From positions 186,001-250,000 of the forward strand of contig NZ_FMAC01000006.1 of NCBI RefSeq assembly GCF_900094555.1: a stretch of 64,000 bases of DNA. The letters are read 5' to 3'. The notes under the pieces were generated by a model, which saw only the letters and a program-made list of their open reading frames with translations, was not told the DNA's origin and searched no databases. Shown piece after piece: positions 1 to 64,000 of this stretch. Source of the DNA: Martinezella hainanensis. GTDB taxonomy: Bacteria; Pseudomonadota; Alphaproteobacteria; Rhizobiales; Rhizobiaceae. Every line of letters begins with the position of its first letter. The first letter of the stretch is position 1. Made by a program: the position numbers and the translations under genes.

Positions 1-2
1 GC

Positions 3-566
3 TTCGGCGAAAGCCTCGGCAACGATGTCAGCCGTATCACGAAAATCGTGCCCGACGTGAAGCGGCTGATCGAAGGCTTCCGCAAGGCGGGCCTGCCGGT
101 CATCCACACGATGGAATGCCACCGGCCCGACCTTTCCGACCTGCCACCCGCCAAGCGGGATCGCGGCAATCCCTCGCTCCGCATCGGCGATGAAGGCCCG
201 ATGGGTCGTATCCTGATTGCTGGCGAACCTGGTACGGCGATCCTGCCGGACCTGGCACCCATCAATGGCGAGATCGTCATCGAGAAGCCGGGCAAAGGAG
301 CCTTCTACGCCACCGACCTCGGCGACATTCTCAAGCAGCGCTGCATTACGCAGCTTGTCTTTGCAGGCGTTACGACCGAAGTCTGCGTCCAGACGACCAT
401 GCGCGAGGCCAATGATCGCGGCTACGAATGCCTGCTCGCCGAGGAGGCGACCGAGAGCTACTTCCCCGAATTCAAGACGGCTGCCATCGCCATGATCCGC
501 GCCCAGGGCGCAATCGTCGGCTGGACGGCGCATGTGGACGACATATTGGAGGCGATCCATGCCTGA
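3..566 (+). CDS. Isochorismatase-family cysteine hydrolase (biuret hydrolase-like), 5' end outside window
   Basis: The reading frame is open to the left edge, so the N-terminus, including the catalytic Asp of the family triad, is missing. Visible are the Lys segment [14 protein letters not shown] and the nucleophile segment [17 protein letters not shown] (Cys in VC), both typical of isochorismatase-like amidohydrolases. The HRPDLSDLP segment and the closing GYECLL resemble rhizobial biuret amidohydrolase and ureidoacrylate hydrolase. The neighbouring allophanate hydrolase fits biuret -> allophanate -> ammonia + CO2. The stop codon overlaps the cupin start by 8 nt (ATGCCTGA), so the genes are translationally coupled. 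The family is sure; biuret as substrate is inference from context. Confidence 0.85.
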
Positions 567-912
567 AACGACCCGCGAACTCTTGACGTCAGGCGGCTGG
601 AAGGACCTTGAATTCGGCCCCTTTCGAACGGACGTGACGATCCACTGGATCCGCCCCTTTGAAGGCGACCAGCCGGGCGTGGCGCTGCTGAAATACGAGG
701 CGGGCGCGTCCGTGCCGCGCCATCGCCACGAAGGGCTCGAAACCATCCTGGTGCTTGAAGGCACCCAATCCGACGAGGCCGGCGATTACGGCAAGGGCAG
801 CTATGTTGTGAATGCTGCCGGTACCGAACATTCGGTCTGGAGCGATACCGGCTGCGTCGTGCTGATCCAATGGGACCGGCCCGTCAAAATACTCGAAGAG
901 GAAACGGCATGA
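559..912 (+). CDS. Small cupin protein (ChrR/anti-sigma cupin-like)
   Basis: This 117-residue single-domain cupin has a metal-binding first motif, [16 protein letters not shown] (His-x-His and Glu), and a second motif near [17 protein letters not shown] 559 is chosen because it overlaps the preceding stop by 8 nt. The gene ends in an ATGA overlap with the allophanate hydrolase start, so the three genes form one operon. It resembles the cupin half of ChrR-type proteins but lacks the zinc-finger part, so an anti-sigma role is not expected. Its function in biuret/allophanate metabolism is unknown; it may bind a metal or a small ligand. Confidence 0.75.
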
Positions 913-2711
913 GAACGGGACCGGCTTTCGATATCGCCTCCCTGCATGCAGCCTACCAGAACGGATTGACGGCCGCCGGAATGATCGACGCTGTCTTTGC
1001 GCGCATCGCCGAGGTGAATGATCCCGGCATCTTCATCCATCTTGCCGACATCAGGGACCTGCTGGCTGAGGCCGAAGCGCTGGGTGCCTTCGACCCCGCG
1101 ACAAAACCCCTCTGGGGCATTCCCTTTGCAGTGAAGGACAATATCGACGTCGCCGGCATGCCGACTACAGCCGCCTGCCCTGATTACAGCTATATGCCAA
1201 AAGCCGACGCGACCGTTGTGCGTCTGCTGAAGGAGGCCGGTGCGCTGGTCATCGGCAAGACCAATCTCGACCAGTTCGCGACCGGCCTTGTCGGCGTGCG
1301 CTCGCCCTACCCGATCCCGCGCAATGCGATCGATCCGGATCTCGTGCCTGGCGGCTCCTCCTCCGGCTCGGCGGTTGCGACTGCGCAGGGCATCGTCAGC
1401 TTCGCGCTTGGCACGGATACGGCTGGCTCCGGGCGCATCCCGGCCGGGCTCAACAATATCGTCGGGCTAAAGCCGTCGTTGGGTGCGATTTCGACGACGG
1501 GCGTCATTCCCGCCTGCCGCACGCTCGACTGCGTTTCGGTCTTCGCGCTGACGGTGGATGATGCCTGGAAGATCTTTTCCATCGCCTCTCAGCCGGACCC
1601 GAGCGATGAGTATTCGCGAACGATCCCAGCTGCTGGCTTCGGCACGACCGTACCGATGCTGACGATCGGCGTACCCGCCAAGGGCGATCTCCGCTTCTTC
1701 GGCGACGACGCTATGCAGGCGTCTTACGAGGCCGCACTTGCCATGCTTTCCGGCCTCGGTCACCGCCTGGTGGAAATACCCTTCGGCGACTTCTACAAGG
1801 TTGCGGATCTGCTCTACGAAGGCGCGTGGGTCGCTGAGCGCTACGCTGCCGTGAAAGAGTTTTTCGACAACAAGGAAGCCAGCTTCCATCCCGTCACGCG
1901 CAAGATCTATGGCGCTGCAAAGACGCTTTCGGCGGCCGATGCCTTCAACGGCTTCTATGCTCTGCAAGCGCTGAAGCGGAAGCTTACGCCTGTCATCGCC
2001 TCCGTCGATCTCTTCTGCGTGCCCACCGCGCCGCGCCACTACACCCGTGCCGAGCTGGAAGCCGAACCGATCCGCGAGAATTCGCGCCTCGGCACCTATA
2101 CGAATTTCGTCAATCTGCTTGATCTCTGTGGGATTGCGGTTCCGACTGGTCTGCGCAAGGACGGCCGCCCCGCGAGCGTCACCCTGCTTTCTTCTTTCGG
2201 GAAAGATGGCGTTACCGCGTCTCTTGCTCGCGACATTCACGCAGAGAATGCCCTGACGCTGGGTGCTACCGGCTGGCCCCGCCCGCTCGTCAAAAAGACG
2301 GATCATGCGCAGAGGAGCGACTTGATCAGTGTCGTCGTCGTCGGAGCACATTTGACCGAGATGCCGTTGAACGGACAATTGCTCGACCTGAATGGCCGGC
2401 TACTGCGCGAAACGCAAACTTCAGATTGCTACCGGCTTTATGCGTTGCGGGGTCAGAACCCGCCAAAGCCAGGCCTTATTCGCGTTGCTGCGGGATTCGG
2501 AAGCCCGATTGAAGTCGAAGTCTGGCAATTGGCACCGGAAGCGTTCGGCCGGTTCGCCGCGGGGATACCGGCGCCGCTAAGCATCGGCACAATCATGCTG
2601 GCGGACGGCACCTCGGCCAAAGGATTTCTCGTCGAATCCACAGCATTGTCCGACGCGATCGAGATCACGCACTATGGCGGATGGCGCAAATTTATAGCTG
2701 CAACGACATAA
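909..2711 (+). CDS. atzF: Allophanate hydrolase
   Basis: This 600-residue protein hydrolyses allophanate to ammonia and carbon dioxide. The amidase-signature domain occupies about residues 1-450 with the Ser-cisSer-Lys triad visible: Lys76 in FAVKDNID, the GGSSSGSA loop at about 148-155, and nucleophile Ser174 in GTDTAGSGR. It is followed by the C-terminal domain special to allophanate hydrolases (about 480-600, starting near VVVVGAHLTEMPLNG). The length matches AtzF. ATG 909 overlaps the cupin stop (ATGA). Co-transcription with an isochorismatase-type hydrolase suggests biuret use; no biotin-dependent urea carboxylase is visible beside it. Confidence 0.93.
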   Translation: MRTGPAFDIASLHAAYQNGLTAAGMIDAVFARIAEVNDPGIFIHLADIRDLLAEAEALGAFDPATKPLWGIPFAVKDNIDVAGMPTTAACPDYSYMPKADATVVRLLKEAGALVIGKTNLDQFATGLVGVRSPYPIPRNAIDPDLVPGGSSSGSAVATAQGIVSFALGTDTAGSGRIPAGLNNIVGLKPSLGAISTTGVIPACRTLDCVSVFALTVDDAWKIFSIASQPDPSDEYSRTIPAAGFGTTVPMLTIGVPAKGDLRFFGDDAMQASYEAALAMLSGLGHRLVEIPFGDFYKVADLLYEGAWVAERYAAVKEFFDNKEASFHPVTRKIYGAAKTLSAADAFNGFYALQALKRKLTPVIASVDLFCVPTAPRHYTRAELEAEPIRENSRLGTYTNFVNLLDLCGIAVPTGLRKDGRPASVTLLSSFGKDGVTASLARDIHAENALTLGATGWPRPLVKKTDHAQRSDLISVVVVGAHLTEMPLNGQLLDLNGRLLRETQTSDCYRLYALRGQNPPKPGLIRVAAGFGSPIEVEVWQLAPEAFGRFAAGIPAPLSIGTIMLADGTSAKGFLVESTALSDAIEITHYGGWRKFIAATT

Positions 2712-3075
2712 TGCCAGCGACCATCAGAATGGCTCGGCACCCTTGGTGTTCATTTCGGTCGTAATTTCACCCTACTTTGCTTTTCGCTCCAGCCCGCCTG
2801 CGATATCTATATCGCAATTTCGTCAATGGGCTCCCAGTCATTGAATGTGTCAGCCACAAATGCCAATTCGGCGTCAGAACGTTGTGAAACTGAACATCAA
2901 CCCCACGAAAAGACGGTCCTAATCTCTCCTAACGAACTCGCGAATATGTTGGCTGCTCATCCCATATCCAGCTGCTTACGAACAAAGCTTTCAACATGGT
3001 CAGGGAGAGAAATATTCATCATGCCCATATGGAAATCCATGATCTCCATGGAAAAATTTAACAGCACGGACATTG
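2712..3075. other. Convergent intergenic region with one perfect dyad
   Basis: This is the gap between the convergent atzF operon and the amino acid importer operon. No convincing gene is seen; open frames here have no recognisable protein character. At 2799-2816 lies a perfect inverted repeat, TGCGATAT-CT-ATATCGCA, with no adjacent gene start. No T-rich terminator hairpin was found. Confidence 0.6.
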
Positions 3076-3867
3076 CTAAAGCAGCATCGAGGCGCCGCGA
3101 TCGAGATAGGTATCGAGGAACTGCTCCAGGCGTGAATTTCTAGGTTTCTTGAAAACCTCCTGCGGCGCTCCAGTGAACAGTATCTTGCCGTGATCAAGAA
3201 AGATGATCTGCTGGCCGACGGTCGCGGCGAAACCTATTTCATGCGAGACGACAACCATGGTCATGCCCTCGGCCGCCAGGTCGCGCATGACGTTCAAGAC
3301 TTCGCCAGTCAATTCCGGATCGAGCGAAGAGGTCGGCTCATCAAACAACATGATCTTCGGCTTCAATGCGAGGGCGCGGGCGATCGCCACGCGTTGCTGC
3401 TGTCCGCCGGAAAGCTGCGAGGGATAATGCCCTGCTCTTGCTTCGAGCCCGACCTTGACGAGTTGCACCATAGCCGCATCCTCGGCCTCTTTCCGGCTCA
3501 TCTTGTGAACCATCTTCAAAGCCTCGCTGACATTGCCGAGTGCAGTCATATGCGGCCAAAGATTGAATTGCTGGAACACCATGCCGATCTGGGCGCGGAT
3601 CGAGCGATTGGTAGCCGCCGAAATGCGTTCACGACGCCCTTGAGAATCCTCGGCAAAGCCAAGGATCTCACCATTGATGGAGATAGTCCCGCGCGTTGCC
3701 TCTTCAAGGAAAGCCATGCATCGCAAAAGCGTGCTTTTGCCGGAGCCGGATGGGCCGATGAGACAGGAGACCTGCCCCGGCTCGATGGCAAGATCGATGC
3801 CATAAAGGACCGTCGTCTCTCCGAACGTCTTGACGAGATTCCTGACTGCTATAGCGGGGACGCTCAT
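3076..3867 (-). CDS. Polar amino acid ABC transporter ATP-binding protein
   Basis: This 263-residue nucleotide-binding subunit of a PAAT-type importer (GlnQ/HisP class) energises uptake at the cytoplasmic membrane. Walker A is GPSGSGKST, the signature is LSGGQQQRVAIARAL, Walker B is IMLFDEPTSSLD and the H-loop is VVSHEIGFA. GMVFQQFNLWPH is characteristic of amino acid importers. ATG 3867 (MSVPAIAVRN) overlaps the upstream permease stop by 4 nt; a longer open frame exists upstream but it runs over that gene. This is the last gene of the SBP-permease-permease-ATPase operon. The substrate cannot be read from the sequence. Confidence 0.93.
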   Translation of the reverse strand: MSVPAIAVRNLVKTFGETTVLYGIDLAIEPGQVSCLIGPSGSGKSTLLRCMAFLEEATRGTISINGEILGFAEDSQGRRERISAATNRSIRAQIGMVFQQFNLWPHMTALGNVSEALKMVHKMSRKEAEDAAMVQLVKVGLEARAGHYPSQLSGGQQQRVAIARALALKPKIMLFDEPTSSLDPELTGEVLNVMRDLAAEGMTMVVVSHEIGFAATVGQQIIFLDHGKILFTGAPQEVFKKPRNSRLEQFLDTYLDRGASMLL

Positions 3868-4532
3868 GCGTTGAAAAACCTGAATCTGGAAAGTTTCGTT
3901 TCGGCAAGGTTGCCAAGCCAGCCGGTGACTTCGACGAGCACCCAGTAGAAGAGCGCCAGGGCCGAAAGCGCCTCGACGAAGGCATATTGCTGCGATCCGA
4001 TCGCACTGAGCGTTGCCGTCAATTCCGGCACGGTGATGATGGAGAGGACCGCCGTCTCCTTCATCAGAATGACGACCATGTTCACGCAGGGCGGCAGCAC
4101 CAGCATCGTCATCTCGGGCAGAAGAATGCGCCTGATGATCTGCCCGCGCGTCAAGCCAACGCATTCGCCAGCCTCGATATGGCCTTTCGGCACGGCCTGA
4201 AATCCAGAGCGGAAGATTTCGCTGAAATAGGCGGCACCATAGATCGAAATGCCGATCAGTCCGGCAGGCAGGGGATCGAGCTCGAGGCCGATGAAAGGGC
4301 CACCATAGTAGACGAGGAAGATCTGGATGAGAAACGGCGTGCCGCGCAGTACCGCCACGATGGAACCCAGCACCTTGTCGACCACTATCCCGCCATATTG
4401 CCGGGCGACCGCCATCAGGAAGCCAATGACGGCCGCAGCGATCGTGCCGAGGATCCAAACCATGATCGTCACGCCAGCGCCGCTGAGGATGGCGGGCCAC
4501 TGCCCGATCAGGACGTTGATATCGAAGGTCAT
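3864..4532 (-). CDS. Polar amino acid ABC transporter permease
   Basis: This 222-residue inner-membrane permease of the HisM/GlnP family has about five hydrophobic segments and the EAA-type cytoplasmic loop VPKGHIEAGECVGLTRGQ. ATG 4532 (MTFDINVLIG) is chosen because it overlaps the preceding permease stop by four bases (ATGA), and the next gene starts in the same way at its own end. It forms the membrane pore with the neighbouring permease. Confidence 0.92.
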   Translation of the reverse strand: MTFDINVLIGQWPAILSGAGVTIMVWILGTIAAAVIGFLMAVARQYGGIVVDKVLGSIVAVLRGTPFLIQIFLVYYGGPFIGLELDPLPAGLIGISIYGAAYFSEIFRSGFQAVPKGHIEAGECVGLTRGQIIRRILLPEMTMLVLPPCVNMVVILMKETAVLSIITVPELTATLSAIGSQQYAFVEALSALALFYWVLVEVTGWLGNLAETKLSRFRFFNA

Positions 4533-5170
4533 CGCGGTACACCTGGCAATCTGCTTTCGATCAGGCCGCCGGCAAACGCCACCACCCAATTGATCACGAG
4601 ATAGATGAGGCCGGCGGATGCGAAGATCTGCAGCGGCAGAAAGGTGCTGCCGGCAAGATCCTGGGCCATGCGGGTGAGTTCGACGATGCCGACGACGGAG
4701 ACCAGCGACGATGCCTTCAAAATAAGGATCGCCTCGTTGACAAGAGCGGGAAAGGTTAGGCGCAACGCAATTGGAACCTTGATGCGGCGGAAGATCTGGC
4801 GCGGCGTCAGGCCAACCATCTCGGCCGACTCCACCAGGCCGAGTGGCACGCTGGCAAAGCCGCCGCGCAGATTCTCTGCCTGGTAGGCGGCCGTGCAGAG
4901 CGACAGGCCGATGATCGCGGCAACGATGCTCGGCACGTTGATGCCGACAGCTGGAAGCAGATTGTAGATCAGCAGCAATTGCACCAGCAGCGGCACACCG
5001 CGAAAAAAGCTGATGAATATCTGGGCAGGTCGCACGAAAAGGCTACGCCTCGTCAGCAACATTGCCGAAACAAGGATTGCGATTGCGAAACCGATAAAGA
5101 TCGACACAAGGCTGATCGTGACCGTGTAGATAGATGCCTGCAGAAGCAACCCGAAGAGCTCGATGGACAT
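4529..5170 (-). CDS. Polar amino acid ABC transporter permease
   Basis: This 213-residue HisQ/GlnP-type permease has the EAA loop ASVPLGLVESAEMVGLTPRQ and hydrophobic segments throughout. It follows the binding-protein gene after a 96-nt gap holding a stem-loop, then couples tightly to the second permease. It works as a heterodimer with that protein. Confidence 0.92.
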   Translation of the reverse strand: MSIELFGLLLQASIYTVTISLVSIFIGFAIAILVSAMLLTRRSLFVRPAQIFISFFRGVPLLVQLLLIYNLLPAVGINVPSIVAAIIGLSLCTAAYQAENLRGGFASVPLGLVESAEMVGLTPRQIFRRIKVPIALRLTFPALVNEAILILKASSLVSVVGIVELTRMAQDLAGSTFLPLQIFASAGLIYLVINWVVAFAGGLIESRLPGVPR

Positions 5171-5219
5171 TGTTGAGTTTTCGCCCGCGTGGTGACCAGG
5201 AAGCTACGATCTCGGTCTT

Positions 5220-5251
5220 CGGCCATGCCAGACAACCGTGTGGCACGGCCG
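5220..5251 (-). promoter_or_regulatory. Stem-loop between binding-protein and permease genes
   Basis: The arms are CGGCCATGCCA and TGGCACGGCCG: 11 bp with one mismatch around a 10-nt loop, with no T-tract. It lies immediately downstream of the solute-binding gene. Such hairpins commonly protect the 3' end of the binding-protein message or attenuate read-through into the permease genes. Confidence 0.6.
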
Positions 5252-5266
5252 ATTTCCGAAGGCTGA

Positions 5267-6094
5267 TCAGAATGCCGGGTCCTTGACGGCGTCAGGCGTG
5301 TCGAAGCTCGCGCCGAACCATTTCTTCTGCAGCGTCGCCATGCGCCCGTCAGCCTTGATCTTCAACATGGCGGCATCGATAGCATCCATCAATGGCGCGT
5401 GGTCGGCATCCTTCAAGCCGATAAAGCCGAAATAGGACTTCTTGCCGAAGGGCGGCAACACGACTTCGAACGTGCCTTCACGCTGTTTGGCGACAAACGC
5501 AATATTCGGCAGCGAGTTGGCAACCCCGGCGATGCGGCCGGCCGCGAGATCGGCGTAGGATTCCGTAAAGGCCGGATATTCGCGGATCTCGGCTTTGGTC
5601 GGCAGGGTGTCAGAAAACTCCTTGAGCTGATCGAGCTGCGCGGTCGCCTTGCCGACGCCGATCTTCTTGCCGGCAATGTCTTCCGGCTTGTTGATCGTCT
5701 TGTCTCCGGCCTTTTTCAGGATCGCGATGGTCGCTTCGGCCAAGGGCGGTGTAAAGCGGTAGCGCTCCATGCGCTTCTTGGTGATCGTCGCCGGTCCAGC
5801 AACGACGTCGAATTTGCCGGCTTCAAGTGCCGGGAAAACGCCGTCCCATGGCAGCGTGACCCATTCGATCTTCACGCCCAACTCTTTGCCGATCTCATCG
5901 AAGAGATCAACGTTCAAGCCGACATGTTTGCCTGCGTCGATGAAATCGAACGGGGCGAAAGCCGTCTCGGTGCCGACCTTTAGCGTGCCGGCTGCCTTGA
6001 CGGCGGCAAGCGTATCAGCCGCATGGGCCGAAATCGTTGCGCCAAACAAAAGTGCGGCACCTAACAGCCCCTTCAGAAGCGAATTCTTCCTCAT
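5267..6094 (-). CDS. Amino acid ABC transporter substrate-binding protein
   Basis: This 275-residue periplasmic family 3 (SBP_bac_3) binding protein has a Sec signal peptide, MRKNSLLKGLLGAALLFG..., with a probable AHA-ADT cleavage. The lobe signature GTETAFAPFDFIDAGKHVGLN is typical of polar amino acid binding proteins. ATG 6094 is chosen because it begins the signal peptide. It is the first gene of the importer operon and is divergent from the GntR regulator. Confidence 0.92.
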   Translation of the reverse strand: MRKNSLLKGLLGAALLFGATISAHAADTLAAVKAAGTLKVGTETAFAPFDFIDAGKHVGLNVDLFDEIGKELGVKIEWVTLPWDGVFPALEAGKFDVVAGPATITKKRMERYRFTPPLAEATIAILKKAGDKTINKPEDIAGKKIGVGKATAQLDQLKEFSDTLPTKAEIREYPAFTESYADLAAGRIAGVANSLPNIAFVAKQREGTFEVVLPPFGKKSYFGFIGLKDADHAPLMDAIDAAMLKIKADGRMATLQKKWFGASFDTPDAVKDPAF

Positions 6095-6180
6095 GTTTTC
6101 TCTCCAGTTTTGTACTCTTCCTCTGGAAGGTTCAAGTTCCCCAGGCATTGTTCCGACAGGCGGATTTCTATGACCCGCTT

Positions 6181-6192
6181 TTGTCTATACAA
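6181..6192. promoter_or_regulatory. Candidate GntR/HutC-type operator
   Basis: TTGTCTATACAA is a near-perfect palindrome with TTGT/ACAA ends, the form bound by HutC-subfamily GntR regulators. It lies between the divergent importer operon and GntR gene. On the minus strand it overlaps a possible -35 (TTGTAT) with a TAGAAA -10 sixteen bases on, so binding would block the importer promoter. Confidence 0.5.
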
Positions 6193-6254
6193 ATAGATAC
6201 GGGCTGGCCTACACTGTCAAACACAAAACACAACAGACGCAAGATTTATGCCGC

Positions 6255-7067
6255 ATGATGCCGATGGATCTGGCAGACGCGGCCTCCACGGACACTGAAT
6301 TCATTGCCGGAGCAAGGCGAGCGTTGGTTCCAATTCATCAGAGAATTCTCAAGGATATCGAAAGCAGGATCATGAGCGGCATCTGGCCGCCCGGTCACCG
6401 GATACCCGTCGAGCACGAGTTGCTGAAAGAGTATCAATGCTCCCGGATGACCGTCAACAAGGCGCTTTCAACCCTGGCTGAGCGTGGCATGATCATACGT
6501 CGCCGCAAGCTCGGTTCGTTCGTCGCGTCGCGACAAATCGACCGCACGGTCATGGACATCCAGGACATTTCCACGGAAGCGGAGTTGGCAGGGCATGAAC
6601 ACAGTCACACGATACTGATGCGGAAAGTCGAGAGGCTCGATTCTGCCACCGCTATGCGGCTTGGCGAAACCATAGGAGCGGAAATCCTTCGGCTCCACTG
6701 CCTGCATGCGGTCGATGGCAAGGCGAATGCGCTGGAGCGACGCATCATCATGCTGGACCTGGTGCCATCAGCAAGAACTGAGAGTTTCGCATCGGTACCC
6801 CCCGGCAAATGGTTGCTGGACATGGTACCCTGGTCAAAGGCCCGGCACGTCATTCGCGCCGTCTCGGCCGATGCCACGACGGCACGCCTGCTTGAAACCG
6901 AGCGCGGTGAAGCCTGCCTGACACTCATCCGCCAGACATGGCAGAGCAGCCATACGGTCACCTATGTCGAGTTCATCCACCCCGGTGACCGGTTCCAGTT
7001 CGCCGGCGACTTTCATCCCAATGAAAGCCGCGCCATCGATCAACCGCCGCAAGGAAGCGCCTCTTGA
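6255..7067 (+). CDS. GntR-family regulator, HutC subfamily (UTRA domain)
   Basis: The 270-residue protein has an N-terminal winged helix at about 25-95 (PVEHELLKEYQCSRMTVNKA) and a UTRA effector-binding domain at about 105-255 (WSKARHVIRAV, CLTLIRQTW, YVEFIHPGDRFQF). It probably represses the divergent amino acid importer in the absence of ligand through the TTGT..ACAA site. Alternative ATGs lie at 6255, 6258 and 6264. Its stop overlaps the TTG start of the next gene. The HutC likeness suggests, but does not prove, a histidine-type ligand. Confidence 0.88.
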   Translation: MMPMDLADAASTDTEFIAGARRALVPIHQRILKDIESRIMSGIWPPGHRIPVEHELLKEYQCSRMTVNKALSTLAERGMIIRRRKLGSFVASRQIDRTVMDIQDISTEAELAGHEHSHTILMRKVERLDSATAMRLGETIGAEILRLHCLHAVDGKANALERRIIMLDLVPSARTESFASVPPGKWLLDMVPWSKARHVIRAVSADATTARLLETERGEACLTLIRQTWQSSHTVTYVEFIHPGDRFQFAGDFHPNESRAIDQPPQGSAS

Positions 7068-8005
7068 ACGAGAAACGGATCAACAGGGCAGTTCCACTCA
7101 AGGGCTTGCAGGCCTTCGAAGCTGTCGGCCGTTGTGGCAGCGTGAACGCGGCTGCGTTGGAGCTGAAGGTTTCGCCCGGAGCGATCAGTCAACAGATCCG
7201 GAAGATCGAAAGCTTTCTCGGTGTCACCTTGTTCGAGCGCAATGGTCGCACGGTGGAACTCACCCAATGGGGGCGGCTCTATCATCAGGAAATATCGAAA
7301 GGATTCGAGCAATTCGCAGCCGCGGAACAGATCCTGGAGCGGGCACGCAACGAGAATGCCCTGGTTCTCAGTGCCCTGTCCTCCGTTGTCAACAAATGGA
7401 TCGGGCGCCGGATCTTCGACTGGCAGGCCCTTCATCCAAACGCGCATGTCAGGATTGTCGGTCGCGACAAGGAACCGCGTATGGGCTTCGACGACATCGA
7501 TTTCCGCATCAGCTACGGATCGGATGTGCTGCAGCATGAACATTATACGGAGCTGTTCCGCGACTGGGTGGTTCCAGCCTGCTCGCCGGCATTGATCAAA
7601 GGCAAGGCGCCGTCCGCCGCGCAACTTCTTGAATATCCATTGCTGCACGTCGAATGGGAGCGGCACTTCTCGCCCTATCCGAGCTGGCTTGAGTTCGCCT
7701 CTAAAGCGGAGACGACCCTTAAGGAGACCACCGCCGGTCTTTCCTTTACCTTGTCGAGCAGCGCAATCGACGCCGCCGTCAACAAACGTGGCGTCGTTCT
7801 CGCGCAGATGTCGATGATTGCAGATGAGCTTGAGGCGCAAACGCTCGTCATTCCCTTGGACATACGTATTGCCTTGCGCGAAAGCTACTTTCTCGCCTGG
7901 GATCGGGCCGCTTTGGAAAAACCTCACGGGCGCCAATTTCGCGATTGGCTCGTCACCATTTCCCGCCAGCAGGGCCTGATGTCTGCGCCCGGATCAACAT
8001 TTTAG
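7064..8005 (+). CDS. LysR-family regulator (GcvA type)
   Basis: This 313-residue LysR regulator has an N-terminal HTH (LQAFEAVGRCGSVNAAALEL, SPGAISQQIRKIESFLG) and a C-terminal ligand-binding domain in the GcvA style. The start is TTG 7064, preceded by AAGGAAG at good spacing and overlapping the GntR stop (TTGA), so it is made from the same message. It sits 111 nt before the flavin monooxygenase, which may be a second target. The effector is unknown. Confidence 0.85.
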   Translation: MNEKRINRAVPLKGLQAFEAVGRCGSVNAAALELKVSPGAISQQIRKIESFLGVTLFERNGRTVELTQWGRLYHQEISKGFEQFAAAEQILERARNENALVLSALSSVVNKWIGRRIFDWQALHPNAHVRIVGRDKEPRMGFDDIDFRISYGSDVLQHEHYTELFRDWVVPACSPALIKGKAPSAAQLLEYPLLHVEWERHFSPYPSWLEFASKAETTLKETTAGLSFTLSSSAIDAAVNKRGVVLAQMSMIADELEAQTLVIPLDIRIALRESYFLAWDRAALEKPHGRQFRDWLVTISRQQGLMSAPGSTF

Positions 8006-8116
8006 AAAAACTAAAACGGAACCCAGTTACGTGATATTGATGAAATTTTGCGCCTGGCGATAATTTGCGCATTCGCCTTCAAGGGAACGGCGTGACCGAC
8101 ATGACGGGAGAGTTCG

Positions 8117-9457
8117 ATGGCACGGACCGACAAGATGAAACTTGGAACTTTCGTCTATACGTTCGGCTTTCATCCGGCCTCCTGGCTGCATCCGGCAAGC
8201 GATGTCAACGGCGCCAACGACTTTGCACATCTGCTGGATGTCGCCAAACGGTCCGAGGCGGCGAAATTCGATTTCATGTTCATGGCCGATTCTCCGGCAG
8301 CTGCCGTCGGCGATCCAAATGCGCTTGCCCGCATTCCCACAAAGATGAATCGCTTTGAGCCTCTGTCGTTGCTCTCGGCACTTTCGGTCACGACCAATGA
8401 TCTCGGTCTCGTGGCGACGGTCTCCACAAGCTACTACGAGCCATATAATGTCGCCCGTCTGTTTTCCTCGATCGACCATTTGAGCAAAGGCCGCGCCTGC
8501 TGGAACGTTGTCACGTCAGACCATGACGAAACAGGCTATAATTTCAATCGCGAGGGGCTTGATCCGCACGCGCTGCGCTACGAGCGCGGCAACGAGTTTG
8601 TCGACGTCGTATTCGGCCTTTGGGACAGCTTCGAGGAAGGCGCGCTCCTTCTCGACCGCGAATCCGGCGTCTACTATGACAAGGACAAGCACCACACGCT
8701 CAACCACAAGGGCAAGCACTTTCAGGTTCGCGGTCCGCTCAATATTGCGCGCACGCCGCAGGGTCGTCCTGTCATCGCCCAGGCAGGCGGTTCCGAACCC
8801 GGAATGGACATGGCGGCACGCACCGCCGAGATCGTCTTCAGCCTCGCATCGAACATCGAGCGGAACCGGTCCTTCTACGACAATGTCAAAAACCGGATGG
8901 CGGCCTATGGTCGCGATCGGGATGATCTGAAAATCATGCCGGGCATCGTTGTCAACGTCGGTGAAACCGAGGCCGAGGCAAAGGCGAAGGTAGACTATCT
9001 GATCGACAAGATGCATCCCGATGTCGGGCGGTTGATGCTCTCCGAGTTCCTGGAGGCGGACCTGCGTGGCGTGGCGCTCGACGAGCCTTTTCCGATGGAC
9101 CGGCTGCCGGCGGCGCCAAAGGGATCACGCGCCCTGTTCGACGAGCTGGTCGATTTCGTCAGGAGCGGCCACACAGTCGGCGAACTGATCCGGCACTATG
9201 CCGAGAAACACACCGGGAACGGCATAACAGGCTCGCCAGCCCAGATCGCCGACTACATGGAGGAGTGGTTCGAGACGCGTGCCGCCGACGGCTTTATCCT
9301 GATGTTTCCGACCTTGCCGTCCAGTCTCGACGATTTCGTGCGGCTCGTCTTGCCGGAGCTTCGCCGCCGCGGCCTGTTCCGCGAGGAATATGAGGGCAAG
9401 ACCTTGCGCGAAAATCTCGGCATTTCAACGCCGGCAAACCGCTTTGCCAAGACGTGA
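8117..9457 (+). CDS. FMNH2-dependent monooxygenase, NtaA/SnaA/DszA family
   Basis: This 446-residue bacterial-luciferase-like oxygenase is the large component of a two-component system of the nitrilotriacetate/dibenzothiophene-sulfone type. The features are the KLGTFVYTFGFHPASWLHP start, SSIDHLSKGRACWNVVTS and GRPVIAQAGGSEPGMDMAAR, with full family length. GGGAGAG precedes ATG 8117. It takes reduced FMN from the flavin reductase encoded directly after it. The substrate, an N- or S-containing organic compound, cannot be told. Confidence 0.92.
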   Translation: MARTDKMKLGTFVYTFGFHPASWLHPASDVNGANDFAHLLDVAKRSEAAKFDFMFMADSPAAAVGDPNALARIPTKMNRFEPLSLLSALSVTTNDLGLVATVSTSYYEPYNVARLFSSIDHLSKGRACWNVVTSDHDETGYNFNREGLDPHALRYERGNEFVDVVFGLWDSFEEGALLLDRESGVYYDKDKHHTLNHKGKHFQVRGPLNIARTPQGRPVIAQAGGSEPGMDMAARTAEIVFSLASNIERNRSFYDNVKNRMAAYGRDRDDLKIMPGIVVNVGETEAEAKAKVDYLIDKMHPDVGRLMLSEFLEADLRGVALDEPFPMDRLPAAPKGSRALFDELVDFVRSGHTVGELIRHYAEKHTGNGITGSPAQIADYMEEWFETRAADGFILMFPTLPSSLDDFVRLVLPELRRRGLFREEYEGKTLRENLGISTPANRFAKT

Positions 9458-9468
9458 GGGCCAGTCCG

Positions 9469-10008
9469 ATGGCTGACGAGGCTCTGATCGGCGACACGGA
9501 ATTCAGGCTATCGATGCGTCATCTGGCCGGCGCGGTCAGCGTCATAACGGTCGGTGACGGACAGGATCGCACTGGCTTCACGGCAACGTCGGTCTCCTCA
9601 TTTTCGGCGGAGCGGCCTTCCGTCATCGTCAGTGTCAACAAGGCCTCTTCCTCCTGGCCGACGCTACAGCAATATGGCTGCTTCTGCGTCAACGTGCTTG
9701 CGGCCGACCAGCAGCATGTGGCGCAATCCTTCGCCGGCATTGACGGACGCAGGGGCGCCGACCGCTACGATGGTGCCGGGTGGTATCGCCTCAGGACCGG
9801 CGCGGCCGCCCTTGAAAAGGCCCTGACTGTCCTCGATTGCAAGCTCGAAACCGTATTTCAGCATCATTCACATGCCATTCTGATCGGGCATATCTGTGCG
9901 ATGGAAATCCGGCAGGACGTCGGGCCGCTTCTCTATTGGCGAGGCGGCTATCACGAACTTCCGGCGGCTGTCGATGAGCGCTGCCTAGCGGAGCCGATCC
10001 GGCAATAA
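9469..10008 (+). CDS. Flavin reductase (small component of the monooxygenase)
   Basis: This 179-residue FMN-binding split-barrel protein (HpaC/NtaB type) has MRHLAGAVSVITVG at the N-terminus, GFTATSVSSFSAERPSVIVSVN, FCVNVLAADQQHVAQSFAG and a C-terminal PLLYWRGGYHEL. It supplies FMNH2 to the upstream oxygenase using NAD(P)H. ATG 9469 has GAGGG eight bases before it; a GTG at 9454 overlapping the upstream stop is the alternative. Its 3' end overlaps the convergent aminotransferase gene by 24 nt. Confidence 0.92.
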   Translation: MADEALIGDTEFRLSMRHLAGAVSVITVGDGQDRTGFTATSVSSFSAERPSVIVSVNKASSSWPTLQQYGCFCVNVLAADQQHVAQSFAGIDGRRGADRYDGAGWYRLRTGAAALEKALTVLDCKLETVFQHHSHAILIGHICAMEIRQDVGPLLYWRGGYHELPAAVDERCLAEPIRQ

Positions 10009-11148
10009 CCCAATCGAGGCGACATCGGCATTGGCAAAGGCAAGTCTGAGGTACCGCTCCTGCCCTTCCCCGAAATAAGCCCCGGGAATGCAGACAACAC
10101 CGCGCTCACTGGCAAGTTCTTCGGCAACCTCGGACGACGATCGATCCGCTAGAGGATGGCGAACAAAGGCGAAATAGGCGCCGATCGCTGCAATCTCCCA
10201 ACCGGCCAGCCCGGAAAAAGCCAGTCTCAAAGCATCGGCACGGCGGCCGATCTCCAGCCGGTTGCCAGCCCGCCAATCGGCGAGCACCGGCAGAGCCGAT
10301 GCAACGGCGATCTGAGCCGAACGCGGGGCGCAGATCTGCATATTGTCCATAACCTTCGCAATCTCTGCAATGAGCTTCGATCCTGCCGTGACGGCACCCA
10401 GCCGATGACCTGGGATGCAGAAGGATTTCGAGAAGCTGTAGAGAAGAACGAGCGTATCCTCCCAGCCGGGCTCCGAGAGCAGAGCGTGCGGCCGGCCATA
10501 ATCTTCGGCGAGGAAATCGCGATAGGTTTCATCGACGACCAGCCAGGCGCCGTATTTTCGGCACAGCATGAAAAGCGTGTGAAGCAGACCAGGCGGATAG
10601 ACGGCTCCGGTAGGATTGTTGGGCGTAACGACGGCAAGCATCTTCGCGCCGGCGGCAAGCGCGGCCTCGGCTGAACCGAGATCGGGAAGAAAGCCGGCGG
10701 CAGGATCGCAATCGACCAGTCGCCGTCCGATCCCCAGCATCGACAGCGTCGTGTCATGATTGAAATAGAAAGGATTGGTGAGCGCCACGGTATCGCCAGC
10801 GCCCGCAAGTGCAATCGCCGTGCACATGAACGCCTGATTGCAGCCGGCCGTAATATGGATATTGCCGGCGGATATGTCAGCCCCATAAAGTTCTGTGACA
10901 TGTGCGGCATAGGCCTGCCGCAGCAAAGGTTCGCCCTCGATCGGACCGTATCCCGTCATCGCCTGTTGTCCGGCCGCCTCGCCAAGAAGACGCAGCATTT
11001 CCGGGTGCGCGGGGTAGCCGGGTACGGCCTGCGACAGATCGATGAGTGGCCCCTTCAGCCCCTTGTAGTCGCGGCCCCAGGCGACGACGGAAGGGATGGG
11101 TGGAGCCGAGAGGCGGGCAACGAGCGAGTTGGATTTTGCAGCGGTCAT
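9985..11148 (-). CDS. PLP-dependent aminotransferase, class I/II
   Basis: This 387-residue fold-type I aminotransferase has the active-site Lys in YSFSKSFCIPGHRLGAVT, the substrate loop YGPIEGEPLLRQAYA, VVTPNNPTGAVYPP and DETYRDF. These fit aspartate/aromatic-type or alpha-amino acid:pyruvate enzymes. It is divergent from the ureohydrolase gene, which suggests a shared promoter region and pathway: amidine removal by one and transamination by the other. The donor and acceptor are unknown. Confidence 0.9.
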   Translation of the reverse strand: MTAAKSNSLVARLSAPPIPSVVAWGRDYKGLKGPLIDLSQAVPGYPAHPEMLRLLGEAAGQQAMTGYGPIEGEPLLRQAYAAHVTELYGADISAGNIHITAGCNQAFMCTAIALAGAGDTVALTNPFYFNHDTTLSMLGIGRRLVDCDPAAGFLPDLGSAEAALAAGAKMLAVVTPNNPTGAVYPPGLLHTLFMLCRKYGAWLVVDETYRDFLAEDYGRPHALLSEPGWEDTLVLLYSFSKSFCIPGHRLGAVTAGSKLIAEIAKVMDNMQICAPRSAQIAVASALPVLADWRAGNRLEIGRRADALRLAFSGLAGWEIAAIGAYFAFVRHPLADRSSSEVAEELASERGVVCIPGAYFGEGQERYLRLAFANADVASIGLLPDRLR

Positions 11149-11162
11149 ATCGATTTCTCTTT

Positions 11163-11191
11163 GATACCGATTGCTACAACGATACCAATTG
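11163..11191. promoter_or_regulatory. Direct repeat in divergent promoter region
   Basis: GATACCGATTG at 11163-11173 and GATACCAATTG at 11181-11191 repeat with an 18-bp period between the divergent aminotransferase and ureohydrolase genes. This spacing puts both copies roughly on the same DNA face and could be a tandem regulator site. There is no direct evidence of binding. Confidence 0.35.
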
Positions 11192-11238
11192 TTTTCTCAA
11201 CCTCTTTGTTGGGTGAGACGGACCTCAAGTGGAGACGC

Positions 11239-12300
11239 ATGCACATGGTGTGGGACAAGATGCGGCTCGAACAGCTGCGCGCGGAATTTGCAGATGGCAA
11301 AGGCGGCGAGATATTCGACGAGAAGTTTCGCAAAGTGGCGGAGAAAATCATCTCGAAGAATGGCACGAGACTGGCGCCATATGCCGGAATCCCGACTTTC
11401 CTCAGCGCGCCTTACATGCAGGTCGCAGCCGACGAGCCAGACTTTGGCAATCTCCAGGTCGCCATCACGGGAATCCCGATGGATCTTGGCGTCACCAATC
11501 GTCCCGGCTCCCGCTTCGGACCACGTGCCCTTCGCGCCATCGAAAGGATCGGCCCTTACAACCACGTTCTGGGAACGGCGCCGGTCTTCGATCTTCGGGT
11601 CGCCGACATTGGTGACGTGCCGTTCCAGAGCCGCTACCGGCTGGAGCTCAGTCACGACGACATCGAAAAACGTATCGGCCAGATTGTCGATGCCGGCGTC
11701 GCGCCGCTCTCGGTCGGGGGAGACCACTCCATAAGCCATCCGATCTTGAAGGCTGTCGGCCGGAACCAGCCGGTGGGCCTCATTCATATCGATGCCCATT
11801 GCGATACCAGCGGCGGCTTCGATCAGACGAAGTTTCATCATGGAGGGCCGTTTCGCAATGCCGTGCTGGATGGCGTTCTCGATCCCACAAGGACAATCCA
11901 GATCGGCATCCGTGGCTCGGCGGAGTATTTGTGGGAATTCTCCTATGCGTCGGGAATGACCGTGATCCACGCAGAAGACATCAGCGCAATGGGAATTGCA
12001 GCCATCGTCGCGAAAGCCAAATCCATCGTCGGTGACGGCCCCACTTATCTCTCCTTCGATATCGACAGCCTCGATCCAAGCTTTGCGCCAGGCACGGGCA
12101 CGCCGGAAGTCGGTGGCTTGACTACCCGTGAAGTCCTTGAATTGATACGCGGACTGAAGGGCATAAATCTGGTGGGCGGTGACGTTGTCGAAGTGGCACC
12201 TCAATATGACGCGACGACCAACACCGCACATGCCGGTGCTCAAGTGCTCTTCGAGATTCTGAGCCTCATGGTGTTCAGCCCATCGGTCAACAAACGCTGA
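11239..12300 (+). CDS. Agmatinase/ureohydrolase family enzyme
   Basis: This 353-residue Mn-dependent ureohydrolase removes urea from a guanidino compound. The metal-binding motifs are all present: GGDHSIS (His163), HIDAHCDT (Asp185, His187, Asp189) and FDIDSLDP. The GTGTPEVGG loop is typical of the agmatinase branch rather than arginase. ATG 11239 is chosen, with GGAG just before it; ATG 11245 or 11260 are possible. Agmatine, guanidinobutyrate, guanidinopropionate or guanidine itself are all compatible substrates; the aminotransferase next door favours a guanidino acid or amine. Confidence 0.9.
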   Translation: MHMVWDKMRLEQLRAEFADGKGGEIFDEKFRKVAEKIISKNGTRLAPYAGIPTFLSAPYMQVAADEPDFGNLQVAITGIPMDLGVTNRPGSRFGPRALRAIERIGPYNHVLGTAPVFDLRVADIGDVPFQSRYRLELSHDDIEKRIGQIVDAGVAPLSVGGDHSISHPILKAVGRNQPVGLIHIDAHCDTSGGFDQTKFHHGGPFRNAVLDGVLDPTRTIQIGIRGSAEYLWEFSYASGMTVIHAEDISAMGIAAIVAKAKSIVGDGPTYLSFDIDSLDPSFAPGTGTPEVGGLTTREVLELIRGLKGINLVGGDVVEVAPQYDATTNTAHAGAQVLFEILSLMVFSPSVNKR

Positions 12301-12636
12301 GCGTTGTGCTTAGTGAAACCGAATTTCGCCACCAAACTGCATGCCACAGCATCTGCGGCTAGCCGTCGGCAAAAGACAGCGCCACCGACAAGCATCTATT
12401 GTGGGCTGAGACGGGGCCGACTGTTGGAAGAGGACCACACGAAATATGTACTGAATTCTATTACCGTTGATAACAATAGAGCTTTCGATTCTTCAATCCA
12501 ATGCGTCGACGCACTTTCTGCAAACGTGACAAATTGTTTTTGCTCTTGACGGGATACGAGCCTCGGATTCTTGACGAAAGGCATGACCGCCGGATCGGGC
12601 GGGAGCGGAAAACGCTGATTGCGGACGGCGAGCAAG
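12301..12636. other. Intergenic gap, nothing recognised
   Basis: This is the 336-bp gap between the ureohydrolase and the convergent hydrolase gene. I see no gene, RNA or strong terminator hairpin in it. The central part (about 12430-12560) is somewhat richer in A+T than its surroundings. Confidence 0.5.
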
Positions 12637-13926
12637 TCATTCTCTTTGCATGCTACCAAAATCGAGCAGCAGCTTGCCAAGCCGAGCCGGTTGCTCCTGT
12701 TGGATCCAATGACCCGCGCCGTCGATCAGTTCGACGCCACTCATTCTTGTCGTTGCCTTCGTCCTCATAAGATCGAGCGCGCCCGGTGCCGAATAGGTGC
12801 CCCAATCGCTTGTCCCGCCGATGAAGAGCGACGGGACATCGATCGTCTTGCCCGAATAGAGGCGCAGCTCGGCGTTGAGGTCGGGATCTGAAAAGACGCG
12901 ATACGCCTGCAGGGCGCCTTGAAATCCTGTGCGGTCATACTCCTCCGTATACACTCCAAGCTCCGGCTCGGTGAGCCATTTGCAGGCCGCGACCTCGGCG
13001 GCGGAAGGTTGAAATGGAGCGACGGTCTGTGGCATCGTTTTACCAAGGTCCATCACGTAATACGTGGGCATCTCCGCCAGGTCTGCGGCGGTTCGCCCCT
13101 TCAACGGATGCGGCTTGTTTCCCGGCCAATCGGCGCTCTTGACGTAGAAAAATGCACGAAGAAACGCGTGCAAACCTTGACGTGGGTGCCACATGTCATC
13201 ATTCGCCTGCCGTCCACTCAGGTATTGCTGATAATACTGTCTCGGCGGATCGAGTGCCGCCAGCGCGGCCGCCAGTTTTTGATACTCATTGTTCGATTGA
13301 ACCGACGGTGCCTCGCTTTCCGCGGTGTTGAATGGAAGCGCCGGCGGACCAGGGAACGGTGCACTCATAAGCGCCACCGAGGGAAAGACATCAGGGCGTG
13401 CAAGCGCACAATAGGCCGCCACGGGCGAGCCGAAGTCATGTCCGACAAGCATCGCTGTCCGTCGATATCCTAACGCCGAAACCAATCCGAGAGCGTCTCG
13501 CGTCATATTCAAGAGACCGAAGGGTGCGAGCGGGCCGTCATAGCCATTCATCCAGCCGGTGGTGCGGCCAAAACCCCGCTGGTCGGGTGCCACGACATGG
13601 TACCCGGCGTCAGCCAGAATTGGAATCAGATGTCGCCAGCCATAAGCCAAATCCGGAAAGCCATGCAGAAGCAGAGCAAGCGGCCGACCAGGGCTTTCGT
13701 AACCGGCCTCGAGAATATGGACATCGAGGCTGTTGACTGCCTGGATCATGCGCGAACGGACGCCCTTGGGAAGGTTGCCGCCGCCGTATGGTGATTGGGT
13801 CAAATCAGTTCCTCTTATGGGGTTTGCGTGGACCGGCGGAAGTGAAGCCGCAGCCAGGCTCGCCGCGCCCATTGCTAGGACGGCGCGGCGTGACGCAGGT
13901 GCCTTGAAGATAATCGGATCACTCAT
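12637..13926 (-). CDS. Tat-exported alpha/beta hydrolase, epoxide hydrolase-like
   Basis: The 429-residue protein starts with a twin-arginine signal (SRRAVLAMG, Arg13-Arg14, then a hydrophobic stretch ending VHA), so it is exported folded. The mature part has LLHGFPDLAYGWRH (oxyanion hole), DQRGFGRT, nucleophile Asp in VGHDFGSPVAA and C-terminal His in GAGHWIQQEQP, the layout of epoxide hydrolases and haloalkane dehalogenases. ATG 13926 is preferred over TTG 13932. Two palindromes lie just before the start, between this gene and the divergent TetR gene. The substrate is unknown. Confidence 0.88.
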   Translation of the reverse strand: MSDPIIFKAPASRRAVLAMGAASLAAASLPPVHANPIRGTDLTQSPYGGGNLPKGVRSRMIQAVNSLDVHILEAGYESPGRPLALLLHGFPDLAYGWRHLIPILADAGYHVVAPDQRGFGRTTGWMNGYDGPLAPFGLLNMTRDALGLVSALGYRRTAMLVGHDFGSPVAAYCALARPDVFPSVALMSAPFPGPPALPFNTAESEAPSVQSNNEYQKLAAALAALDPPRQYYQQYLSGRQANDDMWHPRQGLHAFLRAFFYVKSADWPGNKPHPLKGRTAADLAEMPTYYVMDLGKTMPQTVAPFQPSAAEVAACKWLTEPELGVYTEEYDRTGFQGALQAYRVFSDPDLNAELRLYSGKTIDVPSLFIGGTSDWGTYSAPGALDLMRTKATTRMSGVELIDGAGHWIQQEQPARLGKLLLDFGSMQRE

Positions 13927-13939
13927 CAGCAATTTCCTA

Positions 13940-13972
13940 TATGGTGATCACCATAGTATGTCGATCGCCATA
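13940..13972. promoter_or_regulatory. Tandem palindromic operators for the TetR regulator
   Basis: A perfect 16-bp palindrome, TATGGTGATCACCATA (13940-13955), is followed after one base by TATGTCGATCGCCATA (13957-13972), two mismatches from the same dyad. Both lie between the divergent hydrolase and TetR genes, where a TetR regulator would control itself and its target. Confidence 0.7.
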
Positions 13973-14005
13973 GCATCGTCAAGCGAGCCGTGCTAGGCTG
14001 ATGGC

Positions 14006-14587
14006 ATGGCACGTAGAACTGACGCCCGCGCTAGCGCGATTTCCACCGCCGAACGGCTATTTCGCATCCAAGGCTACACGGCGACCGGATTGATCCAGGT
14101 CCTTAAAGAAAGTGGTGCACCGAAAGGGTCGTTCTACTTCCACTTTCCACGCGGCAAGGCACAGCTCGCGGAAGAGGCAATTGATTGTTACGTTGCAAAG
14201 AGAATGGCTGTATTGCGACATATCTCGAGTGAGACGGCGGGGGATGCTCCGAAGTTTGTCCGTCAGATTTTCCGCACATTTGCGGACGAGATGGTCGCCG
14301 CTGATTTCCAGTACGGATGCCTTATGCAAAACCTAGCGAACGAATTGCCAGCGCTCGACGCTGATCTAACGAAGCGGGTAGCGCGCGGCTTTCTCGATTC
14401 GACTGAGATTATTGCGGATCACTTTAGGGGGTGCGGTTTCACTTCTGAGCGTGCGTCCTCTGCCGCAGCCGCATTGGTAGCTGCCCTCGAGGGTGCGCGA
14501 ACGATCGCCCGCCTTGAGCGGAGCCCGGCTATATTCGAGGCGCTGGCGGACGTTAGTGTCCGTGGATGGGCTTCCCTCGAGAGGTAA
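14006..14587 (+). CDS. TetR-family regulator
   Basis: The 193-residue protein has an N-terminal TetR HTH (STAERLFRIQGYTATGLIQVL, GAPKGSFYFHFPRGK) and an all-helical C-terminal domain of the TetR_C type common in LmrA/YxaF-like regulators. It is divergent from the Tat-exported hydrolase and should repress it via the two palindromes between them, with release by a small organic ligand. Confidence 0.9.
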   Translation: MARRTDARASAISTAERLFRIQGYTATGLIQVLKESGAPKGSFYFHFPRGKAQLAEEAIDCYVAKRMAVLRHISSETAGDAPKFVRQIFRTFADEMVAADFQYGCLMQNLANELPALDADLTKRVARGFLDSTEIIADHFRGCGFTSERASSAAAALVAALEGARTIARLERSPAIFEALADVSVRGWASLER

Positions 14588-14624
14588 TGGGACGCTACTG
14601 GTTTTTCTCTGATTCAACTGAGCC

Positions 14625-14658
14625 TTGAGCCACACGCTATGTCGCTGATATGGCTCAA
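14625..14658. terminator. Stem-loop between convergent genes
   Basis: Perfect 8-bp arms TTGAGCCA and TGGCTCAA are separated by 18 nt, in the gap between TetR (plus) and aldo/keto reductase (minus). No T-tract follows on either strand, so it could be a bidirectional 3' end structure but not a classic intrinsic terminator. Confidence 0.35.
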
Positions 14659-14819
14659 TTCCCCGCCTCAATCGGTCGTGTTTTGCGTCTTGCAACATCG
14701 AGATGCACGGAGTGACGACCAGCCACGGAAAGACAGGCGATCGTCTTGCGGAACGGGATGATCGCCTGCATATTGGTCAGAGCGGTTGTTCGAGATCTCC
14801 GCCCTGCCGAACTTCGGAC

Positions 14820-15773
14820 TTACATTTGTTTTTCCCACCAGCCGCGGGTGTTCACGCCGGCCGCGTCAGCGAGAGCTTCCAGCTCTGCAATGTGGTTGCT
14901 GGAGAGTCTTATGCTGGCGGCTCGGACCAGACCATCAATGTAATTGGGCTTGGTGACGCCGATGATCGGCGTCGTACCCTTGGCGATGGCCCAAGCTATC
15001 GCGACATCGGGAGCCGCTGCACCTTGGCTTTGGCCGATGGAGGCGAGCTTGTCGGTCAGGGCCTTTAACTGAAGCAGCATGCCATTGTAGGCCTGCGCCC
15101 GCTTAGTGCCTTCCGGTAGCGGATTCTCCGGATTGTACCTGCCACTGAGGGCGCCCTGTTCGAGCACCATATAGGCAAAGAACGGGATACCGCGGTTGCG
15201 GCAATAGTCCAGGATCCCAGCGTCCTCAGAACCGCGGTAGAGAAGGCTATAGTGGTTCTGGATGGCCTCGACCCGGAACCCGGCTTCTCCGAGGATCTGG
15301 TCGGCGAGCTTGATTTCGCTCAGATTGTGATTCGAGACGCCGACATGTTTTACCTTCCCGCTTCGTAGCAACGGAATCAGGCTTGGCGTCCAACGCGCCA
15401 CATCGGCCGGATTGTGAATCCAGTAGAGGTCGATGTAGTCGGTGCCGAGGCGTGCCAGGCTCTGCTCCAGCATCTCCGCCACCGGATCGTCGCCGGCTCC
15501 CGCAGCCTGCGGGGTGAACTTCGTGGAGAGCTGGTAGTCGCTGCGGGCGTAGCGCTTCAGGACCTCCCCGAGCACGGTCTCTGAACGACCCATGCCGTAT
15601 ACCACGGCGGTATCCCACAGGGTGAAGCCAGCCGTATGAGCCTTGTCCGCGGCCTCCTCCAGGCCGGCTCTGGTCAGGGGGCTGCCGAAGTAGCCGTCGC
15701 CGGTCTCGCCGCTGTCGCCCCAGGCCCAAGTGCCCAATGCGACCGTAGGTATCTTGAGATTATCAATTGTCAT
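14820..15773 (-). CDS. Aldo/keto reductase
   Basis: The 317-residue TIM-barrel NADPH-dependent oxidoreductase has the catalytic tetrad visible as DTAVVYG (Asp, Tyr), STKF (Lys) and LYWIHNP (His), plus GVSNHNLSEI and the NADP-binding end AKGTTPIIGVTKP. ATG 15773 (MTIDNLKIP) is used; a longer open frame upstream crosses the divergent AraC gene and is not credible. It is divergent from an AraC regulator that probably controls it. The carbonyl substrate is unknown. Confidence 0.92.
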   Translation of the reverse strand: MTIDNLKIPTVALGTWAWGDSGETGDGYFGSPLTRAGLEEAADKAHTAGFTLWDTAVVYGMGRSETVLGEVLKRYARSDYQLSTKFTPQAAGAGDDPVAEMLEQSLARLGTDYIDLYWIHNPADVARWTPSLIPLLRSGKVKHVGVSNHNLSEIKLADQILGEAGFRVEAIQNHYSLLYRGSEDAGILDYCRNRGIPFFAYMVLEQGALSGRYNPENPLPEGTKRAQAYNGMLLQLKALTDKLASIGQSQGAAAPDVAIAWAIAKGTTPIIGVTKPNYIDGLVRAASIRLSSNHIAELEALADAAGVNTRGWWEKQM

Positions 15774-15944
15774 GTGTGCTCCACGCGTGTTCTGCGGCCA
15801 AGTTTGTTGTGATCCACCCGCCGCTGACACTGTGATCCGCGGCGCCTCCGAACCGTTAGCCCGATGCGCCGAGATTTCTGCCTGATCCTCCAGAAGCCGA
15901 GGTTCGCGTTGCCGCGCTTCCTCGCTCGTGCGAAGGTCGGCTCT

Positions 15945-16844
15945 ATGGAAACGCTGAGAGAAATTGCCGCAATAATCGCTGGGTACGTTTCGAAGGACGG
16001 TTTCCACACCACCCCCATCGAACGTGTAACGCTTGTTCGATCCTCCACCGTGACGATGCCAATGCCGAATGTTTATCGGCCGCAGCTGTGCCTCGTTGCG
16101 CAGGGGCAGAAGGAGGTCACGCTGGGCGACCGCGTATTCAGATACGCACCGGGACGCTATGGGGTGGTGACCTACGACCTGCCAGCCACAGGCCATGTGA
16201 TCGAGGCGACGCCTGACAAGCCTTATCTCTGCCTGTACCTCGATTTCGATCCGGGGACGCTGGGGGACTTGGCGTTGCGCGTGCCACCGGCGCCGGGAGC
16301 GCCATCTCCGCCCATAGGCAAGATGGTGTCCGACGCTGGCGCCGGTCTGCTCGACGCTGCGTTGCGCCTGCTGCGTCTGCTCGATGATCCGGCAGCGCTG
16401 CCCGTGCTCGGACCACTTGCCGAGCAGGAAATTCTCTATCACCTGCTTGCAGGCCCGGACGGCGCCAGGATGCGCCACATCACCTCCAGTCAGGGCCGAG
16501 TCGCCCAGGTCGGCCGCGCAATCGCATGGATTGGGAAGAATTTCCGCGAACGGTTCAGCATCGAGCGGCTTGCTACGGAAGTAGGCATGAGTCCGTCGAG
16601 CCTGCACGAACATTTTCGCGCTGTGACGGCGCTGACGCCGCTGCAATTCCAGAAGCAACTCAGGCTACAGGACGCGCGCAGCCTAATGCTGGTTGAGAAC
16701 ATTGACGTCACGACTGCCGCTTTGCGCGTGGGGTACGAAAGCCCGTCGCAGTTCAGTCGCGAGTATCGCCGACACTTCGGAGAACCGCCGGCACGCGACA
16801 TAGCCCGCCTGCGTGCTTCGCCGGACTTGGCGGTGCGGGCTTGA
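15945..16844 (+). CDS. AraC-family regulator
   Basis: The 299-residue protein has an N-terminal AraC_N ligand domain (YRPQLCLVAQGQKEVTLGD) and two C-terminal HTH motifs (FSIERLATEVGMSPSSLHEHF; TTAALRVGYESPSQFSREYR). ATG 15945 has AAGG eight bases before it; the frame extends upstream without a good site. It is probably the activator of the divergent aldo/keto reductase; regulators of this subfamily are very often paired with such oxidoreductases. Confidence 0.9.
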   Translation: METLREIAAIIAGYVSKDGFHTTPIERVTLVRSSTVTMPMPNVYRPQLCLVAQGQKEVTLGDRVFRYAPGRYGVVTYDLPATGHVIEATPDKPYLCLYLDFDPGTLGDLALRVPPAPGAPSPPIGKMVSDAGAGLLDAALRLLRLLDDPAALPVLGPLAEQEILYHLLAGPDGARMRHITSSQGRVAQVGRAIAWIGKNFRERFSIERLATEVGMSPSSLHEHFRAVTALTPLQFQKQLRLQDARSLMLVENIDVTTAALRVGYESPSQFSREYRRHFGEPPARDIARLRASPDLAVRA

Positions 16845-16969
16845 GTTCAGCTTACTGGCTAACCTCACGCTACGAGGCGCTGCCACGAGAGCGGTTGGTG
16901 GCCCGGGTCCGGCGCCAGCTTCCGGCTTCGCAGCGATCTCCGTCCATCAAACGGGCACAATTCGGCCGC

Positions 16970-17530
16970 CTACGCCGGCAGGAGCCCCGCCGCCCTGTAG
17001 CATTCGATCAGCGTGTCGAACAATGCGATGTCCGAGCGACTTCTCGCCATCAGTTGGGCACCCGCGACGGCAGCGAAAATGGCGCGGGCGCGCTCCTCGC
17101 TTTTCTTCGCAGGCACAACGCCAGCCGCAGTCAGCTCTTTGCTGAGCCAAGCCACATTTACATCGGCAAAGGTCTGAACTTCCTTCTTCACCGGCTCTGG
17201 AAGATCATCATACTCGGCGGACATGAAGCTGCAGAGGCAGAGCTTGTTGGCGTTCTCAAGCGATCTGCGAAAAATCCCTGGGTATTGCCGGAGAGCGCTC
17301 GACGGATCATCCGCCTCCCTCAGATTGTCGAGATCCTCCTTCGTGTCCTCCCAGTATCGCCGCGCTACCGCAACGCCGAGGTCGGCCTTGCTTGGAAAGT
17401 GGTGGTAGATACTTGCCGCCTTGATCCCGACTTCGCTGGCAAGATCACGAAAGTTTAGACCGCCGTAGCCGTGCGCCTGAGCACTCTGTTTGGCAGCCGC
17501 CAAAATCGCTTCCTTTGAGTTTGCCGTCAT
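16970..17530 (-). CDS. TetR-family regulator
   Basis: The 186-residue protein has a TetR HTH near the N-terminus (GYGGLNFRDLASEVGIKAAS, IYHHFPSKADLGVAV) and a C-terminal domain with CLCSFMSAEYDDLP, as in AcuR/NemR-like regulators that may carry reactive cysteines (Cys pair in LCLCSF). It is divergent from an amidase with two matching operators between them. Confidence 0.9.
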   Translation of the reverse strand: MTANSKEAILAAAKQSAQAHGYGGLNFRDLASEVGIKAASIYHHFPSKADLGVAVARRYWEDTKEDLDNLREADDPSSALRQYPGIFRRSLENANKLCLCSFMSAEYDDLPEPVKKEVQTFADVNVAWLSKELTAAGVVPAKKSEERARAIFAAVAGAQLMARSRSDIALFDTLIECYRAAGLLPA

Positions 17531-17561
17531 CTGAACATCCTAAGTTTGGCCGACGATCAGC

Positions 17562-17633
17562 CTACCACGTGATAGGTAGGGGTTGACAACAAAAAATGAA
17601 AGACCCATCCTCAGGCTACCAAGTGGCAGGTAG
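17562..17633. promoter_or_regulatory. Two copies of a TetR-type inverted repeat flanking a promoter
   Basis: CTACCACGTGATAGGTAG (17562-17579) and CTACCAAGTGGCAGGTAG (17616-17633) share CTACCA-N6-AGGTAG-like ends; their starts are 54 bp apart. Between them is TTGACA (17583-17588) with a weak -10 (CATCCT) 17 bp on, reading toward the amidase. Regulator on both sites would bracket the promoter. Confidence 0.7.
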
Positions 17634-17675
17634 GTTAGCCATGGTGGGTAAACGAGCGAGAAAAAGGCTTATAGC

Positions 17676-19082
17676 ATGAGCAGAGACATCTATTTTTCCG
17701 ATGCGACCAAGCTTGCCGAACTGATCCGCAACCGAGAGGTTTCGTCGGTCGAGGTCGTGCAAGCCCACCTGAACCGAATTCAGGCGGTAAACCCGAAGAT
17801 CAATGCGATCGTCACCCTCGCCGACGACGCTCTCAAGGCGGCTGAGGCGGCCGACGCGGCCGTTCAAGCCGGCGAAGAGCTCGGCGCCCTCCATGGCGTC
17901 CCGTTCACGGTCAAGGACTCGATCGACACCGCCGGCGTGCCGACGCAACGCGGCTCACCGATCTTCAAGGGCCGCACGCCTGATACGGACGCGACCAGCG
18001 TGGCGCGGATGAAAAAGGCCGGCGGCATCCTGCTCGCCAAGACCAATCTCCCCGAATTCTCCTACTGGATCGAGAGCGACAACCTGCTCACCGGCCGCTC
18101 GAACAATCCCTGGGACGTAACGCGCACGCCGGGTGGTTCGAGCGGCGGCGAGTCGGCGGCCATCGCGGCGGGCATGTCGCCCATCGGCCTCGGCACTGAT
18201 CTGGCCATTTCGGTGCGCGGCCCGGCAGCGCAGACCGGCATCGTGTCTCTCAAGGCGACGCATGGCCGCGTGCCGATGACCGGCATCTATCCGCGCGCGC
18301 CGCGCCGCTTCTGGCACGTCGGGCCTATGGCCCGTAGCATCCGCGACCTGGCGCTTGCCTTCTCTCAGCTCGCCGGCCCGGACGGTCAGGACGCCCTCTC
18401 CACAAGCACGGTCCAGTTCGACGCCGGCATCGGTCGCCAACCATATCGCCGGCTTCGCGTGGGTTGGCTGGTCGAACCCGGTTTCGGCCCGATCGACCTC
18501 GAAGTCGCCAAGACGGTCGAGGCAGCTGCGGACGCGCTCAAAGATCTCGGCTTGCACGTCGAGCCAGTCCGCATCCCAGCGCTCGAGAAAGACTTCGCCC
18601 TTGACGTCTTCAACCGCATCCACGTCATGGAGATGAAGCCGGCCTTTGCAGAGGCGACCGCCGGCCATGAAGACGAGATGTATAAGATGTCGAAGACAAT
18701 GCTCTCGCTGCCCGACACCTCGATGAAGGAGTTTATAGAGGCCGAGCAGGCAGCGGAGCGTCTCCGCGACGGCTATGCCGCATATTTCCAAAAATTCGAC
18801 GCACTGGTCACTCCGGTGCTACCGCTCCCGGCCCACAAGCATGGACAAGAGGAGTTCGTCATCAACGGTCAGAAGGTCGACGCCACCTACTTGCAGGGCG
18901 CGACCGTCCCGCTCAACATCACCGGCCTGCCGGGGATCTCGATGCGGTTTGGGACCAGCAAGGAAGGCCTGCCGATCAACGTCCAGATCGTCGGGAGCTG
19001 GCTCGCCGAGTCGACGATCCTGAGCATCGCGTCCCAGCTCGAAAGCGTGAGCACTGTTCGAGACCTGCATCCGGACCTCTGA
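17676..19082 (+). CDS. Amidase (amidase-signature family)
   Basis: The 468-residue cytosolic amidase has the triad Lys80 (FTVKDSID), the GGSSGGES loop at 153-160 and candidate nucleophile Ser179. The catalytic loop reads GTDLAISVRGPA, where most members have GTDxGGSIRxPA, so the Gly-Gly before the Ser is replaced by Ala-Ile while Ser and Arg are kept. This may alter the oxyanion hole or substrate range. It is controlled by the divergent TetR regulator. The amide substrate is unknown. Confidence 0.92.
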   Translation: MSRDIYFSDATKLAELIRNREVSSVEVVQAHLNRIQAVNPKINAIVTLADDALKAAEAADAAVQAGEELGALHGVPFTVKDSIDTAGVPTQRGSPIFKGRTPDTDATSVARMKKAGGILLAKTNLPEFSYWIESDNLLTGRSNNPWDVTRTPGGSSGGESAAIAAGMSPIGLGTDLAISVRGPAAQTGIVSLKATHGRVPMTGIYPRAPRRFWHVGPMARSIRDLALAFSQLAGPDGQDALSTSTVQFDAGIGRQPYRRLRVGWLVEPGFGPIDLEVAKTVEAAADALKDLGLHVEPVRIPALEKDFALDVFNRIHVMEMKPAFAEATAGHEDEMYKMSKTMLSLPDTSMKEFIEAEQAAERLRDGYAAYFQKFDALVTPVLPLPAHKHGQEEFVINGQKVDATYLQGATVPLNITGLPGISMRFGTSKEGLPINVQIVGSWLAESTILSIASQLESVSTVRDLHPDL

Positions 19083-19471
19083 CGACGAAGAGCGCCGGCG
19101 TCATGCGAACGCGCAGTGATACCGGCGTTCCGATCCGCCTGAACGCTTACCTGCATCGTTCGCATGGAGACCTCTCGGGCGGAGTGGGCGAGGAAAGTCG
19201 ATCGTGCTGACGCTGGTGCTCGACGATCAACGAGATGCTTCGTCAACTTGGACGTCACTGATCGACCATCTATAGTGAGATCGGACGCGATATGTTCCAT
19301 GGCCGCGACAAGCTTATCAGTCGCTTGTCGCCCACCTTGAGACGCGGGTCGATGTGATTGAGTTTCTGGAGTCTCCGAAATCCGGGCTTCGACGCCGTTC
19401 AAGCGCTCTGTGCAATCGCAAAGGCCAAGCAGGCCGTTATGCCATGATATGACCAGTCCTTCGGTGCCGCT
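19083..19471. other. Gap with IS30 transposase debris
   Basis: No intact gene lies between the amidase and the 2-hydroxyacid dehydrogenase. It contains an IS30-like transposase fragment (listed separately); the remainder to about 19460 shows no frame I can assign. Confidence 0.6.
19223..19312 (+). pseudogene. IS30-family transposase remnant (N-terminal HTH part)
   Basis: This frame reads INEMLRQLGRH, stop, STIYSEIGRDMFHGRDK. It lines up with the IS30 transposase HTH segment of the form LGRHRSTIYREIxRN. The stop is TGA at 19259-19261 exactly where Arg (CGA) is expected, so a single C-to-T change explains it. No intact start, DDE domain or terminal repeats are visible, so it is a dead fragment. 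Confidence 0.65.
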
Positions 19472-20404
19472 TCAGTGGCGATGGAGATCAGCCCTGCCGA
19501 CCAGGCCGACGGGGTCCCGACCAGCCTTCAAAAGCTTCAGGTTTTCGATTGTCGTCATCGCCGCGGACCCAGGCTGGGTGATCGCAGCAATATGCGGCGT
19601 AAGCACCACTTTTGGGTGCGTCCAGAGAGGATGTGCGGGAGGAAGCGGCTCAGGATCCACAACATCAAGAAACGCGCCGGAGAGATGCCCGCGATCTAAT
19701 GCCGTTATCAAGGCATCGCTGATGAGTTGACGTCCCCTACCCGCGTGCACAAGGCTCGCCCCTTCGGGCAACGTCGAGAACAGTTCAGCGTTGAGAATGC
19801 CCGTTGTCTCCGGCGTCAATGGAAGCAGACATACGAGGATGTCGGTCGCCGCAAGCATGTCCCGAAGACCGTCGGCACCGCTGAAGCAGACCATTCCATC
19901 GAGCGCCCGTTTGGTACGGCTCCATCCGGAAAGTTTGAACCCGAACCCCTGTAACTTGGCCGCCGCTGCCGCGCCAAGAACTCCAAGTCCAAGAACGGAC
20001 ACCCGGCGGTCCGCCGGCTGGGGCTGTGGGTTAATCTCTCGCCAGGCACGCTGACGCTGCTGATGGATGTAGACATGCAGATTACGGTGAAGCGATAGAA
20101 CCGCCATCACTACATACTCGACTACCATCCGGGTGATGCCGTCATCGACCATGCGGATGAGCTTCACCCTCGACGGGAGGCTCACATTCGCAAACTGATC
20201 GACACCGGCGCCAATACAGAACACTGCCTCGAGGTTTGGATAGCGCGCGAGATCCTCTGGCGGCTTCCAGGTCATGATGTACCGAACCTCGCCCGGATCG
20301 ACCGATCCTGCATCCATTGAAAACCGGACGTCGGGAAGGTGCTCGGCAAATGCCCTTGCGAAGACAGCACCACGCTCCGCGTCGCAGAGAAACAGGAAGA
20401 CCAT
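19472..20404 (-). CDS. ghrA: D-isomer 2-hydroxyacid dehydrogenase (GhrA-like)
   Basis: The 310-residue NAD(P)H-dependent glyoxylate/hydroxypyruvate reductase-type enzyme has a Rossmann motif in VSVLGLGVLGAAAAAKLQGFGF, with LPLTPETTGILNAELF, HAGRGRQLISDAL, FLDVVDPEPLPPAHPLW and catalytic His in LTPHIAA, matching GhrA closely. ATG 20404 is preferred; a GTG at 20416 would overlap the upstream oxidoreductase. It is the last gene of the long catabolic operon and may reduce a keto acid formed by the aminotransferase or oxidase. Confidence 0.88.
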   Translation of the reverse strand: MVFLFLCDAERGAVFARAFAEHLPDVRFSMDAGSVDPGEVRYIMTWKPPEDLARYPNLEAVFCIGAGVDQFANVSLPSRVKLIRMVDDGITRMVVEYVVMAVLSLHRNLHVYIHQQRQRAWREINPQPQPADRRVSVLGLGVLGAAAAAKLQGFGFKLSGWSRTKRALDGMVCFSGADGLRDMLAATDILVCLLPLTPETTGILNAELFSTLPEGASLVHAGRGRQLISDALITALDRGHLSGAFLDVVDPEPLPPAHPLWTHPKVVLTPHIAAITQPGSAAMTTIENLKLLKAGRDPVGLVGRADLHRH

Positions 20405-20412
20405 GTTCCGTC

Positions 20413-21732
20413 TCACCGCTGATTCAGGCGCTGCAACGTCTTCTTGTCGTGGCGCTCATACATGGAATAGACAATCGGGATAAACCACGGACGACCGCTG
20501 TAGAAGGGGATGGCTTTGGGTGCCGGGTCGAAATCGAAGGCGCAACGGGCCTGCTCCTTGTCGCCAAGCACCTTGAAGGCAGCCTTCTTGCCCAGCCAGC
20601 GTGCCCAGACGACGCCCGAACCGCAATAGCCGGTGGCATAGACCGTGTTTCCCACGGAGAAAATTCGCGGGACCATGTCGCGGTGCATGGCAACATAGCC
20701 GAACCAGCTGTGGGTGAGGCCCACTCCCGCCAGCTCGGGAAAGAGCCGGGCGAGCTCGGCCTGCAAGTGGACCGTAGGTGCGCTCGGATCGCCCTCCGTC
20801 GTGCCATCCCGACCGCCGAAGAGAATGCGAGATCCATCGGGCGACGGCCGATAGTAATAGCTGAGCTTGCGCATGTCGCCATGCATCATGCGCGTGGGCA
20901 TGAGGCGATCCATGACATCCCTGCCAAGCGGCTCCGTGGCGATGATGCGGCTGCGCACGGGTACCAGACGGCGGCGCAACCACGGATCGAACCCATCGGT
21001 ATATCCGTCGGTGCAGACGAGAAGCTTCTTTGCAACGACCTCGCCGCGCGCGGTTCGAACTCTTACGGCACCAACCTCCTCCGTCGAGCCGAGCACCGCC
21101 GTATTCTCGTGGATGACGGCATCGGTGGACGCCGCAATGCCGATCATCCCGGCCAGCAGCTTTGCCGGCTGCAGCCCACCGATATCCTTCCTGACCAGAC
21201 CCCCGATATAGAGATCCGTGCCGATATACTTTCGAACATCAGCCCTCTCTACCGGAAACGCCTCGATGCCGAGCATCCGGTGGAGGAGATCCGCATGGCG
21301 ACGCAGGTCCTCTGCCTCTTCCGAAGTCATCGCGCCATCGAAGAGGCCCGAAAGGAAAAATTCACAATCGATTTTCTCCTCCTCCATGAAGCGCCAGAGG
21401 TCCTCGCGGGCAGCCTTACCCTCAAGGAGAATGCCATTGGCATGTTCCTCGCCGAAGCGTTTGATCAGTTCCTTCCAACCGGGCCGAATACTACCGCTCG
21501 CCATGCCGCCATTTCGGCTGGACGCAGCCTTGCCGAGGGGCTGCCGGTCGAACAGCTGCACGTGCCGGCCGGCACGTGCTAGCTCGATTGCCGCCGAAAG
21601 CCCCGTGTATCCGCCCCCGACGATGACGACGTCGCAGGTTGGACTGACCGGTCGAACCGACAGGGACGGGAAGTTGCAGTCATCCCACCAATAGGGTGTC
21701 GATTGAACTGATGTGTGAGCACATGGAAGCAT
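20413..21732 (-). CDS. FAD-dependent amine oxidoreductase (PuuB/DadA-like)
   Basis: This 439-residue DAO-family flavoprotein has the N-terminal dinucleotide motif VVIVGGGYTGLSAAIELARAG, SSRNGGMASGSIRPGW as in gamma-glutamylputrescine oxidase, and C-terminal YATGYCGSGVVWARWLG. The N-terminal STPYWWDD block is typical of the same group. It would oxidise an amine or N-substituted amino acid to the imine/aldehyde with release of ammonia or amine. In this operon its product could be passed to the dehydrogenase encoded first. The substrate is inferred from context. Confidence 0.88.
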   Translation of the reverse strand: MLPCAHTSVQSTPYWWDDCNFPSLSVRPVSPTCDVVIVGGGYTGLSAAIELARAGRHVQLFDRQPLGKAASSRNGGMASGSIRPGWKELIKRFGEEHANGILLEGKAAREDLWRFMEEEKIDCEFFLSGLFDGAMTSEEAEDLRRHADLLHRMLGIEAFPVERADVRKYIGTDLYIGGLVRKDIGGLQPAKLLAGMIGIAASTDAVIHENTAVLGSTEEVGAVRVRTARGEVVAKKLLVCTDGYTDGFDPWLRRRLVPVRSRIIATEPLGRDVMDRLMPTRMMHGDMRKLSYYYRPSPDGSRILFGGRDGTTEGDPSAPTVHLQAELARLFPELAGVGLTHSWFGYVAMHRDMVPRIFSVGNTVYATGYCGSGVVWARWLGKKAAFKVLGDKEQARCAFDFDPAPKAIPFYSGRPWFIPIVYSMYERHDKKTLQRLNQR

Positions 21733-21777
21733 GGGAAGGCACCGAATCGATGTTGCAGGCAGGTGATGCAGCGTGGA

Positions 21778-22131
21778 TCAGCTGCGCTCGACCCAAATCT
21801 TGCGGGTGGTCTCGATGACCTTCCAAACCCCTTCAAAACCGGGATGCATGACGAAGGAATCGCCCGCGGTGATGCGACGCGGTTCGCCTCCGTCTTCCGT
21901 CAGCTCGGATACGCCAGACAGAATGTAGCAGAACTCGAAGACTTTGCCCTTGATCGACCGGTACGCACCCGGGGTAGCCTCCCAGAGTCCGCAGGATACT
22001 TGCCCATCCTCGGTCTTGGCGATGTCCCAGGAAAGGAAGCGGGGATCCCCTTCGAGAAGCCGCTCCGGAAGTGGCTGCCCCTTGCGTGGTTCGGGCAGAT
22101 TGTTCTGGTCAATGAATGTAAGCTTGGACAT
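21778..22131 (-). CDS. Cupin protein (DUF861-type)
   Basis: This 117-residue single cupin has GLWEATPGAYRSIKGKVFEFCYILSG-type strands and DSFVMHPGFEGVWKVIE, the pattern of the (S)-ureidoglycine aminohydrolase-type/DUF861 cupins found in many amine-degradation operons. It lies between transporter permeases and the FAD oxidoreductase. Enzymatic role unknown; the usual His cluster is only partly present. Confidence 0.82.
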   Translation of the reverse strand: MSKLTFIDQNNLPEPRKGQPLPERLLEGDPRFLSWDIAKTEDGQVSCGLWEATPGAYRSIKGKVFEFCYILSGVSELTEDGGEPRRITAGDSFVMHPGFEGVWKVIETTRKIWVERS

Positions 22132-22150
22132 AAGGGATTTCCTTTTGGGG

Positions 22151-22831
22151 TTATCGGTTGAACGACAGACGCCGTTCGAGAAGTTTCAGCGATGTCAACG
22201 CAACGACGTTGAGAGCGAGGTAAAAGGCGGCGGTGATGATGAAGATTTCCATGATGGCGAAGGTCTCGCTCATCAGCCGCTTGGCGTAGCCAGTGATCTC
22301 GAGGACAGTGATGGTCGATGCAAGGCTCGATTCCTTGACAATGATGGCCACTTCGCTGCTGTAGGATGGTAGCGCCTGGCGCAGCGCCAGCGGGAACTTG
22401 ATCCGGGCAAACACATGCCAGGGCGACATGCCGCAGGCTTCGGCCGCTTCGATCAGGCCCCTGGGCAGGGAAAGGAAAGCTGTCCGGAATATCTCCGCGG
22501 TGTAAGCGCCGGTGTTCAGGATGACCGCAAGGATTGCGGCGTTCAAGCCGCTGCCGATCAGCCACCAAAGGACGGCATTGTGGCGAATGAAATCAACCTG
22601 GGCCAACCCGTAGTAGATGATGAACACCTGCACGAGCATGGGCGTGCCGCGAAAGATCGCGCAGTAGATATCGCAGATGCGCCGAAGGAACCTGCTTCTA
22701 GCCCCGCGCCCGAGACCGACGAGAACGCCGAACGGCAGCCCTAGCCCAACGCCAAAGATAGCGATCAGAAGAGTTACTTTTGCCCCAGCGAGCAGGAATG
22801 GCACCGCATAGCCGATGATGTTGAAATCCAT
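22151..22831 (-). CDS. Polar amino acid/opine-type ABC transporter permease
   Basis: The 226-residue PAAT permease has the EAA loop LSLPRGLIEAAEACGMSPWH. ATG 22831 (MDFNIIGYAV) follows the upstream permease stop by two bases. It pairs with the next permease to form the membrane channel. Confidence 0.92.
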   Translation of the reverse strand: MDFNIIGYAVPFLLAGAKVTLLIAIFGVGLGLPFGVLVGLGRGARSRFLRRICDIYCAIFRGTPMLVQVFIIYYGLAQVDFIRHNAVLWWLIGSGLNAAILAVILNTGAYTAEIFRTAFLSLPRGLIEAAEACGMSPWHVFARIKFPLALRQALPSYSSEVAIIVKESSLASTITVLEITGYAKRLMSETFAIMEIFIITAAFYLALNVVALTSLKLLERRLSFNR

Positions 22832-22833
22832 GG

Positions 22834-23556
22834 TCAGCGCCCCCCGAAACCGCGATTGAGGCACCGTTCGGCAACCGCGAACAACGTCTGGCTGACTGCA
22901 GTCATGCAGAAGAAGAGGACTGCCGCGATACAGTAGAACAGCAATGGAGAGCGGGTAATGCCTGCAGCGATCGCCGCAGTCCGCATCAATTCCTGCAGGC
23001 CGACCACGGAAATAAGAGACGTATCCTTGATCGTCATCTGCCAGACGTTATTGATGCCGCCAAGTGCCAGCCGCAGGGCGAGCGGAAGCGTCACCCGGAA
23101 AAATGTGATATTCCATGGCAGCGCCAGCGAATGCGCCGCCTCCAACAAGCCGCGCGGAACCGCTTCGAGGGCTCCCCTGATGACTTCGATGGAATAAGCG
23201 CAGGAGATTGCAGCGATCGCCAGAACCCCGATGATGAACGGATAAGCGTTTTCGGCAGCCTGCTGGAAGCCAAAAACAGTGGTCACGGCCCGAACCCAAT
23301 CGATCGAGCCGAAAAACAACAGGTAGATTACCAACAGGCCCGGGACACCCCGGATCGCAACACTATAGGCATCCACGATTTGTGAGATGCCGGACACTTT
23401 CCTCCATCGAAGGACCGCAAGAGGGGTCGCCGCGATGAAGCCCAGCAACATACCCAGCAGACCGATGGCGACCGTGACTAAACAGCCTTGAAGCAGAGCC
23501 CGCGCCCAGCCGTGCTCCACCATCAATACCCAGAAATCATTCAGCATAAGTACCAT
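22834..23556 (-). CDS. Polar amino acid/opine-type ABC transporter permease
   Basis: The 240-residue PAAT permease has the EAA loop EAVPRGLLEAAHSLALPWN and hydrophobic spans throughout. The start is ATG 23556 or ATG 23547 (MLNDFWVL); the site GGGATGG favours the latter slightly. It is separated from the binding-protein gene by a stem-loop and lies next to the partner permease. Confidence 0.9.
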   Translation of the reverse strand: MVLMLNDFWVLMVEHGWARALLQGCLVTVAIGLLGMLLGFIAATPLAVLRWRKVSGISQIVDAYSVAIRGVPGLLVIYLLFFGSIDWVRAVTTVFGFQQAAENAYPFIIGVLAIAAISCAYSIEVIRGALEAVPRGLLEAAHSLALPWNITFFRVTLPLALRLALGGINNVWQMTIKDTSLISVVGLQELMRTAAIAAGITRSPLLFYCIAAVLFFCMTAVSQTLFAVAERCLNRGFGGR

Positions 23557-23562
23557 CCCGTT

Positions 23563-23593
23563 GACCTGCCCCGAAAGAGGGCCGAGGCAGGTC
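23563..23593 (-). promoter_or_regulatory. Stem-loop after binding-protein gene
   Basis: Arms GACCTGCC and GGCAGGTC (8 bp, extendable inward by CC/GG) lie 14 nt after the binding-protein stop on the minus strand and just before the permease start. No T-tract follows; an mRNA-stability or partial attenuation element is likely. Confidence 0.6.
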
Positions 23594-23607
23594 GCCTTGT
23601 CAAAGGG

Positions 23608-24426
23608 TCAGTTCTTGCAGGGGATGGTATAGTCGTCCTGGAACCATTTCATCGACGATTCCTTGACCTTGCCGTCGTTGATCATCTTGCAGAGCGCGGC
23701 GTTGACCTTGGCCTTCAGTTCCGTGTTGCCCTTCTTCATGCCAACACCCATACCCTTGCCGAGCGTGTCCGGGTCGTCCATCGCCATGACCTTGACGTCG
23801 ATTTTGGTGAAGTTCGCACCATCAGGGGTCGCAAGAAAATCCTGCCAGGTGGGCGAGTCGCCATAGGCGGCGTCGATACGGCCGCTCGCAAGATCGGCAA
23901 GCTGTTGAGTCGTGGCGTCATAGGTCTTCAGATCGGCCGAAGGGATGTTCTTCTGGACAAATTTCGCATAGGTCGTCCCCGTGACAACGCCGACGCTCTT
24001 CCCGCCCAGTGCCTTTTCGACATCGGCGAGCGTCTTGAGCTTCGCCAAAGGCGAATCCTTCGCCACCACGAAATACTGCGGTGTCGTTGCATAGGGGATC
24101 GAATAGTCAATCTTCTTGGCGCGTTCGGCGGTGATGCTGAGGCCGGAAATGATAACGTCGAAACGATCGCTATCCATGGATGGGACGAGCGAACTGAAGG
24201 TCTGGACAACGAATTTGCACTTGACCTTGAGTTCGGTGCAGAGGCCGTTGGCAATATCGGCGTCGAAGCCGGTCACGTTGCCATTGGGATCGGCCATGCT
24301 GAACTTTGGCGCATCGCCTTCGGTCCCGATGCGAAGCACACCGTCTTCGGCCGATGCCGCTGTGGATACTGCCGCCAGGAGGAGGCTTGATGCGAGTGCG
24401 GCTTTGATAAACTTGCTGCTGATCAT
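23608..24426 (-). CDS. Amino acid ABC transporter substrate-binding protein (LAO-like)
   Basis: The 272-residue periplasmic protein has a signal peptide (MISSKFIKAALASSLLLAAV..., cleavage after ASA) and the SBP_bac_3 signature GFDADIANGLCTELKVKC. It resembles lysine/arginine/ornithine and opine binding proteins. Four Cys in the mature part fit disulfides. Its position among an aminotransferase, semialdehyde dehydrogenase and amine oxidase suggests a basic amino acid or diamine-related ligand, which is inference. Confidence 0.9.
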   Translation of the reverse strand: MISSKFIKAALASSLLLAAVSTAASAEDGVLRIGTEGDAPKFSMADPNGNVTGFDADIANGLCTELKVKCKFVVQTFSSLVPSMDSDRFDVIISGLSITAERAKKIDYSIPYATTPQYFVVAKDSPLAKLKTLADVEKALGGKSVGVVTGTTYAKFVQKNIPSADLKTYDATTQQLADLASGRIDAAYGDSPTWQDFLATPDGANFTKIDVKVMAMDDPDTLGKGMGVGMKKGNTELKAKVNAALCKMINDGKVKESSMKWFQDDYTIPCKN

Positions 24427-24464
24427 TCTGTTACCCCTTTTATGGTTCTTGTGGTGGCCTGCCG

Positions 24465-25241
24465 TCAGGCATTGGCCGGCATGACGCTGGAAAGGAACCG
24501 CTTCACCGCTTCACAAGCGGGGTTGCGAAACAGTTCCTCCGGCGTGTCGTCCTGCTCAAGGCGCCCCTTTTGCAGGAATATCATGCGGTTCGACACGTCA
24601 CGTGCGAACCGCATCTCATGGGTGACGAGAAGGATAGTTGCCCCCTCTTCCGCCAGTGTTCGTATGACTTTCAGCACTTCGCCGACGAGCTCCGGGTCGA
24701 GCGCCGACGTCGGCTCATCAAACAGCATCAGCTTCGGCCGCATCGCCAGGACACGGGCGATCGCGACGCGTTGCTGCTGCCCACCGGAAAGCTGGTGGGG
24801 ATAACGATCCCTGAAGTCAGCCATCCAGACCTTGGAGAGCGCTGTCAGCGCGACGTCCGTCGCTTCCTTCTTCGCTAGCTTCAGCACATAGATCAGCGCT
24901 TCCGTAACATTGCCAAGCACGGTTCGATGCGGCCAGAGATTGAAGTTCTGGAACACCATGCCGATCTGCCGGCGAAAGCGCATGATATTCGCGGCATTGA
25001 CGACGATGCTGTCACCTCGCGCACCCGAACTGACCGAAACGGCATCCCCCAGGACCTCGATCTGCCCGGAAGTCGGCGTCTCCAGGAAATTCACGCAGCG
25101 AAGGGCCGTGCTCTTGCCGCAGCCGGAGGAACCGATGAGAGAGATGACCTCTCCCGGGCGCATGCGGAAGCTGACGCCATCCAGTACCCGCGCCGTACCG
25201 AACGACTTCACAAGATTATGGACCTTCAGGACTTCGTTCAT
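24465..25241 (-). CDS. Amino acid ABC transporter ATP-binding protein
   Basis: The 258-residue PAAT ATPase has Walker A GSSGCGKST, signature LSGGQQQRVAIARVLA, Walker B LMLFDEPTSALD, H-loop LVTHEMRFARDV and the family marker GMVFQNFNLWPH. It powers the importer made of the two downstream permeases and binding protein. It lies 30 nt after the aminotransferase gene. Confidence 0.93.
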   Translation of the reverse strand: MNEVLKVHNLVKSFGTARVLDGVSFRMRPGEVISLIGSSGCGKSTALRCVNFLETPTSGQIEVLGDAVSVSSGARGDSIVVNAANIMRFRRQIGMVFQNFNLWPHRTVLGNVTEALIYVLKLAKKEATDVALTALSKVWMADFRDRYPHQLSGGQQQRVAIARVLAMRPKLMLFDEPTSALDPELVGEVLKVIRTLAEEGATILLVTHEMRFARDVSNRMIFLQKGRLEQDDTPEELFRNPACEAVKRFLSSVMPANA

Positions 25242-25271
25242 GCGCGCTTTCTCCAGTCAGGCGATCATCCC

Positions 25272-26672
25272 TTAGCCTTTGACTCCGCCCTGGCTATCGA
25301 GCTCCTTCAGAACCTCGTCGACGGCGGCTTTGGCAATGGAGATCATTTCATCGATTTCCGCCTCGGTCATGACGAGCGGCGGCGCGAAGCCCAGAATGTC
25401 TCCATGCGGCATTGCACGGGCGATCAGATTGCGGTTGCGCGCAGCCTGCGAAATCCGCGCGCCAACCTTGAGGGCCGGGTCGAATGCAACCTTGCTGTCA
25501 CGATCGGCAACAAACTCCACCGCCGCCAGCATGCCGACACCGCGGACTTCGCCCACGATGGGGTTTTGCTCGAAGGCGGCCTTCAGGCGCTTCATCAGAT
25601 AGGCACCCTTCTTCGCGGACTGGCCCGCCAGATCCTCGCGCTCGACGATGTCAAGCACGGCATTGGCAGCCGCGGCGCCGATCGGATGGCCGGAATAGGT
25701 ATAGCCATGGGAGAATGAGCCCACGCGCGGCGTGGCTTCCTCCATGACCTCGTAGACCTTCTGTGACACGATCGAGGCGGACAAAGGGACATAGGCTGAT
25801 GTCAGCCCCTTGGCGACCGTCACCAGATCGGGTTCCATGCCATAGAGGTGAGAGCCGAACATGGCGCCGGTGCGACCGAAGCCACAGATCACCTCGTCGG
25901 CGATGAGCAATACGTCGTATTTCTGCAGGACGGCCTGGATCTTCGGCCAGTACCCAACCGGCGGCGGGGTGATTCCGCCTGTTCCAAGAACCGGCTCGGC
26001 AATGAATGCGCCGACGGTATCCGGGCCTTCCGCTATGATCATCGCCTCGAGTTCATCGGCACGCCGCTGCGAAAACGCCTCCTCGGTCTCGCCCGGATGG
26101 GCACCGCGATAAAAATGCGGAACACCGGTGCGCAGGATGCCGGAAACCGGCAGATCCATGTGGTCATGGTAAAAACTGAGGCCCGTCATGGAGCCGGCGA
26201 CGACCGAGCAACCGTGATAGCCGCGCTCGCGGGCGATGATCTTCTTCTTGTGCGGCTTGCCACGCAGGTTGTTGTAATACCAGACAATCTTTGCCTGCGT
26301 TTCGTTGGCATCCGAACCCGAGAGACCGTAGAAGACCTTGGACATGTTGCCCGGCGCCATCCTGACGAGCCGATCGGACAGCCTTGCGAGCTCCTCCGTC
26401 GTATGGGCAGCGTACGAGTGGTAATAGGCCAGCTTGTAGGCCTGGCGAGCAATGGCCTCGGCCACTTCTGTCCGCCCATAGCCGATGTTAACGCAGTAGA
26501 GTCCGGCGAAACCGTCGATATATTCCCTACCCGTTGCGTCCTGGATTCGGACGCCCTTGCCGGTCTCCATGATGGTGGGATCGGCATCGCCCTGCGCGTA
26601 ATCCTTCAGGTAGGTGAAAGGATGCAGGACGGTCCTGCGATCCATGTCGGCGATTTCAGCAATATCAATCAT
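25272..26672 (-). CDS. Class III aminotransferase (omega/GABA:pyruvate type)
   Basis: The 466-residue PLP enzyme has YYNNLRGKPHKKKIIARER, GYHGCSV, DEVICGFGRTG and Lys in LVTVAKGLTSAYVPL, the pattern of omega-amino acid:pyruvate and putrescine/GABA:pyruvate transaminases. It would convert an omega-amine to a semialdehyde for the dehydrogenase encoded just upstream. ATG 26672 (MIDIAEIADMDRR) has GAGGAA six bases before it and is preferred to ATG 26678. Confidence 0.92.
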   Translation of the reverse strand: MIDIAEIADMDRRTVLHPFTYLKDYAQGDADPTIMETGKGVRIQDATGREYIDGFAGLYCVNIGYGRTEVAEAIARQAYKLAYYHSYAAHTTEELARLSDRLVRMAPGNMSKVFYGLSGSDANETQAKIVWYYNNLRGKPHKKKIIARERGYHGCSVVAGSMTGLSFYHDHMDLPVSGILRTGVPHFYRGAHPGETEEAFSQRRADELEAMIIAEGPDTVGAFIAEPVLGTGGITPPPVGYWPKIQAVLQKYDVLLIADEVICGFGRTGAMFGSHLYGMEPDLVTVAKGLTSAYVPLSASIVSQKVYEVMEEATPRVGSFSHGYTYSGHPIGAAAANAVLDIVEREDLAGQSAKKGAYLMKRLKAAFEQNPIVGEVRGVGMLAAVEFVADRDSKVAFDPALKVGARISQAARNRNLIARAMPHGDILGFAPPLVMTEAEIDEMISIAKAAVDEVLKELDSQGGVKG

Positions 26673-26682
26673 ATTCATTTCC

Positions 26683-28170
26683 TCACGCGGCCAGGCCGCC
26701 AAAGCAGACGTATTTCAGTTCCATGAATTCCTGCAGCCCATGACGCGAGCCCTCGCGGCCCAGCCCGGATTGCTTCCATCCGCCGAACGGGATGGGTCCG
26801 CCAGTGAACGAGGCCGTGTTGACGCCGACCATCCCGTATTCGAGGGCGTCGGAGAGGCGCATGGCGCGCTTGAGGTCGCGGGTATAGACGTAGGCAGCGA
26901 GCCCCATTTCGCTCGCATTGGCCGCGGCCCTTACTTCATCCTCGCTCTCGAACCGCAGCACCGGTGCGATCGGGCCAAAGGTCTCCTCAAATGCAATCAG
27001 CATGTCGGGGGTGACATCGACAAGCAGCGTGGGAGGGACGAAGTTGCCCGACTTCGGATCTGGAACGCCGCCGGCCAGAACTCTGGCCCCCTTCCCGATT
27101 GCATCGGCAATGTGCAAGCGGCATTTCTCGACGACAGCCACCCTGGTCATCGGGCCGATGTCGACCCCCGGCTGGAAGCCGGGTCCGATCCGGAGATTTC
27201 CGATCCGTGCCAGCAGGTGCGCGACGAAGGCATCGTGAATGCCGGCCTGGACGTAGATCCTGTTTGCGGCCAGGCAGTCCTGGCCTGATGTCGTGAATTT
27301 CGCGGTGATGCAGCCCTCTACAGCCTCCCCCAGATCCGCGTCGTCGAACACGATAAATGGTGCGTGACCGCCAAGCTCCATCGACACTTTCTTCACCGTC
27401 TGCGCCGCCTTGCCCAGCAGAATACGGCCGACTTCGGTCGAGCCGGTGAAGCTGAAGGCGCGGACCCGCTCGTCGGAAAGAAGCCCCTCGGTCAGAAGCA
27501 CGGCATCGCCCGTGACAACCTGGAACACGCCCGCTGGAAAGCCAGCGCGATGAGCAAGTTCGGCAAGCGCAAGGGCCGAGAGCGGCGTTTCGACCGCCGG
27601 CTTGACAATGACAGGACAGCCGGCCGCGAGCGCCGCCGCAGCCTTGCGAGCAATCATCGCGCTCGGGAAATTCCACGGTGTCACAGCCGCGCTGATGCCG
27701 ACCGGCTGCATGGAAACGAACAGACGACTCGACGGCTTGTGCGCCGGGATCGTCTCGCCGTAGGCACGCTCGCCTTCGGCGGCAAACCATTCGATGAAGC
27801 CAACGCCGTACAGGATCTCCGCAGCGGACTCGCTTACCGGCTTGCCCTGCTCTGCGGTCAGGATCACAGCGAGATCATGGGCATGCTCGCGAATGAGACC
27901 GGCCCACTTGAGGAGCAGTTGTCCCCGCTCTCGTGCCATAAGCTCGCGCCATCTGGCAAATGCCTGCTCGGCAGCGTCGATCGCCTGGCCAAGCAACGCG
28001 TCGTCGCAATCGACAACCTGCGCAATTTCCTCACCTGTCGCCGGGTCCAACACGGCAGTCGATGTCGACGTCCCTGCCCACGCGCTGGCAATGTACGACC
28101 TGTCGCGAAGCAAGTCCTTATCGCCCAATTGCGTCAACACGTGGCGTGCTGTCGGTATCGTATTCAACAT
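26683..28170 (-). CDS. gabD: Succinate-semialdehyde dehydrogenase-type aldehyde dehydrogenase
   Basis: This 495-residue NAD(P)-dependent aldehyde dehydrogenase has TPWNFPSAMIARKAAAALAA, FTGSTEVGRIL, catalytic Glu in SMELGGHAPFIVFDDADL, Cys in TSGQDCLAANR and FGGWKQSGLGREG at the end. The sequence is GabD-like. First gene of the operon, divergent from the Lrp regulator; it would oxidise the semialdehyde produced by the aminotransferase. Other omega-semialdehydes are possible substrates. Confidence 0.9.
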   Translation of the reverse strand: MLNTIPTARHVLTQLGDKDLLRDRSYIASAWAGTSTSTAVLDPATGEEIAQVVDCDDALLGQAIDAAEQAFARWRELMARERGQLLLKWAGLIREHAHDLAVILTAEQGKPVSESAAEILYGVGFIEWFAAEGERAYGETIPAHKPSSRLFVSMQPVGISAAVTPWNFPSAMIARKAAAALAAGCPVIVKPAVETPLSALALAELAHRAGFPAGVFQVVTGDAVLLTEGLLSDERVRAFSFTGSTEVGRILLGKAAQTVKKVSMELGGHAPFIVFDDADLGEAVEGCITAKFTTSGQDCLAANRIYVQAGIHDAFVAHLLARIGNLRIGPGFQPGVDIGPMTRVAVVEKCRLHIADAIGKGARVLAGGVPDPKSGNFVPPTLLVDVTPDMLIAFEETFGPIAPVLRFESEDEVRAAANASEMGLAAYVYTRDLKRAMRLSDALEYGMVGVNTASFTGGPIPFGGWKQSGLGREGSRHGLQEFMELKYVCFGGLAA

Positions 28171-28307
28171 TTCGCCTCTCGTTTCATTCCCCTCGTTGCG
28201 AGAAGCTTATGTGCAGTGCAGCGCGCTTATCCGGCAAGCTTGCTTGCTATAGTGACGAAACCCTGCTTTCTTTGGCACAGAAACGAAGAAAACCTGCGGA
28301 AAATCTG

Positions 28308-28784
28308 ATGCAGCTCGATCGACTGGATGCCCGCCTTCTAAACATTCTCCAATCGCACAACCGCCACAGTACCGAGGAACTGGGCGCATTGGTCGGCCTT
28401 TCAGCAACAGCCGTTCAGCGGCGGATCAAGCGTCTAAGAGAGGAAGGAGTGATCGAGGCGGACGTTTCCATCGTCAAGCCAAAGACCATCGGTCGACCGA
28501 TCGCCATGTTGGTGCTGGTATCCCTGGAGCGTGAACGAGCCGATATCGTCGACCGCTTCAAGCAGTCGATCCGCCAGACACCAGAGGTGATGAACGGGTA
28601 CTACGTGACGGGGGATTCGGACTTCGTGCTGATCGTCACCGCGCGCAGCATGGAAGACTATGAGGGCTTTACCCGCAAATTCTTCTACGAGAACCCCGAC
28701 ATCAAGGGTTTCAAGACCATGGTCGTGATGGATCGAGTGAAAGTTGGCTTCTCCGTGCCAATCGATTTTGACGACTTCTCATAA
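28308..28784 (+). CDS. Lrp/AsnC-family regulator
   Basis: The 158-residue protein has an N-terminal HTH (LDARLLNILQSHNRHSTEEL, GLSATAVQRRIKRLREEGVI) and a C-terminal RAM domain (VNGYYVTGDSDFVL-like segment, FKTMVVMDRVK). ATG 28308 begins the conserved QLDRLDARLL block. It is divergent from the dehydrogenase-aminotransferase-importer operon and probably activates it in response to the imported amino acid or amine. A palindrome, GCAAGCTTGC, is at 28234-28243 in the 137-bp shared region. Confidence 0.92.
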   Translation: MQLDRLDARLLNILQSHNRHSTEELGALVGLSATAVQRRIKRLREEGVIEADVSIVKPKTIGRPIAMLVLVSLERERADIVDRFKQSIRQTPEVMNGYYVTGDSDFVLIVTARSMEDYEGFTRKFFYENPDIKGFKTMVVMDRVKVGFSVPIDFDDFS

Positions 28785-29021
28785 GGTAACGCGCGCATAT
28801 CTGATTGGGAGAGATGACCCAGAAGCGGAGGCTTGAGGCCCAACCTTGCTTTGCTCTTGAAAGGTATCGAACCGACAACCTGCGGCTTCGAAATGCGACA
28901 TACCCGTTATCACACCGCGGCCTCAGCGAGGTGTCCACGCACCAAATTGGCTATTCTTAAGTTTTTCAATGTTTTCTAACGGGTGAGACCGGTCCGTTTT
29001 TCCTGACGCGGCATTTGCATT

Positions 29022-30182
29022 TCACCCAATATGCAATCGTTTCCCCACAGTCATTAGCATCCTGTCGGCACTTCTTGCGCCGAGCAACGACGATGAAACT
29101 TTTCCGCCTGCACTAGCGAGTGGAAACGTCAGCTGTGGACAACCGCTTAGGCCTGACAGACACAGAAGCTTGATGCAGCCGGAACGAAACGCTGCGAAGC
29201 TTTCCGGCGTAGCATCGCGCTTTGGCGGGCTCATCGCCAATGTCGGAAGAGCGACAACCACGTCATCGCAGAACAATCGGTCGATCTCCCTGGAAAAATG
29301 CTCTCGAATCCGACGCGCCTCGCGCACCTCCCCGACGTCCAGATTCGCTCCTGACAGAAGACGCGCGGCGATATCGGGTGCAATGGCTTGAGGCCGCCGG
29401 TCGAAAAGGGATCTGTTGCTTTCCCAAGCTTCCTTTTGGAGAATAGTGACGAATGCCGAGGCAAGCTCATCCAAATTGAACGAGCTGATCGAGCCTGCTT
29501 CGCGAACGGAAATGGCGGCCGATCGAAAACGGGCGATCATTCCGTCTGCCACATCTTCTTCGATGGTATCAAAGATATTCTCGACGATGAGAACGGAGGA
29601 TGGTCGGTCGTCTGCCGCAGGTATTCCGACAGCACTCATGAGTGCGGCCATCTGCTCCAGGCTTCGCGTCATGAAACCGGGCACATCGAAGCTCGGCGCA
29701 AGGGGGCGCAGCCCTCCGTTGTCGAGACTTCCATGTGTGGGCCGCCAGCCGACGAGACCGTTGATGGCGGCCGGCAGCCGGATGGAGCCGGACGTATCTG
29801 TTCCGAGGCCGATATCCGCAAGGCCCGCGGCGACTGCGACGGCAGAGCCCGACGACGAGCCGCCCGGAATGAGATCGGGATCGGAAGGATTGATCGGCAT
29901 GCCGAAATGGAGGTTGCCGCCGATGAGGGAATAGGCAAGTTCATCCGTATTGGTCTTGCCTACGAACCGGGCTCCCGCATCCAAAAGCGTTTGAACGAGA
30001 GGAGCCGTCGATGTCTTGATGCCGGAGGCAGCGAGTAACATGGCATTGCCGGCGGCCGTCGGATAACCAGTAACATCGAAAAGATCCTTGACGGCCAGGC
30101 GAAGGCCGGAAAGCGGGCCGGCAGCCGCATGCCCGACATTGGCTTCTGGATAGGGCATGAATGCGTTCCACCGGTCATCCAC
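29022..30182 (-). CDS. Amidase (AtzE/GatA-like)
   Basis: This compact 386-residue amidase-signature enzyme has Lys32 (LAVKDLFDVTG), the GGSSSGSA loop at 107-114 and nucleophile Ser133 in GTDTSGSIRLPA, all canonical. The start is GTG 30182 with GGGAG seven bases before it, 11 nt after the LivF stop. As the last gene of the amiC/amiR operon it probably hydrolyses the amide taken up by the transporter or released from a nitrile-type compound by the first enzyme. Confidence 0.9.
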   Translation of the reverse strand: MDDRWNAFMPYPEANVGHAAAGPLSGLRLAVKDLFDVTGYPTAAGNAMLLAASGIKTSTAPLVQTLLDAGARFVGKTNTDELAYSLIGGNLHFGMPINPSDPDLIPGGSSSGSAVAVAAGLADIGLGTDTSGSIRLPAAINGLVGWRPTHGSLDNGGLRPLAPSFDVPGFMTRSLEQMAALMSAVGIPAADDRPSSVLIVENIFDTIEEDVADGMIARFRSAAISVREAGSISSFNLDELASAFVTILQKEAWESNRSLFDRRPQAIAPDIAARLLSGANLDVGEVREARRIREHFSREIDRLFCDDVVVALPTLAMSPPKRDATPESFAAFRSGCIKLLCLSGLSGCPQLTFPLASAGGKVSSSLLGARSADRMLMTVGKRLHIG

Positions 30183-30193
30183 TTGCCCGCTCC

Positions 30194-30901
30194 CTAGATT
30201 TTCAGATGCTGCAGAACGCGGCCGCGGCTGTCCGGCCCATTGGAACTTTCGTCCTCGATCGTCCCGAGTTTGAGAATAGCCCAGCGATCCGCCACGGAAA
30301 GAGCGAAGTCCAGGTTCTGCTCGACCAGAAGGATGGTCGTGCCGCGCTTCTCACGATCATCCTTCAATGCATCGGCGATGTTGTGGACGACGGAGGGTTG
30401 CAGACCCTCGGAAATCTCATCGATCAGGAGGAGCTTTGGCCGCAGCATCAGCGCGCGCGCCAGGATCAGCATCTTTTGCTCCCCGCCCGACAGGGTCCCG
30501 GCCTTCTGAGCCAGGCGGTCCTTCAGGAACGGGAAATAGCCATAGACCCTATCCAGAGCGGATGCCAGATCGCGATCGCTCGTGAGCGCCAGGCGCAGAT
30601 TGTCGCGGATGGAAAGATCCTGAAACAGCGGCAACTCCTGCGGCGCATAGCCGATGCCGGAGGCGATCAGCTCCGTGGGCTTCCGGCCGGTAATAACAGC
30701 ACCGTCCACCTCGATCTTGCCTTTGCCAACACGCAGGAAGCCAAGAATCGTCTTCAGCAGCGTTGTCTTGCCCATACCGTTTTTGCCCATGAGGGCGAAG
30801 ATCTCGCCCGGCCGGATGGCGAGCGACACGCCATTGACGACATCGACCGCACCATATCCACTCGATACGCCGGTGAGCTTGAGTTTGAACGCTTCAGCCA
30901 T
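30194..30901 (-). CDS. livF: LivF-type ABC transporter ATP-binding protein
   Basis: The 235-residue NBD has Walker A GKNGMGKTT, signature LSGGEQKMLILARAL, Walker B LLLIDEISEGL and VEQNLDFAL, the LivF/UrtE pattern. Note Glu-Ile instead of Glu-Pro in Walker B (DEIS), as is normal for this subfamily. ATG 30901 overlaps the end of the LivM-LivG fusion by 8 nt. It belongs to the amide-regulated operon. Confidence 0.93.
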   Translation of the reverse strand: MAEAFKLKLTGVSSGYGAVDVVNGVSLAIRPGEIFALMGKNGMGKTTLLKTILGFLRVGKGKIEVDGAVITGRKPTELIASGIGYAPQELPLFQDLSIRDNLRLALTSDRDLASALDRVYGYFPFLKDRLAQKAGTLSGGEQKMLILARALMLRPKLLLIDEISEGLQPSVVHNIADALKDDREKRGTTILLVEQNLDFALSVADRWAILKLGTIEDESSNGPDSRGRVLQHLKI

Positions 30902-32651
30902 GGGCGCCTCCCGCGTAGATGGTGCGGACCGTTTCGGAATTGACAACCTCATCCACGGTGCCGTCGAGAACGAGCTTGCCCTGATGGAGAACCACGATGC
31001 GGCTCGATATATTGCGCACGAAATCCAGATCGTGCTCGACCAGGATGGCGGCGTACCCCATCTCGTCCGTCAGCTTCCTGAGAATGGTACCGATGGTCAT
31101 ACGCTCGGTCTTGGTGAGACCCGCCGTCGGTTCGTCGAGAAGAATGACACGGGGTTCCAGAGCGACGACCATCGCCAGTTCGAGAGCCTGCCTTTGACCA
31201 TGCGACAGCAGCGATACGGGCTTGTCCAGCATATCCGCCATGCCCGTCAGCGTCAGGATCTCGATTGCGGCCGCAGGCAGCGTGATCTCGGCAAGCGATC
31301 GCATCGGGCTGGGCGTCTCATGACTGAGACGCGCCATCTTGAGGCACTGGCCAATGGTCATGCTGTCGAAGATGCTGGCGATCTGGAATTTGCGCCCGAC
31401 GCCGAGCGCCACGATCCGTTCAGGCGCGCGACCGGCGATGCTCGTGCCACCGATGTCCACCTGGCCTTCGATCTGCTGAGTACCATCCGAGAGACAGCGC
31501 ATCAGTGTGGTCTTGCCGGCACCGTTCGGGCCAACGAGGCTGACGAGCTCTCCCCTTCCAATTTCAAGATCGATGCCCTTGAGGACGGAGAGGCTGCCAT
31601 AGGACTTGCCGAGACCACGGATCGACAGAAGGTTTTTGCCTGCGACGCCCCCCTCATTGAGGGCTAAGTGCGCCGGAAATGACTTCAGAGTGCTGTTGGA
31701 GCTTGCCGATTGCAGGAAACGCGTCACAAGAGATGCAAGGCCTCCCGGCAAGACGATGATCATAAGGACGAAGAGCGCGCCAACGATCAGCTGCCACAGG
31801 AAGGGCAGATCGCCAGAGAGACTGGCGCTCAGATAATCGATACCAACTGCCCCGACCAGGGGGCCGACAATCGTTCCGCGACCGCCGAGCGCTGTCCAGA
31901 CGACGAGTTCGGTGCCGAAAACGAAACCGGTATTCTCGGGCGCGACGACCCCGGACGCATTGGCGTAGAGGAAGCCCGCAAGGCCGCATACGCCGGCGAG
32001 AACACCCGTCAGGGCGATCTTCAGTACAGCAGGATTCATGCCCAAATAGGCGACGCGCGCTTCGTTGTCGCGGATCGCCACGAGCAACCGGCCGGCATCG
32101 GAGCGGACAAAAACCATCGCGAGAACAGCCAAGGTGAAGAGACACACGCCTGACAGGCGAAAATAGCCGGGAAGTCCGAGCGGCAGAGTGTCATAGCCGA
32201 CAAGACCGCTCGAGGAGCCGGTCCAGATACCGCCCGAAAAGACCAGTTGCGTGATGACGATCGGTACGACGAGCGAAATCACGGTGGCATAGAGCGGCGT
32301 CGACCCATGATAGAACGACAGCCAGCCGACCGCGAGGCCAAGCAGGAGCGGAACGAGGATGGCGGCGGCAAGCGCGAGGACAAATAAGGTCGGACTTGCG
32401 CCGATATGGGTGAGAACCATGGCGGTGGCATAGGCACCAACACCAAAAAATGCCGCCTGCCCGAAGGTGAGCACGCCCGTATAGCCCCAGAGCAAGTCGA
32501 CAGTGATCGCCAGCATGGCGTAGATCATCGACCGTGTAAGGACGTTGAGACTGAAGCGGCCGAGAAACATCGGTCCAAAGACAATCAGCAGGATTGCTGC
32601 GAACGCTAGCACCAGCAAAAGGACAAGCCGGAGTTTCTGTTTGTCAGGCAC
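30894..32651 (-). CDS. LivM-LivG fusion: ABC permease joined to ATP-binding domain
   Basis: One 585-residue chain contains a LivM-type permease (about 1-320: RSMIYAMLAITVDLLWGYTG, FFGVGAYATAM, ALGGRGTIVGPLVGA) followed by a LivG-type NBD (about 335-585: Walker A GPNGAGKTT, signature LSHGQRQALELAMV, Walker B VILLDEPTAGL, H-loop VEHDLDFVR). There is no stop between the parts. The start is GTG 32651, overlapping the LivH stop by 8 nt. Such fusions are known in urea/branched-chain type systems of alphaproteobacteria. Confidence 0.92.
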   Translation of the reverse strand: MPDKQKLRLVLLLVLAFAAILLIVFGPMFLGRFSLNVLTRSMIYAMLAITVDLLWGYTGVLTFGQAAFFGVGAYATAMVLTHIGASPTLFVLALAAAILVPLLLGLAVGWLSFYHGSTPLYATVISLVVPIVITQLVFSGGIWTGSSSGLVGYDTLPLGLPGYFRLSGVCLFTLAVLAMVFVRSDAGRLLVAIRDNEARVAYLGMNPAVLKIALTGVLAGVCGLAGFLYANASGVVAPENTGFVFGTELVVWTALGGRGTIVGPLVGAVGIDYLSASLSGDLPFLWQLIVGALFVLMIIVLPGGLASLVTRFLQSASSNSTLKSFPAHLALNEGGVAGKNLLSIRGLGKSYGSLSVLKGIDLEIGRGELVSLVGPNGAGKTTLMRCLSDGTQQIEGQVDIGGTSIAGRAPERIVALGVGRKFQIASIFDSMTIGQCLKMARLSHETPSPMRSLAEITLPAAAIEILTLTGMADMLDKPVSLLSHGQRQALELAMVVALEPRVILLDEPTAGLTKTERMTIGTILRKLTDEMGYAAILVEHDLDFVRNISSRIVVLHQGKLVLDGTVDEVVNSETVRTIYAGGAHG

Positions 32652-33477
32652 GGGCAAATCCTTTCGGGCGGATGCGCAGTACGACCGCGCAGAGGACGGC
32701 CACGGTAATGCCGCCGAGGATGGGGCTGAAATAGGTGCTAACCAGCACCTGAGCGGCACCGAAGATAAGACAGGCGGCAGCAAGCGCACCGAAAGAAGAG
32801 CCTGCTACCATCACCAGCATGAATGCGCCCGTCAGCCAGGCGACGCCCATATTGGGATCGACGCTGGTCAGCGGTGCGAGCAGCACGCCGGCCAAGGCGG
32901 CAAGGCCGGCGCCGATCATGAAAGTTGCGAGCCGCACCTTTTCCGTATCAATGCCGAGTACGCGCGCCAGCGTTTCGTTCATGATGACGGCGCGGGCGGA
33001 AAGACCAAGGCGTGTGCCATCCAAAAGAAGGGTGAAGCCGAGGCCCAGCGCGATCGCGGCGACAATGGCGAAAAGGCGATAGGACGAATAGCCGACGCCA
33101 AACAGATCGAAAGTGCCGGGTAGTAGCGCCGGGGTGAACTGCACATCGCGGCCAAACCAAAGGGTGATGAGCTGGCCGATGACGATGCCAAGGCCCCAGG
33201 TCGCAAGAATGGCATCGAGTGGCCGGCGATACAGAGGCCGGACGATGAAGCGTTCGGCGACACCGCCGAGAACGGCTCCGACCAGGAAGGCAAAGGGAAT
33301 GGCAAGCCATGGATTGAGGCCGAACCCGCCGACGACAACCGCGCAGTAAGCCCCGATGGTCAGCCATGCGCCATGCGCGAAATTGATGATCTTCAGCACG
33401 CCGAAGATCGCAAGCAGCCCCGCGGCAACGATGAAGAGAATGGCCGCAGTGCTGACGATATCGAGAAAGAGCGTCAT
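32644..33477 (-). CDS. livH: LivH-type ABC transporter permease
   Basis: The 277-residue branched-chain/urea-type permease has LAIFGVLKIINFAHGAWLTI at the N-terminus and LLAPLTSVDPNMGVAWLTGA later, with about eight hydrophobic segments. It forms the channel with the LivM part of the fusion protein. The gene follows the binding-protein gene after a GC-rich hairpin. Confidence 0.93.
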   Translation of the reverse strand: MTLFLDIVSTAAILFIVAAGLLAIFGVLKIINFAHGAWLTIGAYCAVVVGGFGLNPWLAIPFAFLVGAVLGGVAERFIVRPLYRRPLDAILATWGLGIVIGQLITLWFGRDVQFTPALLPGTFDLFGVGYSSYRLFAIVAAIALGLGFTLLLDGTRLGLSARAVIMNETLARVLGIDTEKVRLATFMIGAGLAALAGVLLAPLTSVDPNMGVAWLTGAFMLVMVAGSSFGALAAACLIFGAAQVLVSTYFSPILGGITVAVLCAVVLRIRPKGFARA

Positions 33478-33498
33478 TTCTGGAACTCCGATGCTGGA

Positions 33499-33519
33499 GG
33501 CGGGGCATCCTGCCCCGCC
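33499..33519 (-). promoter_or_regulatory. Stem-loop after binding-protein gene
   Basis: A perfect 9-bp stem, GGCGGGGCA / TGCCCCGCC, with a 3-nt loop lies 9 nt after the binding-protein stop and before livH, on the minus-strand transcript. No T-tract follows. It is the strongest of the five such hairpins in the window. Confidence 0.7.
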
Positions 33520-33528
33520 ACTCTGGTT

Positions 33529-34677
33529 TCAGAGCTTCGGGCACTGGTTGCCGGGATCGACGTCCTTGAAGCTATCGACGACCGCGACGCTGCCGTCATC
33601 CTTTACCTGGCCAAGATACATGGTCAGCGGCGCGTGGTGCTGCTTGTTCATGGAGATCTTGCCGCGCGGACCGGTGAAGGATACCTCGGGAAGAGCCTTG
33701 AGAACCTTTGCCGTATCGGTGCTGCCGGCCTTCTCGACGGCTGCCTTGTAAAGGTAGATCGCCTCATATTGCGGGACGGAAAGGTCGTTGGGCGTGCGCA
33801 GCTCCTTGCCGAACTTCTTGTCCATGGCCGAGAGAAACGCCTTGTTTTCGGGGCTGTCGATACCGGTCACGTAGGAAGCGGAGAGAAAGATGCCCTTGGC
33901 ATCCGCGCCCATGCTCTTGGCGGTACCCTCGTCGACGGCGAGATTGCCGTAAGGCAGGGTGACGCCGGCCGAGCGCAGTTGCTTGGTCAAGGTCACGTTC
34001 GGGGCGCCACCGGCCGTCGACGTCATGATGGCATCGGCCCCGGAGGACTTGATCTTGGAGATGATCGCCGTCCAGTCGCTACCGTCCATCGGCAGATATT
34101 CCTCGCCGACGACCTGGGCGCCGGCTTTTTCGATATAGCCCTTGGCAAAGCTCAGCATGCCGCGCCCGAAGGCATAATCCGAGCCGATGAGGAAGAATTT
34201 CTTCGCGCCCTGTTTGCTCATGAAATTGTCGACGACGGGCGGAACCTGTTGCTCGGGAACCCACGCATCGACGAAGAGATTGGCGTTGCAGGATTTGCCT
34301 TCGTAAAAGGATGTGTAGATATACGGCACGTCGCCCTTGGAAATGATCGGCAGTCCGGCATTGCGAGCAGCACTCGTCTCCATGGAGATGACGACATTCA
34401 CCTCCTTCTGGAAGACAAGGGAATCGAAGGCTTTTTGCGCGCCGGCCGCACCGGATGCATCGTCGGCGATCTCAAGCGCCAGCGGGCGTCCGAGCACGCC
34501 GCCTTTGGCATTGATTTCCTCGACGGCGAGTTCGGCAGCCTGAACGACGGACGGCGCGACCACGCTGTTTGCTCCGGAAAGCCCGACCGGTACGCCGATC
34601 TTGATCGGGTCCGCGGCGAAAGCTGCCGTGGCGTATGCCGCCGATGCCAGTGTGAGGACGATGGTTTTCATTTGCAT
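33529..34677 (-). CDS. Branched-chain/amide-type ABC transporter substrate-binding protein
   Basis: The 382-residue periplasmic type I binding protein has a signal peptide ending AAFA-ADPIKIG and the family blocks GVPVGLSGANSVVAPSVV, AAELAVEEINAKGGVLGRP and FLIGSDYAFGRGMLSFAKGY. It belongs to the Leu/Ile/Val-AmiC-UrtA superfamily, so amides or urea derivatives are plausible ligands in this operon. ATG 34677 has AAGGGA five bases before it. Confidence 0.92.
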   Translation of the reverse strand: MQMKTIVLTLASAAYATAAFAADPIKIGVPVGLSGANSVVAPSVVQAAELAVEEINAKGGVLGRPLALEIADDASGAAGAQKAFDSLVFQKEVNVVISMETSAARNAGLPIISKGDVPYIYTSFYEGKSCNANLFVDAWVPEQQVPPVVDNFMSKQGAKKFFLIGSDYAFGRGMLSFAKGYIEKAGAQVVGEEYLPMDGSDWTAIISKIKSSGADAIMTSTAGGAPNVTLTKQLRSAGVTLPYGNLAVDEGTAKSMGADAKGIFLSASYVTGIDSPENKAFLSAMDKKFGKELRTPNDLSVPQYEAIYLYKAAVEKAGSTDTAKVLKALPEVSFTGPRGKISMNKQHHAPLTMYLGQVKDDGSVAVVDSFKDVDPGNQCPKL

Positions 34678-34711
34678 TTTGTTCCCTTTTTCTTGATTTG
34701 GGTTGATATCA

Positions 34712-35557
34712 TTACCCGTAGACATCTGCGCGGCGGTCGCCGAGCAGATGATTGAAGCTGTTGAGCGTGCGAGTTTCCGCCACGCTCGACAGATCGATTT
34801 GCGCAAGGAGGATTTCCTCGCGATCCGTGCTCGCCGGACCGGACACCGGCCAGCCTTGAGGGCCGACAATAAGGCTGCGGCCGATGAAGGGCTGATCGCG
34901 CTCGATGCCGATCCGGTCGGCGCAGGCGATGTATAGGCCGTTGGTGTGGGCGGCAGCCTTGTGCAGAATATTGGCCATCGGCTCGGGAGCGCTTTCCGCG
35001 CCGGCCATCGGCACCCAGTTGGTGGGCACGCAGACCAGCTCGGCACCGGCCAGCGCCAGCTCGCGAAACGTTTCGGGAAACCAGCCGTCGTAGCAGATCG
35101 CGATACCGATGCGCCCAAAGGGCAGATCGAAAACCGGCAACCCGAGATCGCCTTTCTTGAAAAAACGATTTTCATTGTTCCAGAGATGGAGCTTGCGGTA
35201 TTTGCCGATATATCCCTCGGGACCGCACAGAAGAGCGCTGTTATAAAACCGATCGCCGTCCCGCTCGGCAATACCGCTGACGATATAGAGGCCGAGCTCG
35301 CCGGCAAGGCGGCAGAATACCCCGGCACTCTCGCCGCCTGGCACTGGGCCGGCCAATGCTGCAACCTCGTCGCCGTCCCGGAAGCTATAGCCGCTATCGG
35401 CCAGCTCCGGCAGAACAAGGATCTCCGCACCCTGGGCTTTCGCCGTCCTCGCCAGCCGCTCGATGGCAGCAAGATTATGGACACGATCACCGACGATCGG
35501 TTCGAACTGGACAGTCGCGACGGTTGCCGTCCGCGCCGTTGAGGCCTTGACGCTCAA
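34712..35557 (-). CDS. Carbon-nitrogen hydrolase (nitrilase superfamily)
   Basis: The 281-residue enzyme has the Glu-Lys-Cys triad: Glu in VLPELADSGYSF, Lys in KYRKLHLWN and Cys in AICYDGWFPETFRE. The WFPE context is like aliphatic amidases and N-carbamoyl-type hydrolases. TTG 35557 is chosen because GGAG lies six bases before it and just after the terminator; longer TTG starts to 35575 are possible. First enzyme gene after the antitermination leader, so its expression should depend on AmiR. The exact amide or nitrile is unknown. Confidence 0.88.
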   Translation of the reverse strand: MSVKASTARTATVATVQFEPIVGDRVHNLAAIERLARTAKAQGAEILVLPELADSGYSFRDGDEVAALAGPVPGGESAGVFCRLAGELGLYIVSGIAERDGDRFYNSALLCGPEGYIGKYRKLHLWNNENRFFKKGDLGLPVFDLPFGRIGIAICYDGWFPETFRELALAGAELVCVPTNWVPMAGAESAPEPMANILHKAAAHTNGLYIACADRIGIERDQPFIGRSLIVGPQGWPVSGPASTDREEILLAQIDLSSVAETRTLNSFNHLLGDRRADVYG

Positions 35558-35573
35558 TCTTGTCTCCAAACGC

Positions 35574-35613
35574 AAAAAACCTCTGGCACGGAATTCAATC
35601 CGTGAACCAGAGG
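35574..35613 (-). terminator. Intrinsic terminator in the amiR-nitrilase leader
   Basis: On the minus strand CCTCTGG-TT-CACGGA, loop TTGAAT, TCCGTG-CCAGAGG forms a 13-bp stem with a two-base bulge, directly followed by TTTTTT. It lies 16 nt before the TTG start of the nitrilase gene, so it would stop transcription before the enzyme and transporter genes unless overridden. Confidence 0.88.
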
Positions 35614-35634
35614 CTACATAGCCACAATGTAAAC

Positions 35635-35665
35635 GCGGCAGCCCTGCCGCTGAGCAAACCTGCTC
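35635..35665 (-). promoter_or_regulatory. Dual-hexaloop ANTAR recognition RNA
   Basis: On the minus strand GAGC-AGGTTT-GCTC (35652-35665) is followed after one base by GCGGC-AGGGCT-GCCGC (35635-35650). Two adjacent hairpins with six-base loops upstream of a terminator are the known target of ANTAR proteins. The second loop has the conserved A1 and G4; the first has A1 but T at position 4. AmiR, encoded just upstream, should bind here and prevent termination. Confidence 0.75.
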
Positions 35666-35752
35666 GTTACCATTAAGTTTTCATGTAACGACGCGACCGT
35701 CAAGCGCCCCTATCAGACATTTTTTAAAATCGCCGAGCGATAGCACCTGGGC

Positions 35753-36376
35753 TTAGAGTTTACTTTTCCCGCCAATGGACAGTCCGAGGCTTTTCATCGT
35801 GTCTTGCGCGGCAATGATGGATTCGGCGATTGTCGCCATGGGAACGCGCTTCGACGTTGCCTGGTCGCGCAACAGCTTATAGGCCGCCTCCTCGTCGAGG
35901 CCGTTCATGACCCGCAGCGCCGAAACGGCTTTTTCGACCAGCCGGCGGCTTTTCAATGTTTCCTCGAGTTTCTGCACCTTGCCGGCCAGCCTTTTTTCGT
36001 AGCTCTGCCGATAACGCGCCAGCGCGAACTGCGTGAGGATGCCGAGCGGCCGTAGCGGTTTGCTGATGACGCCGTGGGCGTTGAGATCGATGATCGCCTG
36101 GAGTGCTGTCGGGCTCTCATAGGTCAGGATGGCGATGATCGCCGTTTGCTGGAGGTCGATGATCTGCAGCGCGTGTTCGACGTGCGTGTCCTCGACATGC
36201 AGGAAGACCGTGTCTACATCGGGAGGCAACGCCGGTGGCAACGGCCAGGTCGCCCTGACCTCGCAACCAAGGCGTTTCAAATGAGCGATCAATGTGTTGC
36301 CGTCTTCATCGCGTGGGTGGACGACCAGAACGCGCGCGCGCCGCAGATCCTGAATGATCCTGCTCGGTCCCGTCAT
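35753..36376 (-). CDS. amiR: ANTAR-domain transcription antiterminator
   Basis: The 207-residue protein has a receiver-like N-terminal domain lacking a clear phosphoacceptor pocket (RVLVVHPRDEDGNTL), a coiled-coil linker (about 120-145) and a C-terminal ANTAR helix bundle (AVSALRVMNGLDEEAAYKLL, RDQATSKR). This is the AmiR/NasR layout. It starts one base after the amiC stop, so the two are co-made and AmiC can hold AmiR inactive until amide is present. The target RNA lies directly downstream. Confidence 0.92.
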   Translation of the reverse strand: MTGPSRIIQDLRRARVLVVHPRDEDGNTLIAHLKRLGCEVRATWPLPPALPPDVDTVFLHVEDTHVEHALQIIDLQQTAIIAILTYESPTALQAIIDLNAHGVISKPLRPLGILTQFALARYRQSYEKRLAGKVQKLEETLKSRRLVEKAVSALRVMNGLDEEAAYKLLRDQATSKRVPMATIAESIIAAQDTMKSLGLSIGGKSKL

Positions 36377-36377
36377 C

Positions 36378-37511
36378 TCAGGCCTCCAGCCAGACGTCTT
36401 CGAAACGCGAAGCCGTCAGATACGGGTCCGGCCGGATCGGACCAGGCGCCTGCCAGGCGATGTCGAACAGCCCGTCGGCCCGCGCCACACCGATGCGCGG
36501 ATGCAGCCAGAGATGACGGGTATCGGCGTCGAAGTTGATACGGCCTTCCGGTGCAAGAAAATCTTCCATGAGAATTTCTTCGGAAATGCGATGGGTCTCA
36601 AGCGAGCCCGCCCGGGCAAGCGCCCGGGCGAAAAGATGAACCTGTGCATAGGCCGGCTGCGACCAGACGCTCGTAGTCACCTCTTCGCCGAAGCGGCTCT
36701 TGAAGGCGCTGACGAAACGGTCATTCGCCTCGTTCTCGACCGTCTGGAAATAAGTCGCCGAGAGAATGTGGCCGGTGCAGGCATCGGCTCCTATCTCGCG
36801 TATCTCGGTCTCGGCCATGGTCAGACTGGCGATCGGAGCCCGCTTGCGATCGATGCCGGCCTCGGCATACATGCGATAGAAGCGCTGTGCCGGCCGTCCT
36901 ATAATCGTTGAGAAGATGGCGTCCGGCTGGAGGCGAACGATGTCGGAAATGACCGACCGCAGCGTTTGCTCGTCGGCATGAAGAGGAAGATATCGCTCGC
37001 TGACGACCTCGCCGCCCTTTGCCTCCACCACGTCCCGCATGACCCGATTGGATTCGCGTGGGTAGATATAATCCGCGCCGACGAAGAAAATCCGGCGTCC
37101 ATGGTTGCGCAGGAGGTATTCGGCGAGCGCAAAGGTGTTTTGATTGAGGGTGGCGCCGGTGTAGACGACATTCTCGGAATATTCAAAGCCTTCGTACATC
37201 GAGGGATAAAACAACAACCCGTTGTGCCGCTCGACAATCGGCAGCACGGCCTTGCGGCTGGCCGACATCGACGCGCCGAAGATGATATTGACGTCGTCGT
37301 CAGCCAGGAGGCGCCGCGCGAGATTGCGATAGGCGGTTTGATCGCCGCCTGGATCGTAGGCGATCGGAACGATAGGCTTGCCAAGCACGCCTCCGGCCGC
37401 ATTGACCTCTTCGATCGCAAGCGCGGTGCCAAGAAAGTGCTCGGTTTCCGTGATTTCGCTGATTCCGCTTCTGGAAAAAAGCACTCCCACCCGCCATTCG
37501 GAGCTTGTCAT
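36378..37511 (-). CDS. amiC: Amide-sensing negative regulator AmiC
   Basis: The 377-residue protein has a type I periplasmic-binding fold with no signal peptide, hence cytosolic. GVLFSRSGISEITETEHFLG, AIEEVNAAGGVLGKPI, YPSMYEGFEYSENVVYTGA and FFVGADYIYPRESNRVMRD match AmiC and amide/urea binding proteins. ATG 37511 has AGAGG five bases before it and is preferred to ATG 37529. AmiC binds amides and releases AmiR. First gene of the operon. Confidence 0.92.
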   Translation of the reverse strand: MTSSEWRVGVLFSRSGISEITETEHFLGTALAIEEVNAAGGVLGKPIVPIAYDPGGDQTAYRNLARRLLADDDVNIIFGASMSASRKAVLPIVERHNGLLFYPSMYEGFEYSENVVYTGATLNQNTFALAEYLLRNHGRRIFFVGADYIYPRESNRVMRDVVEAKGGEVVSERYLPLHADEQTLRSVISDIVRLQPDAIFSTIIGRPAQRFYRMYAEAGIDRKRAPIASLTMAETEIREIGADACTGHILSATYFQTVENEANDRFVSAFKSRFGEEVTTSVWSQPAYAQVHLFARALARAGSLETHRISEEILMEDFLAPEGRINFDADTRHLWLHPRIGVARADGLFDIAWQAPGPIRPDPYLTASRFEDVWLEA

Positions 37512-37637
37512 CTTCGCCTCTTCCGACATCGCTGGAGATTCGATAGCTGGGAATTCTGTAATCCCGCGCGTTCGACTTCCCTACCCTTAGTGCGTTTCCA
37601 TAGGATGCTGCAAGCGGGTTGGATGCACGTCATTAGG

Positions 37638-39113
37638 TTAGCCATCGGCAACGGAAGCAAGTGGTTTGCCGTCATGAACCGATCCGGGCATCACATTGCC
37701 GGGTATCGGGCAGACATACGCCTGCCCATCGGTCTTGTCCGCCCATTCGGCCCTGGCCGCGGCCAAGAGTTCGGGCGTTGTCATCAGCGATAGCCCAGTT
37801 GTCGCAAGCGTTTTTGCAGCATGCACCATGGCCTTGTGGGCGACTACGCTCTTTCCCTGGGCGACGACCTGCCAGGTATGAGGATTGGTGCCGATCGCCC
37901 AGGCCGGCGTCCAGCATTGCGCCGTCGGCGTCACCCAGCTGACATCACCGACATCGGTCGACCCGGCGCGGAAATGCGACTGGCCTTCGAATTCGCGCAA
38001 GCCAAGATGCAGCGGCGTCGATCCGTCGATCTTCGCATTGGAAAAGACATCTCCCCTGATCTGATAGAGCCGGATGCTGCTCCTGATCGCCTCGTCGGTA
38101 AAGGTTTGCTGAATGGATTTGGCAAAAGCGAGATCCGCCTCGTCGAAGGCGATCGGGCCGAGCGCCATCATATTCTCGTGCATGGCGGTTTCGAGCGTGA
38201 TGTTCGGCAAGAGATTGGTCGAAGCCGTGTCGAACACGATCTCCACCTCCGTTTCCGTCATCATGGCGGCGCCGCGCGCCACTTTCTCGACGCGTTTGGC
38301 AAGATCCAGAGCCTGCGGCATTTCCGGAGCGCGGATCAGATAGAGCACCTCAGCCTTTGCCTGAACGACATTCGCCGCCCTGCCACCCGTATCGGTGATC
38401 GCATAATGCACGCGGCAATCCTGCGGCATGTGCTCGCGCAGGAAATTGACACCGACATTCATCAGCTCCACCGCATCGAGCGCCGACCGGCCGAGATGGG
38501 CCGCGTTCGACGCATGCGCAGCGACACCCTTGAAACGATAATAATATTCGATGACCGCGAGATTGTTGGTCGAGCGCACCCCGTTGAACGGCGCCGGATG
38601 CCAGGTCAGAGCGGTATCGACATCATCGAACAGACCCGCCCGCACCATGAAGGTCTTGCCTGAGCCGCCCTCTTCACCCGGGCACCCGTAATAACGGACG
38701 GTGCCAGGGAGATTATTTGCCTTCATGTGCCGGGCAAGAGCAACCGCCGCCATCAGCGAACCGACGCCGAGCAGGTTATGGCCGCAGCCATGCCCGGTCG
38801 CGCCATCGACCAGGGCTTGGCGCTCAGCGACATCGGCAACCTGGCTCATGCCGGCCAGCGCATCGAATTCGCCCAGAAAAGCAATCACCGGCTTGCCGGC
38901 GCCGAAATCGCCGATAAAGGCCGTCTCCATGCCGGCCACGCCGCGCCGGAGCGAAAAGCCATTATCTTCGAGCGCTTTTGCAAGGAGTTCGGACGAACGC
39001 GTCTCCTCGAATTTCAGTTCGGCAAAATCCCAGATGCTGTCGCTGAGCTTGGTAAAATCCGGCTTCATTCCTTCGATCGCTGCGGCAATCGATTGCACGG
39101 TCTCTTGATTCAT
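37638..39113 (-). CDS. M20-family amidohydrolase (AbgB-like)
   Basis: The 491-residue zinc peptidase/amidohydrolase has GEFDALAGMSQ, GHGCGHNLLGVGS (metal ligands), GCPGEEGGSGKTFMVRAG (Glu pair), TWHPAPFN and a dimerisation lid near HASNAAHLGRSALDAVELMN. It resembles subunit B of p-aminobenzoyl-glutamate hydrolase. No signal peptide. It is last in the peptide importer operon and probably cleaves an imported acyl-amino acid or dipeptide. ATG 39113 starts the conserved part. Confidence 0.92.
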   Translation of the reverse strand: MNQETVQSIAAAIEGMKPDFTKLSDSIWDFAELKFEETRSSELLAKALEDNGFSLRRGVAGMETAFIGDFGAGKPVIAFLGEFDALAGMSQVADVAERQALVDGATGHGCGHNLLGVGSLMAAVALARHMKANNLPGTVRYYGCPGEEGGSGKTFMVRAGLFDDVDTALTWHPAPFNGVRSTNNLAVIEYYYRFKGVAAHASNAAHLGRSALDAVELMNVGVNFLREHMPQDCRVHYAITDTGGRAANVVQAKAEVLYLIRAPEMPQALDLAKRVEKVARGAAMMTETEVEIVFDTASTNLLPNITLETAMHENMMALGPIAFDEADLAFAKSIQQTFTDEAIRSSIRLYQIRGDVFSNAKIDGSTPLHLGLREFEGQSHFRAGSTDVGDVSWVTPTAQCWTPAWAIGTNPHTWQVVAQGKSVVAHKAMVHAAKTLATTGLSLMTTPELLAAARAEWADKTDGQAYVCPIPGNVMPGSVHDGKPLASVADG

Positions 39114-39203
39114 CGCGCGTCCTCGTATCGTGCTGGCGCCTGCGAAGGGGCGCACGAAGCCGCTCGCCGCGAGGGCGCTGGCTTCCTCTTAAAAAGATGA
39201 GCT

Positions 39204-39233
39204 GCCCGCGCCGTCATCCGCATCGGCGCGGGC
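39204..39233 (-). terminator. Stem-loop after peptide-binding-protein gene
   Basis: A perfect 10-bp stem, GCCCGCGCCG / CGGCGCGGGC, with a 10-nt loop starts 7 nt after the binding-protein stop. On the minus strand a TTTTT run follows about ten bases after the stem, so it may be a partial terminator between the importer and the M20 hydrolase gene. Confidence 0.6.
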
Positions 39234-39240
39234 AAGCAAT

Positions 39241-40782
39241 TCAGTCGACCGACACTTCCCAGAGCCGGGCGTTCGACTGCCAGACCGGTTGGCCTTTCAG
39301 CGTCTTGCTGGCGCCCCAGACATCGACCATGTCGTAGAGGAAGATGCCCGGCATATCCTTCAGCATGAGTTCGTGGAATTCATCGAAGATCTTCTGCCGC
39401 TTGGTCTGGTCCGCCTCGACATAGGCAGCCTTCATCAATTCAATCGCCTTCGGGTCGTCCCACATCAACGAGGCGTTCTTGTCCTTGTCGCCGACATAGA
39501 AGGAATACATCAACGCTGGATCGAGACGTGGCGCCACAGACTGCGAAATGATCTGATAGTTGCCGGAGCGGCGGCGATCGACCTGGGTCGCGTAGTCGAG
39601 CACCTCGATCTGCACGTTGAGGCCGATCTGCTGCAGCATGGCCTGCGCCATCACGGCGACCGGGAAGCTCGGCACGTTGCCGCGCTTGTTGGCGATGATC
39701 GAGATCGGTTCGCCCTTGTAGCCGGACGCCTCGAGCTCCTTTTTCGCCGCCTCCAGGTCATACGGCAGACGCTTCTTCTGGGTCGCGTCGAAATAGACGG
39801 AATCCTGCGACACCATCGATCCATTGGCCTCACCCGTTCCGTTGGATGCGGCGGCAACGAGTTCATCGAGATCGAGCGCCATCGCCATGGCGCGGCGCAC
39901 GCCGGGCTTACCCAGCACCTTGTCGCGCGTCTGGATGTAGAACAGGTTCTTGCCGTTGTTGCGCGCCACGATGAGCTGCATCTTCGGGTTCGACTTGATT
40001 TCAGGGATCAGATCCGGCGAAAGTTCGGCCGTGTCGAGCACACCCGATTCCAGGCCGGCCTTCACGGTCGAAGGATCGGGAATGACCATGAACTTGATGC
40101 CGTCGGCGAGCGGTCGCTTGGAGCCGACCATGCCGTCGGGCTTGCCATCATTTGCCGGCGAGACGTAGTCGGCGAATTTCTTCAGGTGTATATATTCGCC
40201 CTTCTTCCATTCGTCCCACATGAAGGGACCGGTGCCGATCGGCTTGATGAAACTGCCGTCTGCGCCGACGGAATCGGGCGAGACCATCCCGGTATAACCA
40301 CACTCCGGACGCGACATCAGACCGAGGAAAACGGCGGAGGGCTTCTCGAGCTTGATTTCGACCGTCGACGCATCGACTGCCTTGACGCCGGTCACATGCG
40401 CTGCACCGCCGGCGGCAAAATCGGCGAGGCAGGTCCATTTCGTCTCGGGCTTCAGATAGCGCGTCCAGTTCCACACCACATCGTCCGCCGTCAGCAGCTT
40501 GCCATTATGGAATTTGACATCGGTCCTGAGCTTGAACGTATAGGTAAGACCATCGGCCGAGGTCTCGAAGCTCTTGGCGAGCAGCGGCTTTACTTCGCCA
40601 CTATTGTTGTAGCCGACGAGCCCCTCGACGATATGCAGAATGACGCCATCGGTATTGCCGTCGCGGTTTACGCCCGGATTGTTGCTGCGCAGGTCCGAAC
40701 TCTGCGCAACGGTGATATCGCGCGCTACCGCGACATTTGCCAATGCGAGCAGGGCCGCGCCCGCAAGAAGAAGCTTTTTCAC
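39241..40782 (-). CDS. Peptide-type ABC transporter substrate-binding protein (SBP_bac_5)
   Basis: The 513-residue periplasmic binding protein of the DppA/OppA family has a signal peptide (MKKLLLAGAALLALANVAVA) and the family blocks AKSFETSADGLTYTFKLR, DVKFHNGKLLTADDVVW, GTGPFMWDEWKKGEYI and VRRAMAMALDLDEL. It delivers a peptide, acyl-amino acid or similar ligand to the DppBC/DF permease. It sits after the serine hydrolase gene, 29 nt away. Confidence 0.92.
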   Translation of the reverse strand: MKKLLLAGAALLALANVAVARDITVAQSSDLRSNNPGVNRDGNTDGVILHIVEGLVGYNNSGEVKPLLAKSFETSADGLTYTFKLRTDVKFHNGKLLTADDVVWNWTRYLKPETKWTCLADFAAGGAAHVTGVKAVDASTVEIKLEKPSAVFLGLMSRPECGYTGMVSPDSVGADGSFIKPIGTGPFMWDEWKKGEYIHLKKFADYVSPANDGKPDGMVGSKRPLADGIKFMVIPDPSTVKAGLESGVLDTAELSPDLIPEIKSNPKMQLIVARNNGKNLFYIQTRDKVLGKPGVRRAMAMALDLDELVAAASNGTGEANGSMVSQDSVYFDATQKKRLPYDLEAAKKELEASGYKGEPISIIANKRGNVPSFPVAVMAQAMLQQIGLNVQIEVLDYATQVDRRRSGNYQIISQSVAPRLDPALMYSFYVGDKDKNASLMWDDPKAIELMKAAYVEADQTKRQKIFDEFHELMLKDMPGIFLYDMVDVWGASKTLKGQPVWQSNARLWEVSVD

Positions 40783-40811
40783 TGGTCTACCCTCTTATCT
40801 GTCGTTGATTG

Positions 40812-41675
40812 TTATGACGCAAATCCATCCCAACAGGCACGCGACAGCCTGCCGATCGTCTCGAGCGCCATCGTATATCCCGGCGTGCCGTCCGGCATGG
40901 CAAGCGGCACCTCATCGGTGTAGGCGGAGATGATGTAAAACGGCGCATCGTCGCGATAGACAATGCCGGCATTCATGCGGCCGCGCTTGCCGGTGCCGCC
41001 CTTGTGGGCGACGACGGTGCCGAAAGGCAGTCGGGACGGGATCGCATAACGCAGGATCTGGTTCTTCAGTGTCTGCAGCGCATAGGCACAGAGTGCGGCC
41101 GAGACGCCGAGCTTTTCCTGAACCGCCGTCGAAGTCTGCGCATCGAGGATCATCTGAAGAAGTACGGCCTGGTCGCGCGCCGTGGTGGTCGTCACCGACT
41201 TCAGCGCGTGATCCGGTGACAAAGCGAGCGGCGGGATCAGAAAGCGGTGGTGCGTGCCGGCAAGCCCGATCGACTTGCAATAAATGTCGACCTCCTCCAG
41301 CGTCAGGCGTTCGAACACCATCTTGGTGCAGACATTGTCGCTGAGCACCATCATGCCGGTGATGGCGTCACGCAGCGAAATGACGATGCCGGGGGTCATA
41401 TAGCGGAACATGCCGCTTGCCACTTCCTCGGCAAAGCGCGCTTCATAAGTAACAGGCTCGTCGAGATCGAGCCGCCCCTCCTGTGCCGCCTTCAGCGCAG
41501 CCATCATGATCGAGGTCTTGCGGGTGCTCGCCGAAGGCGTTTCTTCGTCAGCACATCGTTCGATCGTCTCGCCGGTCAAAAGGTTGCGCATCAAGAAGCG
41601 GGTTACGAAGGGTTGCGCGTCGCAGATCTCTGCGAGCCGCTCGGCAACCGAAGCGGAATTGGAAAGACTGACCAC
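40812..41675 (-). CDS. Class A beta-lactamase-fold serine hydrolase without signal peptide
   Basis: The 287-residue protein has the three penicillin-recognising motifs: Ser50-Thr-Arg-Lys53 (SxxK), Ser112-Asp-Asn114 (SDN) and Lys225-Gly-Gly-Thr-Gly (K[ST]G-like). It lacks an export signal and an obvious ExxLN omega-loop motif, so it is unlikely to be a periplasmic antibiotic-resistance enzyme. The start is GTG 41675, next to the ATPase stop. Its place between ATPase and binding-protein genes of a peptide importer suggests a cytosolic amidase/peptidase acting on the imported compound. Confidence 0.85.
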   Translation of the reverse strand: MVSLSNSASVAERLAEICDAQPFVTRFLMRNLLTGETIERCADEETPSASTRKTSIMMAALKAAQEGRLDLDEPVTYEARFAEEVASGMFRYMTPGIVISLRDAITGMMVLSDNVCTKMVFERLTLEEVDIYCKSIGLAGTHHRFLIPPLALSPDHALKSVTTTTARDQAVLLQMILDAQTSTAVQEKLGVSAALCAYALQTLKNQILRYAIPSRLPFGTVVAHKGGTGKRGRMNAGIVYRDDAPFYIISAYTDEVPLAMPDGTPGYTMALETIGRLSRACWDGFAS

Positions 41676-41676
41676 A

Positions 41677-43317
41677 TCAATTCTCCAGGCGCCATTTGAG
41701 TATCACACCACCCTTTTCATTCTGGTCGAGGGCGGGAATGGCCGAGAGGAGCCGGCGCGTATAGGCCTCCTTCGGGTGATCGAAAATCATGTCGCGGTCG
41801 CCTTCCTCGATGATGCGCCCCTCCTGCATGACGACGACGCGGTCGGCGACCTGTTCGACGACACCGAGATCGTGGCTGATGAAGAGGCAGGAGAAGCCGT
41901 AGCGCTTCTGCAGATTGGAGAAGAGCTCCAGGACCTGGGCTCTGACCGTGACGTCGAGCGCTGAAACCGGCTCGTCGGCAATGAGAAAGCGAGGGCGTCG
42001 CGCGATGGCCCGGGCGATCGCCACGCGCTGCCGCTGACCGCCCGACAGTTCATGCGGGTAGCGGTTGGCGTAGTCACTGCTAAGACCAACCTCCTCAAGC
42101 GTTTCCAAGGCCCGCATGCGCTTGGCGTCGCCTTCGAGATCCGGCACAAGCCTGAGCGCCTCTTCGACCAGCGCCTGGATCGTCATGCGCGGATCGAGCG
42201 AAGAATAAGGGTCCTGGAAGACCATCTGGCAGTTCAGGCGGTAGTCGCGCCAGTCTTCATCGCGTGACCGGCCCTGAAAGCGAATGTCGCCTCCGCTCTG
42301 CTTGACAAGACCGGCAATGGTCCGGCCGAGCGTCGTCTTTCCTGAACCCGATCCACCGACCAGGGCGACAACTTCGCCTTCATGGATATCGACGCTGACA
42401 CCGTGCAACGCGCGCTTGGGGTTCCCCCTTTTGAGCAGTGACTTGCGGCCGGCATAATCGACCACGATGTTACGGGCAGAAACCATCGGCGCCCGCGAGG
42501 TATCGACGCGGCGGGTTTCGCTGCGGAACGGCAAAGAAGACAGGAGCTTCTTCGTATATGGGTGCTTCGGTGCCTCAAGCAGATCCTCGGTACGCCCCTG
42601 CTCGACGACTGCGCCCTTTTCCATGACAACGATATGGTTCGTATATCGCGCCACCATCGGCAAATCGTGACTGATGAGGAGAACGGCCGTTCCCTCCGCC
42701 CGCGTGAGGTCGACCATAAGCTCCATCACATCGCGCTGGATGACGGCATCCAGTGCGGTGGTCGGCTCGTCGGCGATGAGGAGCGCCGGCTTCAAGAGCA
42801 TGACGGAGGCAAGCATGATGCGCTGGCGCATGCCGCCCGAAAACTCGTGCGGGTACGAGATGAGCGCCCCTTCCGGTTCGCGAATCCCGACACGCTTCAA
42901 CATGTCGAGAATGCGCAGGCGGCGCTCATCGGGCGAGAGCCTGGTGTGGAGAACAAGCCCCTCCTCCAGCTGCCGGCCGATTGTCATCGACGGATTGAGC
43001 GAGGTCATCGGTTCCTGGAAGACGACGCCGATCTCGCCACCCCGCAACTCGCGAAGCTCCCGACCCTTCATCGCCAGGACGTCGCGTCCCTTGTAAGTGA
43101 CGGCTCCGCCGACAACGCCGATCGCCTGCGGCAACAGCGATATCAGTGCACGGGTCGCCAGCGTCTTGCCGGAGCCGCTCTCGCCGACGATGCCGAAGAT
43201 CTCGCCGGCCGCGATATCGAAACTGACGTCCTTGACCACCCTATGGCTGGATCTTGCGACCTCAAGCGAAAGATCGCGGACGCTGAGAAGAATGTTCCCT
43301 GCTGTTTCGGATGTCAT
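41677..43317 (-). CDS. Peptide ABC transporter double ATPase (DppD-DppF fusion)
   Basis: The 546-residue protein has two complete NBDs. The first has GESGSGKTLATRAL, FSGGMRQRIMLASVM and LLIADEPTTALDAVIQ; the second has GGSGSGKTTLGRTIAG, LSGGQRQRVAIARAIA and FLIADEPVSALDVTVR. Both have H-loops (LISHDLPMVAR, FISHDLGVVEQ) and oligopeptide-type C-terminal ends (HPYTKKLLSSLP, EAYTRRLLSAIP). Fused GsiA-like ATPases are usual in such systems. ATG 43317 overlaps the DppC-type gene by four bases. Confidence 0.95.
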   Translation of the reverse strand: MTSETAGNILLSVRDLSLEVARSSHRVVKDVSFDIAAGEIFGIVGESGSGKTLATRALISLLPQAIGVVGGAVTYKGRDVLAMKGRELRELRGGEIGVVFQEPMTSLNPSMTIGRQLEEGLVLHTRLSPDERRLRILDMLKRVGIREPEGALISYPHEFSGGMRQRIMLASVMLLKPALLIADEPTTALDAVIQRDVMELMVDLTRAEGTAVLLISHDLPMVARYTNHIVVMEKGAVVEQGRTEDLLEAPKHPYTKKLLSSLPFRSETRRVDTSRAPMVSARNIVVDYAGRKSLLKRGNPKRALHGVSVDIHEGEVVALVGGSGSGKTTLGRTIAGLVKQSGGDIRFQGRSRDEDWRDYRLNCQMVFQDPYSSLDPRMTIQALVEEALRLVPDLEGDAKRMRALETLEEVGLSSDYANRYPHELSGGQRQRVAIARAIARRPRFLIADEPVSALDVTVRAQVLELFSNLQKRYGFSCLFISHDLGVVEQVADRVVVMQEGRIIEEGDRDMIFDHPKEAYTRRLLSAIPALDQNEKGGVILKWRLEN

Positions 43318-44132
43318 TTCAGACCTCTCATGCGCGGATCGAGCCTGTCACGAAGGGCATCGCCCAGAAGATTGATGCCGAGCAGCGTCAATGCGATGCA
43401 GAGGCCGGGGAAAAGGCCAAGCCATACGGCCTGCTGGATGAGCGGCCGGCCGGCGGCCAGCATGTTGCCCCAGGTCGGAGCCGGCGGCGGCACGCCGAGA
43501 CCAAGGAAGGACAGCGCACTTTCAGACAGAATGGCCCAACCGAACATCGAGGTCGCCAGCACGGTTATCGGCGCGAGGCAGTTGGGCAGAACGTGGCGAA
43601 ACATCGTATAAAGCTCACCATTGCCCATCACTCGGGATGCTTCGATGAATTCGCGCTCACGCAGCGAAAGAACAGCACCGCGGACGACACGCGCCATGGA
43701 CGGCGTATAGGCGATGCCGAGCGCAAAGATGATGCCATATTGGTTGGCACCGAAGACTGCGAGCAGGCCGAGTGCCAGCAGAATGCCTGGGAAGGCGAGC
43801 AGCGCGTTGTTGACCGCCATGATTGCGCCATCCGCCCAGCCGCGGGCGTAGCCACTGACAAGCCCGATCAGGGTACCAAAAGCCGTTGCCAGGACGACGG
43901 TCAGCGCACCGATCCAGACGCTTGCGCGTGCGCCGACCATCAGGCGGCTGAGCACATCGCGGCCGAACTCGTCTGTTCCGAGCGGATGGACAGCGTTTGG
44001 TGCGACAAGCCGCGCGGTAAATGAGAGCTTTGTCGGATCGAATGGCGTCCAGAACAGTCCGACGGCGGCGGCGGTAAGCAGGATGGCGACGAGAAGGCCG
44101 CCGACCAGCCCGTTGAGAGAAAGCTTCTTCAT
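43314..44132 (-). CDS. Peptide ABC transporter permease, DppC type
   Basis: The 272-residue permease has HPLGTDEFGRDVLSRLMVGAR, the hallmark of DppC/OppC, and the EAA loop REREFIEASRVMGNGELY. About five to six hydrophobic spans. It overlaps both neighbours by four bases, showing tight coupling. Confidence 0.94.
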   Translation of the reverse strand: MKKLSLNGLVGGLLVAILLTAAAVGLFWTPFDPTKLSFTARLVAPNAVHPLGTDEFGRDVLSRLMVGARASVWIGALTVVLATAFGTLIGLVSGYARGWADGAIMAVNNALLAFPGILLALGLLAVFGANQYGIIFALGIAYTPSMARVVRGAVLSLREREFIEASRVMGNGELYTMFRHVLPNCLAPITVLATSMFGWAILSESALSFLGLGVPPPAPTWGNMLAAGRPLIQQAVWLGLFPGLCIALTLLGINLLGDALRDRLDPRMRGLK

Positions 44133-45073
44133 TCGGCAACCACACGCGGATCAAAGAGAGGATAGAGAAGGTCGACGACGAGGTTGACCAGGACGTAAGA
44201 GAGCGACACGAACAACAGGCAGCCCTGAATGACGGGATAGTCGCGTGCGAAAATGCTATCGACCATCAACCGCCCCAGGCCGGGGATGGTAAAGACCGTC
44301 TCGATGACGGCGATCCCTCCGAGCAGATTGCCCAGGATGAGACCGATCATCGTCCAGGTCGGGCCAAAGGCATTCTTGAAAGCGTGCCGCCAAAGGACAG
44401 CGCCTTCAGACAGACCCTTGGCGCGAGCGTGTGTTATATAGTCGAGACGCAGCACTTCCAGCGTCGAAGCGCGCGCCATGCGGATCAAAACGCCCATCTC
44501 GTGAATGACCAATGTCATGATCGGCAATACGAGATAGAGCAGGCCAGCGATGATGTTGCTACCGATCGAGACATAGCCAAGGACCGGGAGCCAGCCGAGC
44601 TTGAGGCCGAAGAAAAGCAACAAAAGCAGCCCGAGCCAGAATGTCGGAACCGATAGCAGGATGGTGGCCGTGCCCACCAAAGCCAGATCGGTCAGGCTGT
44701 TCTGACGCCATGCCGCGATAAGGCCTGCCGGCACGGCGATCAGGCTCGCCAGGAAAACGGCAACGACCACGATCTCGGCGCTGACGAGAAAGCGCGATGC
44801 GACAAGCGGCAGCACGGCCTCGCCGTTGACAATCGATCTGCCGAAATCACCCTGCAGCACATTGCCGGCCCAGATTATGAATTGCTGCGGCATCGACTTG
44901 TCGAGCCCGAGCTCGGTGCGCATCGCTGCGATCTGATCGGGTTGCGCCATATCGCCGAGCATCAGCGCGGCGGGATCACCCGGAATGAAACGGATCAAGA
45001 TAAAAACCGTCACCGCGACAAGGACAATCGTCGGCAATGCCATGAGCAGGCGGTTCAGAATGAATTTAAGCAT
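44129..45073 (-). CDS. Peptide ABC transporter permease, DppB type
   Basis: The 314-residue permease begins with the DppB/OppB-type MLKFILNRLLMALPTIVLVA and has FIRFIPGDPAALMLGD, LDYITHARAKGLSEGAVLWR and FTIPGLGRLMVDSIFARDYP. First gene of the peptide importer operon; a TTATG-N9-CATAA dyad lies upstream, next to the LysR gene. Confidence 0.94.
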   Translation of the reverse strand: MLKFILNRLLMALPTIVLVAVTVFILIRFIPGDPAALMLGDMAQPDQIAAMRTELGLDKSMPQQFIIWAGNVLQGDFGRSIVNGEAVLPLVASRFLVSAEIVVVAVFLASLIAVPAGLIAAWRQNSLTDLALVGTATILLSVPTFWLGLLLLLFFGLKLGWLPVLGYVSIGSNIIAGLLYLVLPIMTLVIHEMGVLIRMARASTLEVLRLDYITHARAKGLSEGAVLWRHAFKNAFGPTWTMIGLILGNLLGGIAVIETVFTIPGLGRLMVDSIFARDYPVIQGCLLFVSLSYVLVNLVVDLLYPLFDPRVVAE

Positions 45074-45154
45074 ATGTTCCCCGCGATTGGCGACGAATGG
45101 CCGCCATCGGTTTCGTTGCGCAGACTATGATTGATTGAGAAAAAATCCGCAATA

Positions 45155-45173
45155 TTATGCGATTTCGTCATAA
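45155..45173. promoter_or_regulatory. Candidate LysR-type site upstream of peptide importer
   Basis: TTATG and CATAA form a perfect 5-bp inverted repeat with 9-nt spacing, containing the T-N11-A core form of LysR boxes. It is about 80 bp upstream of the importer start and 70 bp downstream of the LysR gene end, in an A+T-rich segment. Confidence 0.45.
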
Positions 45174-45242
45174 CACTATGCAGAACCATGGAGCAGCCGG
45201 CACGTCTGCTTTCCAAAGAAAAATTGTACTAACAGTATGATC

Positions 45243-46148
45243 TCATTGATCTTTCTGAGAGATCTCCACCTGCCGCTTGAAGGCGTCGCTCAAGGCATGG
45301 GCAGCGATCGAAAGCGGCATGCCGACTGCCCTTGCCAACCCGAACTCCTGGGTCGTGCGTGGCACGAAGGGACGATAGACCACCGGCAGGTGACGATAGA
45401 GATTGGCATAGAAGCTGCTGATGATCGTCACGCCGAGACCGTGGGCGACATAAGAGCAAGCCGAACTGTTGGTATGCGTTTCTATCTTCACGAGCTGCTT
45501 GACGCCGGCGCGTCGGAAGCTCTGGTCGAGCGCCATGCGGTTCGGCCTTTGCCGCCCGATCAGAATAAGAGGGACATCGCGCAGATTCTTAACCGTGATC
45601 TCCTCCAGCTCCACAAGAGGGTGATCTTTCGGCACGACACACACGCTTTCCCCCGTCGCGACGCGCTCGATCTCGACGCCAGGCCCGCTTTCGCCCTCCA
45701 TGCGCAGGAAGCCGAAATCGATTACCCGTTGCTCGACGAGCTTGTTGATCGACGTCGTCGTCTCGAAGAAGGTTTCGATGCGCACGCCCGGAAAATCACG
45801 AATGTAATCGGCAAGCATTGCCGGCGCGAAATGTTCCCACATGCTGCTCGGCAGGCCGATACGAACGATCTCCGGTCCGGCCGCGCCGCTTCTCAGATCC
45901 TCCGCGCGGCTCGACATGCGATCGACCGCCAATAGTATGTTTTCCGCGTCGAGGGCAAGAATCTGAGCTTCCGGAGTGGGAAGGAGGCGACCCTTGTCAC
46001 GCACGAAAAGCGACATCGAAAGGTCCTCCTCGAGTTGTTGAAGCAGGCGACTGACGCCTGATTGGCTTAGACCCATCGTCTTTGCCGCCGCGATCGTCGA
46101 ACCTGTCGCCAGAAGCGTGCGCAGGACTTCCAGTTGCCTGATGTTCAT
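45243..46148 (-). CDS. LysR-family regulator
   Basis: The 301-residue regulator has an N-terminal HTH (MNIRQLEVLRTLLATGSTIA, GLSQSGVSRLLQQLEEDL) and a PBP2-type effector domain. It reads into the importer operon in the same direction and shares the STIAAA / SQS..SRLLQQLE form with the next LysR gene, so the two are probably an old duplication. It likely controls the peptide importer-peptidase operon. Confidence 0.9.
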   Translation of the reverse strand: MNIRQLEVLRTLLATGSTIAAAKTMGLSQSGVSRLLQQLEEDLSMSLFVRDKGRLLPTPEAQILALDAENILLAVDRMSSRAEDLRSGAAGPEIVRIGLPSSMWEHFAPAMLADYIRDFPGVRIETFFETTTSINKLVEQRVIDFGFLRMEGESGPGVEIERVATGESVCVVPKDHPLVELEEITVKNLRDVPLILIGRQRPNRMALDQSFRRAGVKQLVKIETHTNSSACSYVAHGLGVTIISSFYANLYRHLPVVYRPFVPRTTQEFGLARAVGMPLSIAAHALSDAFKRQVEISQKDQ

Positions 46149-46185
46149 ATGTTTGCGATCTCCCCGAACGATCCAAGCGGCGGCA

Positions 46186-47091
46186 TCATGACCAGCGCGA
46201 AATGCTTTGAAGAAAAAGACTGGCGACCTTGGACAAGGGGGACTTTTCCCCGCTGATTACGGTATAGACAACGGGCAGTTCCGGTTCGAACGGGATGAAG
46301 CGCAATGGCAAGGTCGCATATTCTCGGGCGATGATCTCTCCGACCAGGGCAATCCCCAGGCCCTCGGCCGCAAGCGCACAGGCGCTCGCCACCGAATGCG
46401 CCTCCAGCAAAGGCCGCTGCCGGATGCCGGCCTTGTAGAACAGAGCCTCCAATTCATGCCGTACCGGCCGTTCCCTGTTCAACATGATCAGATCCTGCCC
46501 CTTCAAATCGTCAACCGACAAAAGGACGCTCTGGGCCTTGGGATGATCGCGATGCAGGGCACAGACGATCCTCGACGGCAAGACCTTCTCCTGCCTCAAC
46601 CCTGGGCTCGAGAGTGGCAAGCGCGAGAAACCGAGATCGGCCTCGCCATCGGCGACCATGCGCTCTATCGCCAGATAGCTGCCGGAAGCGACTTCGACGC
46701 GCATTGGTCCATTTTCTTCGAGAAAACTCTTCACCAACTTCGGAATGCGCGTCGATGAGAGACTGGCCGGAAAAGCGAGCCGCAACATGATCTCGCGCGA
46801 GCGGCCGCTCTCAAGCTCCATCGCCGCGGTTTTCAAAGCGCGTAGCCGGTCGGAGATGACGCGGATTTCCGGACCGAGTTGCAGTCCTTCGCGGGTCGGC
46901 TGTAGCCTATTCTTTTCCCGGTCGAACAGCCTGACACCGAGATAGTCCTCCAATTGCTGCAACAGACGACTGGCATTCGATTGCGATATTCCAAGCTCGG
47001 CGGCGGCGGCAATCGTCGAGCCGGTTGCGGCGATGGCGTCATAGGCCTCGATATGTTTCAGGCTGATCGCCGCACTGCTGTCGCGTGCCAT
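46186..47091 (-). CDS. LysR-family regulator
   Basis: The 301-residue regulator has HTH segments ISLKHIEAYDAIAATGSTIA and GISQSNASRLLQQLEDYLG and a C-terminal effector domain. ATG 47091 has GGAG five bases before it and is preferred to longer frames (to 47160). It is divergent from the MmgE/PrpD gene and close paralogue-like neighbour of the previous regulator. Confidence 0.9.
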   Translation of the reverse strand: MARDSSAAISLKHIEAYDAIAATGSTIAAAAELGISQSNASRLLQQLEDYLGVRLFDREKNRLQPTREGLQLGPEIRVISDRLRALKTAAMELESGRSREIMLRLAFPASLSSTRIPKLVKSFLEENGPMRVEVASGSYLAIERMVADGEADLGFSRLPLSSPGLRQEKVLPSRIVCALHRDHPKAQSVLLSVDDLKGQDLIMLNRERPVRHELEALFYKAGIRQRPLLEAHSVASACALAAEGLGIALVGEIIAREYATLPLRFIPFEPELPVVYTVISGEKSPLSKVASLFLQSISRWS

Positions 47092-47199
47092 TCTATCTCC
47101 GATATCGATAGCCCTACCCGCAAACCGCATAAGATTGCGAGCTTGCAGAAAGTTGAACATTTTCCGCGGAGAAACAAACTCACGGAAAGACGTTCGTCA

Positions 47200-48591
47200 A
47201 TGGCCACCATTCTCCAGAAGATTGCGAAACAGGTTCTGTCCCGAGCAACGTTCTCAAACCTTGCCATGGACAGAGCAAGGGATGCCACGGTGGACACCAT
47301 CGGCTGTATGATAGCCGGCAGGAACGACGCAAGCGTTGCGGCACTCATCCGTGCCTTCGATCGGGAAATTGCCCAGGGTGGCACCGCCCGGTTAGTCGGA
47401 GGCGGTTCAACCTCGTGTTCCCTTGCCGCCCTGATCAATGCAACATCGGCACACGCTCTCGATTTCGATGATAATTTTCATCCGGCGCGGGCGCACGCAT
47501 CGGCCGTGCTGGTGCCTGCGCTGCTGGCGGTGTTGTCGACTGACAAAGTTACGAGCGGAAGACAATTCCTCGAAGCCTATCTGACCGGGCTGGAAGCGCA
47601 AGCCGCAGTCGGCTTTGGCGTCAATCCCTCTCACTACAACAGGGGTTGGCACGCGACCGCGACGGTCGGCAGTATCGGAGCCGCGGCTGGCGTGGCACGG
47701 CTTCTCGGCGCGGACGAAGAAGCGATCGCCGCGGCCATGAGCCTCGCGACCAGCTTCGCCTGTGGCCCGAAAGGACAATTCGGCACCACCGCCAAGCCGC
47801 TGCACGCGGGCCTCGCCGCGCGCAACGCGGTGGATGCGGCCCGCATGGCACTTGCCGGCATGAGCGGACGGCTTGATATCCTCGAACGACCGCAAGGCTT
47901 CCTCGATCTTTTCGGAGGAGACGAGGCTAATGGCTGGGAAGGCCTCACATTCGGGGAGATGCATATCATCGAGAGCCGTGGATTGGTAACCAAGCGCCAT
48001 CCCTGCTGCGCCTCAACTCATCGCGCGGTCGACGCGCTTCTGGATCTGAAACAGGAGCATGAGCTTGCGGCGGATGATATCGTCAGGATCGAGACCAAGG
48101 TCGGCATATCAGCGGCCCGCAACCTCGCCTATCCCAACCCCGCCGACGAGATGCAGGCGCGCTTCTCGATGCAATACTGTCTGGCCGCAGCATTCTTAAA
48201 AGGCTCCCTCAGCCTTTCGGACTTTACGCCACAGGGGATCGATCGGTTGGGAATCCGGGAATTCATGCCGCGCATCGAAATGCAGGCCTATTCGGCCGAA
48301 GAGGAAAAAGGCGTGGAGCGCCTGCCGCATATCGTCACCGTCATGACGCGCGACGGCCGCATCTACAGCAGATCCCGGCTGCACGCGAAGGGCTCGATCG
48401 AAGCCCCGATGAGTGACCACGAACGTGAAGTTAAGTTCATCGACTGCTTACGCTGGGCAAATCAGCACGCTTCCGAAGCTTCTTTCCAACGCCTTCGCGC
48501 GCTGGCGGAGTTTGAAACATCGTCTTGCCACGACACATTCTGGAACGTGATCTCAAACGGCTGGCATTCCAAAAACGAACGGCGCCATTAG
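47200..48591 (+). CDS. MmgE/PrpD-family protein
   Basis: The 463-residue protein of the 2-methylcitrate dehydratase/cis-aconitate decarboxylase superfamily has VDTIGCMIAGRND, TSAHALDFDDNFHPARAHASA, GSIGAAAGVARLLGADEEAIAAA, GPKGQFGTTAKPLHAGLAARN and KRHPCCASTHRAVDALLDL. ATG 47200 begins the conserved region. It is monocistronic and divergent from a LysR regulator. The family acts on varied substrates (dehydration, decarboxylation, iminodisuccinate epimerisation), and substrate is not deducible here. Confidence 0.92.
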   Translation: MATILQKIAKQVLSRATFSNLAMDRARDATVDTIGCMIAGRNDASVAALIRAFDREIAQGGTARLVGGGSTSCSLAALINATSAHALDFDDNFHPARAHASAVLVPALLAVLSTDKVTSGRQFLEAYLTGLEAQAAVGFGVNPSHYNRGWHATATVGSIGAAAGVARLLGADEEAIAAAMSLATSFACGPKGQFGTTAKPLHAGLAARNAVDAARMALAGMSGRLDILERPQGFLDLFGGDEANGWEGLTFGEMHIIESRGLVTKRHPCCASTHRAVDALLDLKQEHELAADDIVRIETKVGISAARNLAYPNPADEMQARFSMQYCLAAAFLKGSLSLSDFTPQGIDRLGIREFMPRIEMQAYSAEEEKGVERLPHIVTVMTRDGRIYSRSRLHAKGSIEAPMSDHEREVKFIDCLRWANQHASEASFQRLRALAEFETSSCHDTFWNVISNGWHSKNERRH

Positions 48592-48878
48592 GATACCAAG
48601 CCTGGATCGAGGGTAGTTGAGGGAGAAACTTTTCCGCAATGAGCGCCGGGAGTTTCCTTAAACTCCATTCTGCTCTTGAAGAGAGCCGAGCCGATAACCC
48701 GATTCTTACGAGAGCTATCTGTTTGAAATTCTTCAGCAGCGAAACCGCGCAGACTTAACTCTTTTAATCGCGCCAGCCCGGCGTGAAACGAGTATGGCGG
48801 GATCCGGAAACGATGAGGAGCATCGGAGAAATCGGCCTGACACCGGCCACAGGCGGGGATTTCGGCAATTATCAATGT

Positions 48879-48962
48879 GCAAAGAGCGGAACAAGGGCAG
48901 CCGCAGGAGCTTCAACAGAGTGGCCGGAAGGCGAAACGGGATCGACCGCCCCCGCTCTTTGC
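48879..48962. repeat. Small palindromic element with 11-bp inverted ends
   Basis: GCAAAGAGCGG (48879-48889) and CCGCTCTTTGC (48952-48962) are perfect inverted repeats around 62 nt. Size and intergenic position fit the small palindromic interspersed elements of rhizobia, or a decayed mini-element. It stands 109 bp before the IS110 fragment. Confidence 0.5.
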
Positions 48963-49070
48963 GCTCCGTTTATCATGGGCAGGAGGGGAGTATGATGGTG
49001 TGGAACGCCCCTCCTCAGGTAGCAAAGTTTGCCGCGCATTCCCTTGAAAGTTCAACAAGAAGCCAGATTT

Positions 49071-49148
49071 ATGGATGAGATAGCAACGATTGGTCTCGAT
49101 TTATCCGAACCGATATTTCAGGTTCATGCCATTGATGCCTCAGGATAG
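49071..49148 (+). pseudogene. IS110-family transposase remnant (N-terminus only)
   Basis: ATG 49071 opens MDEIATIGLDLSEPIFQVHA followed by IDASG and a stop (TAG 49146). This matches the start of IS110 transposases (MNEIATIGLDLAKNVFQVHG-like), where the Asp of GLDL is the first catalytic residue. Everything after 25 codons is lost or unrecognisable, so it is a relic. Confidence 0.8.
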
Positions 49149-49202
49149 GTAATAGCCATCGCGTAGTTCCGACATCGACCATGTTGGCACTTGCGATACC
49201 AC

Positions 49203-49982
49203 CTAATTCGGAGAGGTGTCATGCCCGCCCTCGGCTCTTCGAACCAGGCGAGCGACCACCTCAGTCCGGTTCTGCGCCTGCAACTTACGCATTATGTGTT
49301 GCAAATGCATCTTCACCGTATGCCCCGACAAATTGAGTTTTCCTGCAATAACCTTGTTTGAGCAGCCACATTGCAACTCTGCAAGCACCTCCGCCTCCCG
49401 GGGAGTGAAATCGGCAATAGCCAAATACTGCGTTCTCTCATCCAAGCTTTTCTCGGCCTCGTTTCTGGCCGGAATATGCTCATTTGAGCCAGTTGCAACA
49501 GTCCCCAGCAACTGCGGGCAGAATGTTCCTCCCGCCAGAACGAGACGAAGACCGGCAAGAGCGATATCAATGGGAAGTGACGTCGAAAAGAAGCCGCGGA
49601 TCCCCATCTTGAGCGCCTGACAAACTATGTCGACATCATCCGTACCTAGAAGCAACGTGATAGGAGCTTCGGGAAAACGCTCGGCAATTGCCGCAAGATC
49701 GTTATGCAGGCTCGTACTCCCAACGCCTCTGCCAGCCAGATCTAACGCAATCAAACGAACCTCGGCCCCAAGAGCTCTATCGAGACTCTCAGTCGATATC
49801 ATGTCGATAAAATTCCACCCGGCGAATTCAAGCTCAAGAAGCTTCACCACAGTCGTACGCGCCAATGTGGAATGCTGAATAACGACAATAGTTGGTAAAT
49901 TGCGCCGCATATGACGCCTGGTTTTTGCACTGTTGGACACCTGCCTGCTCCCCGGAATAGTTGCAGCCCAACAGCGATCCAT
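49203..49982 (-). CDS. NarL/LuxR-type regulator with atypical receiver domain
   Basis: The 259-residue protein (235 if it starts at ATG 49910) has an N-terminal receiver-like domain (PTIVVIQHSTLARTTVVKLL, RLIALDLAG, IRGFFSTSLPIDIALAGLRL) and a C-terminal LuxR HTH (FTPREAEVLAELQCGCSNKV, IAGKLNLSGHTVKMHLQHIM). The acidic pair of a normal receiver pocket is replaced by QHS, so conventional phosphorylation is doubtful. No kinase is nearby. It stands at the edge of the secretion locus and is the obvious local regulator. Confidence 0.82.
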   Translation of the reverse strand: MDRCWAATIPGSRQVSNSAKTRRHMRRNLPTIVVIQHSTLARTTVVKLLELEFAGWNFIDMISTESLDRALGAEVRLIALDLAGRGVGSTSLHNDLAAIAERFPEAPITLLLGTDDVDIVCQALKMGIRGFFSTSLPIDIALAGLRLVLAGGTFCPQLLGTVATGSNEHIPARNEAEKSLDERTQYLAIADFTPREAEVLAELQCGCSNKVIAGKLNLSGHTVKMHLQHIMRKLQAQNRTEVVARLVRRAEGGHDTSPN

Positions 49983-50544
49983 ATTATTTCCGTTCCTATT
50001 TCATGTCATGACACAAAAAAGGGGTACTCTCGATATCAATAGTCTTATCTCTCGCGATAATTCTTATAGACTGCGAGAGCTCAGTGATAGACAACCATGG
50101 CATGAGTGAGACATTGAAAATATTAATGATGAGAAGATATTGCTCAGATATATCTCACAAAATTTATGCACATAAATCATATCAACAAAGATTTCAAAGA
50201 CACTGAAAAGACATAGGATATGATACAAATACACTCAAGAAAATCCAATGGATATAATTAGCTGTCGATCAGTTCGGTTTTAAGTGCAGTTCTCAACTTA
50301 AAGCAGCCGCGGCACTGAGCAGGTACCGACAGATACCGGCCAAACGCAGCGGTCGAAATCTACGACAATATGGATAGGTTCATGGTGGAATGTTCGGTAC
50401 CGCGGTGATCGGGCGTTCCGCAACATGTTTCTATGGAAGGAAAAAGCCAGACGGATGAAACGATCCAGCATATGGTTTGAGAAATGGAGCGGAAGACGGC
50501 CTCATGGAGTTGAGCCTCCGCAATGCCAGCAAGGAGACTATCTT
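49983..50544. other. A+T-rich intergenic region
   Basis: No gene seen. About 49983-50290 is clearly richer in A+T than the rest of the window. It holds an inverted repeat with arms CTCTCGC (50049-50055) and GCGAGAG (50073-50079), 67 bp upstream of the NarL/LuxR start. The region could carry that gene's promoter and marks likely foreign DNA. Confidence 0.55.
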
Positions 50545-51633
50545 TCAGGTGTGTATGAAGCCCAGAATGTCGTCTACGAGGGCCGAATGGGCGTCCGTAA
50601 GGTTGCCGCCGCCGCCGTGACCGCCGACACCGGCCAATTGAAGTGCATGCTGATCGTAGAGAACATGATCAATCTGCTGGGCGTCCGCCGTCCCACCGGC
50701 AGGAACTGCAATATTGATAGGATGGAAATAGGCGAGGTTGACGTCCACCATGCTGCCGGTCGACGATCCAACTCCACCGCCGCCAGCTTCATGGTTGCCG
50801 GTAAAAATCGTCCCCGATGACATGTTGAAGCCACCGCCGTTGCCGCCGATGCCGGCAATCTGCATGGTCCCCTGATCGAAAATCGCATTGTTTGTCTGAT
50901 GGGCTTCCGCCGAACCGCCCGCGGCACCTACGGCGATGTTGATCGGGGAGAAGATGGCTACGTTCACATCGACCATGCTGCCGACGAAAACTCCGTTGCC
51001 GCCATGCCCCGCATAATTGTCACCCGTAAATGTAACTGCGGTTCCCGGGCTCGCCGTCGAGTCGTGGATCGCGACATTATGGTCCCCGCCGGAGCCGCCG
51101 ATGCCACCCATCTGGGTTGCCCCTTGCAGGAACATGGCGTTGTTCGTTTGATCGGCGTGAGCCTCAGCGCCAGGGCCAACCGCCACAGCCGTATTCACAG
51201 GGGCAAACACCGCAACATCGGAGCTTACGAGCCCGCCAAAAAAGAGGCCGTTGCCACCGGTGCCGGCATGATTGACGTCACCGCCGCCGCCGATGGCAAC
51301 ATTGCCGCTTCCGCCATTCCCGCCGATCCCCGCCATTTCGGTGGGATGCTGATTGATCAGCGCATCGTTACCCTGGAAGGCGTCCGCGCTCGAATGAGGT
51401 CCCGCAATGGCCGTATTGGAGGGCACGAAGACGGCCAGTGCGTTGCTGTCGATCACGCCGTCGCTTATCCCATCGCCGCCGCTGCCAGCTGAATTGTAGT
51501 TCGGACCCGAAGAGACATCCAATGGAAGCCAGGTCGGCACCAGAGCCAGATGCCCCGCAGCCAAATTGGAGGTGAGGTTCTGATCGGCACCTGCTTTGGG
51601 CAAGTCTTCCGATAGGGGACGAATTTCCGTCAT
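50545..51633 (-). CDS. Glycine-rich protein with four tandem ~75-residue repeats, likely type I secretion cargo
   Basis: The 362-residue protein is not a family I can name. After a 47-residue head come four repeats at about 48-122, 123-207, 208-282 and 283-350, each of the form AGxGGNG..G..VDxNVAxFxPIN, IAV, then NNAI.DQ...Q.AGIGGNGG..N. There is no N-terminal signal, no Cys and no RTX nonapeptide; the tail DDILGFIHT is short and hydrophobic as in type I secretion signals. ATG 51633 has GGAG six bases before it. It is divergent from a smaller protein with the same closing motif and beside a type I exporter. Confidence 0.8.
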   Translation of the reverse strand: MTEIRPLSEDLPKAGADQNLTSNLAAGHLALVPTWLPLDVSSGPNYNSAGSGGDGISDGVIDSNALAVFVPSNTAIAGPHSSADAFQGNDALINQHPTEMAGIGGNGGSGNVAIGGGGDVNHAGTGGNGLFFGGLVSSDVAVFAPVNTAVAVGPGAEAHADQTNNAMFLQGATQMGGIGGSGGDHNVAIHDSTASPGTAVTFTGDNYAGHGGNGVFVGSMVDVNVAIFSPINIAVGAAGGSAEAHQTNNAIFDQGTMQIAGIGGNGGGFNMSSGTIFTGNHEAGGGGVGSSTGSMVDVNLAYFHPINIAVPAGGTADAQQIDHVLYDQHALQLAGVGGHGGGGNLTDAHSALVDDILGFIHT

Positions 51634-52204
51634 AACCATCTCCATTGCACGATCAACCGCACGTCCCACGGAGCGTGCAACTTATGCAGCCAGAATTTTT
51701 CGGACATTGTGCATCTGAACGTGAGAAAAGCAGAGCCTGCAATTCGTCTACATCCTGTCGGCTAGTATCACAGCCATTTGGCTACCATGGATGTAGCGCC
51801 CCGCCATCCGAATTTGAGGGCGTCAAAGCCGCCTTGGAGCGGAGACCCGACATATTGCCCTGCTTTTCTCGCAACGGTTTTCGGCTCCGAGCCAACCCTC
51901 CTCAGAACCCCAGAATCCAGCCTGTTCGCTTGAACCGCCTTTGCTTCGAAAGACCATGTGCGTCGATCAGGTTGCGGACCTGATCACGACCATATCATCT
52001 GGTGCCTATCGCTATGCGCCGAGATCAAATTACGCTCCGTCATCTCCAAGCATACGCCCGAAGGAGTGTCACCGAATATCTAGATAGCTCGCAGATTTAA
52101 CCGCAGGTAATATTCACCCGCGGTTGTATTTGCTGGCGGTGAGATGCTGGATACCCATGCCGTAGAACCCACACGGACGAAACGAAGTTGAAGGAGGGAT
52201 ATCA
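51634..52204. other. Divergent regulatory region of the secretion locus
   Basis: No gene is supported in this 571-bp gap between the two divergent glycine-rich protein genes. It should hold both promoters. An inverted repeat AACCGC-N15-GCGGTT lies at 52099-52125, about 80 bp upstream of the plus-strand gene. Confidence 0.55.
52099..52125. promoter_or_regulatory. Inverted repeat upstream of small cargo gene
   Basis: AACCGC and GCGGTT are perfect 6-bp arms with 15 nt between. The position (about 80 bp before ATG 52205) fits an activator or operator site, perhaps for the NarL/LuxR-type regulator at 49.2-50.0 kb. Binding is unproven. Confidence 0.4.
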
Positions 52205-52780
52205 ATGCCTATTCCACAAATATCGGACACGATTCACTTCAGTGACCCGGTTGCCGGCGACGCGAGCGCCGGCAACGGCGGCGATGGCAATAGCCATGGC
52301 AATATTGACTACAATCCGGTTGCGTATGTCGCCAACGTGCAATCGGTCGAAGGAGCATCTACCGATCTGCACAACGGCGACCATGTTGGACAGATGGCGG
52401 ATTGGACTGCCGGCAGCGGCGGACCTGGCGGCTTTGCTCAAGCCCAGAATGGCTTCCTGGCGACAGTCACGAACAGTGGTTCCGGCGGCGCCGGGGGAGA
52501 TTCTCACTCCAACGGTAGCCAGGGAAGCGTGAGCGGCGGCGACACGGCAGCGGTAAGCGCTGATACCACGGCGACGCAATATACTCAGCTTCTGGCTGAT
52601 CAGCATGCCACCATCCTCGCAGGCGTCGGCGGCAACGGTGGTAACGGCAACCTGGCTCGTGGTGGCGACATCTCGGCAGCGTTGGTTCACACGGACCCCT
52701 CAACAACCACCGTGAACAATGCTCTCGATCACTTCACGAACGACTTCGGCCATATCGATCTCAGCCATCTTGGCTCATGA
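52205..52780 (+). CDS. Small glycine-rich protein, likely type I secretion cargo
   Basis: The 191-residue protein is rich in Gly, Asn, Ser, Thr and His with no Cys and no N-terminal signal. Residues 132-149 read DQHATILAGVGGNGGNGN, which matches the closing motif of the fourth repeat of the divergent 362-residue protein (DQHALQLAGVGGHGGGGN), so the two are related. GNGGDGNSHGN near residue 23 is a second Gly-Asn cluster. The tail HIDLSHLGS could be a C-terminal export signal. AGGAGGG stands eight bases before ATG 52205, a very strong site. The exporter genes follow at once. Confidence 0.82.
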   Translation: MPIPQISDTIHFSDPVAGDASAGNGGDGNSHGNIDYNPVAYVANVQSVEGASTDLHNGDHVGQMADWTAGSGGPGGFAQAQNGFLATVTNSGSGGAGGDSHSNGSQGSVSGGDTAAVSADTTATQYTQLLADQHATILAGVGGNGGNGNLARGGDISAALVHTDPSTTTVNNALDHFTNDFGHIDLSHLGS

Positions 52781-52793
52781 ACCCAGGCCCTGC

Positions 52794-52819
52794 GGGTCGC
52801 CGGCTTCGGCTGGCGACCC
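52794..52819 (+). promoter_or_regulatory. UUCG-capped stem-loop between cargo and exporter genes
   Basis: GGGTCGCC-GGC, loop TTCG, GCT-GGCGACCC forms an 11-bp stem (one G-T pair) 13 nt after the cargo stop. There is no T-tract, so it is more likely a 3' stabiliser or partial attenuator that keeps cargo mRNA above exporter mRNA. Confidence 0.65.
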
Positions 52820-52883
52820 TCATAGGTTGCGGAACCCACCGGCAGCCTTGTCTTATCAGTATCAAGTGGAGCGAGATCGGATA

Positions 52884-54599
52884 ATGGCAACGCCTTCTGT
52901 AACGCCATCGCGCCCACAGACACAGCTCGTTGTTGCGCTCCGGGCGTGCGCCGGAGCCCTCGGGTTGGTTTTCCTCTATAGCTGCGGCTACAATCTCTTT
53001 CTTCTAGCGCCTTCCGTCTATCTCCTGCAGATCTATGACAGGGTCCTGTCGAGCCGAAGCGCTGATACGCTTCTGATGCTGACAATGATCATCGCCATCG
53101 CCGTGGTAGTCGGCGCAACGCTGGATATCATACGCAGGGCAGCTCTTTCGCGCATCGGCAGCTGGCTTGATCACAGGCTGCGGCCCATGGTGCTCACCGC
53201 ATCATTCGAATATGCCGCGCGCGCCGATGCAGGAGCCGCCACGGAGTGCTACAGGGACCTTGCCACCTTACGCCAATTCCTCGATTCACCAGCAAGCTCC
53301 CTCTTTTTTGACGTCCCCTGGGCGCCGGTCTTCCTGCTGCTGCTCTTTCTTGTTCATCCGTTGCTTGGGGCGATCGGTCTTCTGAGCGCACTGGCGCTTC
53401 TGCTGTTTGCGTTCCTCACGGAACTGGCGACACAAGAGCCGCTTGCCCGCGCCAATCTTGCCCTTTCGAGGAGCTATATGCGATTCGCGAACGCCCTCAA
53501 AAACATCGAGGTGATCCGGGCAATGGGCATGCAGTATGGTGCGGCGCTGCTGGTCTATCGCGATGCGGAAATGGCAAGAAGGGCACAGGACGTCGCGATG
53601 CATCGGACGGAGATCATTCTTGGTTTCTCCAAATCGATCCGGACACTTGCGCAGATCCTGATGATGGGATCCGCCACATGGCTAGTGCTCGCGAGCAACA
53701 GCAGCCCCGGCATCATCTTCGTTGCGAGCCTGCTGCTCGGGCGCGGGCTCGCGCCGATCGAAGGCGCGATAGGTGCATGGCGCTCCTTCACGTTTGCTCG
53801 CAATGCCTTCAATCGCCTGAACCGAATGCTGATCGCCGTTGCATCGGAACGCGATGCCCGAACGGTGCCGCAACCGGAACCCAATGGCCTTATTCTCGAT
53901 AACGTCGGCTATATTCAGCCATTCGCCAACAGGCAGATATTGACTGGTATCACATTGCACCTGGCGCCTGGCGATTGCATCGCTCTCATCGGCCCGTCGG
54001 GATCGGGAAAATCGACGCTGGGTCGCGTCATAGCAGGCGTTGTGCAAGCAACAAGCGGCTGCGCTCTTCTTGGTGGGGTAGATATTTCGGCTCTGCGCCT
54101 TTGCGGAGGGACCCACCACGTCGGATATCTGCCGCAGGACATCGAGCTCTTCGGCGGAGCGATCAAGGATGTGATCGGCCGGCTGGATGGAGGAGATCCC
54201 GCCAAAGCAATCGATGCCGCGAAGCTGGTTGGATTGCACGAGGCGATCATGCGGCTGCCAAAGGGCTACGAGACCGATATCGGCGAAGGTGGAAGCCTGC
54301 TCCTTCGCGCTCAGCGCCAGCAGCTGGGACTGGCACGGGCGGCCTATGGGAATCCGTCCCTCATCGTTCTCGACGATCCGAACTCGAGCCTCGACTATGA
54401 CGGCGAACGCATGCTGTACAAGGCGATTGAGCGCATGAAATCGAGGGGGATGACTGTTGTTATCATAACTCATCGGATGGGTATCCTGCCAGTTACCAAC
54501 AAGATTGCCATTATGCGCAACGGGACTGTGGCTGCCTTCGGCGACAGTGAGCGGATTTATGAAACCTATCTTCAACCGCCATCTCGAACAGGAACGTAG
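52884..54599 (+). CDS. Type I secretion ABC transporter (PrtD/PrsD-like) with degenerate ATPase motifs
   Basis: The 571-residue permease-ATPase has a transmembrane domain at about 15-310 (YDRVLSSRSADTLLMLT, DSPASSLFFDVPWAPVF as in the PrtD/HasD group) and an NBD at about 335-560. Walker A is normal (GPSGSGKST, 370-378) and the H-loop His530 is present. However, the signature LSGGQ is LLRAQ (473-477), and the catalytic Glu after Walker B is Asp498 (LIVLDDPNSSLD). It exports unfolded protein together with the HlyD-type partner. ATG 52884 starts the first recognisable segment. There is no C39 peptidase domain. Confidence 0.92.
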   Translation: MATPSVTPSRPQTQLVVALRACAGALGLVFLYSCGYNLFLLAPSVYLLQIYDRVLSSRSADTLLMLTMIIAIAVVVGATLDIIRRAALSRIGSWLDHRLRPMVLTASFEYAARADAGAATECYRDLATLRQFLDSPASSLFFDVPWAPVFLLLLFLVHPLLGAIGLLSALALLLFAFLTELATQEPLARANLALSRSYMRFANALKNIEVIRAMGMQYGAALLVYRDAEMARRAQDVAMHRTEIILGFSKSIRTLAQILMMGSATWLVLASNSSPGIIFVASLLLGRGLAPIEGAIGAWRSFTFARNAFNRLNRMLIAVASERDARTVPQPEPNGLILDNVGYIQPFANRQILTGITLHLAPGDCIALIGPSGSGKSTLGRVIAGVVQATSGCALLGGVDISALRLCGGTHHVGYLPQDIELFGGAIKDVIGRLDGGDPAKAIDAAKLVGLHEAIMRLPKGYETDIGEGGSLLLRAQRQQLGLARAAYGNPSLIVLDDPNSSLDYDGERMLYKAIERMKSRGMTVVIITHRMGILPVTNKIAIMRNGTVAAFGDSERIYETYLQPPSRTGT

Positions 54600-54610
54600 G
54601 GAGGGACGCC

Positions 54611-56056
54611 ATGACCCTTGTTCAACTGGACGCAACGCTGGCGAGATTTTCAAATTCGTCAAGAACGAGCCAGCGCTTCACTGAACGATCGATAGCGACG
54701 CCCAAGCAGCTGGCAGCCTACTCGCCGGTGCTCGGGTCGAAACAGCGCGGACCCGCCCCCCCTTCGCCCATGCCGAGGCTAAGGGGCGTCATCTGGACCG
54801 GGAACCTGTTGATCGGCGTCTTCATAGTCGGACTGGGAATCTGGTCGGTCCTGGCGCCGCTGAAAAGCGCAGCAGTTGCATCGGGCGTGATCGAACCGGA
54901 GTCCAGCCGCAAGACCATTCAGCACCTGGAAGGCGGCATCGTGCGACGGATACTCGTCAAAAATGGCGATGCGGTCACGGCCGGACAAGTCGTGATAGAA
55001 CTCGACGACACGAAGTCCCGCTCGGAGCGTGACAGTATTCAAGGGCAACTTTGGGACGCCGAAGGAAGCCGCGCCCGCCTGCTTGCGGAGCAGACGGGCG
55101 CTGACCATATCGCCTTTCCGCAGGACCTCAGGGCAGCAATGGACAAAGATCCTTCGGTCGGTGCAATTATAACCGGACAACGGAAAATCTTCGAAGCGCG
55201 TCGCCAAGTCATGCAAGCGGAAGCTGGTATCACCAACGAGAAAATCGCGCAGGTGCGCCAGGAAATCATCGGACTTGGCGCACAGAAGGCAGCACTGACC
55301 GACAGAGCGGCAATCTCGCAGCAGGAACTGGATCAGGTTACGGCCCTCAACGCCAAGGGATTGGAGCGAAAGAATACCGTTCTCAACCTCCAGCGGGAAA
55401 AAGCAGACCTTGCTGGCCAGCAGGGTCAGGTGGAGGCGCAGATTTCCCGCGCCTACCAGGTAATCAGCGAGGCACAGGCCGATCTTGCAAAGCTTGAAAG
55501 CGATCGGTTGAGCGAAGTCGCGCAAGGCATGCGCGACACGGAAAACCAGATCATGCAACTGCGCGAGCGTTTGTGGGCGATCGACGACCAGCTTTCAAGG
55601 ACCGATATCCGCGCCCCCGAAGATGGAACGATCATGAACCTGCGCATCCACACGGCTGGCGGAGTGATCGGCGCGGGCGAGCCGCTCGTCGATCTTGTGC
55701 CACGCAGCGATCGCCTCATCGTGTCGGCCCATGTGAGACCGGAAGACATCAATCTCGTCCGCGCAGGGCTTGAGGCGCAGGTTCACCTTCTTCCATACAA
55801 TCAGCGGCGCGTTCCACTGCTGAAGGGCCAGGTCGAGTATGTGTCGGCGGACCGTCTCACCGATGCGCAGAGCGGCCAGCCCTACTTTGCCGCGACGATC
55901 CGTGTGACGGACGAGCGGTTGGCGAAAATGAGCGATGTCGAACTGGTCGCGGGCATGCCCGCACAGGCACTGATCGAAACGGGCAAAAGCAGCGTGGCGT
56001 TCTATGCCATCAGACCGCTCCTAGACAGTTTCCACAGAGCATTTCGTGAGGACTGA
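54611..56056 (+). CDS. HlyD-family membrane fusion protein of type I secretion
   Basis: The 481-residue periplasmic adaptor (PrtE/PrsE type) has one N-terminal membrane span at about 58-82 (WTGNLLIGVFIVGLGIWSVL), a lipoyl half (GVIEPESSRKTIQHLEGGIV), a long coiled coil at about 130-320 and the return strand DIRAPEDGTIMNLRIHTAGG. It bridges the ABC exporter and an outer-membrane TolC-like protein, which is not encoded in this window. It begins 11 nt after the exporter stop. Confidence 0.94.
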   Translation: MTLVQLDATLARFSNSSRTSQRFTERSIATPKQLAAYSPVLGSKQRGPAPPSPMPRLRGVIWTGNLLIGVFIVGLGIWSVLAPLKSAAVASGVIEPESSRKTIQHLEGGIVRRILVKNGDAVTAGQVVIELDDTKSRSERDSIQGQLWDAEGSRARLLAEQTGADHIAFPQDLRAAMDKDPSVGAIITGQRKIFEARRQVMQAEAGITNEKIAQVRQEIIGLGAQKAALTDRAAISQQELDQVTALNAKGLERKNTVLNLQREKADLAGQQGQVEAQISRAYQVISEAQADLAKLESDRLSEVAQGMRDTENQIMQLRERLWAIDDQLSRTDIRAPEDGTIMNLRIHTAGGVIGAGEPLVDLVPRSDRLIVSAHVRPEDINLVRAGLEAQVHLLPYNQRRVPLLKGQVEYVSADRLTDAQSGQPYFAATIRVTDERLAKMSDVELVAGMPAQALIETGKSSVAFYAIRPLLDSFHRAFRED

Positions 56057-56063
56057 AGCGGTG

Positions 56064-56342
56064 ATGGGCAAGAGAAAATTCGACGACGACCAGATTACCG
56101 GCATTCTGAAGGAGCACCAGGCTGGGGTGACGGTAGCGGATGTTTGCCACAAGCATGGCATCAGCGAACCGACCTTCTATCGCTGGCAATCCCTACAGTT
56201 TAGAAGCTCTGGTCTCGATACCAAAAGAATGAGAGCATTGGAGGAAGAGAACCAGAAGCTCAAGAAGCTTTTGGCCGAAGCCATGCTCTCGGCAGCAACG
56301 CTAAGCGAGATGCTGGCCAAGACATCGAATGGGCGAAACTAA
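56064..56342 (+). CDS. IS3-family transposase OrfA
   Basis: The 92-residue protein has the IS3 OrfA HTH (DDDQITGILKEHQAGVTVAD, VCHKHGISEPTFYRWQS) and leucine-zipper-like region (MRALEEENQKLKKLLAEAML), as in IS407/IS2-type elements. It starts 7 nt after the HlyD-family stop. The usual OrfB frame overlapping its end is broken (see 56440-56600), so the element cannot transpose. The insertion abuts the end of the secretion operon. Confidence 0.88.
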   Translation: MGKRKFDDDQITGILKEHQAGVTVADVCHKHGISEPTFYRWQSLQFRSSGLDTKRMRALEEENQKLKKLLAEAMLSAATLSEMLAKTSNGRN

Positions 56343-56663
56343 CCTCTAATCATAGGATGCGGTCACCTTCGGGCCTTATATACTAGGGCACGGCAGCATG
56401 TTTTTGGACACGTGCCTCCGAAATGAAAGGTAAAGGAAAACGGTTCAAAAGTAGCAAGCGCTGTCTCGCCCGTGCCTCAAGAAGCCGACAACGCTTGTTG
56501 CCTATGGTCTGTCTCTCCAGCAAAGTCAGCGAAGCGCTTGCCAACAGGGATCAAGTCTCGACAGGAAACCGTGGCTGCTACCGCAACTTTGGGGCTATAG
56601 GGGCGAGACAATCGCAAGCGTGGCCAGAATGGCCTTCGTGCAGGTGCTCGTTTCCAACTAGTG
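56343..56663. other. Degraded remainder of the IS3 element
   Basis: No intact gene. The stretch contains the OrfB fragment listed separately; the rest is too decayed to assign. It separates OrfA from the end of the convergent PotA-type gene. Confidence 0.6.
56440..56605 (+). pseudogene. IS3 OrfB remnant
   Basis: One frame reads SPVPQEADNACCLWSVSPAK then SAKRLPTGIKSRQETV, recognisable as the start of the IS3 OrfB catalytic core (form PxPxxAN..WSxDFVSDxLxxGIKFRxLTV). It is frameshifted relative to OrfA and lacks the DDE residues that should follow. Confidence 0.6.
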
Positions 56664-57743
56664 CTAGCAGAACACATGTGCGGCGTCGGGATCGAACTCC
56701 AGATGCACATTGTCGCCGCGGCTAAGGCCGGAGATTGCTTCGTGGCCGAAGGGTAGGCGCACGGACAGGGTTTCGCCAGCAGCGATCCGCGTCGTCACAT
56801 GCACGTTGTTGCCAAGGAAAGTGATATCGTTGACCGTTGCACTGAGGCCCTTGCTCGCACCCGCTTGGCGCCCGAGCCGGATGCGCTCCGGCCGTAGCAT
56901 CAATGCCGCTTTGCTGCCCGACGCCGGCCTGCCATGCACTGGAATGCTGTCGAAAACGGTCTTGTCGCCGAGCGAGATCGTCGCCTGACCATTGTCCGAG
57001 GACAGCAGATGACAGGAGATGAAATCGCTGTCACCGATGAATTCTGCCACGAAACGGGTGCGGGGATTGGCGTAGAGTTCCGGGCCTGTGCCGATCTGGT
57101 CGATGACGCCCTTGGAGAAAACGGCGATGCGGTCGGACAACCGCAATGCTTCCTCCTGATCGTGGGTCACGTAGAGGATCGTCACTTCCGTCTGCTGGTG
57201 GATTCTTTTGATCTCGTGCTGGATCTCCTCGCGCAGCTTCTTGTCGAGAGCCGACAACGGCTCGTCCATCAAGAGCACCGGCGGATCATAGGCGAGCGCC
57301 CTTGCAAGGGCGACGCGCTGCTGCTGGCCGCCCGACATCTGCGCGGGCTTGCGATCCTCGAAGCCCTCCAGGCGAACGAGGCGCAGCATTTCCCTGACAC
57401 GGCTGTCGACCTCGGCCTTGGACTTGCGGCGGACCTTCAGCGGAAAGGCGATGTTCTCGCCGACAGTCAGATGCGGAAACAGCGTATAGCGCTGGAATAC
57501 CATGCCGATATTGCGCTTGTGCGATGGTGTCGACAGCAACGTCTCGCCGTTCAGCAGAATATCGCCCTTGGTCGGATTTTCGAAGCCGGCGAGGATATAG
57601 AGCGTCGTGCTCTTGCCCGATCCGGAGGGACCGAGGAAGGTCAGGAACTCGCCACGCTTGACCTCGAGATTGACGTCGTGGACTGCGACGACGGGGCCAT
57701 ACTCCTTGCGGATACCTTTGATCTTCAGGAAAGATTCGCTCAT
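56664..57743 (-). CDS. Spermidine/putrescine-type ABC transporter ATP-binding protein
   Basis: The 359-residue PotA-type ATPase has Walker A GPSGSGKST, MSGGQQQRVALARALAYDP, VLLMDEPLSALDKKLREE, H-loop YVTHDQEEALRLSD and a C-terminal TOBE domain (about 270-355, LMLRPERIRLGRQ). ATG 57743 overlaps the permease stop by four bases; a longer frame upstream is only the permease in another frame. Last gene of the operon; the IS3 relic lies convergent to it. Confidence 0.93.
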   Translation of the reverse strand: MSESFLKIKGIRKEYGPVVAVHDVNLEVKRGEFLTFLGPSGSGKSTTLYILAGFENPTKGDILLNGETLLSTPSHKRNIGMVFQRYTLFPHLTVGENIAFPLKVRRKSKAEVDSRVREMLRLVRLEGFEDRKPAQMSGGQQQRVALARALAYDPPVLLMDEPLSALDKKLREEIQHEIKRIHQQTEVTILYVTHDQEEALRLSDRIAVFSKGVIDQIGTGPELYANPRTRFVAEFIGDSDFISCHLLSSDNGQATISLGDKTVFDSIPVHGRPASGSKAALMLRPERIRLGRQAGASKGLSATVNDITFLGNNVHVTTRIAAGETLSVRLPFGHEAISGLSRGDNVHLEFDPDAAHVFC

Positions 57744-58540
57744 GATTTCAGAACCTTGCGTACGATCGCGGCCAGCGTCATCAACGTGACCGTCAACAGA
57801 ATGAGAAGCGTGGAGGCAGCGGCGACGACAGGGGTCAAATCCTGCCTGAGCGTTGCCCAGACCTTGACCGGCAAGGTCTGCAATGTCGGGCTCGCCATGA
57901 AGATCGCCACGACCACCTCGTCCCAGGATGTCAGGAAGGAGAAGACGGCGGCCGAGAACAATCCGTGGCTGATGGCAGGCAGCGTCACCCTGATCTTCGC
58001 CTCGAGCGGAGAGGCGCCGCAAAGCACGGCCGCATCCTCGATCGACTTGTCGAAGCCCTCGAGCGCGCCCGAGATCGACAGAATGGAAAAGGGCAGCGCC
58101 AGCACAAGGTGGGATACCACGAAGCCGATCAAGGTGCCTCCAAGGCCAATTCGCAGGAAGAAGGCATAGAGCGCCACGGCGAAGACGACGACCGGCAGGA
58201 TCATCGGCGTCAGGAACAGCGCCTTCAGCGCATCGCGAAACATGAACTTTCCGCGCACGAGGCCGAAGGAGGTCACCAGGCCGAGCAGCACCGAAAGCAC
58301 GGTCACAATTAATGCGATCTTGAAGCTGGTCCAGGCGGAGGCCAGCCATTGCGGATCGGAAAGCAGCTCCGCATACCAGCGCCATGTCCAGCCCGGCGGC
58401 GGAAAGATCAGCCATTGCGACGAACCGAACGACAAGGCCGCGATGAAGAGGATCGGCATCAGCAGAAAAGCCGCCGTCAGGACCGTGATGACGAGCAGCA
58501 CATATTTCCACCAGCCGAGGCGGTCGAAATTCAGCAGCAT
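57740..58540 (-). CDS. Spermidine/putrescine-type ABC permease (PotC-like)
   Basis: The 266-residue inner-membrane permease has an N-terminal span (LLVITVLTAAFLLMPILFIA), PPPGWTWRWYAELLSDPQWL and the EAA loop EGFDKSIEDAAVLCGASPLE, typical of PotC. ATG 58540 (MLLNFDRLG) lies one base after the PotB-type stop. Confidence 0.92.
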   Translation of the reverse strand: MLLNFDRLGWWKYVLLVITVLTAAFLLMPILFIAALSFGSSQWLIFPPPGWTWRWYAELLSDPQWLASAWTSFKIALIVTVLSVLLGLVTSFGLVRGKFMFRDALKALFLTPMILPVVVFAVALYAFFLRIGLGGTLIGFVVSHLVLALPFSILSISGALEGFDKSIEDAAVLCGASPLEAKIRVTLPAISHGLFSAAVFSFLTSWDEVVVAIFMASPTLQTLPVKVWATLRQDLTPVVAAASTLLILLTVTLMTLAAIVRKVLKS

Positions 58541-58541
58541 C

Positions 58542-59414
58542 TCAGCGCCCTCCCGTGCTCTGAACGCCGAAGAACCGCAGTTGCACGGCATAGAGCGTCA
58601 GCGTGACGACGAGCAGGACGAAGGCGGCGGCCCCGCCCATGCCCCAATTGACGAGCGACTGCACGAACTGCGCGATGAGTTCGGCGAGCATCATGTTCGC
58701 CGTGCCACCAAGCAGCGATGGCGTGACGTAGTAACCGAGCGACATGACGAACACCATCAGTGCACCTGCCATCATGCCAGGTGCCGCAAGGGGTATCAGA
58801 ATGCGGGTCAGGCATTGCAGACGGCTGGCGCCGCACAGCGCTGCCGCCTGCAGCACGGCCGGGTCGATCTTCCTGATGACGCCGTATAGCGGCAGGATGA
58901 TAAAGGGCAGCATGATATAGGTCATGCCGATCGTGACGCCGGTGAGGTTGTTGACCAGCGCGAGCGGCTTGTCGATCAGGCCCATGCCGACGAGGATCTT
59001 GTTGATCAATCCGGTGCGCTGCAAAAGCACCATCCAGGCATAGGTTCGCGCCAGCAGGTTGGTCCACATCGACAGCAGCAGGATCGCAAAGATCACCGAG
59101 GCCCATCGCGACGGCATGATCGCCAGCGTCCAGGCGACGGGAAAGCCGATCAGGAGGGATATGATGGTGACGAGCCCCGACACGATGAAGGTGTTGGCGA
59201 AGATCTTGATATAGGTCGCGGAGCCCAACAGCTCGGCGTAATTGCCGAGGCCGAATGTCGGTTCCATCACGCTGCGCAGGAGCAGCGCGATGACCGGAAA
59301 TATGAAAAAGATCGCCACGAAGGCGAAAGCCGGCGCCACCTGGGCAAAACCCGTAGGCCTTGCCGCCTTGCGCGCCGGTGCGGCCTCGTCCGCAACGTCC
59401 ATATATGTCGACAT
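58542..59414 (-). CDS. Spermidine/putrescine-type ABC permease (PotB-like)
   Basis: The 290-residue permease has TFGLGNYAELLGSATYIKIF, WTNLLARTYAWMVLLQRTGL and the EAA loop KIDPAVLQAAALCGASRLQ, as in PotB. ATG 59414 has GGAAGGAA before it. It is separated from the binding-protein gene by a strong hairpin and adjoins the PotC-type gene. Confidence 0.92.
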   Translation of the reverse strand: MSTYMDVADEAAPARKAARPTGFAQVAPAFAFVAIFFIFPVIALLLRSVMEPTFGLGNYAELLGSATYIKIFANTFIVSGLVTIISLLIGFPVAWTLAIMPSRWASVIFAILLLSMWTNLLARTYAWMVLLQRTGLINKILVGMGLIDKPLALVNNLTGVTIGMTYIMLPFIILPLYGVIRKIDPAVLQAAALCGASRLQCLTRILIPLAAPGMMAGALMVFVMSLGYYVTPSLLGGTANMMLAELIAQFVQSLVNWGMGGAAAFVLLVVTLTLYAVQLRFFGVQSTGGR

Positions 59415-59484
59415 GGCAATTCCTTCCCACCAGGGGCGCCGACGAGCAGCCTTGGCTGCAGCGACGCCCGGATCTCGCATTGCC

Positions 59485-59510
59485 CCGCCGCGGACCTCGA
59501 TCCGCGGCGG
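59485..59510 (-). promoter_or_regulatory. Stem-loop after binding-protein gene
   Basis: A perfect 10-bp stem, CCGCCGCGGA / TCCGCGGCGG, with a 6-nt loop lies 18 nt after the binding-protein stop and before the permease genes. No T-tract. It is another member of the set of binding-protein 3' hairpins. Confidence 0.7.
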
Positions 59511-59528
59511 CCCAGTTGCCTTAGGAGC

Positions 59529-60539
59529 TTACTTCGCCTGCCAGGCGTACCATCTCTTGCCGATCTCATCACGGTTCGCGGCCCAATAGCTCATATCGGC
59601 ATTGACCTGGCTTGCCGTCTGCTGGTCGGGCAAAGTCTTGGCCGTCTCCGGATCCATCAGCTTCGCGGAGTCAACATTGATCGGTGCATATCCGGTCGCC
59701 TTCGCCATATCGGCCTGCGACTGCGCCGAGGTCGCGAGCGCGATGAACTTCATCGCCGTTTCCATGTTCGGGGCACCCTTGGGGATGACGAGGGAATCCG
59801 CCGCCGTAATGTTCTGGCTCCAGGACGTCTCCGTCTTGACGCCGCTATTGGCAAGCGCCGTCATGCGGCCGTTCCACAAGCTGCCGAAGGGTGCCTCGGC
59901 CGATGCCAGAAGCTGCTGCGACTGCGCACCGCTCGACCACCAGACGATATCAGACTTGATCGTGTCGAGCTTCTTGAAGGCGCGGTCGAGATCGAGCGGA
60001 TAGAGCTTGTCGGCGGGAACACCGTCGGCGAGCAGTGCGGCTTCGATCACGCCAGGGGCGGACCACTTATAGAAGGTGCGCTTGCCGGGAAACTTCTTGG
60101 TGTCGAAGAGGTCCGCCCAGGTCTTCGGGCAGGCGCTGACGGCATCGGCGTTGCATCCGATGACGAAGGAATAATAGAAGCTTCCGACCGAATAGTCGCT
60201 GACGAAGCGCGGATCGAGCTTGGACTTGTCAATGACGGAAAAGTCGAGCTTTTCGAGCAGACCTGCCTTGCCGGCCTGCGCGGCATAATCGCCCTCGACG
60301 TCGACCACATCCCAGCTGACCTGACCGGCCTCGACCATGGCTTTCAGCTTGCCGTAGTCCGTCGGACCGTCCTGCATCACGCCGATACCGGTCTTTTCAG
60401 TGAACTGGTTGGCCCAGGCGACCTTCTGCGCATCCTGCGTCGTTCCTCCCCAGCTCGTGAAGACCATGGTGTCGGCCTTGGCGGGCATGGATGCGGCCAT
60501 TATTGCGGCAAAGGCCGCGAGTGCAATTCTTGCTTTCAT
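59529..60539 (-). CDS. Spermidine/putrescine-type substrate-binding protein
   Basis: The 336-residue periplasmic protein has a signal peptide (MKARIALAAFAAIMAASMPAKA) and TMVFTSWGGTTQDAQKVAW, DVVDVEGDYAAQAGKAGLLE and a PotD-like fold pattern. The ligand may be a polyamine, opine or other small amine. In this operon the compound brought in could be attacked by the flavin monooxygenase and aldehyde dehydrogenase encoded upstream. Confidence 0.9.
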   Translation of the reverse strand: MKARIALAAFAAIMAASMPAKADTMVFTSWGGTTQDAQKVAWANQFTEKTGIGVMQDGPTDYGKLKAMVEAGQVSWDVVDVEGDYAAQAGKAGLLEKLDFSVIDKSKLDPRFVSDYSVGSFYYSFVIGCNADAVSACPKTWADLFDTKKFPGKRTFYKWSAPGVIEAALLADGVPADKLYPLDLDRAFKKLDTIKSDIVWWSSGAQSQQLLASAEAPFGSLWNGRMTALANSGVKTETSWSQNITAADSLVIPKGAPNMETAMKFIALATSAQSQADMAKATGYAPINVDSAKLMDPETAKTLPDQQTASQVNADMSYWAANRDEIGKRWYAWQAK

Positions 60540-60593
60540 GTTCCCTTGTCCTTGTTTTTCAGTCTTTGAGGCATGCCTTATGCGGCCACCCGT

Positions 60594-60908
60594 TCACCCC
60601 AAGGGGGAGAAAGCGGCAGGCTTCATAATCTTGTTTTCCGCGACTTCGATCAGGTCGCGGATCTTCGGCAGGAAAGCCTGCCATTTGGGGTCCGCCGCCA
60701 GCCGCCCGCGCCGCGCTTCGCGGTCGTCGAGGCTTGTATAGGCCCAGATATGCACGATCTCGTTGATCACCCCGATCTCCGAATGGAAGTAGCCGACGAG
60801 GTTGCCGAGATGCGCCTTCTGGATGGCAATTCCTTCCTCCTCCACGACCTTCAGATATTGCGGGATGGTGCCGTTCTTCAGCCGGTAGGTGCGGATCTCG
60901 TAAAACAT
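60594..60908 (-). CDS. NIPSNAP-family protein
   Basis: The 104-residue ferredoxin-like alpha+beta protein has the family start MFYEIRTYRLKNGTIPQYL, then VGYFHSEIGVINEIVHIWAY and RRGRLAADPKWQAFLPKI. ATG 60908 gives this conserved start and has GAGG eight bases before it; GTG 60917 is the alternative. Function of NIPSNAP proteins in bacterial catabolic operons is unknown. It is co-transcribed with the aldehyde dehydrogenase and importer. Confidence 0.88.
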   Translation of the reverse strand: MFYEIRTYRLKNGTIPQYLKVVEEEGIAIQKAHLGNLVGYFHSEIGVINEIVHIWAYTSLDDREARRGRLAADPKWQAFLPKIRDLIEVAENKIMKPAAFSPLG

Positions 60909-60913
60909 CGGTC

Positions 60914-62386
60914 TCACCTCATGACGAAGGGATCGGGGATCGGATCATCCGACGTCCGCAGCCAGATGGTCTTGGTGCGGGTATAGTCGAGAGCCGCCGC
61001 AAGACCGCCTTCCCTGCCGTGGCCGGAAAGTCCGAAACCGCCGAAGGGCGCGATCGGCGATACCGCGCGATAGGTGTTGACCCAGACGACGCCGGCGCGA
61101 ATGCCCTTCATCAGGCGATGGGCGCGCGTGAGGTTCTGGGTGAAGACACCGGATGCCAGTCCGTAGCGGGTATCGTTTGCCAATCTCAGAGCTTCGGCTT
61201 CCGTCTCGAAGGAGACGACGGACAGGACAGGGCCGAAAAATTCCTCGGCGAGCGACGGCGAATTGACGCCATCGCAATCCAGGATCGTCGGCGGAAAATA
61301 ATAGCCGGCTCCGTCGGGCGTTTGCCCGCCAGTTATGAGCCGCGCGCCGCTTTTAATGGACTTCTCGACGAGAGCCGCGACATGATCCTGTTGGCGTTTC
61401 GTGGCGAGCGGTCCGACTTCGGTTGCCATGTCGAGCGGCGATCCAATGCGGATCGCCTCAGCCTTGCGCTTGAGAATCGACAGGAAGGTGTCCTTGACGC
61501 TGGCTTCGACGATCAGCCGCGAGCCGGCAACGCAGCTTTGGCCGGTCGCTGCGAAAATGCCGGCAACCTGCGCATTGGCGGCACTTTCGAGATCGGCATC
61601 GGCAAAGACGATAAAGGGTGACTTGCCGCCCAGTTCCAGCGATGTTGAGGCAAGGTTCTCTGCCGAATTGCGCACGACATGGCGTGCCGTCTCCGGCCCG
61701 CCGGTAAAGGCGATATGCGCGACTTTCGGATGGCACCCCAGCGTGGCGCCGCAAGACGGGCCGAACCCAGTAATGATGTTGACAACGCCGGCCGGGAAAC
61801 CCGCTTCATGAACCAGACGCGCAAATTCCAGAAGCGGCGCCGGCCCATCTTCCGATGCCTTGACGACCATCGTGCAGCCTGCCGCAAGCGCAGGGCCGAT
61901 CTTGACGGCAGAGAGGAAGAGCTGGCTGTTCCAGGGCACGACCATGGCGACAACGCCAACCGGCTCGCGACGCAGCCAGACGTCCATGTCAGGCTTGTCG
62001 ATCGGCAGATAGGAGCCCTCGATCTTGTCGGCGATGCCGGCATAGTAGCGATAATAGTCGGCGACATAGGCGATCTGCGCCGAGGTCTCGCGAATGATCT
62101 TGCCGGTGTCGCGCGTCTCCAGTTCCGCAAGCTTCTGCGCATTGGCCGCAACCAGGTCGGCGAGCTTGTAGAGAAGCTTGCCGCGCTGCGTCGCCGTCAT
62201 CTTCGACCACGGGCCTTCGTAGAGGGCTTTTTCGGCGGCATTGACGGCGCGGTCGACATCAGCCTCGCGCGCTTCCGGCATCTCCGCCCAGACGTCGCCG
62301 GTCGCGGGATCGATACTCTGGAAGCGGCCTTCCCCGTCCAGAAACTCACCGTCGATATAAGACTCGAAGCGCTGCATGACGTTCAC
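60914..62386 (-). CDS. Aldehyde dehydrogenase
   Basis: The 490-residue NAD(P)-dependent dehydrogenase has VVPWNSQLFLSAVKIGPALA, FTGGPETARHVV, Glu in SLELGGKSPFIVFADADLES, catalytic Cys in ATGQSCVAGSRL and FGGFGLSGHGREGG at the C-terminus, the betaine-aldehyde/carnitine-type dehydrogenase pattern. It overlaps the monooxygenase gene by four bases. It should oxidise the aldehyde that the monooxygenase releases by oxidative cleavage of an amine or ether. Confidence 0.93.
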   Translation of the reverse strand: MNVMQRFESYIDGEFLDGEGRFQSIDPATGDVWAEMPEAREADVDRAVNAAEKALYEGPWSKMTATQRGKLLYKLADLVAANAQKLAELETRDTGKIIRETSAQIAYVADYYRYYAGIADKIEGSYLPIDKPDMDVWLRREPVGVVAMVVPWNSQLFLSAVKIGPALAAGCTMVVKASEDGPAPLLEFARLVHEAGFPAGVVNIITGFGPSCGATLGCHPKVAHIAFTGGPETARHVVRNSAENLASTSLELGGKSPFIVFADADLESAANAQVAGIFAATGQSCVAGSRLIVEASVKDTFLSILKRKAEAIRIGSPLDMATEVGPLATKRQQDHVAALVEKSIKSGARLITGGQTPDGAGYYFPPTILDCDGVNSPSLAEEFFGPVLSVVSFETEAEALRLANDTRYGLASGVFTQNLTRAHRLMKGIRAGVVWVNTYRAVSPIAPFGGFGLSGHGREGGLAAALDYTRTKTIWLRTSDDPIPDPFVMR

Positions 62387-63423
62387 TCCGCAAATGCCGG
62401 CATGACCTCGGCGATGAACCGTTCGAGCGAAGCTTTCTTGCGCTCGAACGACATGCCGGTGTCGATCCAGAAGGAATATTCGTCGTAGCCCATCGCCTCA
62501 TAGGTCTTCAGCCGGGCAATCACGGTCGACGCATCGCCGACAACATTATTGCTGCGCATGACCGCATCGGACAGCATGGCGTTGGCGCGAATATCTTCTT
62601 CGGGGATGCGCTCGATCAGGCCCTGATGGATCGGCTTCTCGTTCTTGAACCAGGCGAAGAAGTAATTGTAATAGACGCTGAGCTCATGTGCGGCCCGAGC
62701 GATGTCGTCTTCCGAGGAGCCGACATAGGTATGGCGCAAAAGCATGATCTTCGGCCGCTCGATGTGCGCGTTCTTCGCGCAGGCATCGTTGAAGCGGCCC
62801 ATCAGCGCCTCGACCTCGTCATCGCCCTGCCAAAGCGGCGTTACCTGAACATTGCAGCCGTTGGCGACGGCAAATTCATGCGAATTCGGGTCGCGCGCCG
62901 CCACCCAGATCGGCGGATTCGGCTGCTGCAGCGGCTTCGGCGCCGACGTGGTCGACGGGAATTTGAAGAACTCGCCCTCATGGGCGTAGTCCCCCTGCCA
63001 GATACCTTTGACGGCCGGGATCAGCTCACGCATGCGCTGGCCGGCACCCCAGGCGTCGAGACCCGGCAGCAGCCGTTCATATTCGAAAGAGTAGGCGCCG
63101 CGGGCAATGCCGATATCGAGCCTGCCGTCGCAGATGATGTCGGCCATGGCGGCTTCGCCGGCAAGCTTGATCGGATGCCAGAAGGGCGCGATCACCGTTC
63201 CCGTTCCAAGCCTTGCCCGTGAGGTGCGCCGCGCCAGATCCGCGATCGTGACGAAGGGATTGGGTGCGATGGTGAAGTCCATCCCGTGATGCTCGCCCGT
63301 CCAGATCGCGTGCATGCCGCCCTTGTCGGCGATCTCGCACAGCGCGACGAATTCCTCATAGAGGCTCTTATGGGTCTGGCTCGCGTCAAGGCGTTCCATA
63401 TGAACGAAGAGAGAGAATTTCAT
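62383..63423 (-). CDS. LLM-class flavin-dependent monooxygenase
   Basis: The 346-residue luciferase-like oxygenase has MKFSLFVHMERLDASQTHKS, GEHHGMDFTIAPNPFVTIAD, GTGTVIAPFWHPIKLAGEAA and DGRLDIGIARGAYSFEYERL. It is the shorter LLM type, distinct from the NtaA type at 8.1 kb. Coupled by four-base overlaps to the flavin reductase upstream and the aldehyde dehydrogenase downstream, indicating a reductase-oxygenase-dehydrogenase route. Confidence 0.93.
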   Translation of the reverse strand: MKFSLFVHMERLDASQTHKSLYEEFVALCEIADKGGMHAIWTGEHHGMDFTIAPNPFVTIADLARRTSRARLGTGTVIAPFWHPIKLAGEAAMADIICDGRLDIGIARGAYSFEYERLLPGLDAWGAGQRMRELIPAVKGIWQGDYAHEGEFFKFPSTTSAPKPLQQPNPPIWVAARDPNSHEFAVANGCNVQVTPLWQGDDEVEALMGRFNDACAKNAHIERPKIMLLRHTYVGSSEDDIARAAHELSVYYNYFFAWFKNEKPIHQGLIERIPEEDIRANAMLSDAVMRSNNVVGDASTVIARLKTYEAMGYDEYSFWIDTGMSFERKKASLERFIAEVMPAFAE

Positions 63424-64000
63424 GCCTGCACCGCCTTCCCGGAAACCGGCCGCACCATGCCGGAAGTCTCATCGCCAAAATAGACCCCGAAATTGCCGAT
63501 CTGGCTTTCCAGCGCGAAGCGAGCGACAATGTCAGCCGTCGAGCTGGTCTTGAACTGTGCCGCCTTCAATGCATCAGGCTTGAGGAACCTGCCCTCGCGC
63601 GGCTCGCCCTGCGAGGCAAAGGCGCGATAGACGATGTGATGCTTGCCATCGCTCTTGCCTTCATAGACCGAGTAGAGAAAGCCGACCGTTACTGTCAGGC
63701 CGGTCAGCGCAGTCAGATACTGGCCAAGAATGTCGGCCGGGCTGCCCTCCCTGCCCTCGCAATTCGGAAGAGCAAGTACGTCCGTGCCAAGAAGCAGGAT
63801 TTCGCCATCGCGCTCGACGACCGCGCCGAGCTCGATATTGCCTTCCGCAGCGGCAGAGACCGCCTTGCTCGCCAGGATCGGCGTGAAGTAGCCGCCGCGC
63901 GCATAGCCGAGACCATTGCGACCGCTATTGTCGAAGGAGACGATGCGCCCCATCAAAACGACGTGGTCGCCGGCTTCGATGACCTGTTCCATGGTGCATT
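63420..64000 (-). CDS. Flavin reductase with extra C-terminal domain, 5' end outside window
   Basis: The frame is open to the right edge with no stop, and the first residues seen (VIEAGDHVVLMGRIVSFDNS, LGYARGGYFTP) correspond to the last third of a flavin-reductase split barrel, so the gene starts beyond the window. After the barrel comes about 150 residues (GEILLLGTDVLALPNCEGRE to the end) that are not part of standard flavin reductases; they have a Nudix-like look (VYRAFASQGEPREGRF) but no Nudix box. It would feed FMNH2 to the LLM oxygenase. Confidence 0.8.
   Translation of the reverse strand, partial: CTMEQVIEAGDHVVLMGRIVSFDNSGRNGLGYARGGYFTPILASKAVSAAAEGNIELGAVVERDGEILLLGTDVLALPNCEGREGSPADILGQYLTALTGLTVTVGFLYSVYEGKSDGKHHIVYRAFASQGEPREGRFLKPDALKAAQFKTSSTADIVARFALESQIGNFGVYFGDETSGMVRPVSGKAVQA

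Follow-up and report, generated by a model that had tools for sequence, protein, structure and literature searches.

The locus described here raises the question of what function the gap between amiR and a nitrilase-family gene serves in Martinezella hainanensis. The gap lies in a window of 64,000 nucleotides (contig NZ_FMAC01000006.1, positions 186,001 to 250,000), which is the whole stretch of DNA that was analysed. A preliminary description had proposed AmiR-type antitermination, and this core idea is well supported by gene order, protein domains, comparative RNA evidence and the overlap of a hairpin with a terminator, although the hairpins had been wrongly assigned. The leader is highly likely, judging from these features, to be an AmiR-controlled transcription attenuator placed between amiC-amiR and the nitrilase, ABC-transporter and amidase genes.

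Genes and leader anatomy at the amiCR-nitrilase locus

The 195-nt gap of the preliminary description was borne out, with amiR ending at 35753 and the nitrilase TTG at 35557 on the minus strand (Table 1). The gene immediately upstream encodes, as had been stated, an ANTAR protein; AmiR_N and ANTAR are both above the curated cut-offs and an AmiC-type gene is adjacent (Pfam), which places the protein among the AmiR members. Read from the TTG, the nitrilase gene is 846 bp long, the length of the annotated homologue. The ABC transporter of the putative target operon is of the branched-chain type (Pfam), and the gene order of this operon matches the annotation in R. leguminosarum pRLG202. The leader had been described as lying inside the amiC-amiR operon; its place is rather directly downstream of amiC-amiR, possibly behind a promoter of its own.

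Farther upstream, the amiC strand carries ORFs (37638-43317) that by eye resemble an M20-type amidohydrolase, an extracellular solute-binding protein, a beta-lactamase-like protein and a two-domain ABC ATPase. On an Agrobacterium vitis plasmid (L095), a phenylacetaldoxime dehydratase-family gene is found near the amiCR-nitrilase operon, a hint of aldoxime or nitrile substrates.

Table 1 Positions of genes and leader elements, numbered from the first letter of the window
Feature	Position	Strand	Evidence or remark
amiC, amide-sensor-like protein, 383 aa	36378..37529	minus	Pfam Peripla_BP_5, E 7.5e-128
amiR, predicted ANTAR antiterminator, 207 aa	35753..36376	minus	Pfam AmiR_N, E 3.7e-35; ANTAR, E 2.5e-13
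Promoter-like boxes TTGACG (35703-35698), 17 nt, AAACTT (35680-35675)	35675..35703	minus	9 nt before P0
P0, extra upstream hairpin, GAGC[AGGUUU]GCUC	35652..35665	minus	1 nt 5' of P1
P1, putative recruitment hairpin of the ANTAR pair, GCGGC[AGGGCU]GCCGC	35635..35650	minus	Comparative and covariance evidence
P1-P2 linker, 11 nt, ACAU motif	35624..35634	minus	Motif counts in relatives
P2, putative antiterminator hairpin on the terminator 5' base, GGC[UAUGUA]GCC	35612..35623	minus	Terminator overlap and comparative evidence
Intrinsic terminator CCTCTGG-tt-CACGGA...TCCGTG-CCAGAGG-TTTTTT	35574..35613	minus	-22.7 kcal/mol; kept in relatives
Nitrilase-family gene, TTG start 35557, GGAG 35567-35564	34712..35557	minus	CN_hydrolase, E 6.6e-53
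Remaining putative target operon: substrate-binding protein, permease, fused permease-ATPase, ATPase, amidase	29022..34680	minus	Pfam

The two six-base-loop hairpins reported at 35652-35665 and 35635-35650 are present there with the loop letters as given, and the 13-bp GC stem with TTTTTT (35574-35613) was also found as 13 pairs and U6, in detail as 7 + 6 pairs around a 2-nt bulge. Together with the terminator, these two hairpins, P0 and P1, had been taken for the full architecture of AmiR/NasR antitermination, an assignment that failed because only 1 nt separates them and 21 nt remain between P1 and the terminator stem, and because a third hairpin, P2, had been missed. ANTAR antiterminators are described as a pair of hairpins, each with a six-base loop that has A1 and G4, the second of them at the terminator 5' base (PMC3369931). 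P1, with C[AGGGCU]G, and P2, with C[UAUGUA]G, form a dual hexaloop with C-G closing pairs, and both loops can be drawn as tetraloops too. The linker of 11 nt falls within the 5-12 nt that occur naturally in Enterococcus faecalis eut leaders, where linkers of 3 or 14 nt drastically cut induction (PMC3369931). P2 (35623-35612) reaches into the 5' base of the terminator (35613-35574), whose stem begins with the 3' arm of P2, although the strict overlap in this leader is only 2-3 nt.

A1 and G4 do not occur together in both loops of the pair: P1 has A1 and G4, P2 has U1 and G4, and P0 has A1 and U4. In EutV targets, a change of A1 to U lowered induction (PMC3369931). The T at position 4 of "loop 1", which the preliminary description had read correctly, is a feature of the extra upstream hairpin, because the ANTAR pair is P1 and P2 and not P0 and P1.

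The position of P2 also bears on whether AmiR acts on termination or on the translation or stability of the nitrilase mRNA. Ribosome-binding sites are close to, or covered by, some published ANTAR matches (PMC3369931), but here P2 overlaps the terminator and the ribosome site (35567-35564) lies 3' of the U-tract, so that an effect on translation or stability is extremely unlikely, the least probable of the alternatives weighed here.

The predicted energies are -22.7 kcal/mol for the terminator, -9.5 for P1, -4.9 for P0 and -4.7 for P2; given the difference between the terminator and P2, the terminator would win without protein. The minimum-energy fold of the whole gap holds neither P0 nor P1 as drawn, their arms being paired together, whereas the centroid fold contains both. 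Folding during transcription would favour P0 first. The minimum-energy fold was not used because the P0 and P1 stems change across relatives, but it still counts against the proposed structure. A simple terminator scan listed P1 and not the bulged terminator at 35613-35574. No Rfam family reached its gathering score in the window, two weak unrelated matches remaining below it.

Comparative evidence for the hairpins

The 12 named relatives comprise 11 Rhizobium and 1 Neorhizobium. In an alignment of 13 sequences, made up of the window and 12 relatives (L033-L044), mean pairwise identity was 0.985 in P0-P1, 0.987 in P2 and 0.989 in the terminator. The corresponding values were 0.499 directly behind amiR, 0.811 for the linker between P1 and P2 and 0.885 for the initial codons of the nitrilase gene; the leader hairpins and the terminator are conserved beyond chance.

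For a wider comparison, ANTAR-type loci were gathered from whole genomes and plasmids, and the 420 nt downstream of each gene were scanned with a rule that required a folded terminator and, spanning the terminator base, a 3-pair C[N6]G hairpin (P2). P1 was the most stable hexaloop hairpin 3-16 nt 5' of P2, scored with its loop open, so that positions 1 and 6 were not selected for by the rule. The loci were the best-scoring matches of the searches, with 14 of 275 plasmid records taken, and are not a random sample. They are grouped here by the residue of the ANTAR protein at the place of EutV Met172, mapped for our AmiR by an ungapped alignment of its ANTAR domain to EutV 6wsh. P2 with a terminator was obtained by rule in 79 of 127 deduplicated loci and could not be detected by rule within 420 nt in 48, comprising 35 Met, 8 Thr (of 53) and 5 other loci.

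Three of the 8 rule-negative Thr172 loci (L122, L161 and L166) carry a P2-like hairpin by eye; in L122 and L166, P2 keeps GGCU/AGCC with an inner loop of 5 or 6 nt, which suggests that the U-A of P2 is a real pair. The other five (L098 and L200 from Paraburkholderia plasmids, and L212-L214) have no leader by rule within 420 nt, and the targets of their AmiRs may lie elsewhere.

During curation, four Met172 rows were dropped (L011 and L102, no P1 found; L195 and L199, judged not credible), and the Met172 rows L089, L101 and L116 were corrected by hand. This curation favours G4: L102, L195, L199 and the automatic L089 were without G4 in P2. The counted set consisted of 75 leaders (45 Thr172, 30 Met172) with 58 distinct P1-P2 stretches. 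Two tandem terminators follow amiR in L089 and L102; the first of L089 bears a textbook A1/G4 pair (AACGAC and AACGGA), and its second and both of L102 fit the leader rule poorly.

Among 51 of the 58 distinct stretches, 8 of the 10 stem pairs changed on both sides. The double-change cells numbered 65 against a shuffled mean of 19.4, a value reached in 0 of 500 shuffles, and dropped to 5-21 when the partners were slid by 1-3 columns; P1 and P2 were chosen by pairing, which inflates paired-cell percentages, and related sequences can exceed shuffles without structure. Further pair types (18 against 15.5, with 46 of 500 shuffles as high) did not go beyond the shuffles. A covariance model was made without Rhizobium-like stretches and C-G-loop forms, using 14 of the 32 distinct P1-P2 stretches of Thr172 leaders. 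It matched exactly 35650-35612, that is P1-P2, with 50.6 bits and E 1.5e-10 (next match 13.0 bits), E-values being rough owing to the short calibration. With a model of all 51 stretches, this leader included, it was the best site of its own genome (E 0.001; next E 1.06).

ACAT is present in 24 of 29 distinct Thr172 linkers versus 1 of 24 distinct Met172 linkers. A pseudoknot of this motif with the P2 loop (ACAU with AUGU) would fit the leader described here and was rejected, as loops such as UUUGAA break the pairing (by eye).

A 4-pair hexaloop hairpin 1 nt 5' of the P1 stem is present in 34 of the 45 Thr172 leaders, against a shuffled rate of 0.087 at 0-3 nt, with the stems GAGC/GCUC (26), GGGC/GCCC (5) and GUGA/UCAC (3). 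Because most P0 loops resemble P1 loops, P0 looks like a duplicated recruitment hairpin. P0 and P1 are both near-invariant in Rhizobium, and P1 has A1 and G4, as would be expected if they formed the ANTAR dual hexaloop and acted on a separate, non-overlapping downstream terminator. As the ANTAR pair they were nevertheless rejected, owing to the 1-nt linker and the lack of terminator overlap, compared to 11 nt and an overlap for P1 and P2; moreover, P0 is absent from 11 of the 45 curated Thr172 leaders (the curation itself required P1 and P2), and only 5 of 30 Met172 leaders have a P0-like hairpin, with mixed spacing. Action of P0 and P1 on a separate terminator is thus very unlikely.

Upstream sequence of 60 nt or more was available for 41 Thr172 leaders, and 38 of these have TTGA 35-75 nt 5' of P1 (shuffle mean 6.2, maximum 14), a count that left out three shorter leaders and includes many close Rhizobium relatives; the commonest distance to P1 is 53 nt. 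A promoter may lie upstream of P0, and with a start site at the putative boxes the transcript would start roughly at P0. The boxes at 35675-35703 were absent from the output of the sigma-70 scan, and the -10 box is weak. This conserved box, together with the strength of the terminator, is what a plain unregulated terminator would offer if it split amiCR from a nitrilase operon that is driven by a separate regulated promoter, in which case the hairpins would be incidental or part of promoter control. However, the terminator lies 3' of the TTGA box and 5' of the start codon, where it would block the operon constitutively, and the P1 stems covary; we regard this explanation as even less likely than that of a separate terminator under P0 and P1.

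Residue 172 of AmiR and the loop sequences

On the basis of the EutV-RNA structure, Walshe et al. proposed that EutV Met172 plugs the RNA hexaloop and may exclude tetraloops, and that A1, which has no specific contact in the complex as described, may prevent cross-loop pairing; G4 stacks on Tyr164, and the change of Met172 to Ala abolished binding (PMC8934654). The AmiR of the present locus has Tyr at the Tyr164 position and Thr at that of Met172, so only one of these two EutV contact residues is retained. Position 172 was occupied by Thr in 53, Met in 69, Gln in 2, Leu in 2 and Ile in 1 of the 127 loci. The 32 proteins with Thr172 came out as one group, with a single change, in a tree of 95 thinned sequences (present in 94% of bootstrap trees; support 91/84, which is below the tool's mark, with the position 172 column left in the alignment), which fits one origin of the Met-to-Thr change. 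Gln (L103, L186), Leu (L187, L197) and Ile (L196) at the Met172 place, with no leader found downstream, are possible further losses of Met172.

In the curated Thr172 leaders, positions 1 and 6 are Watson-Crick partners in P1 in 45 of 45 cases (11 of 11 distinct loops: A-U 7, C-G 3, U-A 1) and in P2 likewise in 45 of 45 (14 of 14 distinct loops, all U-A), with G4 in 32 of 45 P1 loops (5 of 11 distinct) and 41 of 45 P2 loops. The curated Met172 leaders have such partners in 8 of 30 P1 loops (7 of 22 distinct) and 15 of 30 P2 loops (8 of 18 distinct), and G4 in all 30 of both. Fisher tests on the distinct curated loops, which ignore ancestry, gave p 1.7e-4 for the 1-6 pair and 4e-4 for G4 in P1, and 1.3e-3 and 0.44, respectively, in P2. 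Without hand curation, the Met172 counts were 10/32 (1-6) and 29/32 (G4) for P1 and 16/34 and 30/34 for P2, with p 5.5e-4, 0.015, 1.9e-4 and 0.63 in the same order; the 1-6 contrast holds and the G4 contrast is weaker. The idea that a U1 in P2 marks the Thr172 clade was discarded, since 7 of the 18 distinct P2 loops of curated Met172 leaders have U1..A6 as well.

As the change to Thr172 fits a single origin, its link with the loop rule is a correlation with a single event. Two observations do not depend on that event. Of 26 distinct stretches in the Thr group, 6 have a P1 1-6 pair altered at both positions and none has it unpaired, and leaders with the C-G or the U-A form are found on different parts of the tree (L183; L010 together with L099 and L185; L049). 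Drawn as tetraloops, both loops of the L099, L201, L202 (Paracoccus) and L185 leaders have the sequence GGCA, once closed by C-G (C[GGCA]G) and once by U-A (U[GGCA]A). Together, the loops suggest that Thr172 AmiRs may read tetraloop-like hairpins. The guess of wider loop tolerance in the preliminary description was in the right direction, as the residue that plugs the loop is a different one in this clade, and the loops of the clade obey another rule. Tentatively, the clade may have combined the change of Met172 to Thr with a changed RNA code, in which 1/6-paired loops serve as tetraloops closed by A-U, U-A or C-G, G4 of P1 is dispensable and the recruitment hairpin is mostly duplicated (P0 and P1), a proposal to which we give somewhat less than an even chance. 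A complementary 1-6 pair closes in free RNA whether or not AmiR needs the closure, and this counts against reading the loops as a code.

Proposed attenuation and relation to known ANTAR systems

The anatomy of the leader, its conservation, the covariation and the P2/terminator overlap rest on sequence, while AmiR binding, the order of events and the control by ligand are what we infer. By default, the nascent leader would form the strong terminator and RNA polymerase would halt before the nitrilase gene. Binding of an amide-like ligand by AmiC would free AmiR, by analogy with P. aeruginosa AmiC/AmiR, and AmiR would engage P0/P1 first and then stabilise P2, by analogy with EutV. Since the 3' arm of P2 is the 5' base of the terminator, the terminator could not close once P2 was stabilised, and the operon would be read. 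Against the attenuator stand U1 instead of A1 in P2, an AmiR without Met172, the minimum-energy fold and the 48 of 127 rule-negative loci.

The leader class and the Thr172 RNA code would be a variant of the ANTAR attenuator theme, and the leader is very probably a real attenuator. No paper on such a leader class or on Thr172 was present among the matches listed from the open-licence literature, a search that covered titles and the starts of abstracts. A clade without Met172 that carries loops able to pair across is apparently a natural test of the proposal of Walshe et al. If the changed code is true, ANTAR proteins use at least two RNA codes, which suggests how parallel ANTAR switches, for example AmiR and NasT, stay apart in one cell, and searches limited to A1/G4 hexaloops miss targets.

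In Pseudomonas aeruginosa, amiC, amiR and amiE encode an AmiC-type sensor, an ANTAR protein and amide catabolism, and the leader precedes amiE. The present locus resembles that system in its AmiC-type sensor, AmiR_N and ANTAR protein and amide-type catabolic genes (PMC3369931). It differs in that the leader is located 3' of amiR and not 5' of amiE, and in P. aeruginosa AmiR (PDB 1qo0) positions 164 and 172 are occupied by His and Met. The leader scan found no hairpin pair 5' of the AmiE-type genes in L075 and L084.

The genome contains two ANTAR matches, AmiR and one other protein with Phe164/Met172, which is probably NasT-like because its neighbours read from the sequence as NasS and a nitrate-binding protein. 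The hairpin 5' of the putative nrtA, CTTCGATC[AACGGC]GATCGAGG, has A1/G4 and positions 1 and 6 unable to pair; no clear P2 was found 5' of this gene. The AmiR and NasT-like systems may be insulated from each other in one cell. With NasR/nasF of Klebsiella oxytoca and the NasT leaders, the amiCR-nitrilase leader shares the two-hairpin motif with a terminal C:G pair and the overlap of the second hairpin with the terminator, the SELEX preference there being A1/G4 (PMC7496416). Unlike in the NasR/NasT systems, the sensor is of another kind.

The E. faecalis eut/EutV system is similar in having a pair of small hairpins, the second of which (P2) sits at the base of the terminator, and a linker of 5-12 nt (PMC3369931, PMC8934654), and in an ANTAR protein gene that serves the same pathway. 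However, as described, Met172 is required in EutV, and both loops of its targets must have A1 and G4 (PMC3369931, PMC8934654), whereas the leader of the present study combines U1..A6 in P2, complementary positions 1 and 6, a Thr172 AmiR and a third hairpin.
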